Below are positions 1 through 52,654 of a DNA stretch of 52,654 bases, in pieces. Made by a program: the position numbers and the translations under genes. A model generated the notes under the pieces. That model ran no database searches. It had not been told where the DNA came from and was given only the letters and a program-made list of their open reading frames with translations. Within the stretch, counting starts at the first letter, position 1. Every line of letters starts with the position of its first letter. The DNA is from an uncultured Bacteroidota bacterium (GTDB lineage Bacteria; Bacteroidota; Bacteroidia; Flavobacteriales; Flavobacteriaceae): contig CABXUL010000009.1 of the NCBI GenBank assembly GCA_902515395.1, forward strand, positions 1-52,654, in the 5' to 3' direction.

Positions 1-16
1 TTTAACAAGATAATGT

Positions 17-44
17 TTTGGCAAGAAAAGAAAGTATAAATTTG
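17..44 (+). promoter_or_regulatory. Bacteroidota-type promoter of rnr
   Basis: TTTG at 17-20 and TAAATTTG at 37-44 are separated by 16 bases, close to the Bacteroidota TTTG/TAnnTTTG consensus. The rnr ATG follows 17 bases after the -7 element, so the leader would be about ten bases. This is a motif match only. Confidence 0.45.
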
Positions 45-61
45 CAGTAGATAAATTATTG

Positions 62-2233
62 ATGTCAAAAAATAAAAAGAAAGACAGAAATCTTCAAGGA
101 AAAGTACTATCTATCTTTAAAAACAATCCCAACCAATCATTTAACCATAAACAAATTGCTGCAAGATTAGATGTAAAAGACACTAAAACTAGAAACGCAA
201 TTATAAAATCGTTAGGTAAACTTTGCTCTCAAAAGATTTTAAAGCAAAGTGCGCCTGGAAAATTTAATTTATTAATAGATAAAAAGAATTACAAAAAGGG
301 TATACTAGAAGTTAACTCATCTGGAAATGGATATCTTTTAACGCCAGAAGGAGAAGAAGATATTTTTGTAGCACGTAAAAATCTTGGCCGGGCGTTTGAT
401 GGTGATTTAGTTCTTGTCTATCAATTCAATAGAAAAAAAAGTGGGAGAAATGAAGGGGAAATAATGGAAATTATAGAAAGAAAAAATCAAAATTTCATAG
501 GAATTCTAGATCGTAAAAAAGACTTTGGTTTTGTTAATACCCGAGGAAATAAGATACATACTGACTTCTTTATTGAGCCAGAGGAATTAAAAGACTTTAA
601 AGATGGACATAAAGTAATTGTTGATTTTAAAGAATGGCCAAGAAAAGCATCTTCTCCTTTTGGAAGGATTATAAAATCACTAGGGGAACCAGGAGAACTA
701 AATACAGAAATGCACGCGATAATGCATGATTACAGTTTTCCTGAGGATTTTCCTCATGATGTTATAAATTACACGCGAAGAATTAGTACAAAAATTGAAG
801 AAAATCAGATTTCAGTCAGAAGAGACTTTAGAAAAAAAACAACATTTACAATTGATCCTGTCACTGCCAAAGATTTTGATGATGCAATATCTTATGCTCC
901 TTTAGCAGACAATAAGATAGAAATAGGAATTCATATAGCGGATGTATCTCATTATGTTAAACCAAACTCTATCTTGGATGAAGAAGCTTATGAGAGAGCA
1001 ACCTCAGTCTATCTTGTAGACAGGGTTGTACCGATGTTGCCTGAACTCTTATCAAATGGTGTGTGTTCTCTGAGGCCAAAAGAGGAAAAATTTACATTTT
1101 CAGCGGTATTTGTTTTAAATGAAAAAATGGTGATAGAGGAAGAATGGTTTGGTAAAACACTTATTTATTCAGACCACCGCTTTTCTTATGAAGAGGTTCA
1201 ATCTATTTTAGATTCAGAAGATAAAAGGGTTACTGCTGATGTATCTTTAAGCGGTCAATCTTACAGTGTATCTGAAAAAATATATTCTGCCCTATTAAAA
1301 CTTAATTCCTATGCAAAGTTCCTAAGAGAAAAAAGAATGAAAAAAGGGGCTTTATCATTCGATAGAGTCGAGGTGAAATTTGATTTAGATAAACATGATA
1401 ATCCAAGTAGCATTTATTTCAAGACATCAAAGGATGCTAATAAACTCGTAGAAGAACTTATGTTACTTGCCAACAGAAGGGTAGCGGAGTTTATTGGAAA
1501 ATTAAAACAAAAAAAACCTTTTGTGTATAGAGTACATGATTTGCCGGACGAAGATAAACTAACTAATCTCCAAAACGTTGCTAAAAGTTTAGGATATCAA
1601 CTAGATTTAAATTCCAATAAAATTAATAATTCCCTTAACATACTATTGCAAGAATCTCATGGTAGAAGCGAACAACAATTAATAGACACCCTAACGATTC
1701 GTGCTATGAGTAAAGCTGTTTATACTACAGATAATATTGGACATTATGGGTTAGCCTTTGAGCATTACACACATTTTACTTCACCAATTAGAAGATATCC
1801 AGATATTCTAGTACATCGTTTGTTAGAATCTTACATCAACAACCATAATAACATTAACAAAGAAGCTCTTGAAGAGGCCTGCATACACTCATCTAATAGG
1901 GAACAATTAGCAACTAAAGCAGAAAGGGATTCAATAAAATACATGCAAGTTAAATTCATGGAAGATAAAATTGACCAATGTTTTGAAGGTGTTATATCTG
2001 GAGTAACAGACAGAGGAATCTATGTGGAAATTTTAGAAAACAAGTGTGAGGGGTTTATTAAAATAAGTGAAATAAAAGGAGATTATTTTTTATATAATGA
2101 GCAGTCACACAGCTTAATTGGGGAGAAAACTAAAAAGTGTTATCAATTAGGAAGCCTTGTAAAAATAATTGTAAAAAAGACAGATTTATTAAAAAGACAA
2201 TTAGATTTTATTTTGTCAGAAACATTAGAATAA
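62..2233 (+). CDS. rnr: Ribonuclease R (3'-5' exoribonuclease)
   Basis: RNase R degrades structured RNA from the 3' end and acts in mRNA turnover and rRNA quality control. The 723-residue product has the full family layout: an N-terminal winged-helix region (about 10-75), cold-shock-like OB folds (about 80-225), the RNB catalytic domain (about 245-590) and a C-terminal S1 domain (about 640-720). The catalytic block DPVTAKDFDDA begins at residue 265 and carries the metal-binding aspartates. The ATG at 62 is chosen over an adjoining TTG at 59. A promoter-like element precedes it. Length and domains are normal. The next gene follows after 32 bases and may be co-transcribed. Confidence 0.95.
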   Translation: MSKNKKKDRNLQGKVLSIFKNNPNQSFNHKQIAARLDVKDTKTRNAIIKSLGKLCSQKILKQSAPGKFNLLIDKKNYKKGILEVNSSGNGYLLTPEGEEDIFVARKNLGRAFDGDLVLVYQFNRKKSGRNEGEIMEIIERKNQNFIGILDRKKDFGFVNTRGNKIHTDFFIEPEELKDFKDGHKVIVDFKEWPRKASSPFGRIIKSLGEPGELNTEMHAIMHDYSFPEDFPHDVINYTRRISTKIEENQISVRRDFRKKTTFTIDPVTAKDFDDAISYAPLADNKIEIGIHIADVSHYVKPNSILDEEAYERATSVYLVDRVVPMLPELLSNGVCSLRPKEEKFTFSAVFVLNEKMVIEEEWFGKTLIYSDHRFSYEEVQSILDSEDKRVTADVSLSGQSYSVSEKIYSALLKLNSYAKFLREKRMKKGALSFDRVEVKFDLDKHDNPSSIYFKTSKDANKLVEELMLLANRRVAEFIGKLKQKKPFVYRVHDLPDEDKLTNLQNVAKSLGYQLDLNSNKINNSLNILLQESHGRSEQQLIDTLTIRAMSKAVYTTDNIGHYGLAFEHYTHFTSPIRRYPDILVHRLLESYINNHNNINKEALEEACIHSSNREQLATKAERDSIKYMQVKFMEDKIDQCFEGVISGVTDRGIYVEILENKCEGFIKISEIKGDYFLYNEQSHSLIGEKTKKCYQLGSLVKIIVKKTDLLKRQLDFILSETLE

Positions 2234-2265
2234 TTAATTAATTTAGGATTAAATAAATATAAATT

Positions 2266-2976
2266 ATGATTCGTATTAAGTATATTTTTTGTTTTTTTTT
2301 CGTCTTATCTTTTTTTATTAACGCTCAAGATGAAAGCCAAATAGATGAAACCGCTCAAGTGAGAGAGGTTTTAGTTGATGATTTTATAAATATCAAAGTA
2401 TATTCTGGTATTGAGGTTAAGCTTATACCCTCCGATCAAAATAAACTTGTTATAAGTGGGGAAGATAATATAAGTGTAGTAACAAAAATAAAGAGAAAGA
2501 CACTTAAAATTCGTCATTCATTAGAACATATTCTTAATCCAACTTTTACTTATGTTGAATTATATCATACGGCCATTTTAAACGAAATATCTCTCTATCA
2601 AGGGAGCGATTTAAGTTCCGACAAGACCTATAACCAGACTAGCATTTCGCTTAAAGTACAAGAGGGATCAACTATGAGCCTAGTTTTTCAAGGAGAGAAA
2701 ATTTCTTCATTAGTGAGTACCGGGGGTCAACTCTTTTTATCAGGCGAAGTTACCAATCACCAAACCGTTGTAAATAGCGGAGGGGCTTGTGAGGCAGAAA
2801 CACTTATATCCGAACAAACAAAAGCCAGTGTTACAGCCGGAGGGTTATCATATGTAAACGCATCTAAACTTATAGAGGCTAAAGTTACTGCAGGAGGAAT
2901 TATACGAATCTACGGCAACCCAAATAAAATAATAACTAAAAAAACAATTGGGGGACAAATTTTTGAAATGAAATGA
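2266..2976 (+). CDS. DUF2807 (GIN-domain) secreted protein
   Basis: A 236-residue protein with a hydrophobic signal peptide (residues 1-20, likely cleaved after INA) and a repetitive beta-rich body typical of DUF2807, the putative adhesin-head-like GIN domain frequent in Bacteroidota. The body shows regular short repeats rich in G, S, T and V (for example STGGQLFLSG, NSGGACEA, TAGGLSYVN, TAGGIIRIYG), as expected of a beta-helix-like fold. It probably sits in the periplasm or on the outer membrane; the molecular function is not known. It is 32 bases downstream of rnr on the same strand and convergent with tRNA-Cys. Confidence 0.8.
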   Translation: MIRIKYIFCFFFVLSFFINAQDESQIDETAQVREVLVDDFINIKVYSGIEVKLIPSDQNKLVISGEDNISVVTKIKRKTLKIRHSLEHILNPTFTYVELYHTAILNEISLYQGSDLSSDKTYNQTSISLKVQEGSTMSLVFQGEKISSLVSTGGQLFLSGEVTNHQTVVNSGGACEAETLISEQTKASVTAGGLSYVNASKLIEAKVTAGGIIRIYGNPNKIITKKTIGGQIFEMK

Positions 2977-3000
2977 TTTACTAAACCAGGAAATATCAAG

Positions 3001-3071
3001 AGGCATCGAGCGGATTCGAACCGCTGTACAAGCTTTTGCAGAGCTCTGCCTAGCCACTCGGCCACGATGCC
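3001..3071 (-). tRNA. tRNA-Cys (anticodon GCA)
   Basis: Read on the minus strand, a complete cloverleaf is visible: acceptor stem GGCATCG/CGATGCC, D arm GCC/GGC with GTGGCTA in the loop, anticodon stem GAGCT/AGCTT (one G-T pair) around loop CTGCAAA, and T arm AGCGG-TTCGAAT-CCGCT. The anticodon GCA is the complement of 3037-3039. The unpaired discriminator is T at 3001, the usual U73 of bacterial tRNA-Cys. CCA is not encoded. The gene sits between the convergent DUF2807 gene and folB. Confidence 0.97.
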
Positions 3072-3112
3072 ATGCCTCAAAAGTAATAAAATTTTAATCC
3101 ATATTTTTTAAA

Positions 3113-3469
3113 CTATCGACTTCCTTTTCTTATAATAGTTACTGCTGATATATTTCCATTAATTGGAGGGTTTTGCTTTGCAACCTTTACCTGAACATTG
3201 TTTACCATTTTTATTGTACGAAGGATCCTAGATACTATTCGTTCTGCTACATGCTCAAGAAGCTCCGAGTTGATTGCCATTTCTTCATTAACGATCTTGA
3301 GCAAATCAACATAATCTACTGTATCCTCGAGTCGGTCAGAAATAGCAGCATCTTGTAGATCTGCTTTTACATTTAGATTTACAATGTAATCGCTTCCAAT
3401 TCTAGTCTCCTCTTTCATGCACCCATGAAAGGCATAAATATTTATATTCTCTAAAACAATTTCATCCAT
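3113..3469 (-). CDS. folB: Dihydroneopterin aldolase
   Basis: FolB converts dihydroneopterin to 6-hydroxymethyl-dihydropterin and glycolaldehyde in folate synthesis. The 118-residue product has the usual length and family blocks: an N-terminal AFHGC segment, TVDYVDL in the middle, LLEHVAERI with the conserved glutamate region, and VKVAKQNPPI near the C-terminus that carries the active-site lysine. It stands alone, upstream of tRNA-Cys on the minus strand and divergent from glnS. Other folate genes (pabB, pabC) lie about 36 kb away in this window. A TATATTTG element precedes the start. Confidence 0.92.
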   Translation of the reverse strand: MDEIVLENINIYAFHGCMKEETRIGSDYIVNLNVKADLQDAAISDRLEDTVDYVDLLKIVNEEMAINSELLEHVAERIVSRILRTIKMVNNVQVKVAKQNPPINGNISAVTIIRKGSR

Positions 3470-3482
3470 TTAATGTTTTTGG

Positions 3483-3490
3483 CAAATATA
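3483..3490 (-). promoter_or_regulatory. -7 element upstream of folB
   Basis: TATATTTG on the minus strand matches TAnnTTTG, 13 bases before the folB ATG at 3469. A TTG at 3514-3516 is 23 bases further upstream, a rather long spacer, so the -33 half is weak. Confidence 0.35.
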
Positions 3491-3529
3491 TAATACCCGA
3501 TAATTATATTCTTACAATTCTGCTTTTAA

Positions 3530-3537
3530 TATATTTG
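3530..3537 (+). promoter_or_regulatory. -7 element upstream of glnS
   Basis: TATATTTG matches TAnnTTTG, 12 bases before the glnS ATG at 3550. It overlaps the TTG codon at 3535, which argues against that TTG as a start. No clear -33 element is visible. Confidence 0.35.
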
Positions 3538-3549
3538 ATAAAATTTTTT

Positions 3550-5217
3550 ATGGCCGAGCGACCACTAAACTTTATTGAGCATATTATAGAAGAAGACTTA
3601 AAGTCTGGTTTATCTCCAAAACACTTGCGTTTTCGTTTTCCACCGGAGCCTAACGGATATTTACATATTGGCCATATAAAGGCCATTTGCTTAAACTTTA
3701 ATATGGGATATCGTTACAAAGCTCCAGTTAATCTAAGATTTGATGACACTAACCCCATAAAAGAAGAATCTCAATTTGTTGAGGCAATCAAAAATGACAT
3801 TAGCTGGTTGGGGTTTAGTTGGGATAAAGAATGTTACGCATCCGACTATTTTCAACAACTATATGACTGGGCCATATTGTTGATAGAAAGGGGCTTAGCT
3901 TATGTTGATTCCCAAAATTCCGAGCAAATAGCGTCACAAAAAGGAACCCCTACCCAAGCAGGAAAAAATAGTCCTTACCGAGATAGAACAATTGAGGAAA
4001 ACAAACTGCTTTTTCAACAAATGAAGGGAGGAATTTTCGACGAGGGATGTCATGTGCTTAGAGCAAAAATTGATATGGCTTCTGCCAATATGTTATTGAG
4101 GGATCCAGTAATTTATAGGATTCTTAATAAGCCTCATCACAGAACTGGTGACGAGTGGTGTATTTACCCAATGTATGATTGGACACACGGCGAATCAGAC
4201 TACATAGAAAGCATATCTCATTCTCTTTGTTCATTAGAATTTAAACCTCACCGCGACCTTTATGACTGGTTTCTTGATGCATTGTCACCGCTTAAAAATA
4301 TTCGTCCCAAACAGCGTGAGTTTGCAAGATTAAACCTTTCTTATACTGTAACTAGCAAAAGAAAACTTAAAAAACTTGTAGACCAAGGACATGTTGATGG
4401 CTGGGACGATCCAAGATTACCAACTATTAGCGGACTAAGAAAAAGAGGCTATACTCCTGAATCTCTTAAAAACTTTGTTAAAGCTGCCGGTATAGCCAAA
4501 AGAGACAATATAATTGACGCATCCTTGTTAGAGTTCTCCGTTAGAGACCACCTTAATAAAATTGCCCCGCGTGTTATGGCGGTCACCAAGCCGGTTAAGC
4601 TGACTATTAAAAACTACCCGGCTGGACAAACCGAAATGGTAACAGCTATTAATAACCCTGAGGACGAACAGGCTGGGCAGCGAGAAATTCCCTTTTCAGG
4701 AGATCTCTACATTGAACAAGATGACTTTCGTGAAGAAGCCAACCGTAAGTTTTTTAGATTATCCATAGGAAAAGAAGTTCGCTTAAAAAATGCTTACATA
4801 ATAAAAGGCGAAGAGGTTATAAGAAATTCTGATGGAGACATAGAGGAAATCATATGCACTTATGACCCTTTGAGCAAAAGTGGATCAGGGTCTGCAGAGA
4901 GTCAAAGAAAAGTCAAGGGGACCTTACACTGGGTTACCCGTTTAGATTCGCTGCCGATTCAAATTAACTTATATGACCGTTTATTTTCAGTTCCTGAGCC
5001 CGACAAAAACAAAGATGAAGACCTTGGCGAGCATGTTAATAAACAATCTTTGGAGATCACTAATGGATATATTGAACCTTATGTACTCAACTCTCCTTTA
5101 GGATCAAAGTTTCAATTTCAGCGCATAGGATATTTTATCCTAGATAGTAAAAACGACGAAGGCCAACTCGTCTTTAACAAAACAGTTGGCCTTCGTGATA
5201 CTTGGCAGAAGACTTAA
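3550..5217 (+). CDS. glnS: Glutaminyl-tRNA synthetase
   Basis: Class I aminoacyl-tRNA synthetase that charges tRNA-Gln with glutamine. The 555-residue product from the ATG at 3550 matches the E. coli length. The HIGH signature is at residues 39-42 (after PPEPNGYL) and the KMSKS-equivalent VTSKRKL starts at residue 267; the C-terminal part is the two-barrel anticodon-binding region. An in-frame TTG at 3535 lies inside a promoter -7 match, so the ATG is preferred. The stop codon (5215-5217) directly abuts the stop of the convergent SPFH gene with no base between them, and a 13-bp perfect inverted repeat lies in the last codons. Confidence 0.95.
   Translation: MAERPLNFIEHIIEEDLKSGLSPKHLRFRFPPEPNGYLHIGHIKAICLNFNMGYRYKAPVNLRFDDTNPIKEESQFVEAIKNDISWLGFSWDKECYASDYFQQLYDWAILLIERGLAYVDSQNSEQIASQKGTPTQAGKNSPYRDRTIEENKLLFQQMKGGIFDEGCHVLRAKIDMASANMLLRDPVIYRILNKPHHRTGDEWCIYPMYDWTHGESDYIESISHSLCSLEFKPHRDLYDWFLDALSPLKNIRPKQREFARLNLSYTVTSKRKLKKLVDQGHVDGWDDPRLPTISGLRKRGYTPESLKNFVKAAGIAKRDNIIDASLLEFSVRDHLNKIAPRVMAVTKPVKLTIKNYPAGQTEMVTAINNPEDEQAGQREIPFSGDLYIEQDDFREEANRKFFRLSIGKEVRLKNAYIIKGEEVIRNSDGDIEEIICTYDPLSKSGSGSAESQRKVKGTLHWVTRLDSLPIQINLYDRLFSVPEPDKNKDEDLGEHVNKQSLEITNGYIEPYVLNSPLGSKFQFQRIGYFILDSKNDEGQLVFNKTVGLRDTWQKT
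5156..5196. repeat. 13-bp perfect inverted repeat inside the 3' end of glnS
   Basis: The arms ACGAAGGCCAACT (5156-5168) and AGTTGGCCTTCGT (5184-5196) are exact reverse complements separated by 15 bases. The stem would be stable relative to the AT-rich surroundings. There is no T-run directly after it. Because glnS and the SPFH gene share no intergenic space, this hairpin could serve as an embedded terminator or 3'-end stabiliser, which is inference. Confidence 0.6.
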
Positions 5218-6162
5218 TTAGGGTTTATCAACCTTTTTATTGTCAATTCTTTTTTTATTTTCTTTCTTCATGGCCTCACCAATTTGGTTACTGGCGGAAA
5301 AAGAAGCCACCATGTTGTTAAGCATATCACTTCCAGCTTGGGGTGAATTAGGTAGCAAAATGAGATTACTGTTAGTTTCTTCTCCTATTGACTGGAGTGT
5401 ATCGTAATGCTGGGTCACAACTATTAGCGCCGACGCCTCTTGTGAATTAATACCAACATTATTAAGTACATCTACAGATTCCTCTAATCCTCTAGCAATT
5501 TCTCTTCTCTGATCCGCGATTCCCTGACCTTGAAGACGTTTACTTTCAGCCTCCGCTTTGGCTTTTTCAACGATTAAAATTCTGGCAGCGTCACCGTCAT
5601 ATTGGGCTGCAATCTTCTCTCTCTCCGCAGCGTTAATTCGATTCATAGCTGTTTTTACTTCCGCATCGGGGTCAATGTCTGTTACTAGAGCTTTAATAAT
5701 ATCATATCCATAATTTACCATAGCGTCATTTAACTCTCCTTTTACAGCATTAGCGATTTCGTCCTTTTTTTCAAACACGTCATCTAATCTCATTTTTGGG
5801 ACGACTGCCCTTACTACATCGAACACATAAGACGTTATTTGGTCTTGGGGAAAGTCAAGTTTGTAAAATGCATCATAAACTTTTTCAGGAAGAATTTTGT
5901 ATTGGACTGAAACTTTAAGTTTGACAAAAACATCATCTTTAGTTTTTGTTTCCACGATCACGTCTAGTTGTAAAATTCTCATGCTTACTCTTCCTGCTAT
6001 TTTATCAATAAGAGGAATTTTAATATGAAGACCAGGCTTTCGTATGGCAAGAAATTTACCAAAGCGTTCAATTACAGCAGCTGTTTGTTGTTTGACCACA
6101 AAGACTCCTGAGAGAATTAAAAGGATAATTGAAAAAATAATAATGTAAGTAGAAAGGTCCAT
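5218..6162 (-). CDS. SPFH/band 7 (stomatin-like) membrane protein
   Basis: A 314-residue member of the SPFH superfamily. An N-terminal membrane segment (about residues 5-23) is followed by the band 7 domain (KQQTAAVIERFGKF, then VETKTKDDVFVKLKVSVQY) and a long charged coiled-coil region with AAEREKIAA and VEKAKAEAES that drives oligomerisation. Such proteins form membrane scaffolds, often near FtsH-type proteases; the exact role here is unknown. The C-terminus is low-complexity and rich in Lys. It follows gltX by 3 bases on the same strand, so the two are likely co-transcribed. QmcA-like is the closest named group I recognise. Confidence 0.85.
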   Translation of the reverse strand: MDLSTYIIIFSIILLILSGVFVVKQQTAAVIERFGKFLAIRKPGLHIKIPLIDKIAGRVSMRILQLDVIVETKTKDDVFVKLKVSVQYKILPEKVYDAFYKLDFPQDQITSYVFDVVRAVVPKMRLDDVFEKKDEIANAVKGELNDAMVNYGYDIIKALVTDIDPDAEVKTAMNRINAAEREKIAAQYDGDAARILIVEKAKAEAESKRLQGQGIADQRREIARGLEESVDVLNNVGINSQEASALIVVTQHYDTLQSIGEETNSNLILLPNSPQAGSDMLNNMVASFSASNQIGEAMKKENKKRIDNKKVDKP

Positions 6163-6165
6163 AGG

Positions 6166-7653
6166 CTAATTATTTAAATAGATTATTAATTTTTTGAGTC
6201 TTCTTAAAGTTACTTCTTTTTCGAGCAAGCCACAAACACTAAAAATGTCAGGGCCACTTAAACTCCCAATAATTGCAAGTCTTAAGCTTTGCATAATTAT
6301 CCCAAAAGGAATATCGGCTTTTTCGTTCCAAGTTTGTAATTTTTGTTTCCAATTTGAAGCGGGGATATTTTTTTCGATTAACTCAATAATAAAATTGAGT
6401 GCTTTTTCAGGTCTGCCATTTTCAATTTTTTTAATTACTTTTTCATCGTATGTTGTTGGATCATTAAATAAAAGGTTAGCCTCAGACTTGAAGTCTTCTA
6501 ATAAAAATAACCGCTCTTTTAGAAGCTCATAGACAGCAAGTTTACTTTTTTCTAACTTGATCATAGACATGGTGCTAAAAAACGCAGGAAAACGCTCTAA
6601 AACTGATTTTGATTCTGAGCGCTCTATAAATTTGTGATTAATCCACCGTGCTTTATTAAAATCGAATCGGGCTCCTCCTTTTTGTATTTTTCCTACGTCA
6701 AACAAGCGGATCAATTCTTCTAATTCAAAAATTTCTTTTTCTATTCCAGGGTTCCACCCCAATAGTGAAATATAATTTAAAAGTGCTTCTGGTAAAAAGC
6801 CCCTTTCCTTAAATCCAATATTGCTATTCCACTTCAAGGGATATATGGGAAAACCCCGTTGATCCCCATCTCTTTTTGAAAGCTTTCCCTTACCCTCTGG
6901 TTTTAAGATTAACGGCAAGTGCATGAACTGGGGCATGGCCCAATCAAAAGCATAATATATAAGCTGGTGAAAGGGCAAGGATGGCAACCATTCCTCTCCG
7001 CGAATCACGTGAGAAATTTTCATGTGGTGATCATCGACAACATTGGCAAAATGATATGTTGGCATTCCGTCTGCTTTAATTAAAATCTTATCATCAATTT
7101 CGTCACTATTAACTTTGATCTCACCCCTTATTTTATCCTCTACAGTTATGGTAATCCCAGACTCAACCCTAAGACGAACAACATAGCTTTCCTCTTTTAT
7201 TCTTTTTTTCGTTTCCTTTTCACTCAGGCTTAGAGAGTTTAATAAATCATTTCTGTTTAATGAGCAATACTTAAATGATTGCCCCTTTTTTTCGTATTCT
7301 CTTCTCAGTTCAGCTAATTTCTCATCTGAGTCAAAAGCGTAATAAGCCCTTCCTGCTTTAAGAAGTTTTATAATTTCCCGAGCATAAATTTCTTTTCTTT
7401 CGCTTTGTCTGTATGGGCCAAAACGTCCCTTCTTTTTAGGCCCCTCATCTTGTTCAATACCAAGCCAACTAAGCGATGTTGTGATATAATCCTCTGCGCC
7501 ATCAACCCTTCGGCTCTGATCTGTATCCTCAATTCTTAAAATAAATTCACCATTGTGTTTTTTGGCATAGAGATAGTTAAATAGTGCCGTCCTTAATCCT
7601 CCAATGTGAAGCGCCCCTGTTGGGCTCGGTGCAAATCTAACGCGTATGCTCAT
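6166..7653 (-). CDS. gltX: Glutamyl-tRNA synthetase
   Basis: Class I synthetase that charges tRNA-Glu. The 495-residue protein begins with the canonical FAPSPTG segment, has HIGG at residues 16-19 and KLSKR at 257-261, and ends with the helical anticodon-binding domain. A separate GlnRS is encoded nearby, so this enzyme is probably the discriminating form, although that cannot be read from the sequence with certainty. It is the first gene of a likely two-gene unit with the SPFH protein (3-base gap) and is divergent from ybeY. A TATCTTTG element lies 14 bases before the ATG. Confidence 0.96.
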   Translation of the reverse strand: MSIRVRFAPSPTGALHIGGLRTALFNYLYAKKHNGEFILRIEDTDQSRRVDGAEDYITTSLSWLGIEQDEGPKKKGRFGPYRQSERKEIYAREIIKLLKAGRAYYAFDSDEKLAELRREYEKKGQSFKYCSLNRNDLLNSLSLSEKETKKRIKEESYVVRLRVESGITITVEDKIRGEIKVNSDEIDDKILIKADGMPTYHFANVVDDHHMKISHVIRGEEWLPSLPFHQLIYYAFDWAMPQFMHLPLILKPEGKGKLSKRDGDQRGFPIYPLKWNSNIGFKERGFLPEALLNYISLLGWNPGIEKEIFELEELIRLFDVGKIQKGGARFDFNKARWINHKFIERSESKSVLERFPAFFSTMSMIKLEKSKLAVYELLKERLFLLEDFKSEANLLFNDPTTYDEKVIKKIENGRPEKALNFIIELIEKNIPASNWKQKLQTWNEKADIPFGIIMQSLRLAIIGSLSGPDIFSVCGLLEKEVTLRRLKKLIIYLNN

Positions 7654-7667
7654 AAATAAATTTTTAC

Positions 7668-7675
7668 CAAAGATA
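7668..7675 (-). promoter_or_regulatory. -7 element upstream of gltX
   Basis: TATCTTTG on the minus strand matches TAnnTTTG, 14 bases before the gltX start. I see no convincing -33 element at the expected distance. Confidence 0.35.
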
Positions 7676-7720
7676 ACATCATGAGTATCTCTAATGAAAT
7701 TATTTGTTTTTTCTTTGTTC

Positions 7721-7728
7721 TATATTTG
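7721..7728 (+). promoter_or_regulatory. -7 element upstream of ybeY
   Basis: TATATTTG ends 7 bases before the ATG at 7736, which would give an almost leaderless transcript. A TTTG at 7703-7706 is 14 bases further upstream, shorter than usual. Confidence 0.4.
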
Positions 7729-7735
7729 CAAAAAA

Positions 7736-8152
7736 ATGATACAATTCTTTCATAATGATTTTCTGACCCTAGATAATAAACAATTATCTGAATGGCTTGT
7801 TAAGGTTGCTAATAAGGAAGGATTCGTCATTCAAAAGCTTCATTATAACTTTGTTGACGCCTTTAAGCTCTATGAATTGAACCAAAAATACTTGAATCAC
7901 GATAACGATACTGATATTTTAACCTTCGATTATTCTGTAGATAATGAAATTTCTGCGGAAGCCTTTATTTCACATGATGCACTTGAGCAAAATGCAAAAA
8001 TAAACAAGCAAAGTGTTGAAAAAGAGACACTTAGGCTTCTTTCACACGCGCTTTTACATTGTTTTGGCCATCCTGATAAAAGTCCTGACGAAAAATTATT
8101 TATGCGACTTAAAGAAGAAGAGTGTATTGCAATGTTCCACGTGAAACAATAA
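7736..8152 (+). CDS. ybeY: rRNA maturation endonuclease YbeY
   Basis: YbeY is a zinc-dependent RNase that matures the 16S rRNA 3' end and takes part in ribosome quality control. The ATG at 7736 gives 138 residues, the usual size; an upstream ATG at 7694 would add a non-conserved extension that contains the -7 promoter match. The metal site is visible as SHALLHCFGHPDK, with H104, H108 and H112 or D114; Bacteroidota members commonly read GYKDK here rather than GYDH, so the third ligand differs from E. coli. Upstream, TDILTFDY is the conserved substrate-side motif. The last codons (MFHVKQ) coincide with a parS-like palindrome. mnmG starts 3 bases after the stop. Confidence 0.93.
   Translation: MIQFFHNDFLTLDNKQLSEWLVKVANKEGFVIQKLHYNFVDAFKLYELNQKYLNHDNDTDILTFDYSVDNEISAEAFISHDALEQNAKINKQSVEKETLRLLSHALLHCFGHPDKSPDEKLFMRLKEEECIAMFHVKQ
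8133..8148. promoter_or_regulatory. parS-like centromere site 1
   Basis: TGTTCCACGTGAAACA is identical, as I recall it, to the 16-bp Spo0J/ParB binding site of Bacillus subtilis and fits the consensus TGTTNCACGTGAAACA found across bacteria. It lies inside the last codons of ybeY, where it encodes part of MFHVK. A second site lies at 10025-10040 beyond mnmG. parS sites normally cluster near the replication origin. Confidence 0.85.
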
Positions 8153-8155
8153 TAT

Positions 8156-10024
8156 ATGTTTGAGGGAGAATACGATGTTGTCGTTGTTGGAGGAGGTCAT
8201 GCTGGGGCTGAGGCTGCAGCCGCTGCTGCAAATCTAGGTTCAAAAACTTTGTTGATAACTATGAATCTCCAAACAATTGGTCAGATGTCATGCAACCCAG
8301 CCATGGGAGGTATTGCAAAAGGACAGATAGTAAGAGAGATTGATGCGATTGGCGGATATAGCGGTATTGTCTCTGACAAGAGTGCCATTCAATTTAAAAT
8401 GCTAAATCGATCAAAGGGACCTGCAATGTGGAGCCCCAGGGTTCAGTCTGATAGATTGTTGTTTGCCAAAGAATGGCGCGATGCTCTTGAACAAACTCCT
8501 AATTTGGATTTTTACCAGGATATGATTCAAGACATTATCGTTCAGGGTGGAGCAATTAAGGGGCTAATTACTTCATTGGGGACTCCTATATACTCCAAAA
8601 CAGTTATTCTTACCAACGGAACATTTCTAAATGGTTTAATCCATATTGGAGAGAAGAATTATGGCGGGGGCAGGGCAGGCGAAAAAGCCGCAACAGGTCT
8701 CACAACTAAACTTGAAAACCTTGGGTTTGAGTCAGGTCGAATGAAAACAGGTACACCGCCACGTGTAGACGGAAGGTCGCTTAATTATAAATTGATGGAA
8801 GAGCAGCCAGGTGACGTTGATCCTTCAAAGTTTAGTTTTACAGACACATCTTTTTTAACCGAACAACGTAGTTGTCATATTACTTACACTAGTCCAGACG
8901 TTCATGATCTACTGCGCTTAGGGTTCGATCGCTCACCGATGTTTAATGGTAGTATTCAAAGCACAGGACCAAGATATTGTCCATCTATTGAGGATAAGAT
9001 TAATCGATTTGCAGACAAATCAAGACATCAAATATTTGTTGAACCAGAGGGATGGAATACTGTAGAGGTATACGTTAACGGTTTTTCAACTTCACTACCA
9101 GAGGATATTCAGTACACGGCTTTACGGTCTGTTAAGGGATTTGAAAACGTTAAATTCTTTCGCCCTGGTTATGCAATTGAATATGATTATTTCCCCCCCA
9201 CCCAGCTTAAAAATAGCCTTGAAACCAAACTGGTCAATGGCCTTTTCTTCGCGGGTCAAATAAATGGAACTACCGGCTATGAGGAGGCAGCTTCACAGGG
9301 GCTTATGGCCGGAATAAATGCTCACTTAAAGCTCAACAAAAAGCCCCCTTTTATTTTGAAAAGGAATGAAGCCTACATTGGCGTATTAATAGACGATCTT
9401 ATTACGAAGGGAACGGATGAGCCATACCGAATGTTTACTTCAAGAGCGGAATTCCGAACCCTTTTGAGGCAGGATAATGCAGATTTAAGACTTACTCCAA
9501 TTTCTTTTGATCTCGGCTTGGCGAGTGAAGGGCGAATGAGAGCAGTTGAGTTAAAGTCTGCTCAAACACAAGAATTAGTTTCTTTTTTTAAGACACAAAG
9601 TTTTGATGTAAACGAGGTCAATCCACTACTGATTAGTAAAAACTCGGCTAAGGTTAAACAGCCAAATAAGTTAAGCAAAATATTTTCCCGTCCAAATATT
9701 ACCCGACACGAAATGATGTCAATCGAGGCAGTTTCTTCTTATCTGGAAAAGCATAGGATCAACAGTGAAATTTTAGAACAGGCGGAAATACAGATTAAAT
9801 ATGCTGGATATATTCAAAAAGAGACAGCAAATGCAGAAAAACTTAATCGACTTGATTATATTAAGATTCCGGAAGGTTTTGATTATGATGTTTTAGCTTC
9901 TTTATCTAAGGAAGCTAAAGAGAAATTAAATAAAATAAAACCAGCAAACCTCTCTCAGGCTTCAAGAATTAGTGGTATTAATCCTAGCGACATTAGTGTT
10001 CTTTTAGTTAAGCTGGGCAGGTGA
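8156..10024 (+). CDS. mnmG: tRNA uridine-34 5-carboxymethylaminomethyl modification enzyme MnmG (GidA)
   Basis: MnmG is the FAD-dependent partner of MnmE in making the cmnm5 modification at wobble uridine 34. The 622-residue length is typical. The dinucleotide fold appears at the N-terminus (VVVVGGGHAGAEA, residues 8-20), the family signature with the catalytic cysteine region follows (MSCNPAMGG), and GRMKTGTPPR and the C-terminal helical tail that contacts MnmE are present. It starts 3 bases after ybeY and is bracketed by two parS-like sites. In many bacteria this gene (gidA) lies close to the origin of replication, which fits the parS sites. Confidence 0.97.
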   Translation: MFEGEYDVVVVGGGHAGAEAAAAAANLGSKTLLITMNLQTIGQMSCNPAMGGIAKGQIVREIDAIGGYSGIVSDKSAIQFKMLNRSKGPAMWSPRVQSDRLLFAKEWRDALEQTPNLDFYQDMIQDIIVQGGAIKGLITSLGTPIYSKTVILTNGTFLNGLIHIGEKNYGGGRAGEKAATGLTTKLENLGFESGRMKTGTPPRVDGRSLNYKLMEEQPGDVDPSKFSFTDTSFLTEQRSCHITYTSPDVHDLLRLGFDRSPMFNGSIQSTGPRYCPSIEDKINRFADKSRHQIFVEPEGWNTVEVYVNGFSTSLPEDIQYTALRSVKGFENVKFFRPGYAIEYDYFPPTQLKNSLETKLVNGLFFAGQINGTTGYEEAASQGLMAGINAHLKLNKKPPFILKRNEAYIGVLIDDLITKGTDEPYRMFTSRAEFRTLLRQDNADLRLTPISFDLGLASEGRMRAVELKSAQTQELVSFFKTQSFDVNEVNPLLISKNSAKVKQPNKLSKIFSRPNITRHEMMSIEAVSSYLEKHRINSEILEQAEIQIKYAGYIQKETANAEKLNRLDYIKIPEGFDYDVLASLSKEAKEKLNKIKPANLSQASRISGINPSDISVLLVKLGR

Positions 10025-10040
10025 TGTTCCACGTGGAACC
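10025..10040. promoter_or_regulatory. parS-like centromere site 2
   Basis: TGTTCCACGTGGAACC begins immediately after the mnmG stop codon and contains a perfect 14-bp palindrome (10026-10039). It differs from site 1 at positions 12 and 16. It occupies almost the whole 21-base gap before the following methyltransferase start at 10046. Confidence 0.75.
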
Positions 10041-10045
10041 ATATT

Positions 10046-10897
10046 ATGAAAAATATAAAAAATACTTTCTTGTATACTGTAAAAGACCATTTGGCGTCAG
10101 AAGAATACTTCAACCTTTATTGGGATAAGCAAAAAATGATAGCATGGACTGATTTAGGAAAGGTAAAAGATTTGAACCCCTACTACCAATCTGACAAGTA
10201 TATTTCTCATCAAACAGACAATAAATCCATAATCAATATTCTTTATGGCTTTGCAAGAACAATAATGCTGCGGTATAAATTCAAACAACTTAAACCATTT
10301 GTAAAACCCTTGGATAAGTTGTTGGATATTGGATGTGGGGCTGGAAGCTTCTTGTCTTTTATGAATAAAAAAAACTTTAATGTATTTGGAGTAGAAAAGA
10401 ACACTACTGCTTTAGAAATATGTGCCAAAAAAAAACTTAAAGTTTATAACTCATTAGATTCTCTTCCAAACAAAGTCTTTGATATCATTTCTTTATGGCA
10501 TGTCCTTGAGCATTTAACTCAACCTGAGGAAGTTATAGCAAAGATCCATGATTTATTGAATAGCAAGGGAGTTTTAATTGTAGCAGTTCCCAACTTTTCT
10601 AGTCACGATAGGTTGCATTATAAAAACAATTGGGCCGCGTTAGACGTTCCTCGACATCTTTGGCATTTTACCCCAGAGGGTTTGGAAAAAATATTTTTCA
10701 GTGCGGGATTTAAATTATTAAAAAAAAGCCCCCTTTGGCTTGATGTTTTTTACATTTCGTTTCTCTCGGAAAAATATAAAGGTAATAATCTGGCTTTTTT
10801 AATAGGAGTGCTAAAAGGAAGTTATTTTACACTTCGATCCCTATTCTCAAAAAAGCATTCGACTATTTCTTTTGTGTTTAAGAAGGAGGCTGTTTAG
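10046..10897 (+). CDS. Class I SAM-dependent methyltransferase
   Basis: A 283-residue methyltransferase of the Methyltransf_23/11 type. The SAM-binding motif [11 protein letters not shown] lies at about residues 93-102, followed by an acidic residue after the second strand (VFGVEKN), and the post-motif SLWHVLEHL is clear. An N-terminal 80-residue extension and a VPRHLWHFT segment resemble proteins placed near cell-envelope or methylated small-molecule pathways, but the substrate is unknown. It follows mnmG by 21 bases, nearly all parS-like sequence, so co-transcription with ybeY-mnmG is plausible. Its last 20 bases overlap the convergent holB gene. Confidence 0.85.
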
Positions 10898-12023
10898 TAC
10901 TTAATAACCGCTTTATCTCAAGAATAAAGTTGCTGAATAAAATTTTAGGATTAGCATTGCGCTCAATTTGATAACAACTATCTTCCAAAAGCCTTACCAA
11001 TTCTAGAACATTTCCATTGTGGACAAAAGGTGAAAATTTCTCAATATCAAAATCTGTATTTAGAGAAAGATCAAATAGAGATTCAGCTCGATAAGAGAGT
11101 AACATTGTCTGACGAATAAACTCCAGAGCATACTGTAAAAAAGACTTCTGTTCCTCACGGCTCAACTGGCTCACGCGTTCTGACCACTCCATTAAATCCA
11201 ATATAATCGCTTTGTTGGATTTGGCACGAAAAGCAGTTCTCAAGCCTTCAATCCAAAGCTTTTCGAAGACAATTGATTGTTTAGAAGTCGTAATTAAGGA
11301 CAAGACCTTTCTCCAGCTCCCCCTTCCCGCGCTTATCAGTTCTTTTGATTTTTCACCTGCTTCGATTGCTGTTAATTTATTTTCAATTGCTTTCTCTAAA
11401 AGGGGGGTTAATTTGATCATTTGACACCGAGAAACCAAAGTCGGTAAAAGTTGCTCAACTTGTTCCCCAACCAAAAAGAAATAACAGTTATGTGGAGGCT
11501 CCTCAAGCAATTTTAAAAGTTTATTGGAGGCTGACTCTGAAATTTTTTCTACACCAAAAATCACCATTACTTTCTTTCCGCCACCATGAGCTTTAAGATG
11601 CATTTTATTGTGGATTTTTGAGACCTCCTCAACACCAATAATCCCCTGTTTATTTCCTGCTTCAAGTTGATTTATCCAGTCCTGAGATCCTCCGTACGGG
11701 TTATTACTAAGAAATACAAACCAATTTTCACTATAATCCTCTGATGTAGTCTTAGCCGCTCCAGAAGATTTATTAATCACTGGATAAATAAAATGTAGGT
11801 CTGGATTATAGAGTAATTTTTGTGATGAAACACCTTTTTTCTGTTCGTTATTTAAGAACTCAAATCCATAAATCAACTCTAGCGCACAAAACAAAGCTAA
11901 TGGTAGACCCCCATAACCTTGGGAGTCTATAAATAGCTGACAATGAGGAGATTGATCTTCAGAAATCATCTTTCGCAGCTTTGATTTTAGCTCCTCTTGT
12001 CCAACGATTTCGTTGTAGTACAT
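10878..12023 (-). CDS. holB: DNA polymerase III delta-prime subunit
   Basis: The delta-prime subunit is part of the clamp loader that opens the sliding clamp on DNA. The 381-residue protein starts with [15 protein letters not shown], the usual AAA+ N-terminus. As expected for delta-prime, the Walker A loop is degenerate ([10 protein letters not shown] lacks the Lys-Ser/Thr pair), while the [10 protein letters not shown] and SRCQ (sensor 1 and arginine-finger) segments remain. Middle positions are longer than in E. coli, which is normal in Bacteroidota. It is divergent from pgk and convergent with the methyltransferase, overlapping it by 20 bases. Confidence 0.88.
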
Positions 12024-12141
12024 GCGGTGGTTAAATTTTTTATGATCCTAAAAATAACGAATCCTTTTGGATTACACTTTCTCCACTATAGCAATGTGCT
12101 TAATGCCCAAAAAAATAGCCTTCGTAATGGTAAAAAAAAGT

Positions 12142-12149
12142 TATTTTTG
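12142..12149 (+). promoter_or_regulatory. -7 element upstream of pgk
   Basis: TATTTTTG matches TAnnTTTG and ends 13 bases before the pgk ATG. TTCG at 12121-12124 is 17 bases upstream and is one base off TTTG. Confidence 0.4.
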
Positions 12150-12162
12150 AAAAAATTTACTC

Positions 12163-13350
12163 ATGCACACACTTAATAACAATGATTTTTCTAACCGTAA
12201 AGCTGTAATAAGGGTTGATTTTAATGTGCCATTAGACGAAAACTTCCAAGTAACTGATAGCACAAGAATTTTAGCGGCTAAGGAATCAATTGATTATATT
12301 TTAAACCATGGTGGTAGTTGTGTGCTAATCTCTCACTTAGGTAGGCCTAAAGGAAAAGACGCGGCCTTTTCACTATATCATATAGTTAATAAAGTATCGG
12401 AGATATTGGGCATACCCGTTTTATTTTGTGACGATTGCGTAGGCCCGAAAGCGGAGACAGCAACTGCGCAACTCAAGCCAGGAGAAGTAATTTTAATGGA
12501 AAACCTTCGCTTCTATCCAGAGGAGACTGCTGGGGATTTTAATTTTGCCCTTGGATTATCTAAACTAGGGGATTTTTATGTCAATGACGCTTTCGGAACA
12601 GCTCACCGCGCTCATGCTTCCACAACTATTATGGCACAGTTTTTCGATGAGGATAAATATTTTGGTAAGCTACTAGAAAAAGAGGTCAAAGCAGTCCAAA
12701 AAGTCTTGGAGAACGGTGAAAAACCAATTTTGGCAATATTAGGTGGGGCTAAAGTTTCCTCAAAAATAACCATCATTGAAAATATCTTAGATAAAATTGA
12801 TCACTTAATAATTGGGGGAGGAATGGTTTATACTTTCGTCAAGGCAATGGGAGGAAATATAGGACAATCCATTTGTGAGGACGAATATTTTGATTTTGCT
12901 TTGGAATTATTGGAAAAAGCTAAATTAAAAAATGTAAACATTCATTTACCTACAGATGTTATTATCGCGGATGACTTTTCGAATAAAGCAAATAAAAAAG
13001 TCAGTATGGTGTCGGAAATCTCCGAAGACTGGCAAGGACTTGACGCTGGTCCAGAGAGTTTAAAGGCTTTTGAACAAGTTGTAATGAAATCTAAAACAAT
13101 TTTGTGGAACGGCCCACTTGGTGTTTTTGAATTCGAAAACTTTGCAACGGGAACTATGACATTAGGAGAGCAGATTGCTAAGAGCACTAAGAATGGAGCT
13201 TTTTCGCTTGTGGGTGGAGGAGACTCAGTGGCAGCCGTGAAACAGTTTAGATTAGGGCCTAAAATGAGCTATATTTCCACTGGAGGAGGCGCCATGTTGG
13301 AAAGTCTTGAAGGGAAAATACTTCCTGGCATAGCAGCGCTCCTTACATAG
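12163..13350 (+). CDS. pgk: Phosphoglycerate kinase
   Basis: Glycolytic and gluconeogenic kinase that interconverts 1,3-bisphosphoglycerate + ADP and 3-phosphoglycerate + ATP in the cytosol. The 395-residue length is standard. The substrate-binding RVDFNVPLD appears near residue 18, SHLGRPKG near 60, the hinge GGAKVSSK near 200, and the nucleotide-binding C-terminal lobe ends with SLVGGGDSVAAVKQF and STGGGA. The gene has its own promoter-like element and is followed after 9 bases by a DUF4837 lipoprotein gene. Confidence 0.97.
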   Translation: MHTLNNNDFSNRKAVIRVDFNVPLDENFQVTDSTRILAAKESIDYILNHGGSCVLISHLGRPKGKDAAFSLYHIVNKVSEILGIPVLFCDDCVGPKAETATAQLKPGEVILMENLRFYPEETAGDFNFALGLSKLGDFYVNDAFGTAHRAHASTTIMAQFFDEDKYFGKLLEKEVKAVQKVLENGEKPILAILGGAKVSSKITIIENILDKIDHLIIGGGMVYTFVKAMGGNIGQSICEDEYFDFALELLEKAKLKNVNIHLPTDVIIADDFSNKANKKVSMVSEISEDWQGLDAGPESLKAFEQVVMKSKTILWNGPLGVFEFENFATGTMTLGEQIAKSTKNGAFSLVGGGDSVAAVKQFRLGPKMSYISTGGGAMLESLEGKILPGIAALLT

Positions 13351-13359
13351 GTCACATTT

Positions 13360-14325
13360 ATGAAAAAAATGGCTTTATTAGGGGTTCTTATTATGCTTAA
13401 CGCGTGTAAAGAAAATCAACCCAAAACCCGCTATCTTCCAGATTCTAGTGGAAAAATCAATCATTTGTCTATTGTAATGCCTGAAAAAAGTTGGAGTGGT
13501 TTTTTGGGAGACAAAGTAAGAGATTTATTGTTAGCGCCTTACGAGGGCTTACCTATTGATGAACCTCAGTTTTCACTTAAATTTATTCCCGAAAAAGTCT
13601 TTACAGGCTTTGCAAAGAATAGCAGAAATATCATCTGGTTTGTAAAAGACCCTATTGGTAGATTTCAACTCTCTGAAAACATGATGGCAAAACCCCAACT
13701 TGTGGCTAAAGTGAGTGGTGATGACGAAGAGGTACAAGCATTTTATTTAGAGGAGAATATTGAGCTTCTAAGAGCATCAATCTCCGGAATTGAGCAAACC
13801 GAAAAACTCAGAAGGATTGGAAAGTCACCAAGTACAGACAAGGAATTTTCCGATAGATTCCAGATTTCAATGACCTATCCTTCTGTTTATAAAACTTTAA
13901 AAGATACCCAAGACTTTACTTGGATACAAAAGCCAATTCAAAAGGGGCATATGAATATAATTGCTTATACCCTCCCTATAAATGCTTTGAAGGGAAATAT
14001 AAAAAAAAGAATACCGTTTATAAGGGATTCCATTGGAAAAGTGTATATCCCGGGAAGATTGCCAGGGTCCTATATGATTACAGAGCGTGCTTATCTACCC
14101 TACTATTTCAAGACTCAGATAAATGGGAAATTAACTTATTTAACTAAGGGAACTTGGGAAGTCGCTAACGATTTTATGGCAGGCCCATTCATCAATTATA
14201 TGGTAAGAGATACCCTAAAAAAAAGATGGATGGTTATCGAGGGGTTTACATTTGCACCCTCAGCTAGTAAAAGAGATTACATGTTTGAATTAAACACGAT
14301 TATTAGCAGCATGCAATTTGAATAA
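13360..14325 (+). CDS. DUF4837 family lipoprotein
   Basis: A 321-residue protein with a type II signal peptide (lipobox LNAC, Cys at residue 16) followed by the conserved DUF4837 opening, DSSGKINHLSIVMP, and a GLPIDEPQF segment. The family occurs in Bacteroidota and has no assigned function; the signal predicts attachment to a membrane facing the periplasm. It lies 9 bases after pgk and 8 bases from the end of the convergent tatA gene. Confidence 0.85.
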   Translation: MKKMALLGVLIMLNACKENQPKTRYLPDSSGKINHLSIVMPEKSWSGFLGDKVRDLLLAPYEGLPIDEPQFSLKFIPEKVFTGFAKNSRNIIWFVKDPIGRFQLSENMMAKPQLVAKVSGDDEEVQAFYLEENIELLRASISGIEQTEKLRRIGKSPSTDKEFSDRFQISMTYPSVYKTLKDTQDFTWIQKPIQKGHMNIIAYTLPINALKGNIKKRIPFIRDSIGKVYIPGRLPGSYMITERAYLPYYFKTQINGKLTYLTKGTWEVANDFMAGPFINYMVRDTLKKRWMVIEGFTFAPSASKRDYMFELNTIISSMQFE

Positions 14326-14333
14326 GGGGAAAT

Positions 14334-14525
14334 TTACTCTTTATCTGATTTGGAGTCAACTTCTTCATCTTCCTTTGAAGCATTTTTAAATTCCTTTATT
14401 CCGCTACCCAACCCCTTCATTAACTCTGGGATTTTTCTTCCACCAAAGAGTAAAAGAACCACCACAACGATAAGAATAATTTGTGGCGCACCGATCATGC
14501 CAAGAAATAATATTGTTGAGAACAT
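14334..14525 (-). CDS. tatA: Sec-independent (Tat) translocase subunit TatA
   Basis: A 63-residue TatA/E-type protein. A single N-terminal membrane helix (about residues 8-27) is followed by the [14 protein letters not shown] hinge and amphipathic helix, then KEFKNA and a charged tail. TatA multimers help pass folded proteins across the inner membrane. tatB and tatC are not nearby. It lies between the DUF4837 gene (convergent) and an M23 peptidase gene (divergent). Confidence 0.9.
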
Positions 14526-14614
14526 TAAATGTATTTTTATCCAAATGTAATTAATATTTAAATGAAATCTAAATTTCTTTCACAGGCCTATAAATAATTT
14601 TTAAGGGTTATAAC

Positions 14615-14622
14615 TATATTTG
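14615..14622 (+). promoter_or_regulatory. -7 element upstream of the M23 peptidase
   Basis: TATATTTG ends 6 bases before the ATG at 14629, so the mRNA would be nearly leaderless. The TTG at 14620 is part of this element and is therefore unlikely to be a start codon. Confidence 0.4.
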
Positions 14623-14628
14623 TCTGCG

Positions 14629-15504
14629 ATGGCTGATAAAAAAAACAAAAAACGCCTGTGGATTCAAAACCTTTTGAATCGGTATCGGTTGGTTGTCATC
14701 AACGAAAAAACCTTCAATGAAGAGTTTTCTTTCAGATTATCGAGATTGAATATCATATTGACGTCAATCCTCGTGATTACTTTTATTTTTATTGGGTCAA
14801 TTTTTTTAGTAGCATACACTCCGCTTAAAGAGTTTATCCCTGGATATACCTCTACTAAACTGAGAAAAGAAGCAATAAGGAACAGCTTTTTACTTGACTC
14901 CCTTTCTTCTGAATTTCAAAAACAACACCAATTCATAAGGGCAATGAAAAGTGCGCTTATGGGAGAAGTTAATCTAGATGAGCAACCATTCAAGGATCTG
15001 AACAATAACAATCGAGAAATCTTGAACCCAGAGAATAGTCTTTTGAAAGCCGATTCTTTATTGCGATTGGAAGTTATCCAGGAAGATAAATATAATGTGC
15101 TACCTAACCCCGATGGAAATGTTAAGTTTATGCTTTTTTCACCAGCATCAGGTATTATCTCTCAACCATTTAACAACGAAATCAAGCATTTTGCTGTTGA
15201 TATTGCCTTAGCAAAAGGCGTCCCAATTAAGGCTGTCGCTACAGGAACAGTTATTCTTGCTGATTGGACTGCAGATACAGGATATGTGATCATTATCAAA
15301 CATGATTATGGTTTACTCTCGGTTTATAAGCATAATTCCTCAATCGAAAAATCTCAGGGAGACATGGTGGCGCCAGGTGAAGTTATTGCCTATGCTGGTG
15401 ATACTGGAGAACTCTCTACGGGATATCACCTTCACTTTGAATTATGGATTGATGGCTATCCAGTAGATCCAACAAATTTTATTGATTTTTCTGAAGGATT
15501 ATGA
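14629..15504 (+). CDS. M23 family peptidase with one membrane anchor
   Basis: A 291-residue LytM-type endopeptidase expected to cleave peptide cross-links in peptidoglycan. After a basic cytoplasmic segment there is one transmembrane helix (about residues 42-65), a linker, and the LytM domain (about 165-290). All zinc ligands are present: H187 and D191 in KHFAVDIA, and H267/H269 in YHLHFEL, so it is likely catalytic. The start at 14629 follows directly after a promoter -7 element. The GH3-type gene begins within its stop region (4-base ATGA overlap), suggesting translational coupling. Confidence 0.88.
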   Translation: MADKKNKKRLWIQNLLNRYRLVVINEKTFNEEFSFRLSRLNIILTSILVITFIFIGSIFLVAYTPLKEFIPGYTSTKLRKEAIRNSFLLDSLSSEFQKQHQFIRAMKSALMGEVNLDEQPFKDLNNNNREILNPENSLLKADSLLRLEVIQEDKYNVLPNPDGNVKFMLFSPASGIISQPFNNEIKHFAVDIALAKGVPIKAVATGTVILADWTADTGYVIIIKHDYGLLSVYKHNSSIEKSQGDMVAPGEVIAYAGDTGELSTGYHLHFELWIDGYPVDPTNFIDFSEGL

Positions 15505-16985
15505 TTAAGTTATTAGCAGCAAAATTGTTTGCAAAGATTATCCACCACAAAAATCAAAAGTGGATTAATAATCCTTTAGGTTTCCAAAAGAAAATATTTT
15601 ATAACCTAATAAAAGAAGCTACTGATACTGATTTTGGAAAAGACCATAACTTTCATAAAATCAAAGATTATACTGATTTTCAAGCTGAAGTACCAGTTAG
15701 GGATTATGAAGGCCTACGCCCGTATGTTGAAAAGATGTTACTAGGTAAAGCTTCTGTGTTATGGCCTGGCAAGCCTTTATACTATGCAAAAACGAGCGGA
15801 ACTACCTCTGGAGTCAAATACATTCCCCTTAGCAAAGCATCAATGCCAACTCATATAAGAGCAGCTCGAGATGCACTCTTAAACTATATATACAAAACGG
15901 GTAATGCCGATTTTGTTAAGGGAAAACAAATTTTTCTTCAAGGAAGCCCCATTTTAGAAAAAACCAAAGGGATTAATTATGGACGTCTATCGGGTATTGT
16001 AGCTCATTATGTTCCCAAATACTTACAAAAAAGCAGAATGCCTTCATGGGAAATTAATTGTATTGAGGATTGGGAAACAAAGGTGGATGCGATTGTGGAA
16101 GAAACTTTTTCCGAGAATATGTCCTTAATTGCAGGAATTCCATCTTGGGTTCAAATGTATTTTGAAAAGCTAATCGAAAGATCCAATATTCCCGTAGGAG
16201 AGATGTTTAAAAATTTCTCCTTATTTGTCTATGGTGGGGTAAACTATGAGCCTTATCGACCATTGTTTGAAAAATTAATTGGAAGAAAGGTAGATTCAAT
16301 TGAGTTATTTCCCGCTTCAGAGGGATTTTTTGCCTATCAGGACGTCCCTGGGGAAAGAGGTTTGTTACTTCTAGTAGATAACGGAATTTTTTATGAATTT
16401 ATTAAGGTTGATAATTTTAGGGAGAAGGACCCCAAACGATATACTTTAGGTCAAGTTGAGTTGGGGATAAATTATGTCTTGATTTTGTCAACCACTGCTG
16501 GGTTATGGGGCTACAATATTGGGGACACTGTAAAGTTTGTTTCTTTGTCGCCCTTTCGAATAATTGTTACTGGAAGAATTAAGCATTACATTTCTGCTTT
16601 TGGTGAACACGTAATTGGCAAAGAGGTGGAAACAGCATTGGAAGAAGTCTGCAAATCTACTGGTATTCGGGTAAAAGAGTTTACTGTTGCCCCGCAAATT
16701 GATCCTAAAGACGGATTACCCTACCATGAATGGCTTATTGAGTTTGATGATTTCCCTGATGAGATTGACCAGTTTGCAGCTCTATTAGATCAAAAAATGC
16801 GAAAGCAAAATGCTTATTACGAAGATCTAATTCGGGGAAAGGTACTGCGCACTCTAGTTATTACACAAGTAGCTCCGTCAGCTTTTCAAAGCTACATGAA
16901 AAGTATTGGTAAACTGGGAGGTCAAAACAAGATTCCCAGATTATCAAATGATAGAAAAATAGCAGACGAACTACAAATAAAATAA
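15501..16985 (+). CDS. GH3-family acyl-adenylating enzyme
   Basis: A 494-residue member of the GH3 auxin-responsive promoter family, a branch of the ANL acyl-adenylate-forming superfamily. The nucleotide-binding loop TSGTTSG (about residues 97-103) and the later LFPASEGFFAYQ and TGRIKHYISAFGEH segments are recognisable. Plant members join amino acids to hormones; the substrate of the bacterial homologues is not known to me. It overlaps the M23 gene by 4 bases and is followed 3 bases later by a methyltransferase-like gene. Confidence 0.85.
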   Translation: MIKLLAAKLFAKIIHHKNQKWINNPLGFQKKIFYNLIKEATDTDFGKDHNFHKIKDYTDFQAEVPVRDYEGLRPYVEKMLLGKASVLWPGKPLYYAKTSGTTSGVKYIPLSKASMPTHIRAARDALLNYIYKTGNADFVKGKQIFLQGSPILEKTKGINYGRLSGIVAHYVPKYLQKSRMPSWEINCIEDWETKVDAIVEETFSENMSLIAGIPSWVQMYFEKLIERSNIPVGEMFKNFSLFVYGGVNYEPYRPLFEKLIGRKVDSIELFPASEGFFAYQDVPGERGLLLLVDNGIFYEFIKVDNFREKDPKRYTLGQVELGINYVLILSTTAGLWGYNIGDTVKFVSLSPFRIIVTGRIKHYISAFGEHVIGKEVETALEEVCKSTGIRVKEFTVAPQIDPKDGLPYHEWLIEFDDFPDEIDQFAALLDQKMRKQNAYYEDLIRGKVLRTLVITQVAPSAFQSYMKSIGKLGGQNKIPRLSNDRKIADELQIK

Positions 16986-16988
16986 TCC

Positions 16989-17513
16989 ATGTACGAAAAT
17001 ATTTCTCACGAAAAACGCTATCATAAAACATTGAGCTTTTTGAAACAGCACATACAAGGAGGCTCAAGAATCTTGGACTTGGGGGTTCACAACCCGCTCT
17101 CCCAACTTATGCAGCAACAAGGCTATAAAGTCATAAACACCAATGGAGAAGATTTAGACGAAGACCAATCCTCATTAACTGACTCTAAAGCGGAAGTCGT
17201 AACGGCATTTGAAATATTAGAACACTTGCTTTCTCCTTATCAAGTACTAAAAAGCATTAAAGCCGAAAAGCTAGTTGTGAGTGTCCCCTTACGGTTGTGG
17301 TTTTCTCCAGCTTATCGAAGTAAAAAAGACCTTTGGGATAGACATTATCATGAATTTGAAGATTGGCAACTTGATTGGCTTTTAGAAAAAACAGGATGGA
17401 AAATTATTGCTCGTGAAAAATGGACTAATCCCAATTCAAGCTTTGGAATAAGAACACTTTTGAGATACTTTACAACTCGTTATTACATTGTATTTGCTAA
17501 AAAAAACAAGTAA
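16989..17513 (+). CDS. Methyltransferase-like protein with degenerate motif I
   Basis: A 174-residue protein resembling a shortened class I methyltransferase: RILDLGVHNP occupies the place of motif I, and the downstream VVTAFEILEHL and SVPLRLW match the common motif II/III region. The glycine-rich SAM loop (GxGxG) is missing, so SAM binding is uncertain. It is 3 bases after the GH3-type gene and 5 bases before the glycosyltransferase, pointing to a three-gene unit. The substrate is unknown. Confidence 0.65.
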   Translation: MYENISHEKRYHKTLSFLKQHIQGGSRILDLGVHNPLSQLMQQQGYKVINTNGEDLDEDQSSLTDSKAEVVTAFEILEHLLSPYQVLKSIKAEKLVVSVPLRLWFSPAYRSKKDLWDRHYHEFEDWQLDWLLEKTGWKIIAREKWTNPNSSFGIRTLLRYFTTRYYIVFAKKNK

Positions 17514-17518
17514 GAAAA

Positions 17519-18373
17519 TTGAACTTTTATATTGTCATACCAGCCCACAATGAGGAAAAAAATATAGCTCAAACTCTACAATCTATTGTAAACCAAAAGT
17601 TAAAACCTAAAAAGCTAGTGGTTGTAAATGACAATTCATCCGACAATACTAAGCAAATTATAAACGATTTTACCAAACGTTTTGACTGGATCCAAAAAGT
17701 AGAAAATAAATCCTCCAACGCCCATTTTCCTGGATCAAAAATTATTAATGCCTTTTATGCGGGTTATTATACTCTTGACGACAAATATGATGTTATATGT
17801 AAGTTTGATGCTGACATAGTTTTTGAGCCAGACTATTTATTAAATTTAAAGGTTAACTTTGAAAACAACCCCCGCTTGGGAATGGTGGCAGGTGTATGCT
17901 ATGTAAAAAAACAAAAGGATTGGGCACTGGAGAATTTAAACCGTAATGATCACATAAGAGGCGCTTTAAAGGCCTACAGGAAGGACTGTTTTTTGCAGAT
18001 AGGTAAATTGAAAAGGTCTATTGGATGGGATACCATAGACGAATTACTTGCACAATATTATAAATGGGAAATTTTAGTGGATGAAACACTGAAAGTAAAA
18101 CATCTTAAGCCCACAGGGCTCAATTATAGTCCAGATGCAGCCTTATTGCAAGGGGAAGCCACTTACCGAATGAGGTTAGGGTGGTTATTAACTTTGATTA
18201 TTGGACTGAAACGAGGTCTTGTTACTCAAAGTTTTATGGTTATTTGGAGCTACCTTAAAGGGTATTCAATCGCTAAAAAAAATAATGCACCCTTCATCGT
18301 TGACAAAGCGCAGGGAAAATATTTTAGAAGTTACAGGTGGAGAGGGATTTTAAGGTGGATAAAATTTAAATAA
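17519..18373 (+). CDS. Glycosyltransferase family 2
   Basis: A 284-residue GT-A fold enzyme. It opens with the classic FYIVIPAHNEEKNI strand-loop, then LVVVNDNSSDNT, and the metal-binding DAD in CKFDADIVFEPDY at about residues 98-100. It has no clear membrane helices apart from a hydrophobic segment near 220-240. The start is TTG at 17519; no ATG or GTG fits the conserved N-terminus. The spacing (5 bases) suggests co-transcription with the GH3-type and methyltransferase-like genes. The donor and acceptor are unknown. Confidence 0.85.
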   Translation: MNFYIVIPAHNEEKNIAQTLQSIVNQKLKPKKLVVVNDNSSDNTKQIINDFTKRFDWIQKVENKSSNAHFPGSKIINAFYAGYYTLDDKYDVICKFDADIVFEPDYLLNLKVNFENNPRLGMVAGVCYVKKQKDWALENLNRNDHIRGALKAYRKDCFLQIGKLKRSIGWDTIDELLAQYYKWEILVDETLKVKHLKPTGLNYSPDAALLQGEATYRMRLGWLLTLIIGLKRGLVTQSFMVIWSYLKGYSIAKKNNAPFIVDKAQGKYFRSYRWRGILRWIKFK

Positions 18374-18400
18374 CCAACACTTATTTTATCTTTACAATCG

Positions 18401-19681
18401 ATGGATAAAATCAACATACTTGTTTTGGGGAATGGTGGACGAGAGCACGCCTTTTGTTGGAAATTGGCAAAAAGCCAATTGACAAATCAGCTGTTTATTG
18501 CACCTGGAAATGGCGGGACCGAAGATTTGGCAATAAACCTTGATATAGGGGTTAATGACTTTGAATCAATTAAGAAGGCTGTGCTGTTAAATCAAATTAA
18601 ACTAGTAGTCGTTGGTCCAGAGGACCCACTTGTAAATGGGCTTCATGACTTTTTCCTTTCAGATCAGGCACTAAAGGACATTCCTGTCATTGGTCCAAAA
18701 AAAATGGGAGCAAGACTAGAGGGAAGTAAGGAGTTTGCAAAGATGTTTATGCAAAGACATGAAATTCCTACCGCCCAATACGGGAGCTTTACTGCCGAGA
18801 ATATTGTTCAAGGCTATGCCTTTTTGGATCAAATGAAATCTCCATACGTGCTTAAGGCCGATGGATTAGCTGCAGGGAAAGGCGTACTAATAATTGATGA
18901 TTTAAAACAGGCTAAGACTGAGCTTACCAAAATGCTCTTGGATCAAAAATTTGGGGTTGCCTCTTCAAAAGTTGTTATTGAAGAGTTTTTAACTGGAATT
19001 GAAATCTCCTGTTTTGTTTTGACAGACGGGGAGGCTCACTTAACGTTCCCAACGGCTAAAGATTACAAGCGTATCGGTGAGGGCGATAAAGGACTCAATA
19101 CCGGCGGAATGGGAGCCATATCCCCAGTGCCATTTATGGATGATCAATTCAATAAAAAAATACAGGACAGAATCGTAAAGCCGACCATTAAAGGATTACT
19201 CGAAGACAATATACCCTACCTAGGTTTTCTCTTTATTGGCCTGATAAAAGTTGGAGAAGAACCCTATGTTATTGAATATAATGTTAGGATGGGAGATCCC
19301 GAAACGCAGGTTGTTTTACCCCGGATAAAAAACGATTTTGTAGAACTTTTATTAGCGACAGCAGAAGGGCGCTTATCACAAATTGAAATTGAAATTGATG
19401 ATCTTTCTGTGACAACAGTTGTTGCCGTCTCAGGGGGTTATCCTCAGGAGTATCAAAAGGGTAAAAAAATAACTGGACTAGAAAAAGTAAAGGGGAGTAT
19501 TGTTTTCCATGCAGGAACCACTTTAAAGGAGGGAAAAATAGTTACAAATGGCGGGAGGGTTCTGGCAGTCACCTCATATGGAGAGGGACACGAATCTGCC
19601 CTGAAACAATCTTATGGTCAGATTGAAAAAATTAATTTTGAAGGAATTAATTTTAGAAAAGATATAGGTTTTGACTTATAG
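18401..19681 (+). CDS. purD: Phosphoribosylamine-glycine ligase
   Basis: PurD (GARS) catalyses the second step of purine synthesis, joining glycine to phosphoribosylamine with ATP. The 426-residue product has the N-terminal LVLGNGGREHA loop, the ATP-grasp core (PYVLKADGLAAGKGV, VIEEFLTGIE, NTGGMGA) and EYNVRMGDPETQ with the metal-binding residues. Length and motifs are normal. It overlaps the convergent small membrane protein gene by 6 bases. Confidence 0.96.
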   Translation: MDKINILVLGNGGREHAFCWKLAKSQLTNQLFIAPGNGGTEDLAINLDIGVNDFESIKKAVLLNQIKLVVVGPEDPLVNGLHDFFLSDQALKDIPVIGPKKMGARLEGSKEFAKMFMQRHEIPTAQYGSFTAENIVQGYAFLDQMKSPYVLKADGLAAGKGVLIIDDLKQAKTELTKMLLDQKFGVASSKVVIEEFLTGIEISCFVLTDGEAHLTFPTAKDYKRIGEGDKGLNTGGMGAISPVPFMDDQFNKKIQDRIVKPTIKGLLEDNIPYLGFLFIGLIKVGEEPYVIEYNVRMGDPETQVVLPRIKNDFVELLLATAEGRLSQIEIEIDDLSVTTVVAVSGGYPQEYQKGKKITGLEKVKGSIVFHAGTTLKEGKIVTNGGRVLAVTSYGEGHESALKQSYGQIEKINFEGINFRKDIGFDL

Positions 19682-19903
19682 AAATGAATGGGCAGAGGAA
19701 TTCTTTTTTTCCTCTCCGCTTTTATCGAACTTTCGTAATTGATTTATCCAGTATATCCCCGCTATTAAACCAACTAATAAAAAAATGAAAGAAATACCAT
19801 TAGATACCCACCAATTAAAAAGCTCAACATGAGTTAGTAGCTTAAAAGGAAAAAAAAGTACCTCCTCAAATAAACTTGCGATTGACTCAAAAAAATTCTT
19901 CAT
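19676..19903 (-). CDS. Small membrane protein (DUF6341-like)
   Basis: A 75-residue protein with an amphipathic N-terminus, one strong membrane helix (about residues 33-53) and a short charged tail ending in SSAHSFL. The tail and the WW segment match a small flavobacterial family (DUF6341) that lies beside purD in relatives; I assign this from memory of the family, not from a search. The function is unknown. It is convergent with purD (6-base overlap) and divergent from the following membrane protein gene. Confidence 0.65.
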   Translation of the reverse strand: MKNFFESIASLFEEVLFFPFKLLTHVELFNWWVSNGISFIFLLVGLIAGIYWINQLRKFDKSGEEKKNSSAHSFL

Positions 19904-19946
19904 TAATTATCTATTATTTATATTGCAAAAGTAATAAAAACTGGAG

Positions 19947-20873
19947 ATGATAGTAAAAACTTTCAATAAAGTTGGATTAAAGGCATACTTGTATTCTTTT
20001 ATTTTTTCTCTTGCAGTAATTTTTCTAATTAACTATTGTAAACATCACAAAGATTGGAACGTAAATAACATTTTTGAAATTCTTATTTTATGGATTATTT
20101 TTGCCTTTTTTATTTTTTTTATTAGTTTTTTACAATCTAAAAAATCAAGCTCTAAGCTATCTGGGATTCATTTATTAACCTTTCCACTTGTTTTTCTTTT
20201 TTTCCCAAACGGACCAGGGTTAGCCTTCTCTAAAATAGTTATTGGACTAATTTTAGTTTATTCCGAACACATATTTATTAAAGCTCTTTACAGTAAGTCA
20301 AAGAATAAGTACTTATTTGACTTATCTATTTTTATTTCTATTATTGCTTTAATTAATATAGCTCTTTTAATTTTTTATGTATTTCCCATTATAGTTGTTT
20401 TTAATCAAAAATTGTATAACATTAAAAGCTTAATTGCTATTCTTTTTCCTGCTTTATTAATACCCTTTATTTTTTATTCACTAGACACAATAGTGCCTTT
20501 TGATTTATTTGGAATCGTTAATAATACGCTTAAGATTCAACCTTGGGGGTATTTAGATCAAACTAATGGTGACTGGCTATGGTTTTTAATATTGACGGTC
20601 TCAATTTATGTTACAATTTTTATTCGTCCAAAAGGTAATGAGAAGTATTCAGCTTTTCTATTTATGACAACCTGGTTATATTTAAGTTTTTTTATAGGCT
20701 TTTTAGGTTTAAATCTTGACCAGGAAAGGTGGCTTTTAGGCTTTGTTCCAGCGGCCTTTTTTTTCGGTATTTTCATTGAAAATTTGAAGTCTGACAAATT
20801 AAAAAATAGTGTAATTTTTTTAGCAGCAATTTTCATGGTAATTTTTAAACTTGTTGACTTCGAAGTTCTATAA
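19947..20873 (+). CDS. Polytopic membrane protein (DUF6427-like)
   Basis: A 308-residue integral membrane protein with about nine hydrophobic segments and no catalytic motif that I can identify. Its place next to purD and the small DUF6341-like gene fits a flavobacterial family of unknown function (DUF6427). Its T-rich coding sequence reflects the very high Phe, Ile and Leu content. It is transcribed divergently from its small neighbour; DUF4254 follows after 78 bases. Confidence 0.65.
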   Translation: MIVKTFNKVGLKAYLYSFIFSLAVIFLINYCKHHKDWNVNNIFEILILWIIFAFFIFFISFLQSKKSSSKLSGIHLLTFPLVFLFFPNGPGLAFSKIVIGLILVYSEHIFIKALYSKSKNKYLFDLSIFISIIALINIALLIFYVFPIIVVFNQKLYNIKSLIAILFPALLIPFIFYSLDTIVPFDLFGIVNNTLKIQPWGYLDQTNGDWLWFLILTVSIYVTIFIRPKGNEKYSAFLFMTTWLYLSFFIGFLGLNLDQERWLLGFVPAAFFFGIFIENLKSDKLKNSVIFLAAIFMVIFKLVDFEVL

Positions 20874-20951
20874 ATTTAGCAGATCATTTTGCAATAAATT
20901 TGTTTAATCTCAAATCGTATCTTAGCATTATTAAATAATTAAACTTATGGA

Positions 20952-21569
20952 ATGAGTTATCAGTCTTTTAGCAGCAAAGCAATAAAAATCTTTAAACAAA
21001 GTATTGACAAATATCATTTGATAGACAAGGTTGATCAATCCTTTGAAAATCCTTTTCAGTCAAATTCAATTGATTACCTTTTGTACAGAAAAAACTGGAT
21101 AGATACTGTTCAATGGCATTATGAAGACCTAATAAGAGATCCTGAAATTGACCCAGTTAAAGGGATGAATCTCAAAAGGAAAATTGATGCATCCAATCAA
21201 GATAGGACTGATACAGTCGAATACATAGATGGGTATTTCTTAGATTTATATAAAGATGTTCAACCGTTTAAATCAGCCACTGTTAACTCAGAGAGCCCTG
21301 CCTGGGCAATCGACCGATTGTCTATATTGGAGTTGAAGATTTATCATATGGAAGAGGAGGCTAGTAGGTCAGAGGCAAGTAATTCACACAGGCAAAGCTG
21401 TAATAACAAACTACAAATTTTATTAATTCAGAGAATTGACCTAAGTAGCGCCATTGACCAGTTATTAGAGGATCTTAAGAAGGGATATAAGTTCATGAAG
21501 GTTTACAAGCAGATGAAAATGTATAATGACGAGGAAACTAACCCCATCTTGTATAAGGATAAATCATAA
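20952..21569 (+). CDS. DUF4254 family protein
   Basis: A 205-residue, mostly helical soluble protein with conserved NWIDTVQWHYEDLIR, the ESPAWAIDRLSILELKI segment, and YKFMKVYKQMKMYND near the end, all typical of DUF4254. The function is not known. It lies 6 bases before a GT9 (heptosyltransferase-like) gene, a pairing seen in this phylum, which suggests a role in lipopolysaccharide or other glycan assembly. That link is inference. Confidence 0.8.
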   Translation: MSYQSFSSKAIKIFKQSIDKYHLIDKVDQSFENPFQSNSIDYLLYRKNWIDTVQWHYEDLIRDPEIDPVKGMNLKRKIDASNQDRTDTVEYIDGYFLDLYKDVQPFKSATVNSESPAWAIDRLSILELKIYHMEEEASRSEASNSHRQSCNNKLQILLIQRIDLSSAIDQLLEDLKKGYKFMKVYKQMKMYNDEETNPILYKDKS

Positions 21570-21575
21570 ATATGT

Positions 21576-22608
21576 ATGAAAAATCCACATTTATTGCTGT
21601 TGCGTTTTTCTGCACTGGGAGATGTAGCAATGACTGTACCCGTTATTAGATGTCTATATAAATCTCAACCTAATTTAAAAATCACTTTTGTAAGTAGACC
21701 TTATTTTGAGCCTCTTTTTGCTGAGTTTGAAAACTTCAATTTTTATCCGCTAGATATTCGAGATAGGCACAAGGGACTTAAAGGGATTTGGACTCTTTTT
21801 AAAGAACTTAAAAAAATCCCTTTCTCTGGAGTTGCTGATCTCCACGGGGTCCTAAGAACCTATTTATTATCATTTCTTTTTACAACAACATTTTTTAGGG
21901 TCAAACAAATTAATAAGGGCAGAATAGAAAAGCACCAATTAACACGAGAAAAAAACAAAAAATTTCAACCTCTCACACCTACTATTTTTCGTTATGCAGA
22001 TGTTTTCAGGAAACTTGGGTTTTCAATTAATATTGAAGACCATGAGTTTCCTGACAAAAACCCTATTCCTGAAAACTTTACAAATCTTTGTAATGAGACT
22101 GATAAAAAATGGATTGGCATAGCACCATTTGCCTCTTATTCTGGAAAAAACATACCCTTTGGATTTAATGCAACAAGTTATTGCCTATTTACAGAAAGAT
22201 TACCAAATATTTTTATTTGGAGCTGGACAAAATGAGATTAAAAAGCTAGAGGTATGGGAAAAGGCCTATACTAATGTTGTCAATACGTCAGGGAATACCT
22301 CATTGCTAGATCAAATCCAACTTATGCCCTATCTCGACCTTATGATATCGATGGATTCTGCTAATGGTCACTTGGCTGCTAATGCAGGAACTCCGGTCCT
22401 TTCACTATGGGGGTTAACACATCCATTTAGCGGATTTGTTCCCTTTAATCAACCTATTGAACAATCACTTACACTTGATAGAAAAAAATATCCCTTAGTG
22501 CCTACCTCGGTTTATGGTAATGTTATTCCCTCTGGATATGAAAATGCATTTAGGTCCATCAGACCAAAAGATGTAATTGAAAAGGCATTAGAATTAGTCC
22601 AAAAATAG
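21576..22608 (+). pseudogene. Glycosyltransferase family 9 (heptosyltransferase-like), frameshifted
   Basis: Two reading frames together make one GT9 protein of about 343 residues. The first part (from 21576) has the N-terminal LRFSALGDVAMTVPV and ADLHGVLRT; the second continues with TYPLDLM, the sugar-nucleotide region FLFGAGQNE and MDSANGHLAANAGTP. The frame changes at an A6 run (22145-22150): removing one A turns GKNIPFG into GKTYPLDL, as the family expects. Left alone, frame 0 ends at 22235. The cause may be a sequencing error, a real inactivating insertion, or slippage at the A-run. It follows the DUF4254 gene closely and ends 2 bases from the convergent reductase gene. Confidence 0.82.
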
Positions 22609-22610
22609 AA

Positions 22611-23648
22611 CTAGACATCGTCATAATCTATAAGAATCTGGTCACTTACTGGATGGGCTTGACAGGTCAATATTAAGCCTTCCTCAACCTCATTTTCAGT
22701 TAGAATTTGATTAGCCTGCATTTCTGCTTTACCTGATTTGACTCGAGCAATGCAGCTAGAGCAGACACCTCCTTGACAGGAATAGGGAACATCGAGCATG
22801 TTATCGAGTGCAGTATCTAGAATACTCTTGCCTTTTTGAGCATCGATTTTATAATTGATATCATCGTAAATAATTTCCAAAATTGCTGTGGTTGATGGGG
22901 ATGCTTCGACCGAAACTTCTGGTGATGCGTTAAACAATTCAAAAAGAATTTTCGACGAACTTATACCTTTTTCCTCTAGTGTTTTTGATACTGAGTGGAT
23001 CATTTCTTCTGGTCCACAAAGGTAAAACTTATCTGTGTCACCCTCCAGTTGATTCAAAGTGTTATTAACGATATCCCTCTCAATTCGTCCAAAATGACTT
23101 TTCTCAATATTAACCCTACTAAAGACCCATTTAATTTTAAGCCTTAAGGAGAATTGCTTTTTTAAGGCTTTTAGCTCCTCATAGAATAAAGTATCTTCTG
23201 GAGTCTTGTTACCATAGACCAAATAAACACTTGTATCTTCATTGTCATTGAGAGCAGTCTTAATAATTGATATAATTGGAGTGATTCCACTTCCCGCAGC
23301 AAAAGCAACTATCTGCTGTCCCTTTTCTGATTTAATGTACTTAAATCTTCCTTCTGGAGGGGCAACCATAATTGTCTCCCCAACTTCAATTACTCGATTT
23401 GCATGTGAAGAAAAAAGACCGTTTGGGACTTCTTTTATTCCTACCTGAAGTCCATCACTTGGTGCGCTGCAAATTGAATAAGATCGACGTACTTTACTTT
23501 TGCCAATATTTGTTTCTAAAGTAAGATATTGCCCTGCTTCAAATTCAAATCTTTTTTTCATTTCCTCAGGGACATTAAGAGAAATCAAAACAGCATTTGG
23601 AGTGTCTCTTTCAACTTTTGAAATTATAAGAGGGTACATTTGTGACAT
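22611..23648 (-). CDS. PaaE-type ferredoxin/flavin reductase
   Basis: A 345-residue oxidoreductase with an FAD-binding domain (RRSYSICSAP, about residues 50-60), an NAD(P)-binding domain (AAGSGITPIISII, then LYLCGPEE-like FYLCGPEEM) and a C-terminal plant-type 2Fe-2S domain whose ligands are spaced C-x4-C-x2-C (CQGGVCSSC) with a fourth Cys in LTCQAH. This arrangement matches PaaE and related electron-transfer subunits. No phenylacetate catabolic genes are near, so the partner oxygenase is unknown. The start at 23648 avoids a TTG that lies in the -7 element. It is convergent with the GT9 gene. Confidence 0.88.
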   Translation of the reverse strand: MSQMYPLIISKVERDTPNAVLISLNVPEEMKKRFEFEAGQYLTLETNIGKSKVRRSYSICSAPSDGLQVGIKEVPNGLFSSHANRVIEVGETIMVAPPEGRFKYIKSEKGQQIVAFAAGSGITPIISIIKTALNDNEDTSVYLVYGNKTPEDTLFYEELKALKKQFSLRLKIKWVFSRVNIEKSHFGRIERDIVNNTLNQLEGDTDKFYLCGPEEMIHSVSKTLEEKGISSSKILFELFNASPEVSVEASPSTTAILEIIYDDINYKIDAQKGKSILDTALDNMLDVPYSCQGGVCSSCIARVKSGKAEMQANQILTENEVEEGLILTCQAHPVSDQILIDYDDV

Positions 23649-23666
23649 ATAATTTTTATTATGTCG

Positions 23667-23674
23667 CAAAGTTA
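23667..23674 (-). promoter_or_regulatory. -7 element upstream of the PaaE-type reductase
   Basis: TAACTTTG on the minus strand matches TAnnTTTG and ends 18 bases before the ATG at 23648. It contains the TTG at 23669, so that codon is unlikely to be the start. Confidence 0.35.
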
Positions 23675-23782
23675 TTTTAAAAAACTCTAAAATTTTAAAT
23701 CTTATTTGGACATTTTCGTTAATTAATCTGGTTTTTATAATAATTTCCTGGAATTTCAGTTATTAATGTTAAACTTTTAAAG

Positions 23783-26269
23783 TTGAAAAAAGACACCCAT
23801 TTTTTTATTTTAACTCTTACGGCCTTGGTCTTAGCTTCTGCCTGCTCCACTCAGAAAAATAAAATACTCAATCGTGGCTTTCATACCCTTAACACTAAGT
23901 ACAATGTACTTTTTAACGGAAAAGAGGCATTTGAGGTTGGAAAAGCTATTTTAGAGCAAGCCCATGATGACAACTTTTTTGAGTTTTTAGATGTAGAGCC
24001 AATCGCTATTAATGGGGAAAAAATGACACAGACTAGCGTGGTTCCTGGTTTCGCTCGAGCTGAAGAAAAAGCGGTAAAAGCCATTCAAAAGCACTCTATG
24101 AATATCAATGGAATTCAACGTAATACTAAAATTGACGAAGCTTATCTTCTGTTGGGAAAGGCACGATATTTTGATCGGAGGTTTTTTCCAGCCATGGAAG
24201 CCTTTAATTTTCTGCTGGAAAACTATGCAGATAAAAATACTTATGTAGAAGGAAGAATTTGGCGGGAAAAAACTAATATTCGGTTAAAAAATGATGAGCT
24301 TGCAATAAAAAACCTCAGGGGATTAGCCCTCACAATAACCCCTAATAGTAGGTTTCACAGTATGGCTAATGCTACTATATCTCAGGCCTTTCTTAACACT
24401 CAACAGCTAGATTCCGCAAGTTTTTTCATAAAGCGGGCAGCATTAACTGCTAAAAACGACGAGGATAAGGGGCGCTATTATTTCTTAACTGGCCAGTTGT
24501 TTGAAAGTCTTAATCAGCCTGATTCTGCAATGTGGGCTTATGAGCAAGTTGTAGGGCTTAATCGAAAAATTCCAAGAAAATATTGGATTAATGCTAAGAT
24601 AAAACAATTAAATATTAGAAAAATTCGCGATAGCATTGACCCATTTGAATCACTAAAAAAATTAGATAAGAATTATGAAAATGAATTATTTGATCATTTA
24701 ATAAATCGTTCCTTAGGGCTATATTACTTTTGGCTAAAAAATGATAGCCTGGGGGCTCATTACCTGACAAAATCTTTAAGATCACAAAACATCGATTTGC
24801 CCACAAAAGCAGCAAATTATAGGGATATGGCCGACTTTAACTTTGCTAATGGAAAATATGTTTTAACTGGGTCTTACCTTGACAGTTTGTTACCAATAAT
24901 TCCAGAGGAAACTTTGTCAAGAAGAGCAACCCAAAGAGAACGTGACAATCTTAATGGAGTAATCAAATACGAGACAATTATTAGAAAAACTGATAGTATT
25001 TTGAGACTATTATCCATGGACAAAGTTGATCAGTTAAAATATTTCGAAGACTTTCTTAAAGAGAAAAAAGCCAAAGCATTGGCTAAAGTAGTTGAGAAGG
25101 ATAAAGGGGTTTTCTCTTTCCTATCCAAAGCTGAAAAAGCGAGCCAATTCTATTTTTATAACCCTAAGCTTCTAATTCTAGGCAAACAACAATTTCTTTC
25201 AATCTGGGGGAATCGCCCCAACAGTGACAATTGGGCATTAGCAGCAGCAATCGATCCAGTAATTGAAGAAAATCAAGGTGCTCTGGATAAAGAAGAAACC
25301 ATTCAACAAGAAAGCTTTTTTGTAGAAAGACCAGAAAGCTATATTAATTCTCTACCTAATTCTATTGAAGCTATCGACAGTATAAAAGTAACTAATCAAA
25401 ACGCCTACCTTCAGTTAGGAATGATATACAAAGAAATTTTCAAGGACAATAAACTAGCCGAAAATCGACTTACCCACTTACTTGACCTAGATCCACCGCC
25501 CAATATTTCCGCACCTGCATTATACCACCTTTACAAAATCAACGAAAAGATTTTACCTCAAAAAGCAAAAAAATACTTGGATAGGATCTTATTAGAATTC
25601 ACTGACACAGCCTATGGAAAAGTACTTGCTAATCCAATGGACTTTGATCGGTCCACCTTAAATACACCCGAAATGATGTACACTAGCTTATTAAAGCTCT
25701 TTAAATCTGGAGATTTTGATTTACTAAAGAAAAAGGCGTTAGCATTATCTGTTTTTTTAAGCGGGACAGAATATCAGTCAAAATTTGAATTACTTTTGGC
25801 TAACACTAAAGGAAGGCTTCAAGGTATTGATCAATGGGAAAAAGAACTTTCTATTATTAAAATGAAATATTCTGGAACCCCTGAGGCAGAATTGGCTGAA
25901 GAAATAATTAATCAAATTAAAAAGACAAATAGCATCGACGATCAAAACAAAACTTATATTAATTATAAGTGGATTTTTAAGTATAGAATTCAAGACTCTA
26001 TTGAATTAAAAAACACCAAAACCAAGCTTCAAAAATCTTTGGACAATTCTTACATCACAAATTGGTTTTTAACTGAAGATCGATTCGATGACACTCAAAT
26101 TTTCCTCGTTCTTCATGGAATAAGAAATATTAGAAAGCTCAATGAATGGAAGAAAAAAATCAATGATGAAGAACAGGAGGCTTACAAAAAAAATAATTTT
26201 GTAGTTTTGTCATCCGATTATAAGAAAATGATTAGGGATAAAAAATTAAGATTCTATGAAACAAAATGA
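23783..26269 (+). CDS. sprE: Gliding/type IX secretion lipoprotein SprE (PorW)
   Basis: An 828-residue TPR-rich lipoprotein required in relatives for type IX secretion and surface gliding. It has a type II signal peptide (lipobox ASAC, Cys 21), then the family hallmark GFHTLNTKYNVLFNGKEAF (about residues 32-50), followed by TPR-like helices along the length. The start is TTG at 23783, since the only nearby upstream ATG runs into a stop. The bactofilin gene overlaps its end by 14 bases, so the two are probably translated together. gldH, another gene of this secretion/gliding set, lies at 43.8 kb. Confidence 0.87.
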   Translation: MKKDTHFFILTLTALVLASACSTQKNKILNRGFHTLNTKYNVLFNGKEAFEVGKAILEQAHDDNFFEFLDVEPIAINGEKMTQTSVVPGFARAEEKAVKAIQKHSMNINGIQRNTKIDEAYLLLGKARYFDRRFFPAMEAFNFLLENYADKNTYVEGRIWREKTNIRLKNDELAIKNLRGLALTITPNSRFHSMANATISQAFLNTQQLDSASFFIKRAALTAKNDEDKGRYYFLTGQLFESLNQPDSAMWAYEQVVGLNRKIPRKYWINAKIKQLNIRKIRDSIDPFESLKKLDKNYENELFDHLINRSLGLYYFWLKNDSLGAHYLTKSLRSQNIDLPTKAANYRDMADFNFANGKYVLTGSYLDSLLPIIPEETLSRRATQRERDNLNGVIKYETIIRKTDSILRLLSMDKVDQLKYFEDFLKEKKAKALAKVVEKDKGVFSFLSKAEKASQFYFYNPKLLILGKQQFLSIWGNRPNSDNWALAAAIDPVIEENQGALDKEETIQQESFFVERPESYINSLPNSIEAIDSIKVTNQNAYLQLGMIYKEIFKDNKLAENRLTHLLDLDPPPNISAPALYHLYKINEKILPQKAKKYLDRILLEFTDTAYGKVLANPMDFDRSTLNTPEMMYTSLLKLFKSGDFDLLKKKALALSVFLSGTEYQSKFELLLANTKGRLQGIDQWEKELSIIKMKYSGTPEAELAEEIINQIKKTNSIDDQNKTYINYKWIFKYRIQDSIELKNTKTKLQKSLDNSYITNWFLTEDRFDDTQIFLVLHGIRNIRKLNEWKKKINDEEQEAYKKNNFVVLSSDYKKMIRDKKLRFYETK

Positions 26270-26654
26270 TATAAATGGACAGTATAGCCGTATAGAAAAC
26301 TCTACCAGTATTAAAGGGGATATTATTTCTGAGGGAGATTTTAGAATTGATGGAACCCTAGATGGAAATATCAAAACCAATGGCAAAATTGTAATTGGGA
26401 AAGAAGGTTTGGTCAAAGGCGGCATAAGTTGTAATAAAGCTGATGTTGAGGGTAAAATAAAAGGTAATCTTTTTGTCTCCGAGACCCTTAATCTCAGATC
26501 TACCAGCAATATCGAGGGGGAAGTTATTACTGGAAAACTTATTGTTGAATCTGGCGCAACCTTCAACGCGTCTTGTTCAATGAATAAAGATGGAAAAAAG
26601 GCTGATATACAACTTGTCTCCAAGATAGAAGAAACTCGTGAAAAAACAGCCTAG
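26256..26654 (+). CDS. Bactofilin (polymer-forming cytoskeletal protein)
   Basis: A 132-residue bactofilin. The central region consists of short beta-helix repeats (IKGDIISEGDFRIDG, LDGNIKTNGKI, VKGGISCNKADVEGKI) with an unstructured N-terminus and a charged C-terminus. Bactofilins polymerise without nucleotide and act as scaffolds for cell-shape or envelope enzymes. It overlaps sprE by 14 bases and atpZ by 17 bases, tying the cytoskeletal gene to both secretion and ATP synthase genes. Confidence 0.9.
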   Translation: MKQNDINGQYSRIENSTSIKGDIISEGDFRIDGTLDGNIKTNGKIVIGKEGLVKGGISCNKADVEGKIKGNLFVSETLNLRSTSNIEGEVITGKLIVESGATFNASCSMNKDGKKADIQLVSKIEETREKTA

Positions 26655-26838
26655 AAATTGGCTGATTTTTTCGGGGCTAGCCTTTCAAATTGGTTCAGTA
26701 ATGTATTTAATGATCCAATTTGGCCATTGGATAAATAGAAAATGGGAGATTAATTCAAATATTCCTGTTTTGATAACCTCTGTCTTTGGCCTGGCAATAG
26801 TTTTGCTTTTGATTCAGAAACAAAGTAAAAACTTATAA
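26638..26838 (+). CDS. AtpZ/AtpI-like ATP synthase accessory membrane protein
   Basis: A 66-residue protein with two predicted membrane helices (about residues 9-29 and 40-60), including GLAFQIGSVMYLMIQFGHWI, typical of the AtpZ group that helps assemble or supply ions to the F0 part. The start is GTG at 26638, inside the bactofilin gene (17-base overlap). It precedes the ATP synthase genes, which supports the assignment. Confidence 0.75.
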   Translation: MKKQPRNWLIFSGLAFQIGSVMYLMIQFGHWINRKWEINSNIPVLITSVFGLAIVLLLIQKQSKNL

Positions 26839-26842
26839 CCTC

Positions 26843-27229
26843 TTGATTGGACCTCTCTTAAACTTCGCCTTCCGCTTGACTTTTTTCGTGTCTGGACTAC
26901 TGCTTGCTCATTTACTTATTCTTTGGTTACTTGGAAAGCACTTATTTGATCACTTCATCTTGCCCTCTTATTTATTTAATTATCTCATAACTCTAATTTT
27001 CTTTGCAGGATTACTAATAAACTCAAAGACTAAAGACGCTTTTTTAGGGTGGTTATTTTTTATAACGAGTGGATTGAAATTTTTAGCTTTTTTTATTATA
27101 ATTTACCCTTTGTATAATCTAGATGGGGCCATTAAAAAAGCTGAACTTATTACATTTTTCTTGCCTTACAGCCTCTGCTTAACAATAGAAATTCGCCAGA
27201 TTATAAAAATTTTAAATCCTAACCCATAA
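26843..27229 (+). CDS. Small membrane protein before atpB (DUF6168-like)
   Basis: A 128-residue protein with four predicted membrane segments. It lies between atpZ (4-base gap) and atpB, the place where Flavobacteriales carry a DUF6168 protein, and probably replaces AtpI in this operon; both ideas rest on position and memory of the family. The start is TTG at 26843, because no ATG fits before the first membrane helix. Confidence 0.65.
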   Translation: MIGPLLNFAFRLTFFVSGLLLAHLLILWLLGKHLFDHFILPSYLFNYLITLIFFAGLLINSKTKDAFLGWLFFITSGLKFLAFFIIIYPLYNLDGAIKKAELITFFLPYSLCLTIEIRQIIKILNPNP

Positions 27230-27267
27230 AATCAAATTCATTTATATTTTTATTTCATTAAAAGGCT

Positions 27268-27275
27268 TACATTTG
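27268..27275 (+). promoter_or_regulatory. -7 element upstream of atpB
   Basis: TACATTTG matches TAnnTTTG and lies 33 bases before the atpB ATG, in the 79-base gap after the DUF6168-like gene. No clear -33 element is seen. It could be an internal promoter of the ATP synthase operon. Confidence 0.3.
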
Positions 27276-27308
27276 CTGATTAATTAAAACTATAATTTGG
27301 TGATCTTA

Positions 27309-28404
27309 ATGCCAAAAAATTTTTATAAAAACTCCCTAATTTATTTACTCTTGGGGTTGACTGCCTTAAGCGCTAAAGACCCAAAAAAACCGGAGGATAA
27401 TAATGGCAGTGATTTAAAATCTGAAATTAAGTTATATATACTACATCACCTTGAAGACTCCCACGATTTTAATTTGATGTCCTACACCGACAAAATAAGC
27501 GGTAAGAAGGTTTATATTGGCATGCCTTTGCCCGTTATTCTTTGGGATAATGGAATAAAAATCTTTTCCTCAACTAAACTTAATCATGGGAAAACTGTTG
27601 TCCAATCAGGGGACAATTATTATAAACTTTATCACGGTAAAGTATACCAGACGGATGCTAAGGGGACCATTAATTATGATGAAAAAAATCATCCAATTAA
27701 CTATAAGCCCTTAGACTTTTCAATAACCAAAAACGTAGTATCTATTTTGTTCACAGCGTTAATCATGTTGTTGTTGTTTAAAGGGTTGGCAGATTCTTAT
27801 AAAAAAAATGGAATGATCGCTAAGGGATTTGGGCGTTTTTTTGAACCCCTAGTGCTGTATATTCGTGATGAAATTGCTATACCAAATATTGGTGAAAAGC
27901 ATTACAAAAGGTTTATGAGTTATTTATTGACTTTATTCTTTTTCATATGGTTTCTCAATCTTTTGGGTTTGACTCCTTTGGGGAATTAACGTAACTGGAA
28001 ATATCGCCATTACCTTTGCTTTAGCCCTAATAACATTTATAATTACTAATTTAAGTGGTAAAAAAACATATTGGAAACACATATTTTGGATGCCAGGTGT
28101 TCCTATTCCTATGAAAATCATTTTAGCCCCTATCGAGCTTTTAGGTATAATCATTAAGCCTTTTTCTTTAATGATACGACTTTATGCGAACATATCAGCG
28201 GGGCACATCGTACTGATGAGCCTTATTTCGTTGATGTTTATTTTTAGAAATTGGTTAGGTTCAAGCCTTTCGTTTGCATTGGCATTTTCAATTTCTATAA
28301 TTGAAATTTTAGTTGCCCTTTTACAAGCATACATCTTTACAGTTTTGTCTGCCTTGTATTTTGGCTTTGCAGTTGAAGAACACGATGATCATAATCATCA
28401 CTAA
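27309..28404 (+). pseudogene. atpB: ATP synthase F0 subunit a, frameshifted
   Basis: Two frames add up to a 364-residue subunit a, which forms the proton half-channels with the c ring. The first frame (from ATG 27309) has a signal-peptide-like N-terminus, the long extracytoplasmic region typical of Bacteroidota and helices up to LNLLGLTPLG. Then it reads a stop at 27987-27989. Removing one G from the G4 run (27980-27983) continues as GINVTGNIAITFALAL and on to RLYANISAGH, with the essential arginine, and FGFAVEEHDD at the end. A true knock-out of atpB amid intact atp genes is unlikely, so a sequencing or assembly indel is the simplest explanation; slippage is possible. Confidence 0.88.
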
Positions 28405-28429
28405 ATTAATGTATAATTTAAATAAATAG

Positions 28430-28627
<198 letters not shown>

Positions 28628-28636
28628 AAAAGTTCT

Positions 28637-28656
28637 ATCCTAATTTGATTTAGGAT
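28637..28656 (+). terminator. Hairpin between atpE and atpF
   Basis: ATCCTAA (28637-28643) pairs with TTAGGAT (28650-28656) around a 6-base loop and is followed by TGCTTTTATTT. It may act as a partial terminator or mRNA 3' stabiliser that raises expression of subunit c, which is needed in many copies, over downstream subunits. This role is inferred from position. Confidence 0.45.
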
Positions 28657-28681
28657 TGCTTTTATTTAAAACTTTTTTAAA

Positions 28682-29179
28682 ATGGAGAAATTAATTAGTG
28701 AGTTTTCTTTTGGCCTATTCTTTTGGCAGCTACTAATATTTATTTTTTTGGTGTTGCTGTTAAAGAAATTTGCTTGGAAACCGATTTTAGATACAGTCAA
28801 CGAGCGAGAATCGTCTATAAAAGACGCCATGAGCGAAGCTGATAAAGCCCGTAATGAAATGGCGGCTATTCAAGAGAGTAATCAAAAAGTCTTGAAGGAA
28901 GCAAGAGCAGAACGAGAAGCATTATTAAAGGATGCTAGGAATACTGGAGCCGAAATTGTAGCTCAGGCTAAGACTGACGCTAAGACTGAGGCAAATAAAA
29001 TTATTTCCCAAGCGCAAGAAGCTATTCAAAATGAAAAACGTGCTGCAGTTAATGAATTAAAAAACCAAGTTGCTCAAATTTCTTTGGAAATTGCTGAAAA
29101 AGTAATTGACACTGAATTGGCGAACAAGGACAAGCAGGCACAGTTAGTCGATAAGTTACTTAAGGATAGTTCTTTATGA
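28682..29179 (+). CDS. atpF: ATP synthase F0 subunit b
   Basis: A 165-residue peripheral-stalk protein: one N-terminal membrane helix (about residues 8-27, ending KKFAWKPIL) followed by a long charged amphipathic coiled coil. It connects the membrane sector to the catalytic head. The atpH start overlaps its stop by 4 bases (ATGA). It is preceded by the hairpin after atpE. Confidence 0.93.
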   Translation: MEKLISEFSFGLFFWQLLIFIFLVLLLKKFAWKPILDTVNERESSIKDAMSEADKARNEMAAIQESNQKVLKEARAEREALLKDARNTGAEIVAQAKTDAKTEANKIISQAQEAIQNEKRAAVNELKNQVAQISLEIAEKVIDTELANKDKQAQLVDKLLKDSSL

Positions 29180-29712
29180 AATCAGGAAGAGCTGCGTTGA
29201 GATATGCCAAGGCCCTTTTAGACTTTTCCATTGAGGGGCAAGAAGAAAAAAACGTATTTGATGAAATGCAAAACATTCTTACAGTAATGCAAAGCAGTAA
29301 GGACCTAGATGACGTGTTGAACAACCCTGTTTTGCCAACTAAACAAAAACGGCTGATTATGGAAGAAGTTTTTAACAAAATCAGTAATCCTACTGAAAGA
29401 CTCTTTGACTTACTTTCAAAAAACAATAGAGAAGGAATATTGGATATTGTTGCACAAAAATACCTTGAATTGTATGACAAATATAAGGGCAAATTAATTG
29501 CGACGGTTACTACTGCAGTACCTCTTAATGAAGCTTTGGAAAAGAAACTACTTCAGAAAGCAGCAGAATTATCCCCCTTAAAAATTGAATTAAAAAATAT
29601 TATTGACTCTAAAATCAAAGGAGGATTCATTCTTAGAGTAGGTGATTTACAGTTCAATGCGAGCATTGCCGAGCGCATGGAAACATTAAAGAGAAAATTG
29701 ATTACATCCTAA
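29176..29712 (+). CDS. atpH: ATP synthase F1 subunit delta
   Basis: A 178-residue OSCP/delta subunit that joins the peripheral stalk to the F1 head. The N-terminal helical bundle starts with [13 protein letters not shown], and the C-terminal part has the family motif [18 protein letters not shown]. It overlaps atpF by 4 bases and precedes atpA by 22 bases, the usual order. Confidence 0.93.
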
Positions 29713-29734
29713 AAAAACAGTTAAAAAAAATAAA

Positions 29735-31312
29735 ATGGCAGAAGTTAAACCCGCTGAAGTTTCAGCAATATTAAAAAGTCAATTGGCAAGATTTGAGGCA
29801 ACTGCCGCCCTGGACGAGGTCGGTACTGTACTTGAAGTAGGGGACGGTATAGCAAGAGTCTATGGCCTTACTGACGCAGAATACGGGGAATTGGTAACCT
29901 TTGAAAACGGAATGGACGGGATGGTACTTAATCTTGAGGAAGATAACGTTGGAGTAGTATTGTTGGGACCTTCAAAGGAAATCAAAGAAGGCAATACTGT
30001 CAAGAGAACAAAAAAAATTGCTTCTATCAATGTTGGGGAAGAAATAGTTGGTCGTGTTGTTGACACACTAGGAACACCCATTGATGGTAAAGGACCACTA
30101 AAGGGGGAAACTTTTCAAATGCCATTGGAAAGAAAAGCCCCTGGAGTAATCTTTAGACAACCAGTTAACGAGCCGCTACAAACTGGAATCAAATCCATTG
30201 ATGCAATGATTCCTGTAGGCCGAGGTCAACGAGAGCTGGTTATTGGTGATCGTCAAACGGGTAAAACTACCGTTTGTATTGACACCATCCTAAATCAAAA
30301 GGAGTTTTTTGATGCAGGACAACCTGTTTACTGTATTTATGTTGCAATAGGTCAAAAAGCTTCTACTGTCGCTGGTATTGCGAAAACTCTCGAAGATAAA
30401 GGTGCATTAGATTACACTACTATCGTAGCTGCAAATGCTTCTGACCCAGCACCCATGCAAGTGTATGCTCCATTTGCAGGAGCAGCTATTGGTGAGTATT
30501 TTAGAGATACAGGCCGTCCTGCTCTAATCATATACGATGACTTGTCAAAACAAGCGGTTGCTTATCGAGAGGTATCCCTTTTGCTTCGTCGTCCACCAGG
30601 TCGTGAAGCATACCCTGGAGACGTATTCTATCTTCACTCTAGGTTATTGGAACGTGCTGCAAAAGTGATTGCTGATGATGAAATTGCCAAAGAAATGAAT
30701 GACCTGCCTGAATCCTTAAATGATAGAGTAAAAGGAGGGGGCTCCCTTACCGCATTACCCATTATTGAAACACAAGCTGGAGATGTTTCTGCTTACATTC
30801 CAACTAACGTAATTTCAATTACTGATGGCCAAATTTTCTTAGAGTCTGACCTCTTCAACTCTGGAGTCCGCCCTGCGATTAACGTAGGGATTTCTGTATC
30901 TCGTGTTGGTGGATCGGCTCAGATAAAATCCATGAAAAAGGTTGCGGGAACTTTAAAACTTGACCAGGCTCAATTTCGGGAATTGGAAGCATTTTCGAAA
31001 TTCGGTTCTGATCTTGATGCAGCGACCCTAAATGTAATTGAAAAGGGACGTAGAAATGTAGAGATTTTAAAACAAGCCCAAAACGACCCCTTTACTGTTG
31101 AAGATCAAGTTGCAATCATTTACGCAGGATCAAAAAACCTCCTTAGAAATGTTCCTGTTCACAAGGTCAAAGCATTTGAGAATTCTTTTTTATCTAATCT
31201 TAAAAAGAATAATAAAAAAGTATTGTCCGAACTTAAAGCAGGTAAGATTAGTGACGAAGTTCTTGAGACATTAAATAAAGTGGCTGAAGAAACTTCTAAA
31301 GCATTTGAATAA
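29735..31312 (+). CDS. atpA: ATP synthase F1 subunit alpha
   Basis: A 525-residue non-catalytic nucleotide-binding subunit of F1. The N-terminal beta-barrel, the Walker A GDRQTGKT at residues 171-178, the [15 protein letters not shown] block and the C-terminal helical bundle are all present. Length and motifs are typical. The gene lies between atpH and atpG. Confidence 0.97.
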
Positions 31313-31315
31313 AGA

Positions 31316-32179
31316 ATGGCTAATTTAAAAGAAATACGAAATCGTATTGCTTCTGTCTCTTCGACTATGCAAATTACAAGTGCTATGAAAATGGTCTCTG
31401 CAGCGAAACTAAAAAAAGCACAGGACAGGATTACAGCTATGCGACCTTATGCAACTAAGTTGACTGAATTAATCCAAAATCTTAGCGCTAACATGGGTGG
31501 CGTTGGAGAAAACTCCTACACCACTGTCAGGCCAGAAAAAAAAATTTTAGTAATTGCAATTACCTCTAATAGGGGATTGTGTGGCGGTTTTAATGCTAAT
31601 ATAATCAAAGAAACTCTCAGACTTGGTAGAGAAGATTTTAAAGCAAAAAAAGTCGATGTATTGGGAATTGGAAAAAAAGGAGGAGATATTTTATCTAAAA
31701 CTCAAACGATGAAAAGTCGACACGACAGCCTTTTTGATGACCTTAATTTTGAGGATACTGCTTTAGTTGCTGTCGAAGTAATGGAGGAGTTTAAGAAAGG
31801 AATATATGATAAGGTACTTTTGGTTTATAACCGATTCAAAAATGCCGCTACACAGTTGATCACTGTTGAACAATTCCTTCCTATTGTCTCTGAAGAAATT
31901 TCTAGCGAAAAAACAAGGGGAGATTACCTTTATGAACCATCACAATCCGCCATTGTCAAAGAGCTATTACCTAAGTCCCTTAAAATACAATTATTTAAGG
32001 CTTTGCTAGATTCCCTCGCAAGTGAACATGGCGCACGTATGACTGCCATGCACAAGGCCACTGACAATGCCACAGAGCTTAGAGATCAACTCAAACTCAC
32101 TTATAATAAAGCGCGCCAGGCTGCTATCACCAATGAGATTCTTGAAATAGTAGGGGGAGCAGAGGCTTTAAATGGATAA
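31316..32179 (+). CDS. atpG: ATP synthase F1 subunit gamma
   Basis: A 287-residue rotor shaft. The N-terminal helix (KEIRNRIASVSSTMQIT, then AMKMVSAAKLKKAQ) and the C-terminal helix (ATELRDQLKLTYNKARQAAI) that form the coiled-coil shaft are intact, as is SNRGLCGGFNANI in the globular part. It starts 3 bases after atpA. atpD and atpC do not follow, as is usual in Bacteroidota, where they lie elsewhere. Confidence 0.95.
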   Translation: MANLKEIRNRIASVSSTMQITSAMKMVSAAKLKKAQDRITAMRPYATKLTELIQNLSANMGGVGENSYTTVRPEKKILVIAITSNRGLCGGFNANIIKETLRLGREDFKAKKVDVLGIGKKGGDILSKTQTMKSRHDSLFDDLNFEDTALVAVEVMEEFKKGIYDKVLLVYNRFKNAATQLITVEQFLPIVSEEISSEKTRGDYLYEPSQSAIVKELLPKSLKIQLFKALLDSLASEHGARMTAMHKATDNATELRDQLKLTYNKARQAAITNEILEIVGGAEALNG

Positions 32180-32228
32180 AATAAACCTTTTCAGTTTTAT
32201 TTAATATTTAATTTCACTATGCTTTTTG

Positions 32229-32236
32229 TATTTTTG
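32229..32236 (+). promoter_or_regulatory. -7 element upstream of dut
   Basis: TATTTTTG matches TAnnTTTG and ends 14 bases before the dut ATG. No good -33 element at the expected distance. Confidence 0.35.
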
Positions 32237-32250
32237 ATCAAATACTCAAT

Positions 32251-32688
32251 ATGATTAAAATTCCTGTTATTTATACTGGTAAAGCGAATCTGCCTGATCA
32301 CGCAACAGCTTTATCGGCGGGAATGGACCTACGAGCCAACATATTTTCGTCCATTATCCTTCACCCTTTAGATAGAAAAATAATCCCCACTGGATTATCC
32401 ATTGCACTCCCCCAGGGATATGAGGCACAAGTCCGACCCAGAAGTGGACTTGCTGCTAAATACGGCGTCACCGTACTCAACTCCCCAGGTACTATTGATG
32501 CTGATTATCGTGGAGATATTGGTGTAATATTGGTCAATCTTTCTCAAGACCCCTTTACCATACTGCCAGAAGATCGAATTGCTCAACTGGTTGTGGCACA
32601 ATACAGTCAAGTCAAATGGGAACCCGTTGAATTTCTCCCTGATTCAGAAAGAGGAGCAGGAGGTTTTGGAAGTACAGGTAAAAAATAA
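32251..32688 (+). CDS. dut: dUTP diphosphatase
   Basis: dUTPase hydrolyses dUTP to dUMP, keeping uracil out of DNA and supplying thymidylate synthesis. The 145-residue trimeric-type enzyme shows the family motifs in order: [18 protein letters not shown], the catalytic-Asp motif [20 protein letters not shown] and the C-terminal [11 protein letters not shown] that closes over the active site. It probably leads the operon with the nucleotidyltransferase, DUF4292 and EnvC-like genes. Confidence 0.96.
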
Positions 32689-32723
32689 TATTAAAGTAAT
32701 TGTTTAATTAAAAAAATTAAATA

Positions 32724-33740
32724 TTGAAAATTATTGTTCCCATGGCTGGCAGAGGCTCAAGATTAAGACCGCATAGTCTATCCGTTCCAAAGCCAATGTT
32801 ACCGGTTGCAGGATCTCCTATTGTAGCTCAATTGGTAAATGAAATCGCTAGGGTTGTAGCTAAACCAATCGAGGAGGTAGTTTATGTATTAGGTGACCCC
32901 GCCTTTTTTGGAAAGGCCATTGAGGAAGAATTGACCGAGGTGGCAAATGAGCTAGGAGCTAAAGCTAAAATTTATAGACAGCTTGAACCATTAGGAACCG
33001 GTCATGCTGTAATGTGTGCTTCTGATTCTCTAACCGGGCCTATCATCGTTGCTTATGCGGATACTTTAATTCGTGCTGATCTTTCTCTTGATCCTGAGTC
33101 AGATGGGATGATTTGGGTAAAAAAAGTATCCAATCCAAAGGCTTATGGGGTTGTACAGCTTAATGAAAATGATAAGATTAATTCCTTAGTCGAAAAACCT
33201 CAGGAATTTGTTTCAGACCTTGCTGTGATTGGGATTTATTATTTTCGGGATGCAGCGTTCATTAAATCCGAATTAACCGACAGCATGAAGAAAGCCCGTT
33301 CACATGGAGAGGAGTTTTTACTTAATGAAGGAATTCTCTCAATGATGAAGAAAGGAGCCATTTTTACTCCTGGAAAGGTAAAAGAATGGATGGACTGTGG
33401 AAATCCAAAAATTACGCTGGAGACCAATAAAAAAATGTTAGGTATTTTAACTGAGGAGGGCAATAAATTGATTGCAGATAACATTACAAAAGAAAATAGT
33501 GAGATTATCCCTCCCTGTTTTATAGGTAAGGGAGTTGTCCTGAAAAATTCAATAGTTGGTCCAAATGTTGCAATTGGCGAAGGGTCTTTAGTAGAAAACT
33601 CGACTATCTCTGATTGCCTGATCCAAAAAAATACAGTAATTAAAAATGCAAAATTATTTGGCTCAATGATTGGTAATCACGTCAAGTATCATGGTAATCA
33701 CACCTTTATAAGTATTGGAGACTATTCTGAATTGACTTAA
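32724..33740 (+). CDS. Sugar-phosphate nucleotidyltransferase
   Basis: A 338-residue enzyme of the NTP-transferase family. The N-terminal GRGSRLRPHSLSVPKPMLP is the nucleotide-binding signature (about residues 9-27), and the C-terminal third has left-handed beta-helix hexapeptides (IGKGVVLKNSIVGPNVAIGEG). Such enzymes make dTDP- or UDP-sugars for envelope glycans; the exact sugar cannot be read from the sequence. The start is TTG at 32724, matching the conserved N-terminus MKIIVPMAG. It follows dut by 35 bases and precedes the DUF4292 gene by 1 base. Confidence 0.87.
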   Translation: MKIIVPMAGRGSRLRPHSLSVPKPMLPVAGSPIVAQLVNEIARVVAKPIEEVVYVLGDPAFFGKAIEEELTEVANELGAKAKIYRQLEPLGTGHAVMCASDSLTGPIIVAYADTLIRADLSLDPESDGMIWVKKVSNPKAYGVVQLNENDKINSLVEKPQEFVSDLAVIGIYYFRDAAFIKSELTDSMKKARSHGEEFLLNEGILSMMKKGAIFTPGKVKEWMDCGNPKITLETNKKMLGILTEEGNKLIADNITKENSEIIPPCFIGKGVVLKNSIVGPNVAIGEGSLVENSTISDCLIQKNTVIKNAKLFGSMIGNHVKYHGNHTFISIGDYSELT

Positions 33741-33741
33741 A

Positions 33742-34533
33742 ATGTTTGGAAAAGACAGCAACTTTGCGGATAAAAAAATTGGGTTTATTCTCTTTATTAT
33801 TTTTATCACTGCATGCAAATCCCCAGCAGTATTTCCTAGCAAAAATCCCATAAAATATCTTCCAGTTAAGGAATTGACAAAAGCTATTTCTAAAAACAGG
33901 GTTGACTTTAAAAAATTTAGATCTAGGGTGAAAACAACCTATGATGATGGCAAAAGGAGCCAACAAGTGATAGTTAACATCAGAATGGAGAAAGACAAAG
34001 CTATATGGATTAGCGCGAATATGTTGGTGCCAATCGCCAAAATATTAATAACTCCTATAAAAGTATCTTTCTTCGAAAAATTTCAAAAAACCTTCTTTGA
34101 AGGAGATTTTACTTTTATTAACAACCAATTCAATACTAATTTTGACTTTGAGGACATCCAAAATTTATTGATTGGTCTGCCCCTTGCAGACTTAAATCGT
34201 GGAAAATGGGAAACCATATCTCACCCCAAATACTATATCTTGACTCCTAAATCTAGTAAAATGCAATTGAGACCTACTTTTTTCTACGATCCCAGCGATT
34301 TTAGTTTAAGAGAACAAAGATTTTTAGTTTCAGGAACTATGCAATCCCTCACGATCAAATATATAAATTACCAACGATTGGAGGGAGAATTTCTTCCCCG
34401 AGAAATCGAAATTTCTCTCTTTGATGGCCGAGATCTAAAAAGGATAACCCTTGAGTATAATCGAGTCGACTTCCCTGATCAATTAAGTTTTCCTTTTAAA
34501 ATACCAGATGGCTACAAACCAATCGACTTGTAA
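33742..34533 (+). CDS. DUF4292 family lipoprotein
   Basis: A 263-residue protein with a type II signal peptide (lipobox ITAC, Cys 25) and a beta-rich body resembling LolA/LolB-like lipid-binding folds; the family DUF4292 has no firm function. Its place between a sugar nucleotidyltransferase and an EnvC-like gene is shared with relatives. The stop shares one base with the start of the next gene (TAATG), which suggests coupled translation. Confidence 0.8.
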   Translation: MFGKDSNFADKKIGFILFIIFITACKSPAVFPSKNPIKYLPVKELTKAISKNRVDFKKFRSRVKTTYDDGKRSQQVIVNIRMEKDKAIWISANMLVPIAKILITPIKVSFFEKFQKTFFEGDFTFINNQFNTNFDFEDIQNLLIGLPLADLNRGKWETISHPKYYILTPKSSKMQLRPTFFYDPSDFSLREQRFLVSGTMQSLTIKYINYQRLEGEFLPREIEISLFDGRDLKRITLEYNRVDFPDQLSFPFKIPDGYKPIDL

Positions 34534-35753
34534 TGTATAGCAATAAGTGGTTTTGGACTTTTTGTTGCCTTTTGATGATTTCGGGTGGAACAGCTCAGTT
34601 TAATTCTTCCCGCCAGAAAGTTCTTGAGGCCCAAAAAAAAAGACTTCAACAGGAAATTAAGCAAATAAATACTTTACTATTCAACAACAATCGAAAGGAA
34701 AAGACAGTTCTTTCCCAAGTTGAGGACCTGGACTTAAAAATTTCTGTTAGGAGTCAACTCGTGAAGGTCAATAATCAACAAGCAAATTTATTGACCCGTC
34801 AAATTAACGTTAACCAAAGAGATATTACCGAATTAAGGGTTGAACTAGAGGCTTTAAAGAAAGATTATGCTGATATGATAATTAAGTCATATAAGAGTAA
34901 ATCTTCCTTGAATCGATTGATGTTTTTGTTTTCCTCGACAGATTTCCTTCAGGCTTACAAAAGGATTCAGTACATTAAACAATATGCCAATTTCAGAAAA
35001 AAACAGGGAGAACTGATTGCTGAAAAGACCCAAACGCTTCAGATATTAAACAATGCTTTGCTTGAGCAAAAGACTAAGAAGCAGGGTTTAGTTGAAGAGA
35101 ACAAAAAAGCGCAACATATCTTAATGGATGAGCGAAAATATCAGCAGCGTCTCATCCGAAGTCTAAAATTCAAGTCGCGTTCCCTTTCTGCTAACATCAA
35201 AGAAAAACAACGAAAAGCAGTTGCTATAGATAGAGAAATCGAACGCTTGATAAGGGAAGCAATTGCTGCTTCAAACAAAGCAGCAGGAAAAAAATCTAAA
35301 AATGTATTCGCCTTAACACCAGAGGCTAAGCTTTTGGCCCAAAACTTTATTGCCAACAAAGGTAAACTTCCTTGGCCTGTTGAAAAAGGGATAGTAATTC
35401 AACGATTTGGAACTCAGCCTCACCCAGTAGTAAAAACTACAATGATTAAGAGTAATGGGGTAACAATAGCCACTAGCTTCAATAGTCTTGCTCGATCAGT
35501 ATTTGATGGAGAGGTAATGACTGTCTTAAGTTTTAAGGGAAACAACCCCACAGTATTGATTAAACACGGTAATTTTATCACTACATATAAAAACATTTCA
35601 AAGGTATATGTTAAAAAAGGGGACAAGGTTAAAGCAAAACAGCCAATAGGAGAAATATTTACCAACCCACAGACCGGGAAAACCACTTTACAATTCAGTG
35701 TATTTAATGAATTAAAAGCACAAAACCCAAAGAATTGGATTTATAAAATGTAG
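34533..35753 (+). CDS. EnvC-like LytM protein with degenerate active site
   Basis: A 406-residue secreted protein: signal peptide (about residues 1-22), long coiled coil (about 25-245) and a C-terminal LytM domain (about 275-405). The coiled-coil plus LytM layout matches EnvC, which activates amidases that split septal peptidoglycan. The zinc ligands of M23 enzymes are lost: the HxxxD region reads KSNGVTIA, and HxH is replaced by LQFSVF. It is therefore probably an activator, not a peptidase. It ends 2 bases from the convergent SPOR gene. Confidence 0.85.
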   Translation: MYSNKWFWTFCCLLMISGGTAQFNSSRQKVLEAQKKRLQQEIKQINTLLFNNNRKEKTVLSQVEDLDLKISVRSQLVKVNNQQANLLTRQINVNQRDITELRVELEALKKDYADMIIKSYKSKSSLNRLMFLFSSTDFLQAYKRIQYIKQYANFRKKQGELIAEKTQTLQILNNALLEQKTKKQGLVEENKKAQHILMDERKYQQRLIRSLKFKSRSLSANIKEKQRKAVAIDREIERLIREAIAASNKAAGKKSKNVFALTPEAKLLAQNFIANKGKLPWPVEKGIVIQRFGTQPHPVVKTTMIKSNGVTIATSFNSLARSVFDGEVMTVLSFKGNNPTVLIKHGNFITTYKNISKVYVKKGDKVKAKQPIGEIFTNPQTGKTTLQFSVFNELKAQNPKNWIYKM

Positions 35754-35755
35754 AA

Positions 35756-36727
35756 CTACTTTTCTACCAAGAACCAAGCGTCTTCTTTAAGCGCATACCT
35801 AATGTAATTGTGAAGATTTAATGCCTCGCGTTTAGAAACAAATCTTCCATAAGCTACGCGATACAAGCCTTCCGGATTAACTTCTGTAAAGGCAGCCTGA
35901 AAACCATCAAGTATCAGTTTTTTTAATAATCTTTCTGCGTTCTCAATTGATCTAAAGGAACCAGCTACCACACTGAAGTAGGTTTTATCAAGTGGGGCAT
36001 TTTTAACCACTTCGGGCTCGGAATTAAAAGAGAGATTCATTTTGGATACTGATCCCAAATCAAAAGTTGCTTTTTGAACGTTACTTTTTATTTTCTTTTG
36101 GGCCAGCTCCATTGACTTTATCTTTTCATTTGCTACATATTGGTTTCCAAAGTAATATAAGGAACCTGCTAAGGCGATTCCAATCATTCCAATAGCAGCG
36201 TACTTAAGGAAAGGCTTACGTTTTTCTTCTTTCTCTCCTGGGGTAAACATTAAGTTTTCTTTGTTTTCTTTTTCCATTTTTTGTGGGGGGTTGAATAATT
36301 TATTATTAGAGTTATTTATAGGCTTTCTGTAAAAGCTACTCAGTCCAAAAGCACTGAGATCAAAATTAATTTTACCATCTGGATAGAAGATGATTTTTTT
36401 CTGTTTATTTAATCTTATTTCTCCTATTCCAGGAAAAGACAATTGCTGTGTATTTAGCCTTTGCTTCCAACTAATTACTTCTTTTTCAATTCTTCTTAGA
36501 GCTTGTTCAAAAGATACCTTTTCTTTTTGGGCAATATAGTGAGCCAATACTCCATCATTATTACTCAATAAACTGTTAAAACTAACTTCTTTTCTAGGAG
36601 GAACGAATAATCCACCATCAGTATCTATCAAAATATTCATTGAACGGGTAAGAAAAGCTCCAAAATTAGGAACTGTAACACACTCGTGCTGGTATAGTAA
36701 TTCCTTAACATATTGTTGAGTTAACAT
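35756..36727 (-). CDS. SPOR-domain protein with HU/CCDC81-like N-terminus
   Basis: A 323-residue envelope protein. The N-terminal 130 residues (VKELLYQHECVTVPNFGAFL, then FPGIGEIRLNKQ) match the two prokaryotic HU/CCDC81-like domains, a single membrane helix follows (about 176-194), and the C-terminal 75 residues form a SPOR domain (YFSVVAGSFRSIENAERLL and GLYRVAYGRF), which binds denuded septal glycan. The cytoplasmic N-terminus and periplasmic SPOR end suggest a link between chromosome or division proteins and the septum, which is inference. A strong promoter-like element lies 4 bases before its ATG. Confidence 0.85.
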   Translation of the reverse strand: MLTQQYVKELLYQHECVTVPNFGAFLTRSMNILIDTDGGLFVPPRKEVSFNSLLSNNDGVLAHYIAQKEKVSFEQALRRIEKEVISWKQRLNTQQLSFPGIGEIRLNKQKKIIFYPDGKINFDLSAFGLSSFYRKPINNSNNKLFNPPQKMEKENKENLMFTPGEKEEKRKPFLKYAAIGMIGIALAGSLYYFGNQYVANEKIKSMELAQKKIKSNVQKATFDLGSVSKMNLSFNSEPEVVKNAPLDKTYFSVVAGSFRSIENAERLLKKLILDGFQAAFTEVNPEGLYRVAYGRFVSKREALNLHNYIRYALKEDAWFLVEK

Positions 36728-36731
36728 ATAT

Positions 36732-36759
36732 CAAAGATAACAAAAATCTTACCTCACAA
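36732..36759 (-). promoter_or_regulatory. Promoter of the SPOR gene
   Basis: On the minus strand TTG (36757-36759) and TATCTTTG (36732-36739) are separated by 17 bases, an excellent match to the Bacteroidota promoter. The -7 element ends only 4 bases before the ATG at 36727, so the transcript may be leaderless. Confidence 0.55.
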
Positions 36760-36872
36760 TAACCATAAGATTTAATGATGACTCAATTAAAGACATTTAA
36801 ATATTTTTTATAAAAAAATCACTAGAGAAAATTATGTCTATTTTAATAGTAAACCTTTTCTCAATTATTAGA

Positions 36873-37841
36873 TCAGAAACCTAATTTTCGTCTGACCCTA
36901 AGCAGAACTTCATCGGCAATTTTACTAGCTTTATTTGCTCCTTTTGCTAAAGCAACCTCTATTTCTTCAGGGTGTTCGTAGTAATAATTGAATTTTTCTC
37001 TTTCAACTTTAAATTTTTCTAAGATTAATTCAATCAAAGCTTGTTTAGTATCCCCATAGCCAATACCTCCATTTATGTATTTTTTGTGAAGTGCATCTAC
37101 TTGATTTTGATCGCCCAATACGCTGTATATTTTAAATAAATTACATTGTTCTGGATTTTTTGGTTCATAAATTGATTTACTATCTGTAATAATGCTCATT
37201 ACCTGACTGCGCAGTTTTTTTTCAGGAAGAAAAATATTTATGGTGTTATTCTTGGACTTGCTCATTTTATTTCCATCAGTGCCAATTACGTATTGAGTAT
37301 TTTCATGAATCTTAGCTTTTGGCAAAACAAATGTTTGTCCCAATTGATTGTTAAAGCGTGACGCAACATCTCTAGTTATCTCTATATGTTGTAATTGATC
37401 TTTACCAACGGGGATCAATTCCGCATCGAATATCAAAATATCCGAAGCCATAAGCATAGGATATGAAAATAGACCAGCATTTACATCTCCTAATTGGTCT
37501 GATTTATCCTTAAAAGAATGAGCTAGCGTAAGTCTTTGGTAAGGGAAAAAACAACTAAGAAACCAAGCCAACTCAGTTACCTGACTTACAGCACTTTGAC
37601 GGAAGAATATTGTTTTCTCAGGGTCTAGTCCGCAAGCAAGCCAAGTTGCAGCTGTAGCAAATGTATTCTCTGATAACTCGGAGCCATTTTTGACTTGAGT
37701 TATCGAGTGCAAGTCAGCAATAAAAAAAAACGATTCATTTGTTTGATCTTTAGACATTTTTATTGCAGGCAATATTGCACCCAGTAGATTTCCTAAGTGT
37801 GGAATTCCGGTAGACTGAACACCCGTCAATATTCTTGCCAT
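36873..37841 (-). CDS. trpS: Tryptophanyl-tRNA synthetase
   Basis: Class I synthetase that charges tRNA-Trp. The 322-residue product has the HIGH-type PHLGNLLGA (H15-L-G-N18) near the start, GKDQLQHIE for tryptophan/ATP binding, and KMSKS at 192-196. Length is typical. It stands alone behind its own promoter-like element. Confidence 0.96.
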   Translation of the reverse strand: MARILTGVQSTGIPHLGNLLGAILPAIKMSKDQTNESFFFIADLHSITQVKNGSELSENTFATAATWLACGLDPEKTIFFRQSAVSQVTELAWFLSCFFPYQRLTLAHSFKDKSDQLGDVNAGLFSYPMLMASDILIFDAELIPVGKDQLQHIEITRDVASRFNNQLGQTFVLPKAKIHENTQYVIGTDGNKMSKSKNNTINIFLPEKKLRSQVMSIITDSKSIYEPKNPEQCNLFKIYSVLGDQNQVDALHKKYINGGIGYGDTKQALIELILEKFKVEREKFNYYYEHPEEIEVALAKGANKASKIADEVLLRVRRKLGF

Positions 37842-37860
37842 TTTTGAGATTGATTACTTA

Positions 37861-37891
37861 CAAAGATATTTTTTTTAGCGGTTCGTACAAA
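37861..37891 (-). promoter_or_regulatory. Promoter of trpS
   Basis: On the minus strand TTTG (37888-37891) and TATCTTTG (37861-37868) are 19 bases apart, matching the Bacteroidota consensus. The ATG follows 19 bases after the -7 element. Confidence 0.55.
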
Positions 37892-37928
37892 GTTTGCAGG
37901 ATTTGGATTCTTTATCCATTCATAGAAA

Positions 37929-38726
37929 ATGTATTTTTATAATATGGCAAGGGTTTTGATCATTTTCTGGAGAATTTGGTTTTATTTTTTAGCAGGTATT
38001 CCTGTAATTATAATGTTTCCTTTTCTGACACTATTTCTAATATTTCCAAACGGATATCGTCCTTTTTTTTGGACAGCGCGACATATTTGGTCCCGCATTG
38101 TCTTATTAGGGATGGGTTTTAGGGTTAAGGTCAATAATATGTCAGAACTTGACAATAAACAGAGTTATGTGTTCGTAGCAAATCATTCAAGTTATATTGA
38201 TGTTATGCTAATGTTTATGATAGCTAATCGACCTTTTGTTTTTGTAGGAAAAAAAGAATTAGTTAAAATTCCATTTTTTGGATACTTGTACAAGCGAGCG
38301 GCTATAATGGTTGACAGAAGTAGTTCTAAAAGTCGTTTTGGAGTTTATAGTCGTGCGAGAAAAGTTTTGGAAAAAGGCTATAGTGTTTGTATTTTTCCTG
38401 AAAAAGAATATAAAGATGAAACTATATTGCTTAATACTTTTAAGCAAGGGGCATTTAAGCTAGCTATAGAGCATCAGCTAGATATTTGCCCAATTGTTTT
38501 TTTGGATTGTAAAAGGAAATTTCCATGGTATACCTCACATGGCTATCCTGGAAAATTGAGAGTTGATATTTACCCTACGATTAGCGCCAAGGGACTAACT
38601 GAAAAAGATATCTCAATACTTCAACAAAAAACTTTTGAGCTTATTTTCAGAGCACTTGATGAGGACCCTGAGCAAAAGGCAGTTGAGGCAATACGAGTTT
38701 GGAAACAAATCAAAAATATTGATTAA
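37929..38726 (+). CDS. plsC: 1-acyl-sn-glycerol-3-phosphate acyltransferase
   Basis: PlsC transfers an acyl chain to lysophosphatidic acid to make phosphatidic acid. The 265-residue membrane-associated protein has N-terminal hydrophobic helices, the catalytic HX4D as NHSSYID, VGKKELVKIPFFGYL, and FPEKEYKDE in place of FPEGTRS. A second in-frame ATG at 37944 could be the start instead. Its stop codon overlaps the convergent pabC stop by 4 bases. Confidence 0.87.
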   Translation: MYFYNMARVLIIFWRIWFYFLAGIPVIIMFPFLTLFLIFPNGYRPFFWTARHIWSRIVLLGMGFRVKVNNMSELDNKQSYVFVANHSSYIDVMLMFMIANRPFVFVGKKELVKIPFFGYLYKRAAIMVDRSSSKSRFGVYSRARKVLEKGYSVCIFPEKEYKDETILLNTFKQGAFKLAIEHQLDICPIVFLDCKRKFPWYTSHGYPGKLRVDIYPTISAKGLTEKDISILQQKTFELIFRALDEDPEQKAVEAIRVWKQIKNID

Positions 38727-39319
38727 TGAATAATTCTATCCATTGGGATTAATTCTTGATCGATGTCTCTCATAGCGTTGATTAGTTTTAATCCTTTGAA
38801 TGCTTTGAGCTCTTGAATCCCTAGAGTAGCCATTTTAATTTTTCCATTAGCTAATAGCCTGGCTCTACAGGTCCCTTTTAAAAGTGGGTATTTTGGAGTA
38901 ATCCATTCTCTTCCGTCAAAAAAAATCAAATTGGCATAAGAACTGTCTGTGATCTGGCCATCCCTAACTATAATAATATCATCACAAGCTCCTCTCTGCT
39001 CAAAAAGGGAATTTAATTTCTCTCTCTCTATTAATTTTAAGGGGTACTTTAAACTTGAGACGTGAACCAACTTTATGGTATTAATTTTTCGAAGTTTATA
39101 AATTTCAAATTGAATCTCTCGTCCAGTTTCTCCATAAAGGACTCTTAGCTTAACATTTCCTTTTTTAAATTCTTTTGGGATATTTACCTCATCTAGTAAA
39201 TTAAAGTAAGCCGATTTGCCAAAATATTTAAAATAAGCCTTACGGAAACGCTTTTCGTGCCATTTGGAATTCAGGATTTTACTATTTTGGATGCAAAGAG
39301 ATTCAAACAACGGGTACAT
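38723..39319 (-). CDS. pabC: Aminodeoxychorismate lyase-like (class IV aminotransferase)
   Basis: A 198-residue fold type IV PLP enzyme. Placed directly after pabB with a 17-base overlap, it is best read as 4-amino-4-deoxychorismate lyase, which releases pyruvate to give p-aminobenzoate. SSLKYPLKLIERE probably includes the PLP lysine, and DDIIIVRDGQITDSSYANL is the family core. It is shorter than E. coli PabC (about 270), as is common in this phylum. The fold alone cannot exclude another class IV transaminase. Confidence 0.8.
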   Translation of the reverse strand: MYPLFESLCIQNSKILNSKWHEKRFRKAYFKYFGKSAYFNLLDEVNIPKEFKKGNVKLRVLYGETGREIQFEIYKLRKINTIKLVHVSSLKYPLKLIEREKLNSLFEQRGACDDIIIVRDGQITDSSYANLIFFDGREWITPKYPLLKGTCRARLLANGKIKMATLGIQELKAFKGLKLINAMRDIDQELIPMDRIIH

Positions 39320-40274
39320 ATATTTTTTCGATTAACTCATTATACTCTGATTCTAAATCACTTAGAGAAGTTATACCTCCGCCACTGCGATAGCGGATTT
39401 CATCTTGATGTTTTTCTAGGTATCGGATATTTACCGCGCTGTCAAGATTTTCTCCATCAAAAAATCCAAAAATACCAGTGTAGTAACCCCGCTTTTCTTG
39501 TTCTACTTCTCGAATAATACTTACGGTTTTTTCTTTAGGAGCACCACATATGGATCCAGCGGGGAGCATATTTAAAAGTATTTCAGGCAGTTGTTTTTTC
39601 CATTCCTTGAAGAGCTTTCCCCTGATTTCTGAACTTGTATGGAAAATTTCATTTTTTTGGGTTTTAATTCTATCCATGTATCTAAAACGTGTTACTTTAA
39701 CTTCTTTTGCAACTTTAGATAAATCGTTTCGGATTAAATCTACTATGGTATTATGTTCGTTGATTTCTTTAGTATTGTTAGTAAGAGTTTTTTGCGCATC
39801 ATACAAACTTCCATTAATAGTCCCTTTCATAGGATATGAATATATATATCCGTTCATTATTTTAATAAAGCACTCAGGGGAGTAAACAACAAATTGGTCT
39901 TTGTAATGCAGCTTGTAAGGAGCTTTTGCTATATGAAATACTTGCTCGAGGCTTAAGGGAGTTTTAATTTTGGAAGGAAAAGTCAGATTTAGTAAAAAAG
40001 TATTACCCTGGTATATCTCCTTAACTACCTTTTTATAAGCTTTACGATAAAGAGACCTAGGAACTGGATCAATTGATAGTGTCATAGGTTTATGATCCAG
40101 AAATTTGGGCTTAAAATTTTTAAATTTTTTAATTTGAAAATAAAACCCTAGCTCTTCAGCTTTATCAATAGGGCAGACTATTGGAACCTCTTGTTCAAAA
40201 TCTATTAGAAAAAAAAAGGGTTTTTGCTTTTCGGCCAAGGCCGACATTTCTGCTTTAAAACGATTTATTTCCAA
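39303..40274 (-). CDS. pabB: Aminodeoxychorismate synthase component I
   Basis: A 323-residue chorismate-binding enzyme that aminates chorismate for p-aminobenzoate. GNTFLLNLTFPS, SPECFIKI, YSYPMKGTI, IVDLIRNDLSKV and the C-terminal YYTGIFGFFDG and VNIRYLE are characteristic. It is shorter than E. coli PabB because the N-terminal extension is reduced. The likely start is TTG at 40274, with an ATG at 40247 as alternative. It lies 25 bases after recA on the same strand and overlaps pabC by 17 bases. The glutaminase subunit is not here. Confidence 0.88.
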   Translation of the reverse strand: MEINRFKAEMSALAEKQKPFFFLIDFEQEVPIVCPIDKAEELGFYFQIKKFKNFKPKFLDHKPMTLSIDPVPRSLYRKAYKKVVKEIYQGNTFLLNLTFPSKIKTPLSLEQVFHIAKAPYKLHYKDQFVVYSPECFIKIMNGYIYSYPMKGTINGSLYDAQKTLTNNTKEINEHNTIVDLIRNDLSKVAKEVKVTRFRYMDRIKTQKNEIFHTSSEIRGKLFKEWKKQLPEILLNMLPAGSICGAPKEKTVSIIREVEQEKRGYYTGIFGFFDGENLDSAVNIRYLEKHQDEIRYRSGGGITSLSDLESEYNELIEKIYVPVV

Positions 40275-40299
40275 GGAATAATTTCAAAAAATTAAAAGA

Positions 40300-41304
40300 T
40301 TATTCTACTGATTTAACTGTATCCATAATTTTTGTTTCCAGTTCTTCCATCAACTCTGGATTGTCCTCAAAAAGAGTTTTAACTGCATCGCGGCCTTGCC
40401 CCAATTTGGTCTCACCGTAACTAAACCAAGAGCCACTTTTTTTAATAATTTCGTAGTTAACACCGAGGTCAATTATCTCACCTACTTTGGAAATTCCTTC
40501 TCCGTACATGATATCAAATTCAGTAGTCCGAAAAGGTGGCGCTACTTTATTTTTGACTACCTTAACTCGAGTTTTATTCCCAAGGACTTCAGCATCCCCA
40601 CTTTTGATTTGAGTAGATCGGCGAATATCTAAACGAACTGAGGAGTAAAATTTAAGGGCATTTCCACCAGTAGTTGTCTCAGGATTCCCAAACATTACTC
40701 CGATTTTTTCTCTTAACTGATTAATAAAAAAGACGGTGCAATTGGTTTTACTTATTGAAGCAGTTAGTTTTCTTAGGGCTTGAGACATTAGTCGCGCATG
40801 AAGCCCCATTTTTGAGTCCCCCATTTCTCCTTCGATCTCACTTTTGGGAGTTAGAGCAGCTACAGAATCGACTACTACCATGTCAATAGCACCCGATCGG
40901 ATTAGATTATCTGCAATTTCGAGAGCTTGTTCCCCGTGGTCAGGTTGAGAGATAATCAATTCACTCAGATTTACCCCTAGTTTTTCAGCATAAAAGCGAT
41001 CGAATGCGTGTTCCGCATCTATGAAGGCAGCTATCCCCCCCTTTTTTTGGCATTCTGCAATGGCATGAAGTGTTAAAGTAGTTTTACCTGAAGACTCTGG
41101 CCCGTATATTTCGATTACTCTACCACGAGGATAACCTCCTACACCAAGGGCAAGATCTAAACCAATAGAACCTGAGGAAATAGCTTCTATTTCTTCGACT
41201 GCCTCGTCTCCCAATTTCATTACTGCACCCCTGCCGTAGGTTTTGTCCAATTTATCAAGGGTTAATTGTAGTGCTTTCTTTTTTGCTTCATTTGCTTCAG
41301 ACAT
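40300..41304 (-). CDS. recA: Recombinase RecA
   Basis: RecA forms ATP-dependent filaments on single-stranded DNA for homologous recombination and SOS induction. The 334-residue product has Walker A GPESSGKT at residues 68-75, [10 protein letters not shown] (Walker B), the conserved [19 protein letters not shown] loop 2 region and the C-terminal acidic tail. Length is near standard. pabB follows 25 bases later. A promoter-like pair lies upstream; I cannot define a LexA site. Confidence 0.97.
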
Positions 41305-41321
41305 GATACTCTGTTTTTAAG

Positions 41322-41349
41322 CGAATTTACTATTTCTAATTATTGTCAA
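41322..41349 (-). promoter_or_regulatory. Promoter of recA
   Basis: On the minus strand TTG (41347-41349) and TAAATTCG (41322-41329, one base off TAnnTTTG) are separated by 17 bases, 17 bases before the recA ATG. Confidence 0.45.
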
Positions 41350-41546
41350 CAATAGAGTTTGAAAAGGATTATTAACAATATTATATCAACTAATAGACAT
41401 TAAGGGTTTCTTTTTATTTTGAACCACATTTACTTTTGGAATTTAAAATATTTATTTCCTTGGTATACCTGAATTTAAAATAAATGGAATATTTCAGATA
41501 AGATTTACCATAGTACATATAAGGTCTTTTATCAATATTAATTTTA

Positions 41547-41554
41547 TAAATTTG
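41547..41554 (+). promoter_or_regulatory. -7 element upstream of trhO
   Basis: TAAATTTG matches TAnnTTTG and lies 25 bases before the TTG start at 41580. The rest of the 275-base gap between recA and trhO holds no gene I can support; it is AT-rich and has a 12-base direct repeat (41439-41450 and 41471-41482). Confidence 0.35.
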
Positions 41555-41579
41555 TTATCAATAATAAAAGGTTTAAAGC

Positions 41580-42611
41580 TTGGAACTTTATAATAAAATT
41601 AGCGCTGAGGAACGAAGACTTTTAATCGAAGCTGAAAATACCGGACGCGTAACACTATCTTTCTATAAGTACAGTAAAATCCTTAATCCAAAGCTTTTTA
41701 GAGATTACTTATTTTTACACTGGAACTCAATGGGTATTCTGGGTAGAATTTATATAGCCCACGAAGGGATAAACGCTCAGCTTTCTTTACCTGCTTTTAA
41801 ATTAAAAAAGTTTAGAACTTTTCTAGATGAAATTAGCTTTTTAAAAGGGGTCCGATTAAATATTGCGGTAGAACAAAATGATGAATCTTTTTTAAAACTC
41901 ACTATTAAAATTAAAGATAAAATAGTAGCAGACGGACTAGACGACTCTTCCTTTGACGTTACTCAAAAAGGGACTCATGTAAATGCTAAACGGTTTAATG
42001 AATTGTTAGCAGAAGAGGGTACACTTTGTCTAGATATGAGAAATCATTATGAGAGTGAAATTGGACATTTTAAGGGTGCCTTAACTCCAGACGTAGACAC
42101 CTTTCGTGAATCATTACCGTATATTGATCAAATTCTTGCTGAACAAAAGAAAGATAAAAAGCTTTTGATGTATTGCACTGGAGGGATTCGATGTGAAAAA
42201 GCAAGCGCTTATTTCAAACATAAGGGGTTTAAGAATGTTTTCCAATTGGAAGGAGGTATAATCGAATACGCTAAACAAGTAAAAGCTGAAAAAATAAAAA
42301 ATCAATTTATTGGGAAAAATTTTGTCTTTGATGAACGCCGTGGGGAAAGTATAAGTAATTGTATAATTGCAAAGTGCCATCAATGTGGCTCTCCCTGTGA
42401 TACCCATGTAAATTGTTCAAATGAAGCTTGTCATTTATTATTTATTCAATGTGAGAGCTGTCAGGATAAAAGACAAGCTTGTTGTTCGAGTGAGTGCCAA
42501 GACATTTTTAATTTGCCATTGGAGAATCAAAAACAATTGCGAAAAGGGAAACATAATAGTAACAAGATTTTTAGAAAAGGGCGTTCGGAAGTTTTAAAAT
42601 TTAAGCATTAA
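41580..42611 (+). CDS. trhO: tRNA uridine-34 hydroxylase TrhO (rhodanese-like)
   Basis: TrhO (YceA) installs 5-hydroxyuridine at tRNA position 34 in an oxygen-dependent reaction. The 343-residue protein has the N-terminal RRDS-like domain (VTLSFYKYSKI, IAHEGINAQLS), a rhodanese domain (CTGGIRCEK with catalytic C199) and a Cys-rich C-terminus (CHQCGSPCD, CESCQ, ACCSSEC) likely to bind zinc. The start is TTG at 41580, which fits the conserved N-terminus LYNKISAEERR. It follows the long gap after recA. Confidence 0.88.
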   Translation: MELYNKISAEERRLLIEAENTGRVTLSFYKYSKILNPKLFRDYLFLHWNSMGILGRIYIAHEGINAQLSLPAFKLKKFRTFLDEISFLKGVRLNIAVEQNDESFLKLTIKIKDKIVADGLDDSSFDVTQKGTHVNAKRFNELLAEEGTLCLDMRNHYESEIGHFKGALTPDVDTFRESLPYIDQILAEQKKDKKLLMYCTGGIRCEKASAYFKHKGFKNVFQLEGGIIEYAKQVKAEKIKNQFIGKNFVFDERRGESISNCIIAKCHQCGSPCDTHVNCSNEACHLLFIQCESCQDKRQACCSSECQDIFNLPLENQKQLRKGKHNSNKIFRKGRSEVLKFKH

Positions 42612-42670
42612 ATTTTCTTTTTTATGTTTAGCCTGAAATTGTCTTATCTTTTAAATATTAAATCTAGCAA

Positions 42671-43837
42671 ATGAGTTGCGCTTCATGTTCCAGTAAAGGG
42701 TCAGGAACTCCACGAGGATGCAATAATAATGGCACTTGTGGAACAGATAGCTGTAATAAACTAACTGTTTTTGATTGGTTAGGGAATATGCAAACACCTA
42801 AAGATTCTAGCATTTTTAAAATTGTAGAGGTTCGTTTTAAAAATAGCCGGAAAAGTTTTCATAGTCTACCTGAGCAAGTTAAATTAGTTGTTGGAGATCC
42901 TGTAATTATTGAGGTAGAAAATGGTTATGATCTAGGTTTAGTTACACTTACTGGGGATTTAGTTCGTTTTCAAATGAAAAAGAAAAAAATAGCTATTGAG
43001 AGTGAAATGGTGACTAAAATTCTACGAAAAGCTAACCAAGAGGAAATTGATAAATGGCATTTTTTAAGAGACAAAGAACCACAAATTCAAAAGCGAGCAA
43101 GAGAGTTAGCTATCTCCTTAGGATTAGAGATGAAAATCTCTGACGTTGAATATCAAGCCGATGGTAAAAAGGCTACTTTTTTTTATACAGCTGATACTAG
43201 AGTTGATTTTAGACAGTTAATAAAAGATATGGCTAAAGCCTTTTCAATTAGAGTTGAAATGCGACAAATAGGACTACGAGAGGAGGCTTCTCGTCTTGGA
43301 GGAATTGGGTCATGTGGAAGAGAACTTTGCTGCTCCACTTGGCTTACGGATTATCGTTCAGTCTCTACTTCTGCTGCCCGATATCAACAGTTGTCACTTA
43401 ACCCTCTTAAACTCGCTGGTCAATGCGGTAAGCTAAAGTGCTGTTTAAATTATGAATTGGACGCTTATCGATCAGCATTAAAAAATTTTCCAAAACCTAA
43501 TATAAATCTCAAAACTGAAAAAGGGAATGGAGTTTTTCAAAAAATGGATATTTTTAAAGAACATTTATGGTATTCTTATACTAACGAATGGATGAATTGG
43601 CATTGTTTGTCTTTAGAAGCTGTTTTGGAAATAATACAAAAGAATAAGAATAACGAAAAAGTTTCTAGTTTAGAACAATATATTGATAACTCGACAACTT
43701 CTTTAAATAACGAGTTAGAGGTGAACTTTGAAAACGTTGTAGGTCAGGAAAGTCTGAATCGCTTTGATCAAAACCAAAGAAACAAAAATAAAAGACGAAA
43801 AAAACGTAATCGAAATAAGCCAAAGAAAAATGCTTAG
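42671..43837 (+). CDS. ricT: PSP1-domain protein RicT (YaaT-like)
   Basis: A 388-residue PSP1 protein. In Bacillus RicT joins RicA and RicF in an iron-sulfur complex that stimulates RNase Y processing; RNase Y-type roles in this phylum are inferred. Visible features are an N-terminal Cys-rich head (CASCSSKG, CNNNGTCGTDSC), the PSP1 core (RVEMRQIGLREEASRLGGIG) and paired Cys motifs GSCGRELCC and CGKLKCCLNYE that may hold the cluster. The Lys/Arg/Asn-rich tail overlaps gldH by 8 bases, which suggests coupling. Confidence 0.87.
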   Translation: MSCASCSSKGSGTPRGCNNNGTCGTDSCNKLTVFDWLGNMQTPKDSSIFKIVEVRFKNSRKSFHSLPEQVKLVVGDPVIIEVENGYDLGLVTLTGDLVRFQMKKKKIAIESEMVTKILRKANQEEIDKWHFLRDKEPQIQKRARELAISLGLEMKISDVEYQADGKKATFFYTADTRVDFRQLIKDMAKAFSIRVEMRQIGLREEASRLGGIGSCGRELCCSTWLTDYRSVSTSAARYQQLSLNPLKLAGQCGKLKCCLNYELDAYRSALKNFPKPNINLKTEKGNGVFQKMDIFKEHLWYSYTNEWMNWHCLSLEAVLEIIQKNKNNEKVSSLEQYIDNSTTSLNNELEVNFENVVGQESLNRFDQNQRNKNKRRKKRNRNKPKKNA

Positions 43838-44312
43838 AACCTTTATTCTATTGATTATTTTATTTGAAAGTATTAGTTCTTGTGAAGATTCTAAATTGCT
43901 TATGGAATATAAAAATTTCACTGACAAATGGCCTGCTAAAGAGAAAGCAGTTTTTAAGATAAAGCCCTTTTCAAAACAAGAAGTAAACTTAATTATCTAT
44001 ATTAGAAATGATTATCGTTACCCTTTTTCAAACCTCTTTCTTATAGCAAGTCTCAGGGAAGGTAATAAACTATTGATTAAGGATACCTTGGAATATGAAA
44101 TGGCTGATGCAGAAGGAAATTGGCTAGGATCCGGTTTTTTGGAGCTAAAAGAGAGCAAGCTTTGGTGGAAAGAAAACTTTGAGATACCAGATAAAAAAAA
44201 TCTAACAGCTGAAATTGAACATGCTGTCCGATTTAATGGAGCTGAAGATGGAATTGATGGTTTGGAAGGAATTGTAGGAGTTGGACTTGCACTTGAGGCT
44301 ATTTCAAATTAA
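43830..44312 (+). CDS. gldH: Gliding motility lipoprotein GldH
   Basis: A 160-residue lipoprotein of the gliding/type IX secretion set. The start at 43830 places a hydrophobic signal before lipobox ISSC (Cys 18); upstream codons belong to the ricT tail. The body has YIRNDYRYPFSNLFL, typical of GldH, and a C-terminal EGIVGVGLALE. It overlaps ricT by 8 bases and its stop directly abuts the PBP1A start, so the three are likely one unit. The exact role of GldH is unknown in the literature I recall; mutants lose gliding. Confidence 0.88.
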   Translation: MLRTFILLIILFESISSCEDSKLLMEYKNFTDKWPAKEKAVFKIKPFSKQEVNLIIYIRNDYRYPFSNLFLIASLREGNKLLIKDTLEYEMADAEGNWLGSGFLELKESKLWWKENFEIPDKKNLTAEIEHAVRFNGAEDGIDGLEGIVGVGLALEAISN

Positions 44313-46643
44313 ATGAGAAAATCAAAAAAAAGAAAATCAAAAATTAGAAATTATCGAAAACAGATAGTTGCCTTTTGGATGATTTTTTTTACTGGCCTTT
44401 TTTCTGCAGTTGGAATTTTTTTGGCTGCCGCATATGGTTTAATGGGCCCAATGCCACCTTTGGAGCAACTGGAAAACCCTAAAACTAATTTAGCAACACA
44501 GATCTTATCATCAGATGGGGAAGTATTAGGAAAGTTTTATTTTAATGATAATCGTACTCCAATAACATATAAGGAGCTTCCTCAAAATATTATAGATGCA
44601 CTTATTGCCACTGAAGATGAGCGCTATCGTGACCATGCAGGAATTGACTGGCGCGGTACTTTAAGGGCGATATATTATTTGGGCAGAAAAGGAGGCGCAA
44701 GTACTATCACTCAGCAATTAGCAAGGCAATTGTTTGTAGGAGTGCGTTCTCGAAATAAGAAAGAAGCAGTTGTTCAAAAAATAAAGGAATGGGTATTATC
44801 GGTCCAATTGGAACAACGTTACACCAAGAATGAAATAATTGCAATGTATCTTAACATATACGATTTTGGCTATAATGCTGACGGGGTACGATCAGCAGCA
44901 AAGATTTTTTTTGACACCTCTCCCGATGCTTTGCTGCTGGAACAGTCTGCAACACTCGTAGGAATGTTAAAAAACTCTTCATTGTATAATCCACTTAGAC
45001 GTCCTAAAATCGTTAGAGAAAGGCGGAATGTTGTATTTCAGCAAATGTACCGTAATAAGATGATCTCAAAGGATGAAAAAGATTCTCTTAGCAATATTCC
45101 CTTGAAAATCGAATATACACCAGAGTCGCATCGCGAGGGACTTGCAACTTACTTCAGAGCTTATCTTCAGGAGTTTATGAAAAAATGGATTAAAGAAAAC
45201 CCTAAATCAAATGGAGATTTTTTTAATATTTATCGAGATGGTTTAAAAATATATACCACAATTGATTCTCGTATACAATCCATTGCAGAGGAGTCAGTTT
45301 CAGAACATATGAAAAACCTTCAAAAAGAGTTTTTTCTACAAAATACTCCTGAAGCTAACCCAACAGCTCCATTTCTAGATTTAAGACTTGGGGAAATAGA
45401 TACCCTTTTAGAAAAGTCCGCCTACAGGAGTGAGCGGTGGAGAAAGGGAAAAAGTGCAGGGATGGAAAAAGATGAATTACTTGCAACTTTTTTTAAACCA
45501 TCGCCAATGCAAGTTTTTAGTTGGAAAGGTGAGATTGATACGATCATGACACCGATGGATTCTATTCGTTATTACAAACATTTCCTTAGGGCTGCAATGA
45601 TGGCAATGGAACCTCAAACGGGGCATGTCAAAGCCTGGGTAGGAGGATTTAACTACAAACATTTTCAATATGATCAGGTCAAACAGGGACGTAGGCAAAT
45701 TGGATCTACTTTTAAGCCCTTTTTATACGCAACTGCTATTGACCAATTAAAACTTTCTCCTTGTGACAAGTTGCCTGACGCCTTGTATTGTATAGATCAA
45801 ATGAAACACGGTAATATTGATCCATGGTGTCCAAAAAACTCAGGTGATCGATATGGTCGTACTCGGACATTAAAAAATGCTTTGGCGAATTCTGTAAACA
45901 CTATTAGTGCCAGAATAATGGATATGGTTGGGCCACGTCCAGTTGTGGATTTGGTCAAGAAAACTGGGATAACTTCTTTTATTCCAAATGTCCCTTCTAT
46001 TGCCTTAGGGACCCCAGACATAAGTTTATTTGAATTAGTTGGGGCATACGGCACGTTTGCAAATCAAGGGATTTTTATTAAACCAATTATTATCACCAGG
46101 ATAGAGGATAAAAATGGGATGGCATTATTTGAAGTTGTTCCTGAAACCCGAGATGTAATAAGTGAGGAAGCTGCATATGTAACTATTAACTTAATGGAGG
46201 GGGTTACAAAACATGGCTCTGGCGCACGATTACGTCATGCAGGGCTTGAAAAAACAAATTATATTTACGAAAACACCGTAACGGGGTACCCCTATATTTT
46301 TGAAAACCCTATTGCTGGTAAAACAGGCACTACTCAAAATCAAAGTGATGGGTGGTTTATGGGAATTGTTCCCAATTTGGTGACGGGTGTATGGGTTGGC
46401 GGAGAAGACCGTTCCGTTCATTTTGAGGAAATTGGGTTTGGACAGGGCGCGACTATGGCATTACCAATATGGGCACTTTTTATGAAAGGAGCCTATGAAA
46501 ATCCTGATTTGGCAATCTCTCAGGAGGAATTTCCCATACCTGAGGTCGTATCAATTCCATTGGAGTGTGAGGAATATGAATTTGATAATAACCCTACTTC
46601 CCCACCCAACCCAAAAGCAGATTTAGACCAATTAGGTTTTTAA
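44313..46643 (+). CDS. Penicillin-binding protein 1A (bifunctional)
   Basis: A 776-residue class A PBP that makes glycan strands and cross-links them. A cytoplasmic basic head is followed by one membrane helix (about residues 20-42), the GT51 domain (ATEDERYRDHAGIDW with the catalytic Glu, STITQQLARQL) and a transpeptidase domain with S465-T-F-K468, S527-V-N529 and K670-T-G672. All three catalytic motifs are intact. The start follows gldH with no gap. A stem-loop followed by a T-run lies 6 bases after the stop. Confidence 0.95.
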   Translation: MRKSKKRKSKIRNYRKQIVAFWMIFFTGLFSAVGIFLAAAYGLMGPMPPLEQLENPKTNLATQILSSDGEVLGKFYFNDNRTPITYKELPQNIIDALIATEDERYRDHAGIDWRGTLRAIYYLGRKGGASTITQQLARQLFVGVRSRNKKEAVVQKIKEWVLSVQLEQRYTKNEIIAMYLNIYDFGYNADGVRSAAKIFFDTSPDALLLEQSATLVGMLKNSSLYNPLRRPKIVRERRNVVFQQMYRNKMISKDEKDSLSNIPLKIEYTPESHREGLATYFRAYLQEFMKKWIKENPKSNGDFFNIYRDGLKIYTTIDSRIQSIAEESVSEHMKNLQKEFFLQNTPEANPTAPFLDLRLGEIDTLLEKSAYRSERWRKGKSAGMEKDELLATFFKPSPMQVFSWKGEIDTIMTPMDSIRYYKHFLRAAMMAMEPQTGHVKAWVGGFNYKHFQYDQVKQGRRQIGSTFKPFLYATAIDQLKLSPCDKLPDALYCIDQMKHGNIDPWCPKNSGDRYGRTRTLKNALANSVNTISARIMDMVGPRPVVDLVKKTGITSFIPNVPSIALGTPDISLFELVGAYGTFANQGIFIKPIIITRIEDKNGMALFEVVPETRDVISEEAAYVTINLMEGVTKHGSGARLRHAGLEKTNYIYENTVTGYPYIFENPIAGKTGTTQNQSDGWFMGIVPNLVTGVWVGGEDRSVHFEEIGFGQGATMALPIWALFMKGAYENPDLAISQEEFPIPEVVSIPLECEEYEFDNNPTSPPNPKADLDQLGF

Positions 46644-46649
46644 TTTTAA

Positions 46650-46680
46650 GGAAAACTACTATTTTATGTTTTCCCTTTTT
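46650..46680 (+). terminator. Intrinsic terminator after the PBP1A gene
   Basis: GGAAAAC (46650-46656) pairs with GTTTTCC (46668-46674) around an 11-base loop and is followed by CTTTTT. It lies between convergent PBP1A and enoyl-CoA hydratase genes and could serve the plus strand; the minus-strand T-run is weaker. Confidence 0.55.
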
Positions 46681-46683
46681 CTG

Positions 46684-47433
46684 TTATTTAATTGACTTCA
46701 AAAAATTTTGTGAGTAATCAGAGAGGGCTAATTGTGCAGTAATTTTTGCATTTTTAGATAATTCAGTTTCCCAGTGCTGAGTATTTTTCCAATGCAATTT
46801 TCTTAATTGGCTACATGCTTCTAAAGTGTAGGAAGCAATTAATTGTGCTTTTTGATTTAGAGCTTTATCCATTTCAACGATATCTGGGCTTAGATGAGCA
46901 TAAATGCCTTTTTCAATTCCCCAATTGGCACTTTTCCAATTCGAGCTATCTATTGATAGCTGAGTGAATGCTGTATTTCCAATTTTTCTGGTTAAAGCTG
47001 GTTCTATAACGTATGGTCCAAGACCAATTGAAAGCTCAGAGAGCTTAATAGAAGCTTTTTCTGTAGCGAAAGCATAGTCACACGCAGAAACTAATCCAAC
47101 ACCTCCACCGACTACTTTGCCGTGAACTCTTGCTAAAATGAATTTTGACATTTTTCGAATGGTATTTAATAGTTTGGCGAAGCCCATAAAAAAAGTAGTA
47201 CTCGTTTCAATATTTTTAATTGATTTAAGTTCACTTAATGAAGCTCCGGAGCAAAATGAGCTGCTTCCTCCACTTTCAAGTATGACAACATTAATATCAG
47301 GGTCTTTTTCAGCCTGATTTAAACAATCAACTATACTTTTTATTATTTCAGTGGGAAGACAATTACCTTTTGGGTGGAAAAAGTGAATTTTTCCAACTTT
47401 ATTTTCATTTTTTAGAGTTACAAAGCCTTGCAT
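46684..47433 (-). CDS. Enoyl-CoA hydratase/isomerase family protein
   Basis: A 249-residue crotonase-fold protein. Oxyanion-hole segments are visible in SSFCSGASLSEL (about residues 58-69) and HGKVVGGGVGLVSACDYAFA, and IKLSELSIGLG carries a Glu in the catalytic region. These enzymes hydrate or isomerise acyl-CoA double bonds; the substrate here is unknown. Relatives in this phylum are sometimes labelled methylglutaconyl-CoA hydratase, which I cannot confirm. The ATG at 47433 is preferred over a TTG at 47442 inside the -7 element. Confidence 0.85.
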   Translation of the reverse strand: MQGFVTLKNENKVGKIHFFHPKGNCLPTEIIKSIVDCLNQAEKDPDINVVILESGGSSSFCSGASLSELKSIKNIETSTTFFMGFAKLLNTIRKMSKFILARVHGKVVGGGVGLVSACDYAFATEKASIKLSELSIGLGPYVIEPALTRKIGNTAFTQLSIDSSNWKSANWGIEKGIYAHLSPDIVEMDKALNQKAQLIASYTLEACSQLRKLHWKNTQHWETELSKNAKITAQLALSDYSQNFLKSIK

Positions 47434-47439
47434 AATATT

Positions 47440-47447
47440 CAAAAATA
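47440..47447 (-). promoter_or_regulatory. -7 element upstream of the enoyl-CoA hydratase gene
   Basis: TATTTTTG on the minus strand matches TAnnTTTG and ends 6 bases before the ATG at 47433, suggesting a nearly leaderless mRNA. No clear -33 element. Confidence 0.35.
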
Positions 47448-47544
47448 GCCAATCTATTTTGTTTTGCCCAGACAGATTGAATTCAAATGTTTTTAGATGG
47501 ACTTTTTTAAAAATGATGATTAAATTTCATGTATCATTTATTTA

Positions 47545-48435
47545 ATGAAAAAACAGATCTTCATTTTAGTAATAGTTTCTTTGCATGGAACAGGATCATT
47601 ATATGCTCAGCGGTATCTAAATTTATCCGTTGATAATGATCTCTTTTTTGGTAGGGACCGTTATTACTCAAGTGGAATTTTTATTAATTCAGGTAAATTG
47701 AATAAAAGTTCTGACACATTAATCAATTATGTTCATTGGACTTTAGGCCATGAAATATACACTCCTTCTTTGCGCTACACAAAAGATGTTGAATATTATG
47801 ACTATCCTTATGGTGGGTGGTTGTTTTTTCAAAGGGCAGAGGAAAGGCAGCGTAATTTAACTAATGCTTGGCTTTGGGCGATTAAAGCAGGAGTTACCGG
47901 CAAGGCTTCTTTGGCACAGTTATTACAAAACTTATATCATGATAAAATTTTGGGATTGCCCAATATGGCCTGGGAGAAGCCGGTCCCCCAACGTTTTCAC
48001 GTCAACTTAAATGGACTTTATAAAAAACGGATTAATATCTTTTCTAAAGCAGCTATATTGACTGATTTTTTCGGGAACTTAGGTACTCAAAGAACAGCTA
48101 TAGGGTCAAATATTGGAATCCTATTGGGCTCTTCCAAAGTTATTTCTTTCATTCATAACCCACTTGAGATGCAGAATGTTGGATTCGGATTTTACATCGG
48201 CTCACGATTTGAATATCGATTTCATGATTTTATGATCTCCGGAAGTTTGTTTGATAATGAAGCACCCTTTACTTTAGATCCCATTCCTTATAAGTATAAC
48301 GCATTGGTTGGTTTAGCATTTTATGGAAAGCAATGGCAGCTTCAAATGCTTTTTAATCGGGCTACTAAAGACAATACCTCTCAAAAAATTAAAGGACATA
48401 ATTATCTTAATATTTCTCTCTCTAGACTTTTTTAG
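47545..48435 (+). CDS. LpxR-like lipid A deacylase (DUF2219)
   Basis: A 296-residue outer-membrane protein with a signal peptide (about residues 1-21, ending LYAQ) and a beta-barrel body. The SVDNDLFFGRDRYYSSG segment resembles the LpxR active-site region, where an Asn-Asp pair takes part in removing the 3'-acyloxyacyl chain of lipid A. The barrel ends in an aromatic residue (SRLF), typical of outer-membrane insertion. Whether it is active on lipid A is unproven. It stands alone, convergent with the barrel protein gene. Confidence 0.8.
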   Translation: MKKQIFILVIVSLHGTGSLYAQRYLNLSVDNDLFFGRDRYYSSGIFINSGKLNKSSDTLINYVHWTLGHEIYTPSLRYTKDVEYYDYPYGGWLFFQRAEERQRNLTNAWLWAIKAGVTGKASLAQLLQNLYHDKILGLPNMAWEKPVPQRFHVNLNGLYKKRINIFSKAAILTDFFGNLGTQRTAIGSNIGILLGSSKVISFIHNPLEMQNVGFGFYIGSRFEYRFHDFMISGSLFDNEAPFTLDPIPYKYNALVGLAFYGKQWQLQMLFNRATKDNTSQKIKGHNYLNISLSRLF

Positions 48436-48546
48436 TCCTATTTTTATCTAGTTAAAAACAATTTCAGAGGAGATATATCTTTTCTTATTTGTAGGGTTTA
48501 ACATTAATTTTATTTATGGAATTGGCAAAAGGGATATTTTACATGG

Positions 48547-49203
48547 CTATGAATCAATTTTATTAGGGTTTAAAATCAAAAAATGGATACCAAGTATAAA
48601 TCCATTGAAGTTATTTTTTTGAATGTTATTTGTTACAGTGGATTTTTTAAAAAATCTATATTCGACTGAGATGTGAAACTTTTTCCAAATGTTGTAATGA
48701 ACGGCAAAAAGCCAGCCAAAAGCATTTTTAAAGATATTGTCTGGATAGGAATTACTTTTTTGTCTAAGACCAACCATTGCGGTATTTTTTGCTTTAATCA
48801 GGTGATGGTATAAGAGCCCTGTTTCGAAAATAGTTCGCTGAGTTGGGAAAACTCTTATAGCTAAAGGAAAATTTAGGTAATCTATTTGGTCATGTGTTGA
48901 ATTGTCTTTGAGATTATATTGATAATTCACCGATAAAAGCCCTATCCCTGTCGAAATACCTATTGACTTTGAGAATTTGTATTGTATGTTTCCCCCAAGA
49001 ACATAACCAATTTTTGGAGTGGAATAATCTCCATTGAGGCTAATCCTAACTCCTCGCAGGTGAAGGTCAAAGTTCCATTTTCGATATCTTGTAATGTCTG
49101 GCCCTTTACGATATTGTAATAAAAGATTTTCATCACCTTGAGCAAAGGTTAGGTCAAAAATAAAATAAAATGATACAATGCAAAGAACTGTTTTTAAGCT
49201 CAT
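48547..49203 (-). CDS. Outer-membrane beta-barrel protein
   Basis: A 218-residue protein with a signal peptide (about residues 1-21, cleavage after TFA) and alternating amphipathic strands (GYVLGGNIQYKF, GISTGIGLLSVNYQY, FHISVEYRFF), fitting a small porin-like barrel of the OMP_b-brl type. The function is unknown. It is convergent with the LpxR-like gene (111-base gap, in which I see only an imperfect AT-rich stretch) and lies 77 bases after the rhamnosidase gene on the same strand. Confidence 0.65.
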   Translation of the reverse strand: MSLKTVLCIVSFYFIFDLTFAQGDENLLLQYRKGPDITRYRKWNFDLHLRGVRISLNGDYSTPKIGYVLGGNIQYKFSKSIGISTGIGLLSVNYQYNLKDNSTHDQIDYLNFPLAIRVFPTQRTIFETGLLYHHLIKAKNTAMVGLRQKSNSYPDNIFKNAFGWLFAVHYNIWKKFHISVEYRFFKKSTVTNNIQKNNFNGFILGIHFLILNPNKIDS

Positions 49204-49280
49204 ACCCCTTAAAGATAGTATAATAAAAAGTGAGAATTATATTATTCTTTTCAACTATAAAGTAGTCATCAAAATTCTTA

Positions 49281-51734
49281 TTAATTATTTTTTAAGGCAT
49301 TAATAGTATAACTTCCAGGCCTAAACTCTAATACAATATAATTATCAAAAATATTTTCAAAATTAATATTTGAATCAATTGGTAAAAATTTTCCATTCTT
49401 CCATATTTCCTTATCATTTACTTCAATTGTAAAGTATTTTGACTCTTGAGCTGGCACATATATTTTTGAGGATGTATTAAGTGGAATAATGGCTTTAATC
49501 TGTATGCCTACTTCTAGGTTTTCTTTTCTTAGCTTTTTTAGCTTTACATCTATATCTCCAGCTAAAGATGGAATTATCCCCTTACACCAATCTAGATCAT
49601 ATAAATTAGGCTTAATTTTAAATTTTTTCCAACCTGGCAAAATAGGTTCAATCCCTAAAATTTTTTCAGGAAGAAGAGCTGTTGGTCCAGCACACCAAGC
49701 GTGAGATTTTGATCGGCCTAATTTTGGAATCCAATTTTCAAACCATGCACCATTAAAATCATTTCTATTCATTTGCTCTCCCCAGTTTTTTCTAATATAA
49801 TCAAGAGCCCATTGGCCTCTACCCTCAGAAAACATAGAATTGAGAAGCCAATAGGAAAAAGATTGTTCACATGATTTGCCTTGAGCCTCAATAAATTTTA
49901 CTAAAGAAGGTTTGAAATTCTCATCAACAAGGCCATATTTTAGAGCATATACTTGTGTTTGTTGGGTAATTCTAGAACTTTCAAACCCGTCTTTAAATAA
50001 TTTTTCATTATTGATCCACATGAATTTTTGGACAGATTGTTTTATTTCTTTAGCTTTCTTATACCACAAGTTAGCTTGATCCAAATCACCAATTATGTTA
50101 CTAGCTAACCAAGCAGCTGAATTTAATGCGCCAAAATATAGACAATTCATTGCAGTGTTTTCTCCCCCCACATCCATTTTAAAAGTATCAGGATGATCTA
50201 AAACAACCCAACCAGGAACTTTCCCTAATAGCTTCCTTTCGTCAGACACATAATTTTCGAAATATTTCAATAATAATTTTAAATTTGGATATAATTGTCT
50301 TACTAATTCATAATCTTTATAAAACATAAAGTGTTCTTTTAACATAAGTATCCATTCTAATTGATAATCAGGGATATAAGCTGAAGTATTTATACCTAAA
50401 CGATAGTCAGTTGGATGCCGGCCTCTAATAGCACCTTTATCAGAAAATCTTTGAGAAAAAGCACCACTTAGAAGATTATAATCGTGTAATAACTTTATGT
50501 TTGTATCGAAACTGTAAGCTGAATAGCGAACCATATATCGACTATCTCCCCCAATATATTGAGTTTGTTCGCGCCATGGAGTGTCCATCCAGGTGTCTTG
50601 AGCACAAATCTGCATTGACCACCTCCCAATTTCCCATATGTCGTTTAGCATTTTGTCTGAGCATGAAAAATATCCTCTATTTTTAACAGGAAATGACCTA
50701 AATTTTGCCAGAACATTTTTAATCTTAACTCCTTCATTTTGCTTTACAGCCAAATATCTAAATGCCCTCCAAGTAACAGGGTGCCAACTTTGAACTCCCT
50801 TTTTAGTGATATATGAGTCGATATAATTTACATTGTCTGTCATTAATGGAATGCTATCTTTGCTAAGACTTTCTGCTGTTCCGATTTCAAGGGTTAATCC
50901 TGACTTAATTGCATTAACTGTAAAATTTGGGTAAGCGGTAATGGCTTTTCCAAAATCATAAATATGAAGACCGTTTTTATTCCATTCTCTCTTAGGGGCC
51001 ATATTTTTTAAATAAGCACGCTCCCTATTAATTACTAAAATATTGTTCCATGGATCTATAGGAGGCACTCCAATTTCAGTAGCATTTTCCCAATCTGAAT
51101 CATCAAAATAGTTTTGCTCCCAGTTTTCAAATGAAAGTCTTGCATCGTATTTCTCTTTTCTGCCTATAGTGTGATCAACTTGGCGATGATCTGCATTATT
51201 ATCCCAGGCTATTGCTTTTGCAATCAACCAACTTTTATCACTATTTAATTTGATAATTTTTTCATTAAAGTCGATTATTTTTGCTTGAAAGAAAAAGCCT
51301 CCTCTTCCGTTCATTCTATGATGTAATCCTTCCCCTGCATTGAAGATAAGAGCTGCAATAGTATTCTTACCTAATTTTAGATAGCGAGAAATATCAATCT
51401 TTTCATATGTTTGATATTCTGGATCTGGGTTAGTTGGAACTCGATCAATATAAATACCGTTTATATAAATTTCTGCAAAAGAGAAAGCGGAGACATATAC
51501 TTTAGCTTCTTTAATTAATTTATTGAGATTAATAGTTTTACGAATATGTAAATAATAATTTTTTGGATTAGGATCTCCAGAATCCCAAATCCAATGTGCT
51601 TCTGGCTTCTGTCCTTCAAAAGATTTTGATATGGGCGATATGAAACCACCTTTACTCGAAATTTTATTTTGACATACGCAAAGTTGAAATATTGTAAAAA
51701 AAAACAAAAATGTTGTCCCTTTTTTTATCTTCAT
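49281..51734 (-). CDS. Alpha-L-rhamnosidase (GH78)
   Basis: An 817-residue secreted enzyme with a signal peptide (about residues 1-21, possible lipobox near CVC) that removes terminal L-rhamnose from plant or algal glycans. An N-terminal beta-sandwich (KAHWIW-like EAHWIWDSG, then AFSFAEIYINGIYI and KNTIAALIFN) leads to the (alpha/alpha)6 barrel with DTPWREQTQYIGGDSR, the place of the catalytic acid, and a C-terminal domain. The start at ATG 51734 is preferred over TTG 51752. No SusC/SusD pair is in the window, and there is no type IX sorting tail. Confidence 0.87.
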   Translation of the reverse strand: MKIKKGTTFLFFFTIFQLCVCQNKISSKGGFISPISKSFEGQKPEAHWIWDSGDPNPKNYYLHIRKTINLNKLIKEAKVYVSAFSFAEIYINGIYIDRVPTNPDPEYQTYEKIDISRYLKLGKNTIAALIFNAGEGLHHRMNGRGGFFFQAKIIDFNEKIIKLNSDKSWLIAKAIAWDNNADHRQVDHTIGRKEKYDARLSFENWEQNYFDDSDWENATEIGVPPIDPWNNILVINRERAYLKNMAPKREWNKNGLHIYDFGKAITAYPNFTVNAIKSGLTLEIGTAESLSKDSIPLMTDNVNYIDSYITKKGVQSWHPVTWRAFRYLAVKQNEGVKIKNVLAKFRSFPVKNRGYFSCSDKMLNDIWEIGRWSMQICAQDTWMDTPWREQTQYIGGDSRYMVRYSAYSFDTNIKLLHDYNLLSGAFSQRFSDKGAIRGRHPTDYRLGINTSAYIPDYQLEWILMLKEHFMFYKDYELVRQLYPNLKLLLKYFENYVSDERKLLGKVPGWVVLDHPDTFKMDVGGENTAMNCLYFGALNSAAWLASNIIGDLDQANLWYKKAKEIKQSVQKFMWINNEKLFKDGFESSRITQQTQVYALKYGLVDENFKPSLVKFIEAQGKSCEQSFSYWLLNSMFSEGRGQWALDYIRKNWGEQMNRNDFNGAWFENWIPKLGRSKSHAWCAGPTALLPEKILGIEPILPGWKKFKIKPNLYDLDWCKGIIPSLAGDIDVKLKKLRKENLEVGIQIKAIIPLNTSSKIYVPAQESKYFTIEVNDKEIWKNGKFLPIDSNINFENIFDNYIVLEFRPGSYTINALKNN

Positions 51735-51788
51735 TTGTACTTTATTAATCAATTACCAAATTATAGTCACATTATGTTAGGGAGAAGA

Positions 51789-52654
51789 TTATGGAGTTGG
51801 GATAATTTTTAATTGTTCTTCTATGGGAAGTTCTAAAAAACTTTCAAATTCAGAATAAAACTCTGATGTTGAGTATCCAAAGGATAAGTTAAATGCACTT
51901 TCAAAATCCATTTTAGCCAAATTAGGGTAAAAAGTTTCTAACAATATGCTAGGATTATTAATCTTATCTATTAAATAAGCTACTGCCCAAGTACCTAGAT
52001 CATAACCAACGTTACTACAATCGTCACCATATTTAAAATCCTCTAGCTTTCTCCCTGAACAATTATTATCAAGAGACCTCTTGGCATTATCCATTTTGTT
52101 TTGCATTTTTTCTGATAGGGATCCATAAGATTGTTCAAAAATCAAGGTGCCATTATTTATTAGTTTAAACAACGTGAAATTTGCCATGTATTCTGCACCA
52201 CCCTCCTGCATCCATATTGACTCGTTTGGAATTACACGACTATCTCTAACGTTCCAAGTTAAATTATAAACATGAGATAATTGTACTACATGAAAATATT
52301 CATGAAGAACAGTTTTGAAATCATCCTGGGCAGGAATATCATCAAAGAGATTATCAAAAGTAAACGGGTACGAACTTGATAATTTGTGGATCCCCCATTC
52401 AAAACCCCCATTATGCCCAGCATTTCCCCTTGGCTGATTTGTGGCAATTACCTCAGCACCAGTTTTTTGATAAGCTATCATTGAATGATCTAATGACTCA
52501 TCTGTTTCTCTATCTAAACAATCTGAAATAGTCCATTGGTTTAGAGCTTCCCTTCTTTCGCAAAACTTATTTATTAAATCTAATGCTGCTTGCTTATCTG
52601 CTCCAAAAACCCAATACTCTACAGGACCATATTTACCCCATTCGTCTGCAGCAG
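51789..52654 (-). CDS. Zinc metallopeptidase (partial, 5' end beyond the window)
   Basis: The reading frame stays open to the right edge, so at least 287 residues are visible and the N-terminus lies outside. An HEYFH motif (HExxH, about residues 117-121 of the visible part) with EGGAEY about 29 residues later gives the zinc ligands and catalytic Glu of gluzincin-type peptidases. The first M of the shorter reading (52481) is internal. The family cannot be named from this; a secreted or surface protease is likely. It precedes the rhamnosidase by 54 bases on the same strand. Confidence 0.75.
   Translation of the reverse strand, partial: AADEWGKYGPVEYWVFGADKQAALDLINKFCERREALNQWTISDCLDRETDESLDHSMIAYQKTGAEVIATNQPRGNAGHNGGFEWGIHKLSSSYPFTFDNLFDDIPAQDDFKTVLHEYFHVVQLSHVYNLTWNVRDSRVIPNESIWMQEGGAEYMANFTLFKLINNGTLIFEQSYGSLSEKMQNKMDNAKRSLDNNCSGRKLEDFKYGDDCSNVGYDLGTWAVAYLIDKINNPSILLETFYPNLAKMDFESAFNLSFGYSTSEFYSEFESFLELPIEEQLKIIPTP

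Follow-up and report, generated by a model that had tools for sequence, protein, structure and literature searches.

The window analysed here (the whole stretch of 52,654 nt, from a member of the Bacteroidota) carries two 16-bp palindromes, one on each side of mnmG (gidA), and the first of them extends into the coding sequence of ybeY. The locus raises the question of whether these palindromes are centromere (parS) sites and, if so, whether their position at mnmG marks the replication origin and how one of them came to encode the end of a protein. The preliminary description had located both 16-mers correctly in the window sequence (Table 1). It had also stated that site 2 nearly fills the gap between mnmG and the methyltransferase gene, and indeed the site takes up 16 of the 21 bases before the ATG at 10046, its first base directly following the mnmG stop codon (10022-10024).

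Table 1. Features at the mnmG locus and partition genes of the same genome (positions refer to the window unless a contig is named).
Feature	Sequence	Position	Strand	Remarks
Putative parS site 1	TGTTCCACGTGAAACA	8133-8148	.	in the last codons of ybeY; 7 bp separate it from the mnmG start
Putative parS site 2	TGTTCCACGTGGAACC	10025-10040	.	immediately past the mnmG stop codon
ybeY, rRNA maturation RNase		7694-8152	+	TIGR00043, 67.8 bits (cut-off 45)
mnmG (gidA)		8156-10024	+	bracketed by the two sites; TIGR00136, 838 bits
Probable SAM-dependent methyltransferase gene		10046-10897	+	downstream of site 2; methyltransferase-family matches, all below cut-off
ParA-like ATPase		G000 contig 10, L045:940-1728		AAA_31 and CbiA domains
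ParB		G000 contig 10, L045:1718-2617		ParB_N, HTH_ParB and ParB_C domains

For ybeY, the ATG at 7736 is the more likely true start. Further along the window, the type IX secretion lipoprotein PorW/SprE is encoded at 23783-26266 (591.6 bits, cut-off 250). Genes of the F1Fo ATP synthase were found at 27297-32176, about 20 kb from mnmG (alpha and gamma subunits over the cut-off, subunit A below it). They recall the gidA-atp neighbourhood that is found at the origin of E. coli.

The claim that the palindromes match the ParB/Spo0J consensus was borne out, since site 1 is identical to the consensus parS of B. subtilis as given in PMC7614844. Sites 1 and 2 differ from TGTTYCACGTGRAACA by 0 and 1 mismatches, and from the 16-bp palindrome TGTTTCACGTGAAACA by 1 and 3 mismatches, which was counted as close. 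A search of the window for site 1 with up to 3 mismatches gave four strand-matches, all at these two places; 100 shuffled sequences gave 0.39 on average and never more than 3. In the available assembly of the genome (G000; 1.67 Mb in 70 contigs, 68% complete), exact GTTYCACGTGRAAC cores were found at these two sites only, and TGTTYCACGTGRAAC had no match elsewhere in it with 0 or 1 mismatch; at two mismatches 11 strand-matches elsewhere were detected, and the reversed control (up to 2 mismatches) gave 8. The genome-wide count thus showed two sites that are unique at 0-1 mismatch and do not occur at chance frequency: they are few, clustered (1.9 kb apart) and above chance in the available 1.67 Mb. 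The assembly is fragmentary, and the count of two refers to its available part, so that further parS sites may be missing from it. A 16-mer is short, which would leave some room for chance palindromes, but the uniqueness in the available genome, the shuffles and the reversed controls speak against them, as does a position that is conserved in the phylum sample more than elsewhere (see below). An origin by chance was rejected on these grounds, its probability being negligible.

The proteins expected to act on such sites are encoded in the same genome. The ParA-like ATPase and ParB genes adjoin each other, and the ParB is of the parS type (PF17762, E 8.8e-38), with matches to solved ParB, Spo0J and Noc chains. 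According to PMC7383237, R173 and G201 (Caulobacter numbering) characterise parS-type proteins, and Q173 and R201 the Noc type. When residues were mapped by the constant spacing of conserved residues (constant offset 5), Q162, G170, K171, R173, N178, G201 and R204 were found to be kept, the pattern of the parS type. Deviations from Caulobacter were S172 to K, T179 to Y and A184 to K; by the same paper, positions 179 and 184 differ from one ParB protein to another and in Noc are almost invariably lysine. The Noc binding site (NBS) was also considered as a candidate and rejected: the sole HTH_ParB protein found in the available assembly carries R and G at 173 and 201, not the Q and R of Noc. Among 39 genomes examined, ParB was present in 38; the exception (G039, 0.3 Mb) lacked both an exact 16-mer and parS at mnmG.

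Within the genus, exact TGTTYCACGTGRAACA was found in 18 of 21 relatives, and the 16-mer stood just before mnmG in all 18 whose assembly includes the mnmG 5' end. The three relatives without it (G006, G013 and G020) lack that end or the gene: the mnmG match begins at a contig edge with profile position 60, is confined to the C-terminal half, or is absent. The equivalent of site 1 lies inside ybeY in 15 of the 15 same-genus loci read, and a second core follows 1-2 bp past the mnmG stop in all 15 (exact in 13, with 1 mismatch in 2).

The association extends to the phylum. The core GTTYCACGTGRAAC occurred in 140 of 148 genomes sampled, with 324 sites compared to 7 of the reversed pattern. The mnmG locus was read in 128 of the 148, with up to about 1.5 kb of either flank, leaving out one genome with a weak mnmG match (G154) and 19 of family f29. 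These 128 genomes hold 286 sites genome-wide, 203 of which lie within 200 bp of an mnmG end and 233 within the stretch read. At least one site within 200 bp of mnmG was found in 106 of the 128 genomes and in 26 of 33 families: sites occur on both sides of the gene in 37 genomes, upstream only in 38 and downstream only in 31. By exact core counts in 159 mnmG loci, there were 256 sites in the 73 kb of near flank, 4 in the 290 kb of mnmG body and 28 in the 402 kb of further flank, and the reversed pattern gave no site in the same loci.

No exact site within 200 bp of mnmG was found in 22 of the 128 genomes. Six of them keep 1-mismatch copies there (G071, G085, G093, G115, G120 and G177), and in nine an exact site is present in the stretch read, further off or inside mnmG. 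The remaining seven (G075, G102, G129, G051, G072, G169 and G147) had neither an exact near site nor a 1-mismatch copy in the stretch read. ParB together with exact parS sites outside the mnmG stretch read was seen in G102 and G075 (family f19), in G051, G072 and G169 (family f30) and in G147; G102 has its two parS sites on another contig, with 2.8 kb between them. Arrays of parS were observed in the family relatives G059 (locus L129) and G063 (locus L110), with seven and nine exact sites in the genome, respectively: in G059, six occupy the 370 bp that precede mnmG, and in G063 five of the nine are at the start of another contig.

Given the consensus match, the ParA-like protein and ParB of the same genome, the uniqueness of the sites and the conservation of their position in the phylum sample, the two palindromes are very probably chromosomal parS sites of a ParABS system in a member of the Bacteroidota, and binding by ParB is predicted. 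The placement of parS at mnmG is a real and old landmark, whose role in chromosome segregation is suggested by these sequence comparisons. The palindromes could instead be operators through which ParB or another regulator acts locally on mnmG transcription rather than in segregation, and their position directly before the mnmG start (7 bp) and after its stop would suit such a function. Against it stands the match to a known centromere consensus with the cognate ParB present, and also the arrangement in other families, where the sites are found upstream of mnmG only (38 of 128 genomes) or downstream only (31 of 128), some of them several hundred bp from the gene. A purely local operator is considered very unlikely, and a local role at mnmG may exist in addition to segregation.

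As claimed in the preliminary description, site 1 lies within the ybeY frame: the codons ATG TTC CAC GTG AAA CAA TAA are read as MFHVKQ and stop, and the mnmG ATG follows at 8156. A comparison of ybeY-mnmG junctions showed that this overlap recurs. A ybeY frame was recognised upstream of mnmG in 57 of the 159 loci, and in 26 of the 57 YbeY ends in parS-encoded FHV[KE] plus one to a few residues, with parS read in one frame. These 26 loci are related (16 are from one genus, the present genome included) and do not represent 26 independent events; a further locus with an FHV tail (G081) was dropped, as the profile did not identify its frame as ybeY. The histidine codon of the 26 tails is CAC in every case and the valine codon GTG, while in the mnmG genes of the same loci (with the dropped G081) CAC makes up 41% of the histidine codons and GTG 16% of the valine codons.

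Three loci from other families within the class have V[SP]R-type YbeY tails, which result from translation of parS in a different frame (exact sites in G079 and G149, a 1-mismatch site in G071). One of 30 loci scored as overlapping (G030) had a 1-mismatch match deep inside the gene and was excluded from the count of captured sites. In 21 of the 31 ybeY loci without the FHV tail parS follows the stop codon, in one case sharing its last base; the distance past the stop is within 100 bp in 18 of the 21, and the YbeY ends differ (for example KEDYYLSLRKI). In 6 of the 57 no upstream site was found in the scanned part. The plain reading is that the DNA site is the older element and that the ybeY frame extended into it later: the frame would have run into the adjacent parS, and site 1 would thereby have joined the YbeY coding sequence. 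The FHVK/E tail thus appears to be a by-product of a DNA site under selection, i.e. a protein tail dictated by a DNA-binding site.

The preliminary description had further proposed that the pair of sites places this region near oriC. Support for this is indirect: GC skew sampled in seven relatives leans towards mnmG. Nearness to mnmG does not imply nearness to dnaA. In G000 itself dnaA, parB and mnmG are on three contigs (20, 10 and 9), so that the distances between them cannot be measured. Distances were taken from 29 genomes less G039 (no dnaA) and G047, i.e. 27 genomes with dnaA and mnmG on one contig (five lengths rounded), 25 of them with parB. In 11 of the 27, no more than 5% of the chromosome separates dnaA from mnmG, but the separation is 22-49% in all nine one-contig genomes of the order to which the window belongs. 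The best parB match per genome is at least 169 kb from mnmG in 25 of 25 genomes and at least 301 kb in 24, the 169 kb being found in G035; G172 has a further, weaker ParB-like match at 286 kb from mnmG.

GC skew was sampled in 20-kb stretches (20 in G141, and 10 each in G037, G172, G067, G156, G133 and G026) from seven genomes of the same order, picked as single contigs with dnaA far from mnmG; the score assumes that the leading strand is rich in G and that the terminus lies opposite the origin. In all seven, placing the origin at mnmG gave a larger mean signed skew than placing it at dnaA. The stretches agreeing with mnmG and with dnaA numbered, respectively, 13 and 8 of 20 in G141 and, of 10 each, 7 and 3 in G037, 8 and 1 in G172, 6 and 5 in G067, 6 and 6 in G156, 9 and 4 in G133, and 10 and 2 in G026. 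The last genome was the clearest: its skew switches sign somewhere from 1.34 to 1.53 Mb, a range that contains mnmG (1.44 Mb). The best-scoring origin interval included mnmG in only three genomes (G037, G133 and G026) and missed it by about 60 kb (G141), 120 kb (G156), 230 kb (G172) and 430 kb (G067) in the others. A fraction of 0.06 to 0.32 of all possible origins scored as high as mnmG or higher, and Fisher's combination of the seven fractions gave p = 0.007. These data are modest evidence, at coarse resolution, for an origin at mnmG. The reading is held less firmly because the best skew interval misses mnmG in four of the seven genomes and because parB is at 169 kb in one genome.

Within the window itself, GC skew is only weakly informative, since the coding strand of the genes switches at the same point. 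A search of its 52,654 nt for DnaA-box-like words showed no cluster; the strict word TTWTNCACA occurs once where 7.5 are expected (shuffle mean), i.e. more rarely, and TTATCCACA with at most 1 mismatch occurs 15 times where 16.2 are expected. That true parS sites lie here in a region away from the origin of this organism would fit the lack of such a cluster in the window, the position of dnaA on another contig and at the above distances in the nine genomes of the order, and a best-fitting skew origin that lies next to mnmG, not at it, in four of seven genomes. The mean signed skew, which favours mnmG over dnaA in 7 of 7, opposes this explanation, which is rather unlikely. We infer instead that the origin of this genome may lie on the mnmG-parS side.

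On this evidence, the following scheme may be proposed. ParB, made from the parAB pair on another contig, would nucleate on the two parS sites, spread over mnmG and its neighbours and, together with ParA, carry this part of the freshly replicated chromosome into the daughter cell. In most of the phylum sample parS is kept at mnmG, with parAB and, in this order, dnaA far away, and the replication origin, judged by the GC skew of relatives, would be on the mnmG-parS side. In its widest form the proposal is that mnmG and its flanking parS are a fixed origin-centromere core in Bacteroidota, that this core keeps its place at the replication origin as dnaA and parAB shift along the chromosome, that mnmG-parS rather than dnaA should be used to find the origin, and that the YbeY tail was taken from the centromere in several lineages and in two reading frames. 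As a whole this is put forward tentatively, with slightly more doubt than confidence. If it is true phylum-wide, the tie between parS and mnmG would provide a simple origin-side marker in fragmentary genomes, where dnaA may mislead. It also raises the testable question of why the centromere stays beside mnmG although parAB is elsewhere.

As elements, both sites are ordinary parS. What merits attention is their attachment to mnmG in most of the phylum sample, their possible use as an origin marker and the capture by YbeY. We found no paper describing parS at mnmG/gidA or ybeY in this phylum; an earlier description is possible, most likely in the survey of Livny et al. 2007. The available text of PMC8653839, on a Bacteroidota genus, mentions neither mnmG nor gidA.

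In gut bacteria, including Bacteroides, parS clusters and GC skew were used in a Hi-C study to place the origin, which did not always coincide with dnaA (PMC10197239, available part). Since the origin was chosen there by parS, that study is not independent proof of a tie between parS and the origin, and it differs from the current one in that no link of parS to mnmG was found in the part available. The system of B. subtilis (Soj/Spo0J) resembles the present one in its consensus parS, which site 1 repeats in full (PMC7614844), and in the presence of a ParA-like protein and ParB. B. subtilis has ten parS sites, some of them flanking oriC (same source), whereas the available G000 assembly shows two, which both adjoin mnmG and lie on a different contig from parAB.

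The likeness reaches Pseudomonadota and allies. In a scan that asked only for CACGTGRAAC just before an mnmG start, 67 of 80 titled records among the matches listed were Bacteroidota by their titles and 13 were not, and the exact core was present in 113 of 120 stretches among the matches listed. The phylum name used here rests on these titles and on gene content, PorW/SprE being one example. The non-Bacteroidota records listed include Rhizobium, Shinella, Methylocystis, Paramagnetospirillum, Phenylobacterium, Zetaproteobacteria and Desulfuromonadales, and the 14-base core is exact in 11 of the 13. The two groups differ in the location of the partition genes. Among the matches listed, no parA or parB match near mnmG was found in the 67 Bacteroidota records, of which only 20 span at least 4.5 kb downstream. 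Of the 13 non-Bacteroidota records listed, 10 carry a parA or parB match within a few kb of mnmG, and two of the other three cover only 1.3 kb downstream. This difference suggests that mnmG-parS in Bacteroidota is a remnant of an older origin cluster, mnmG-rsmG-parAB-parS, of which we take rsmG to have been a member.
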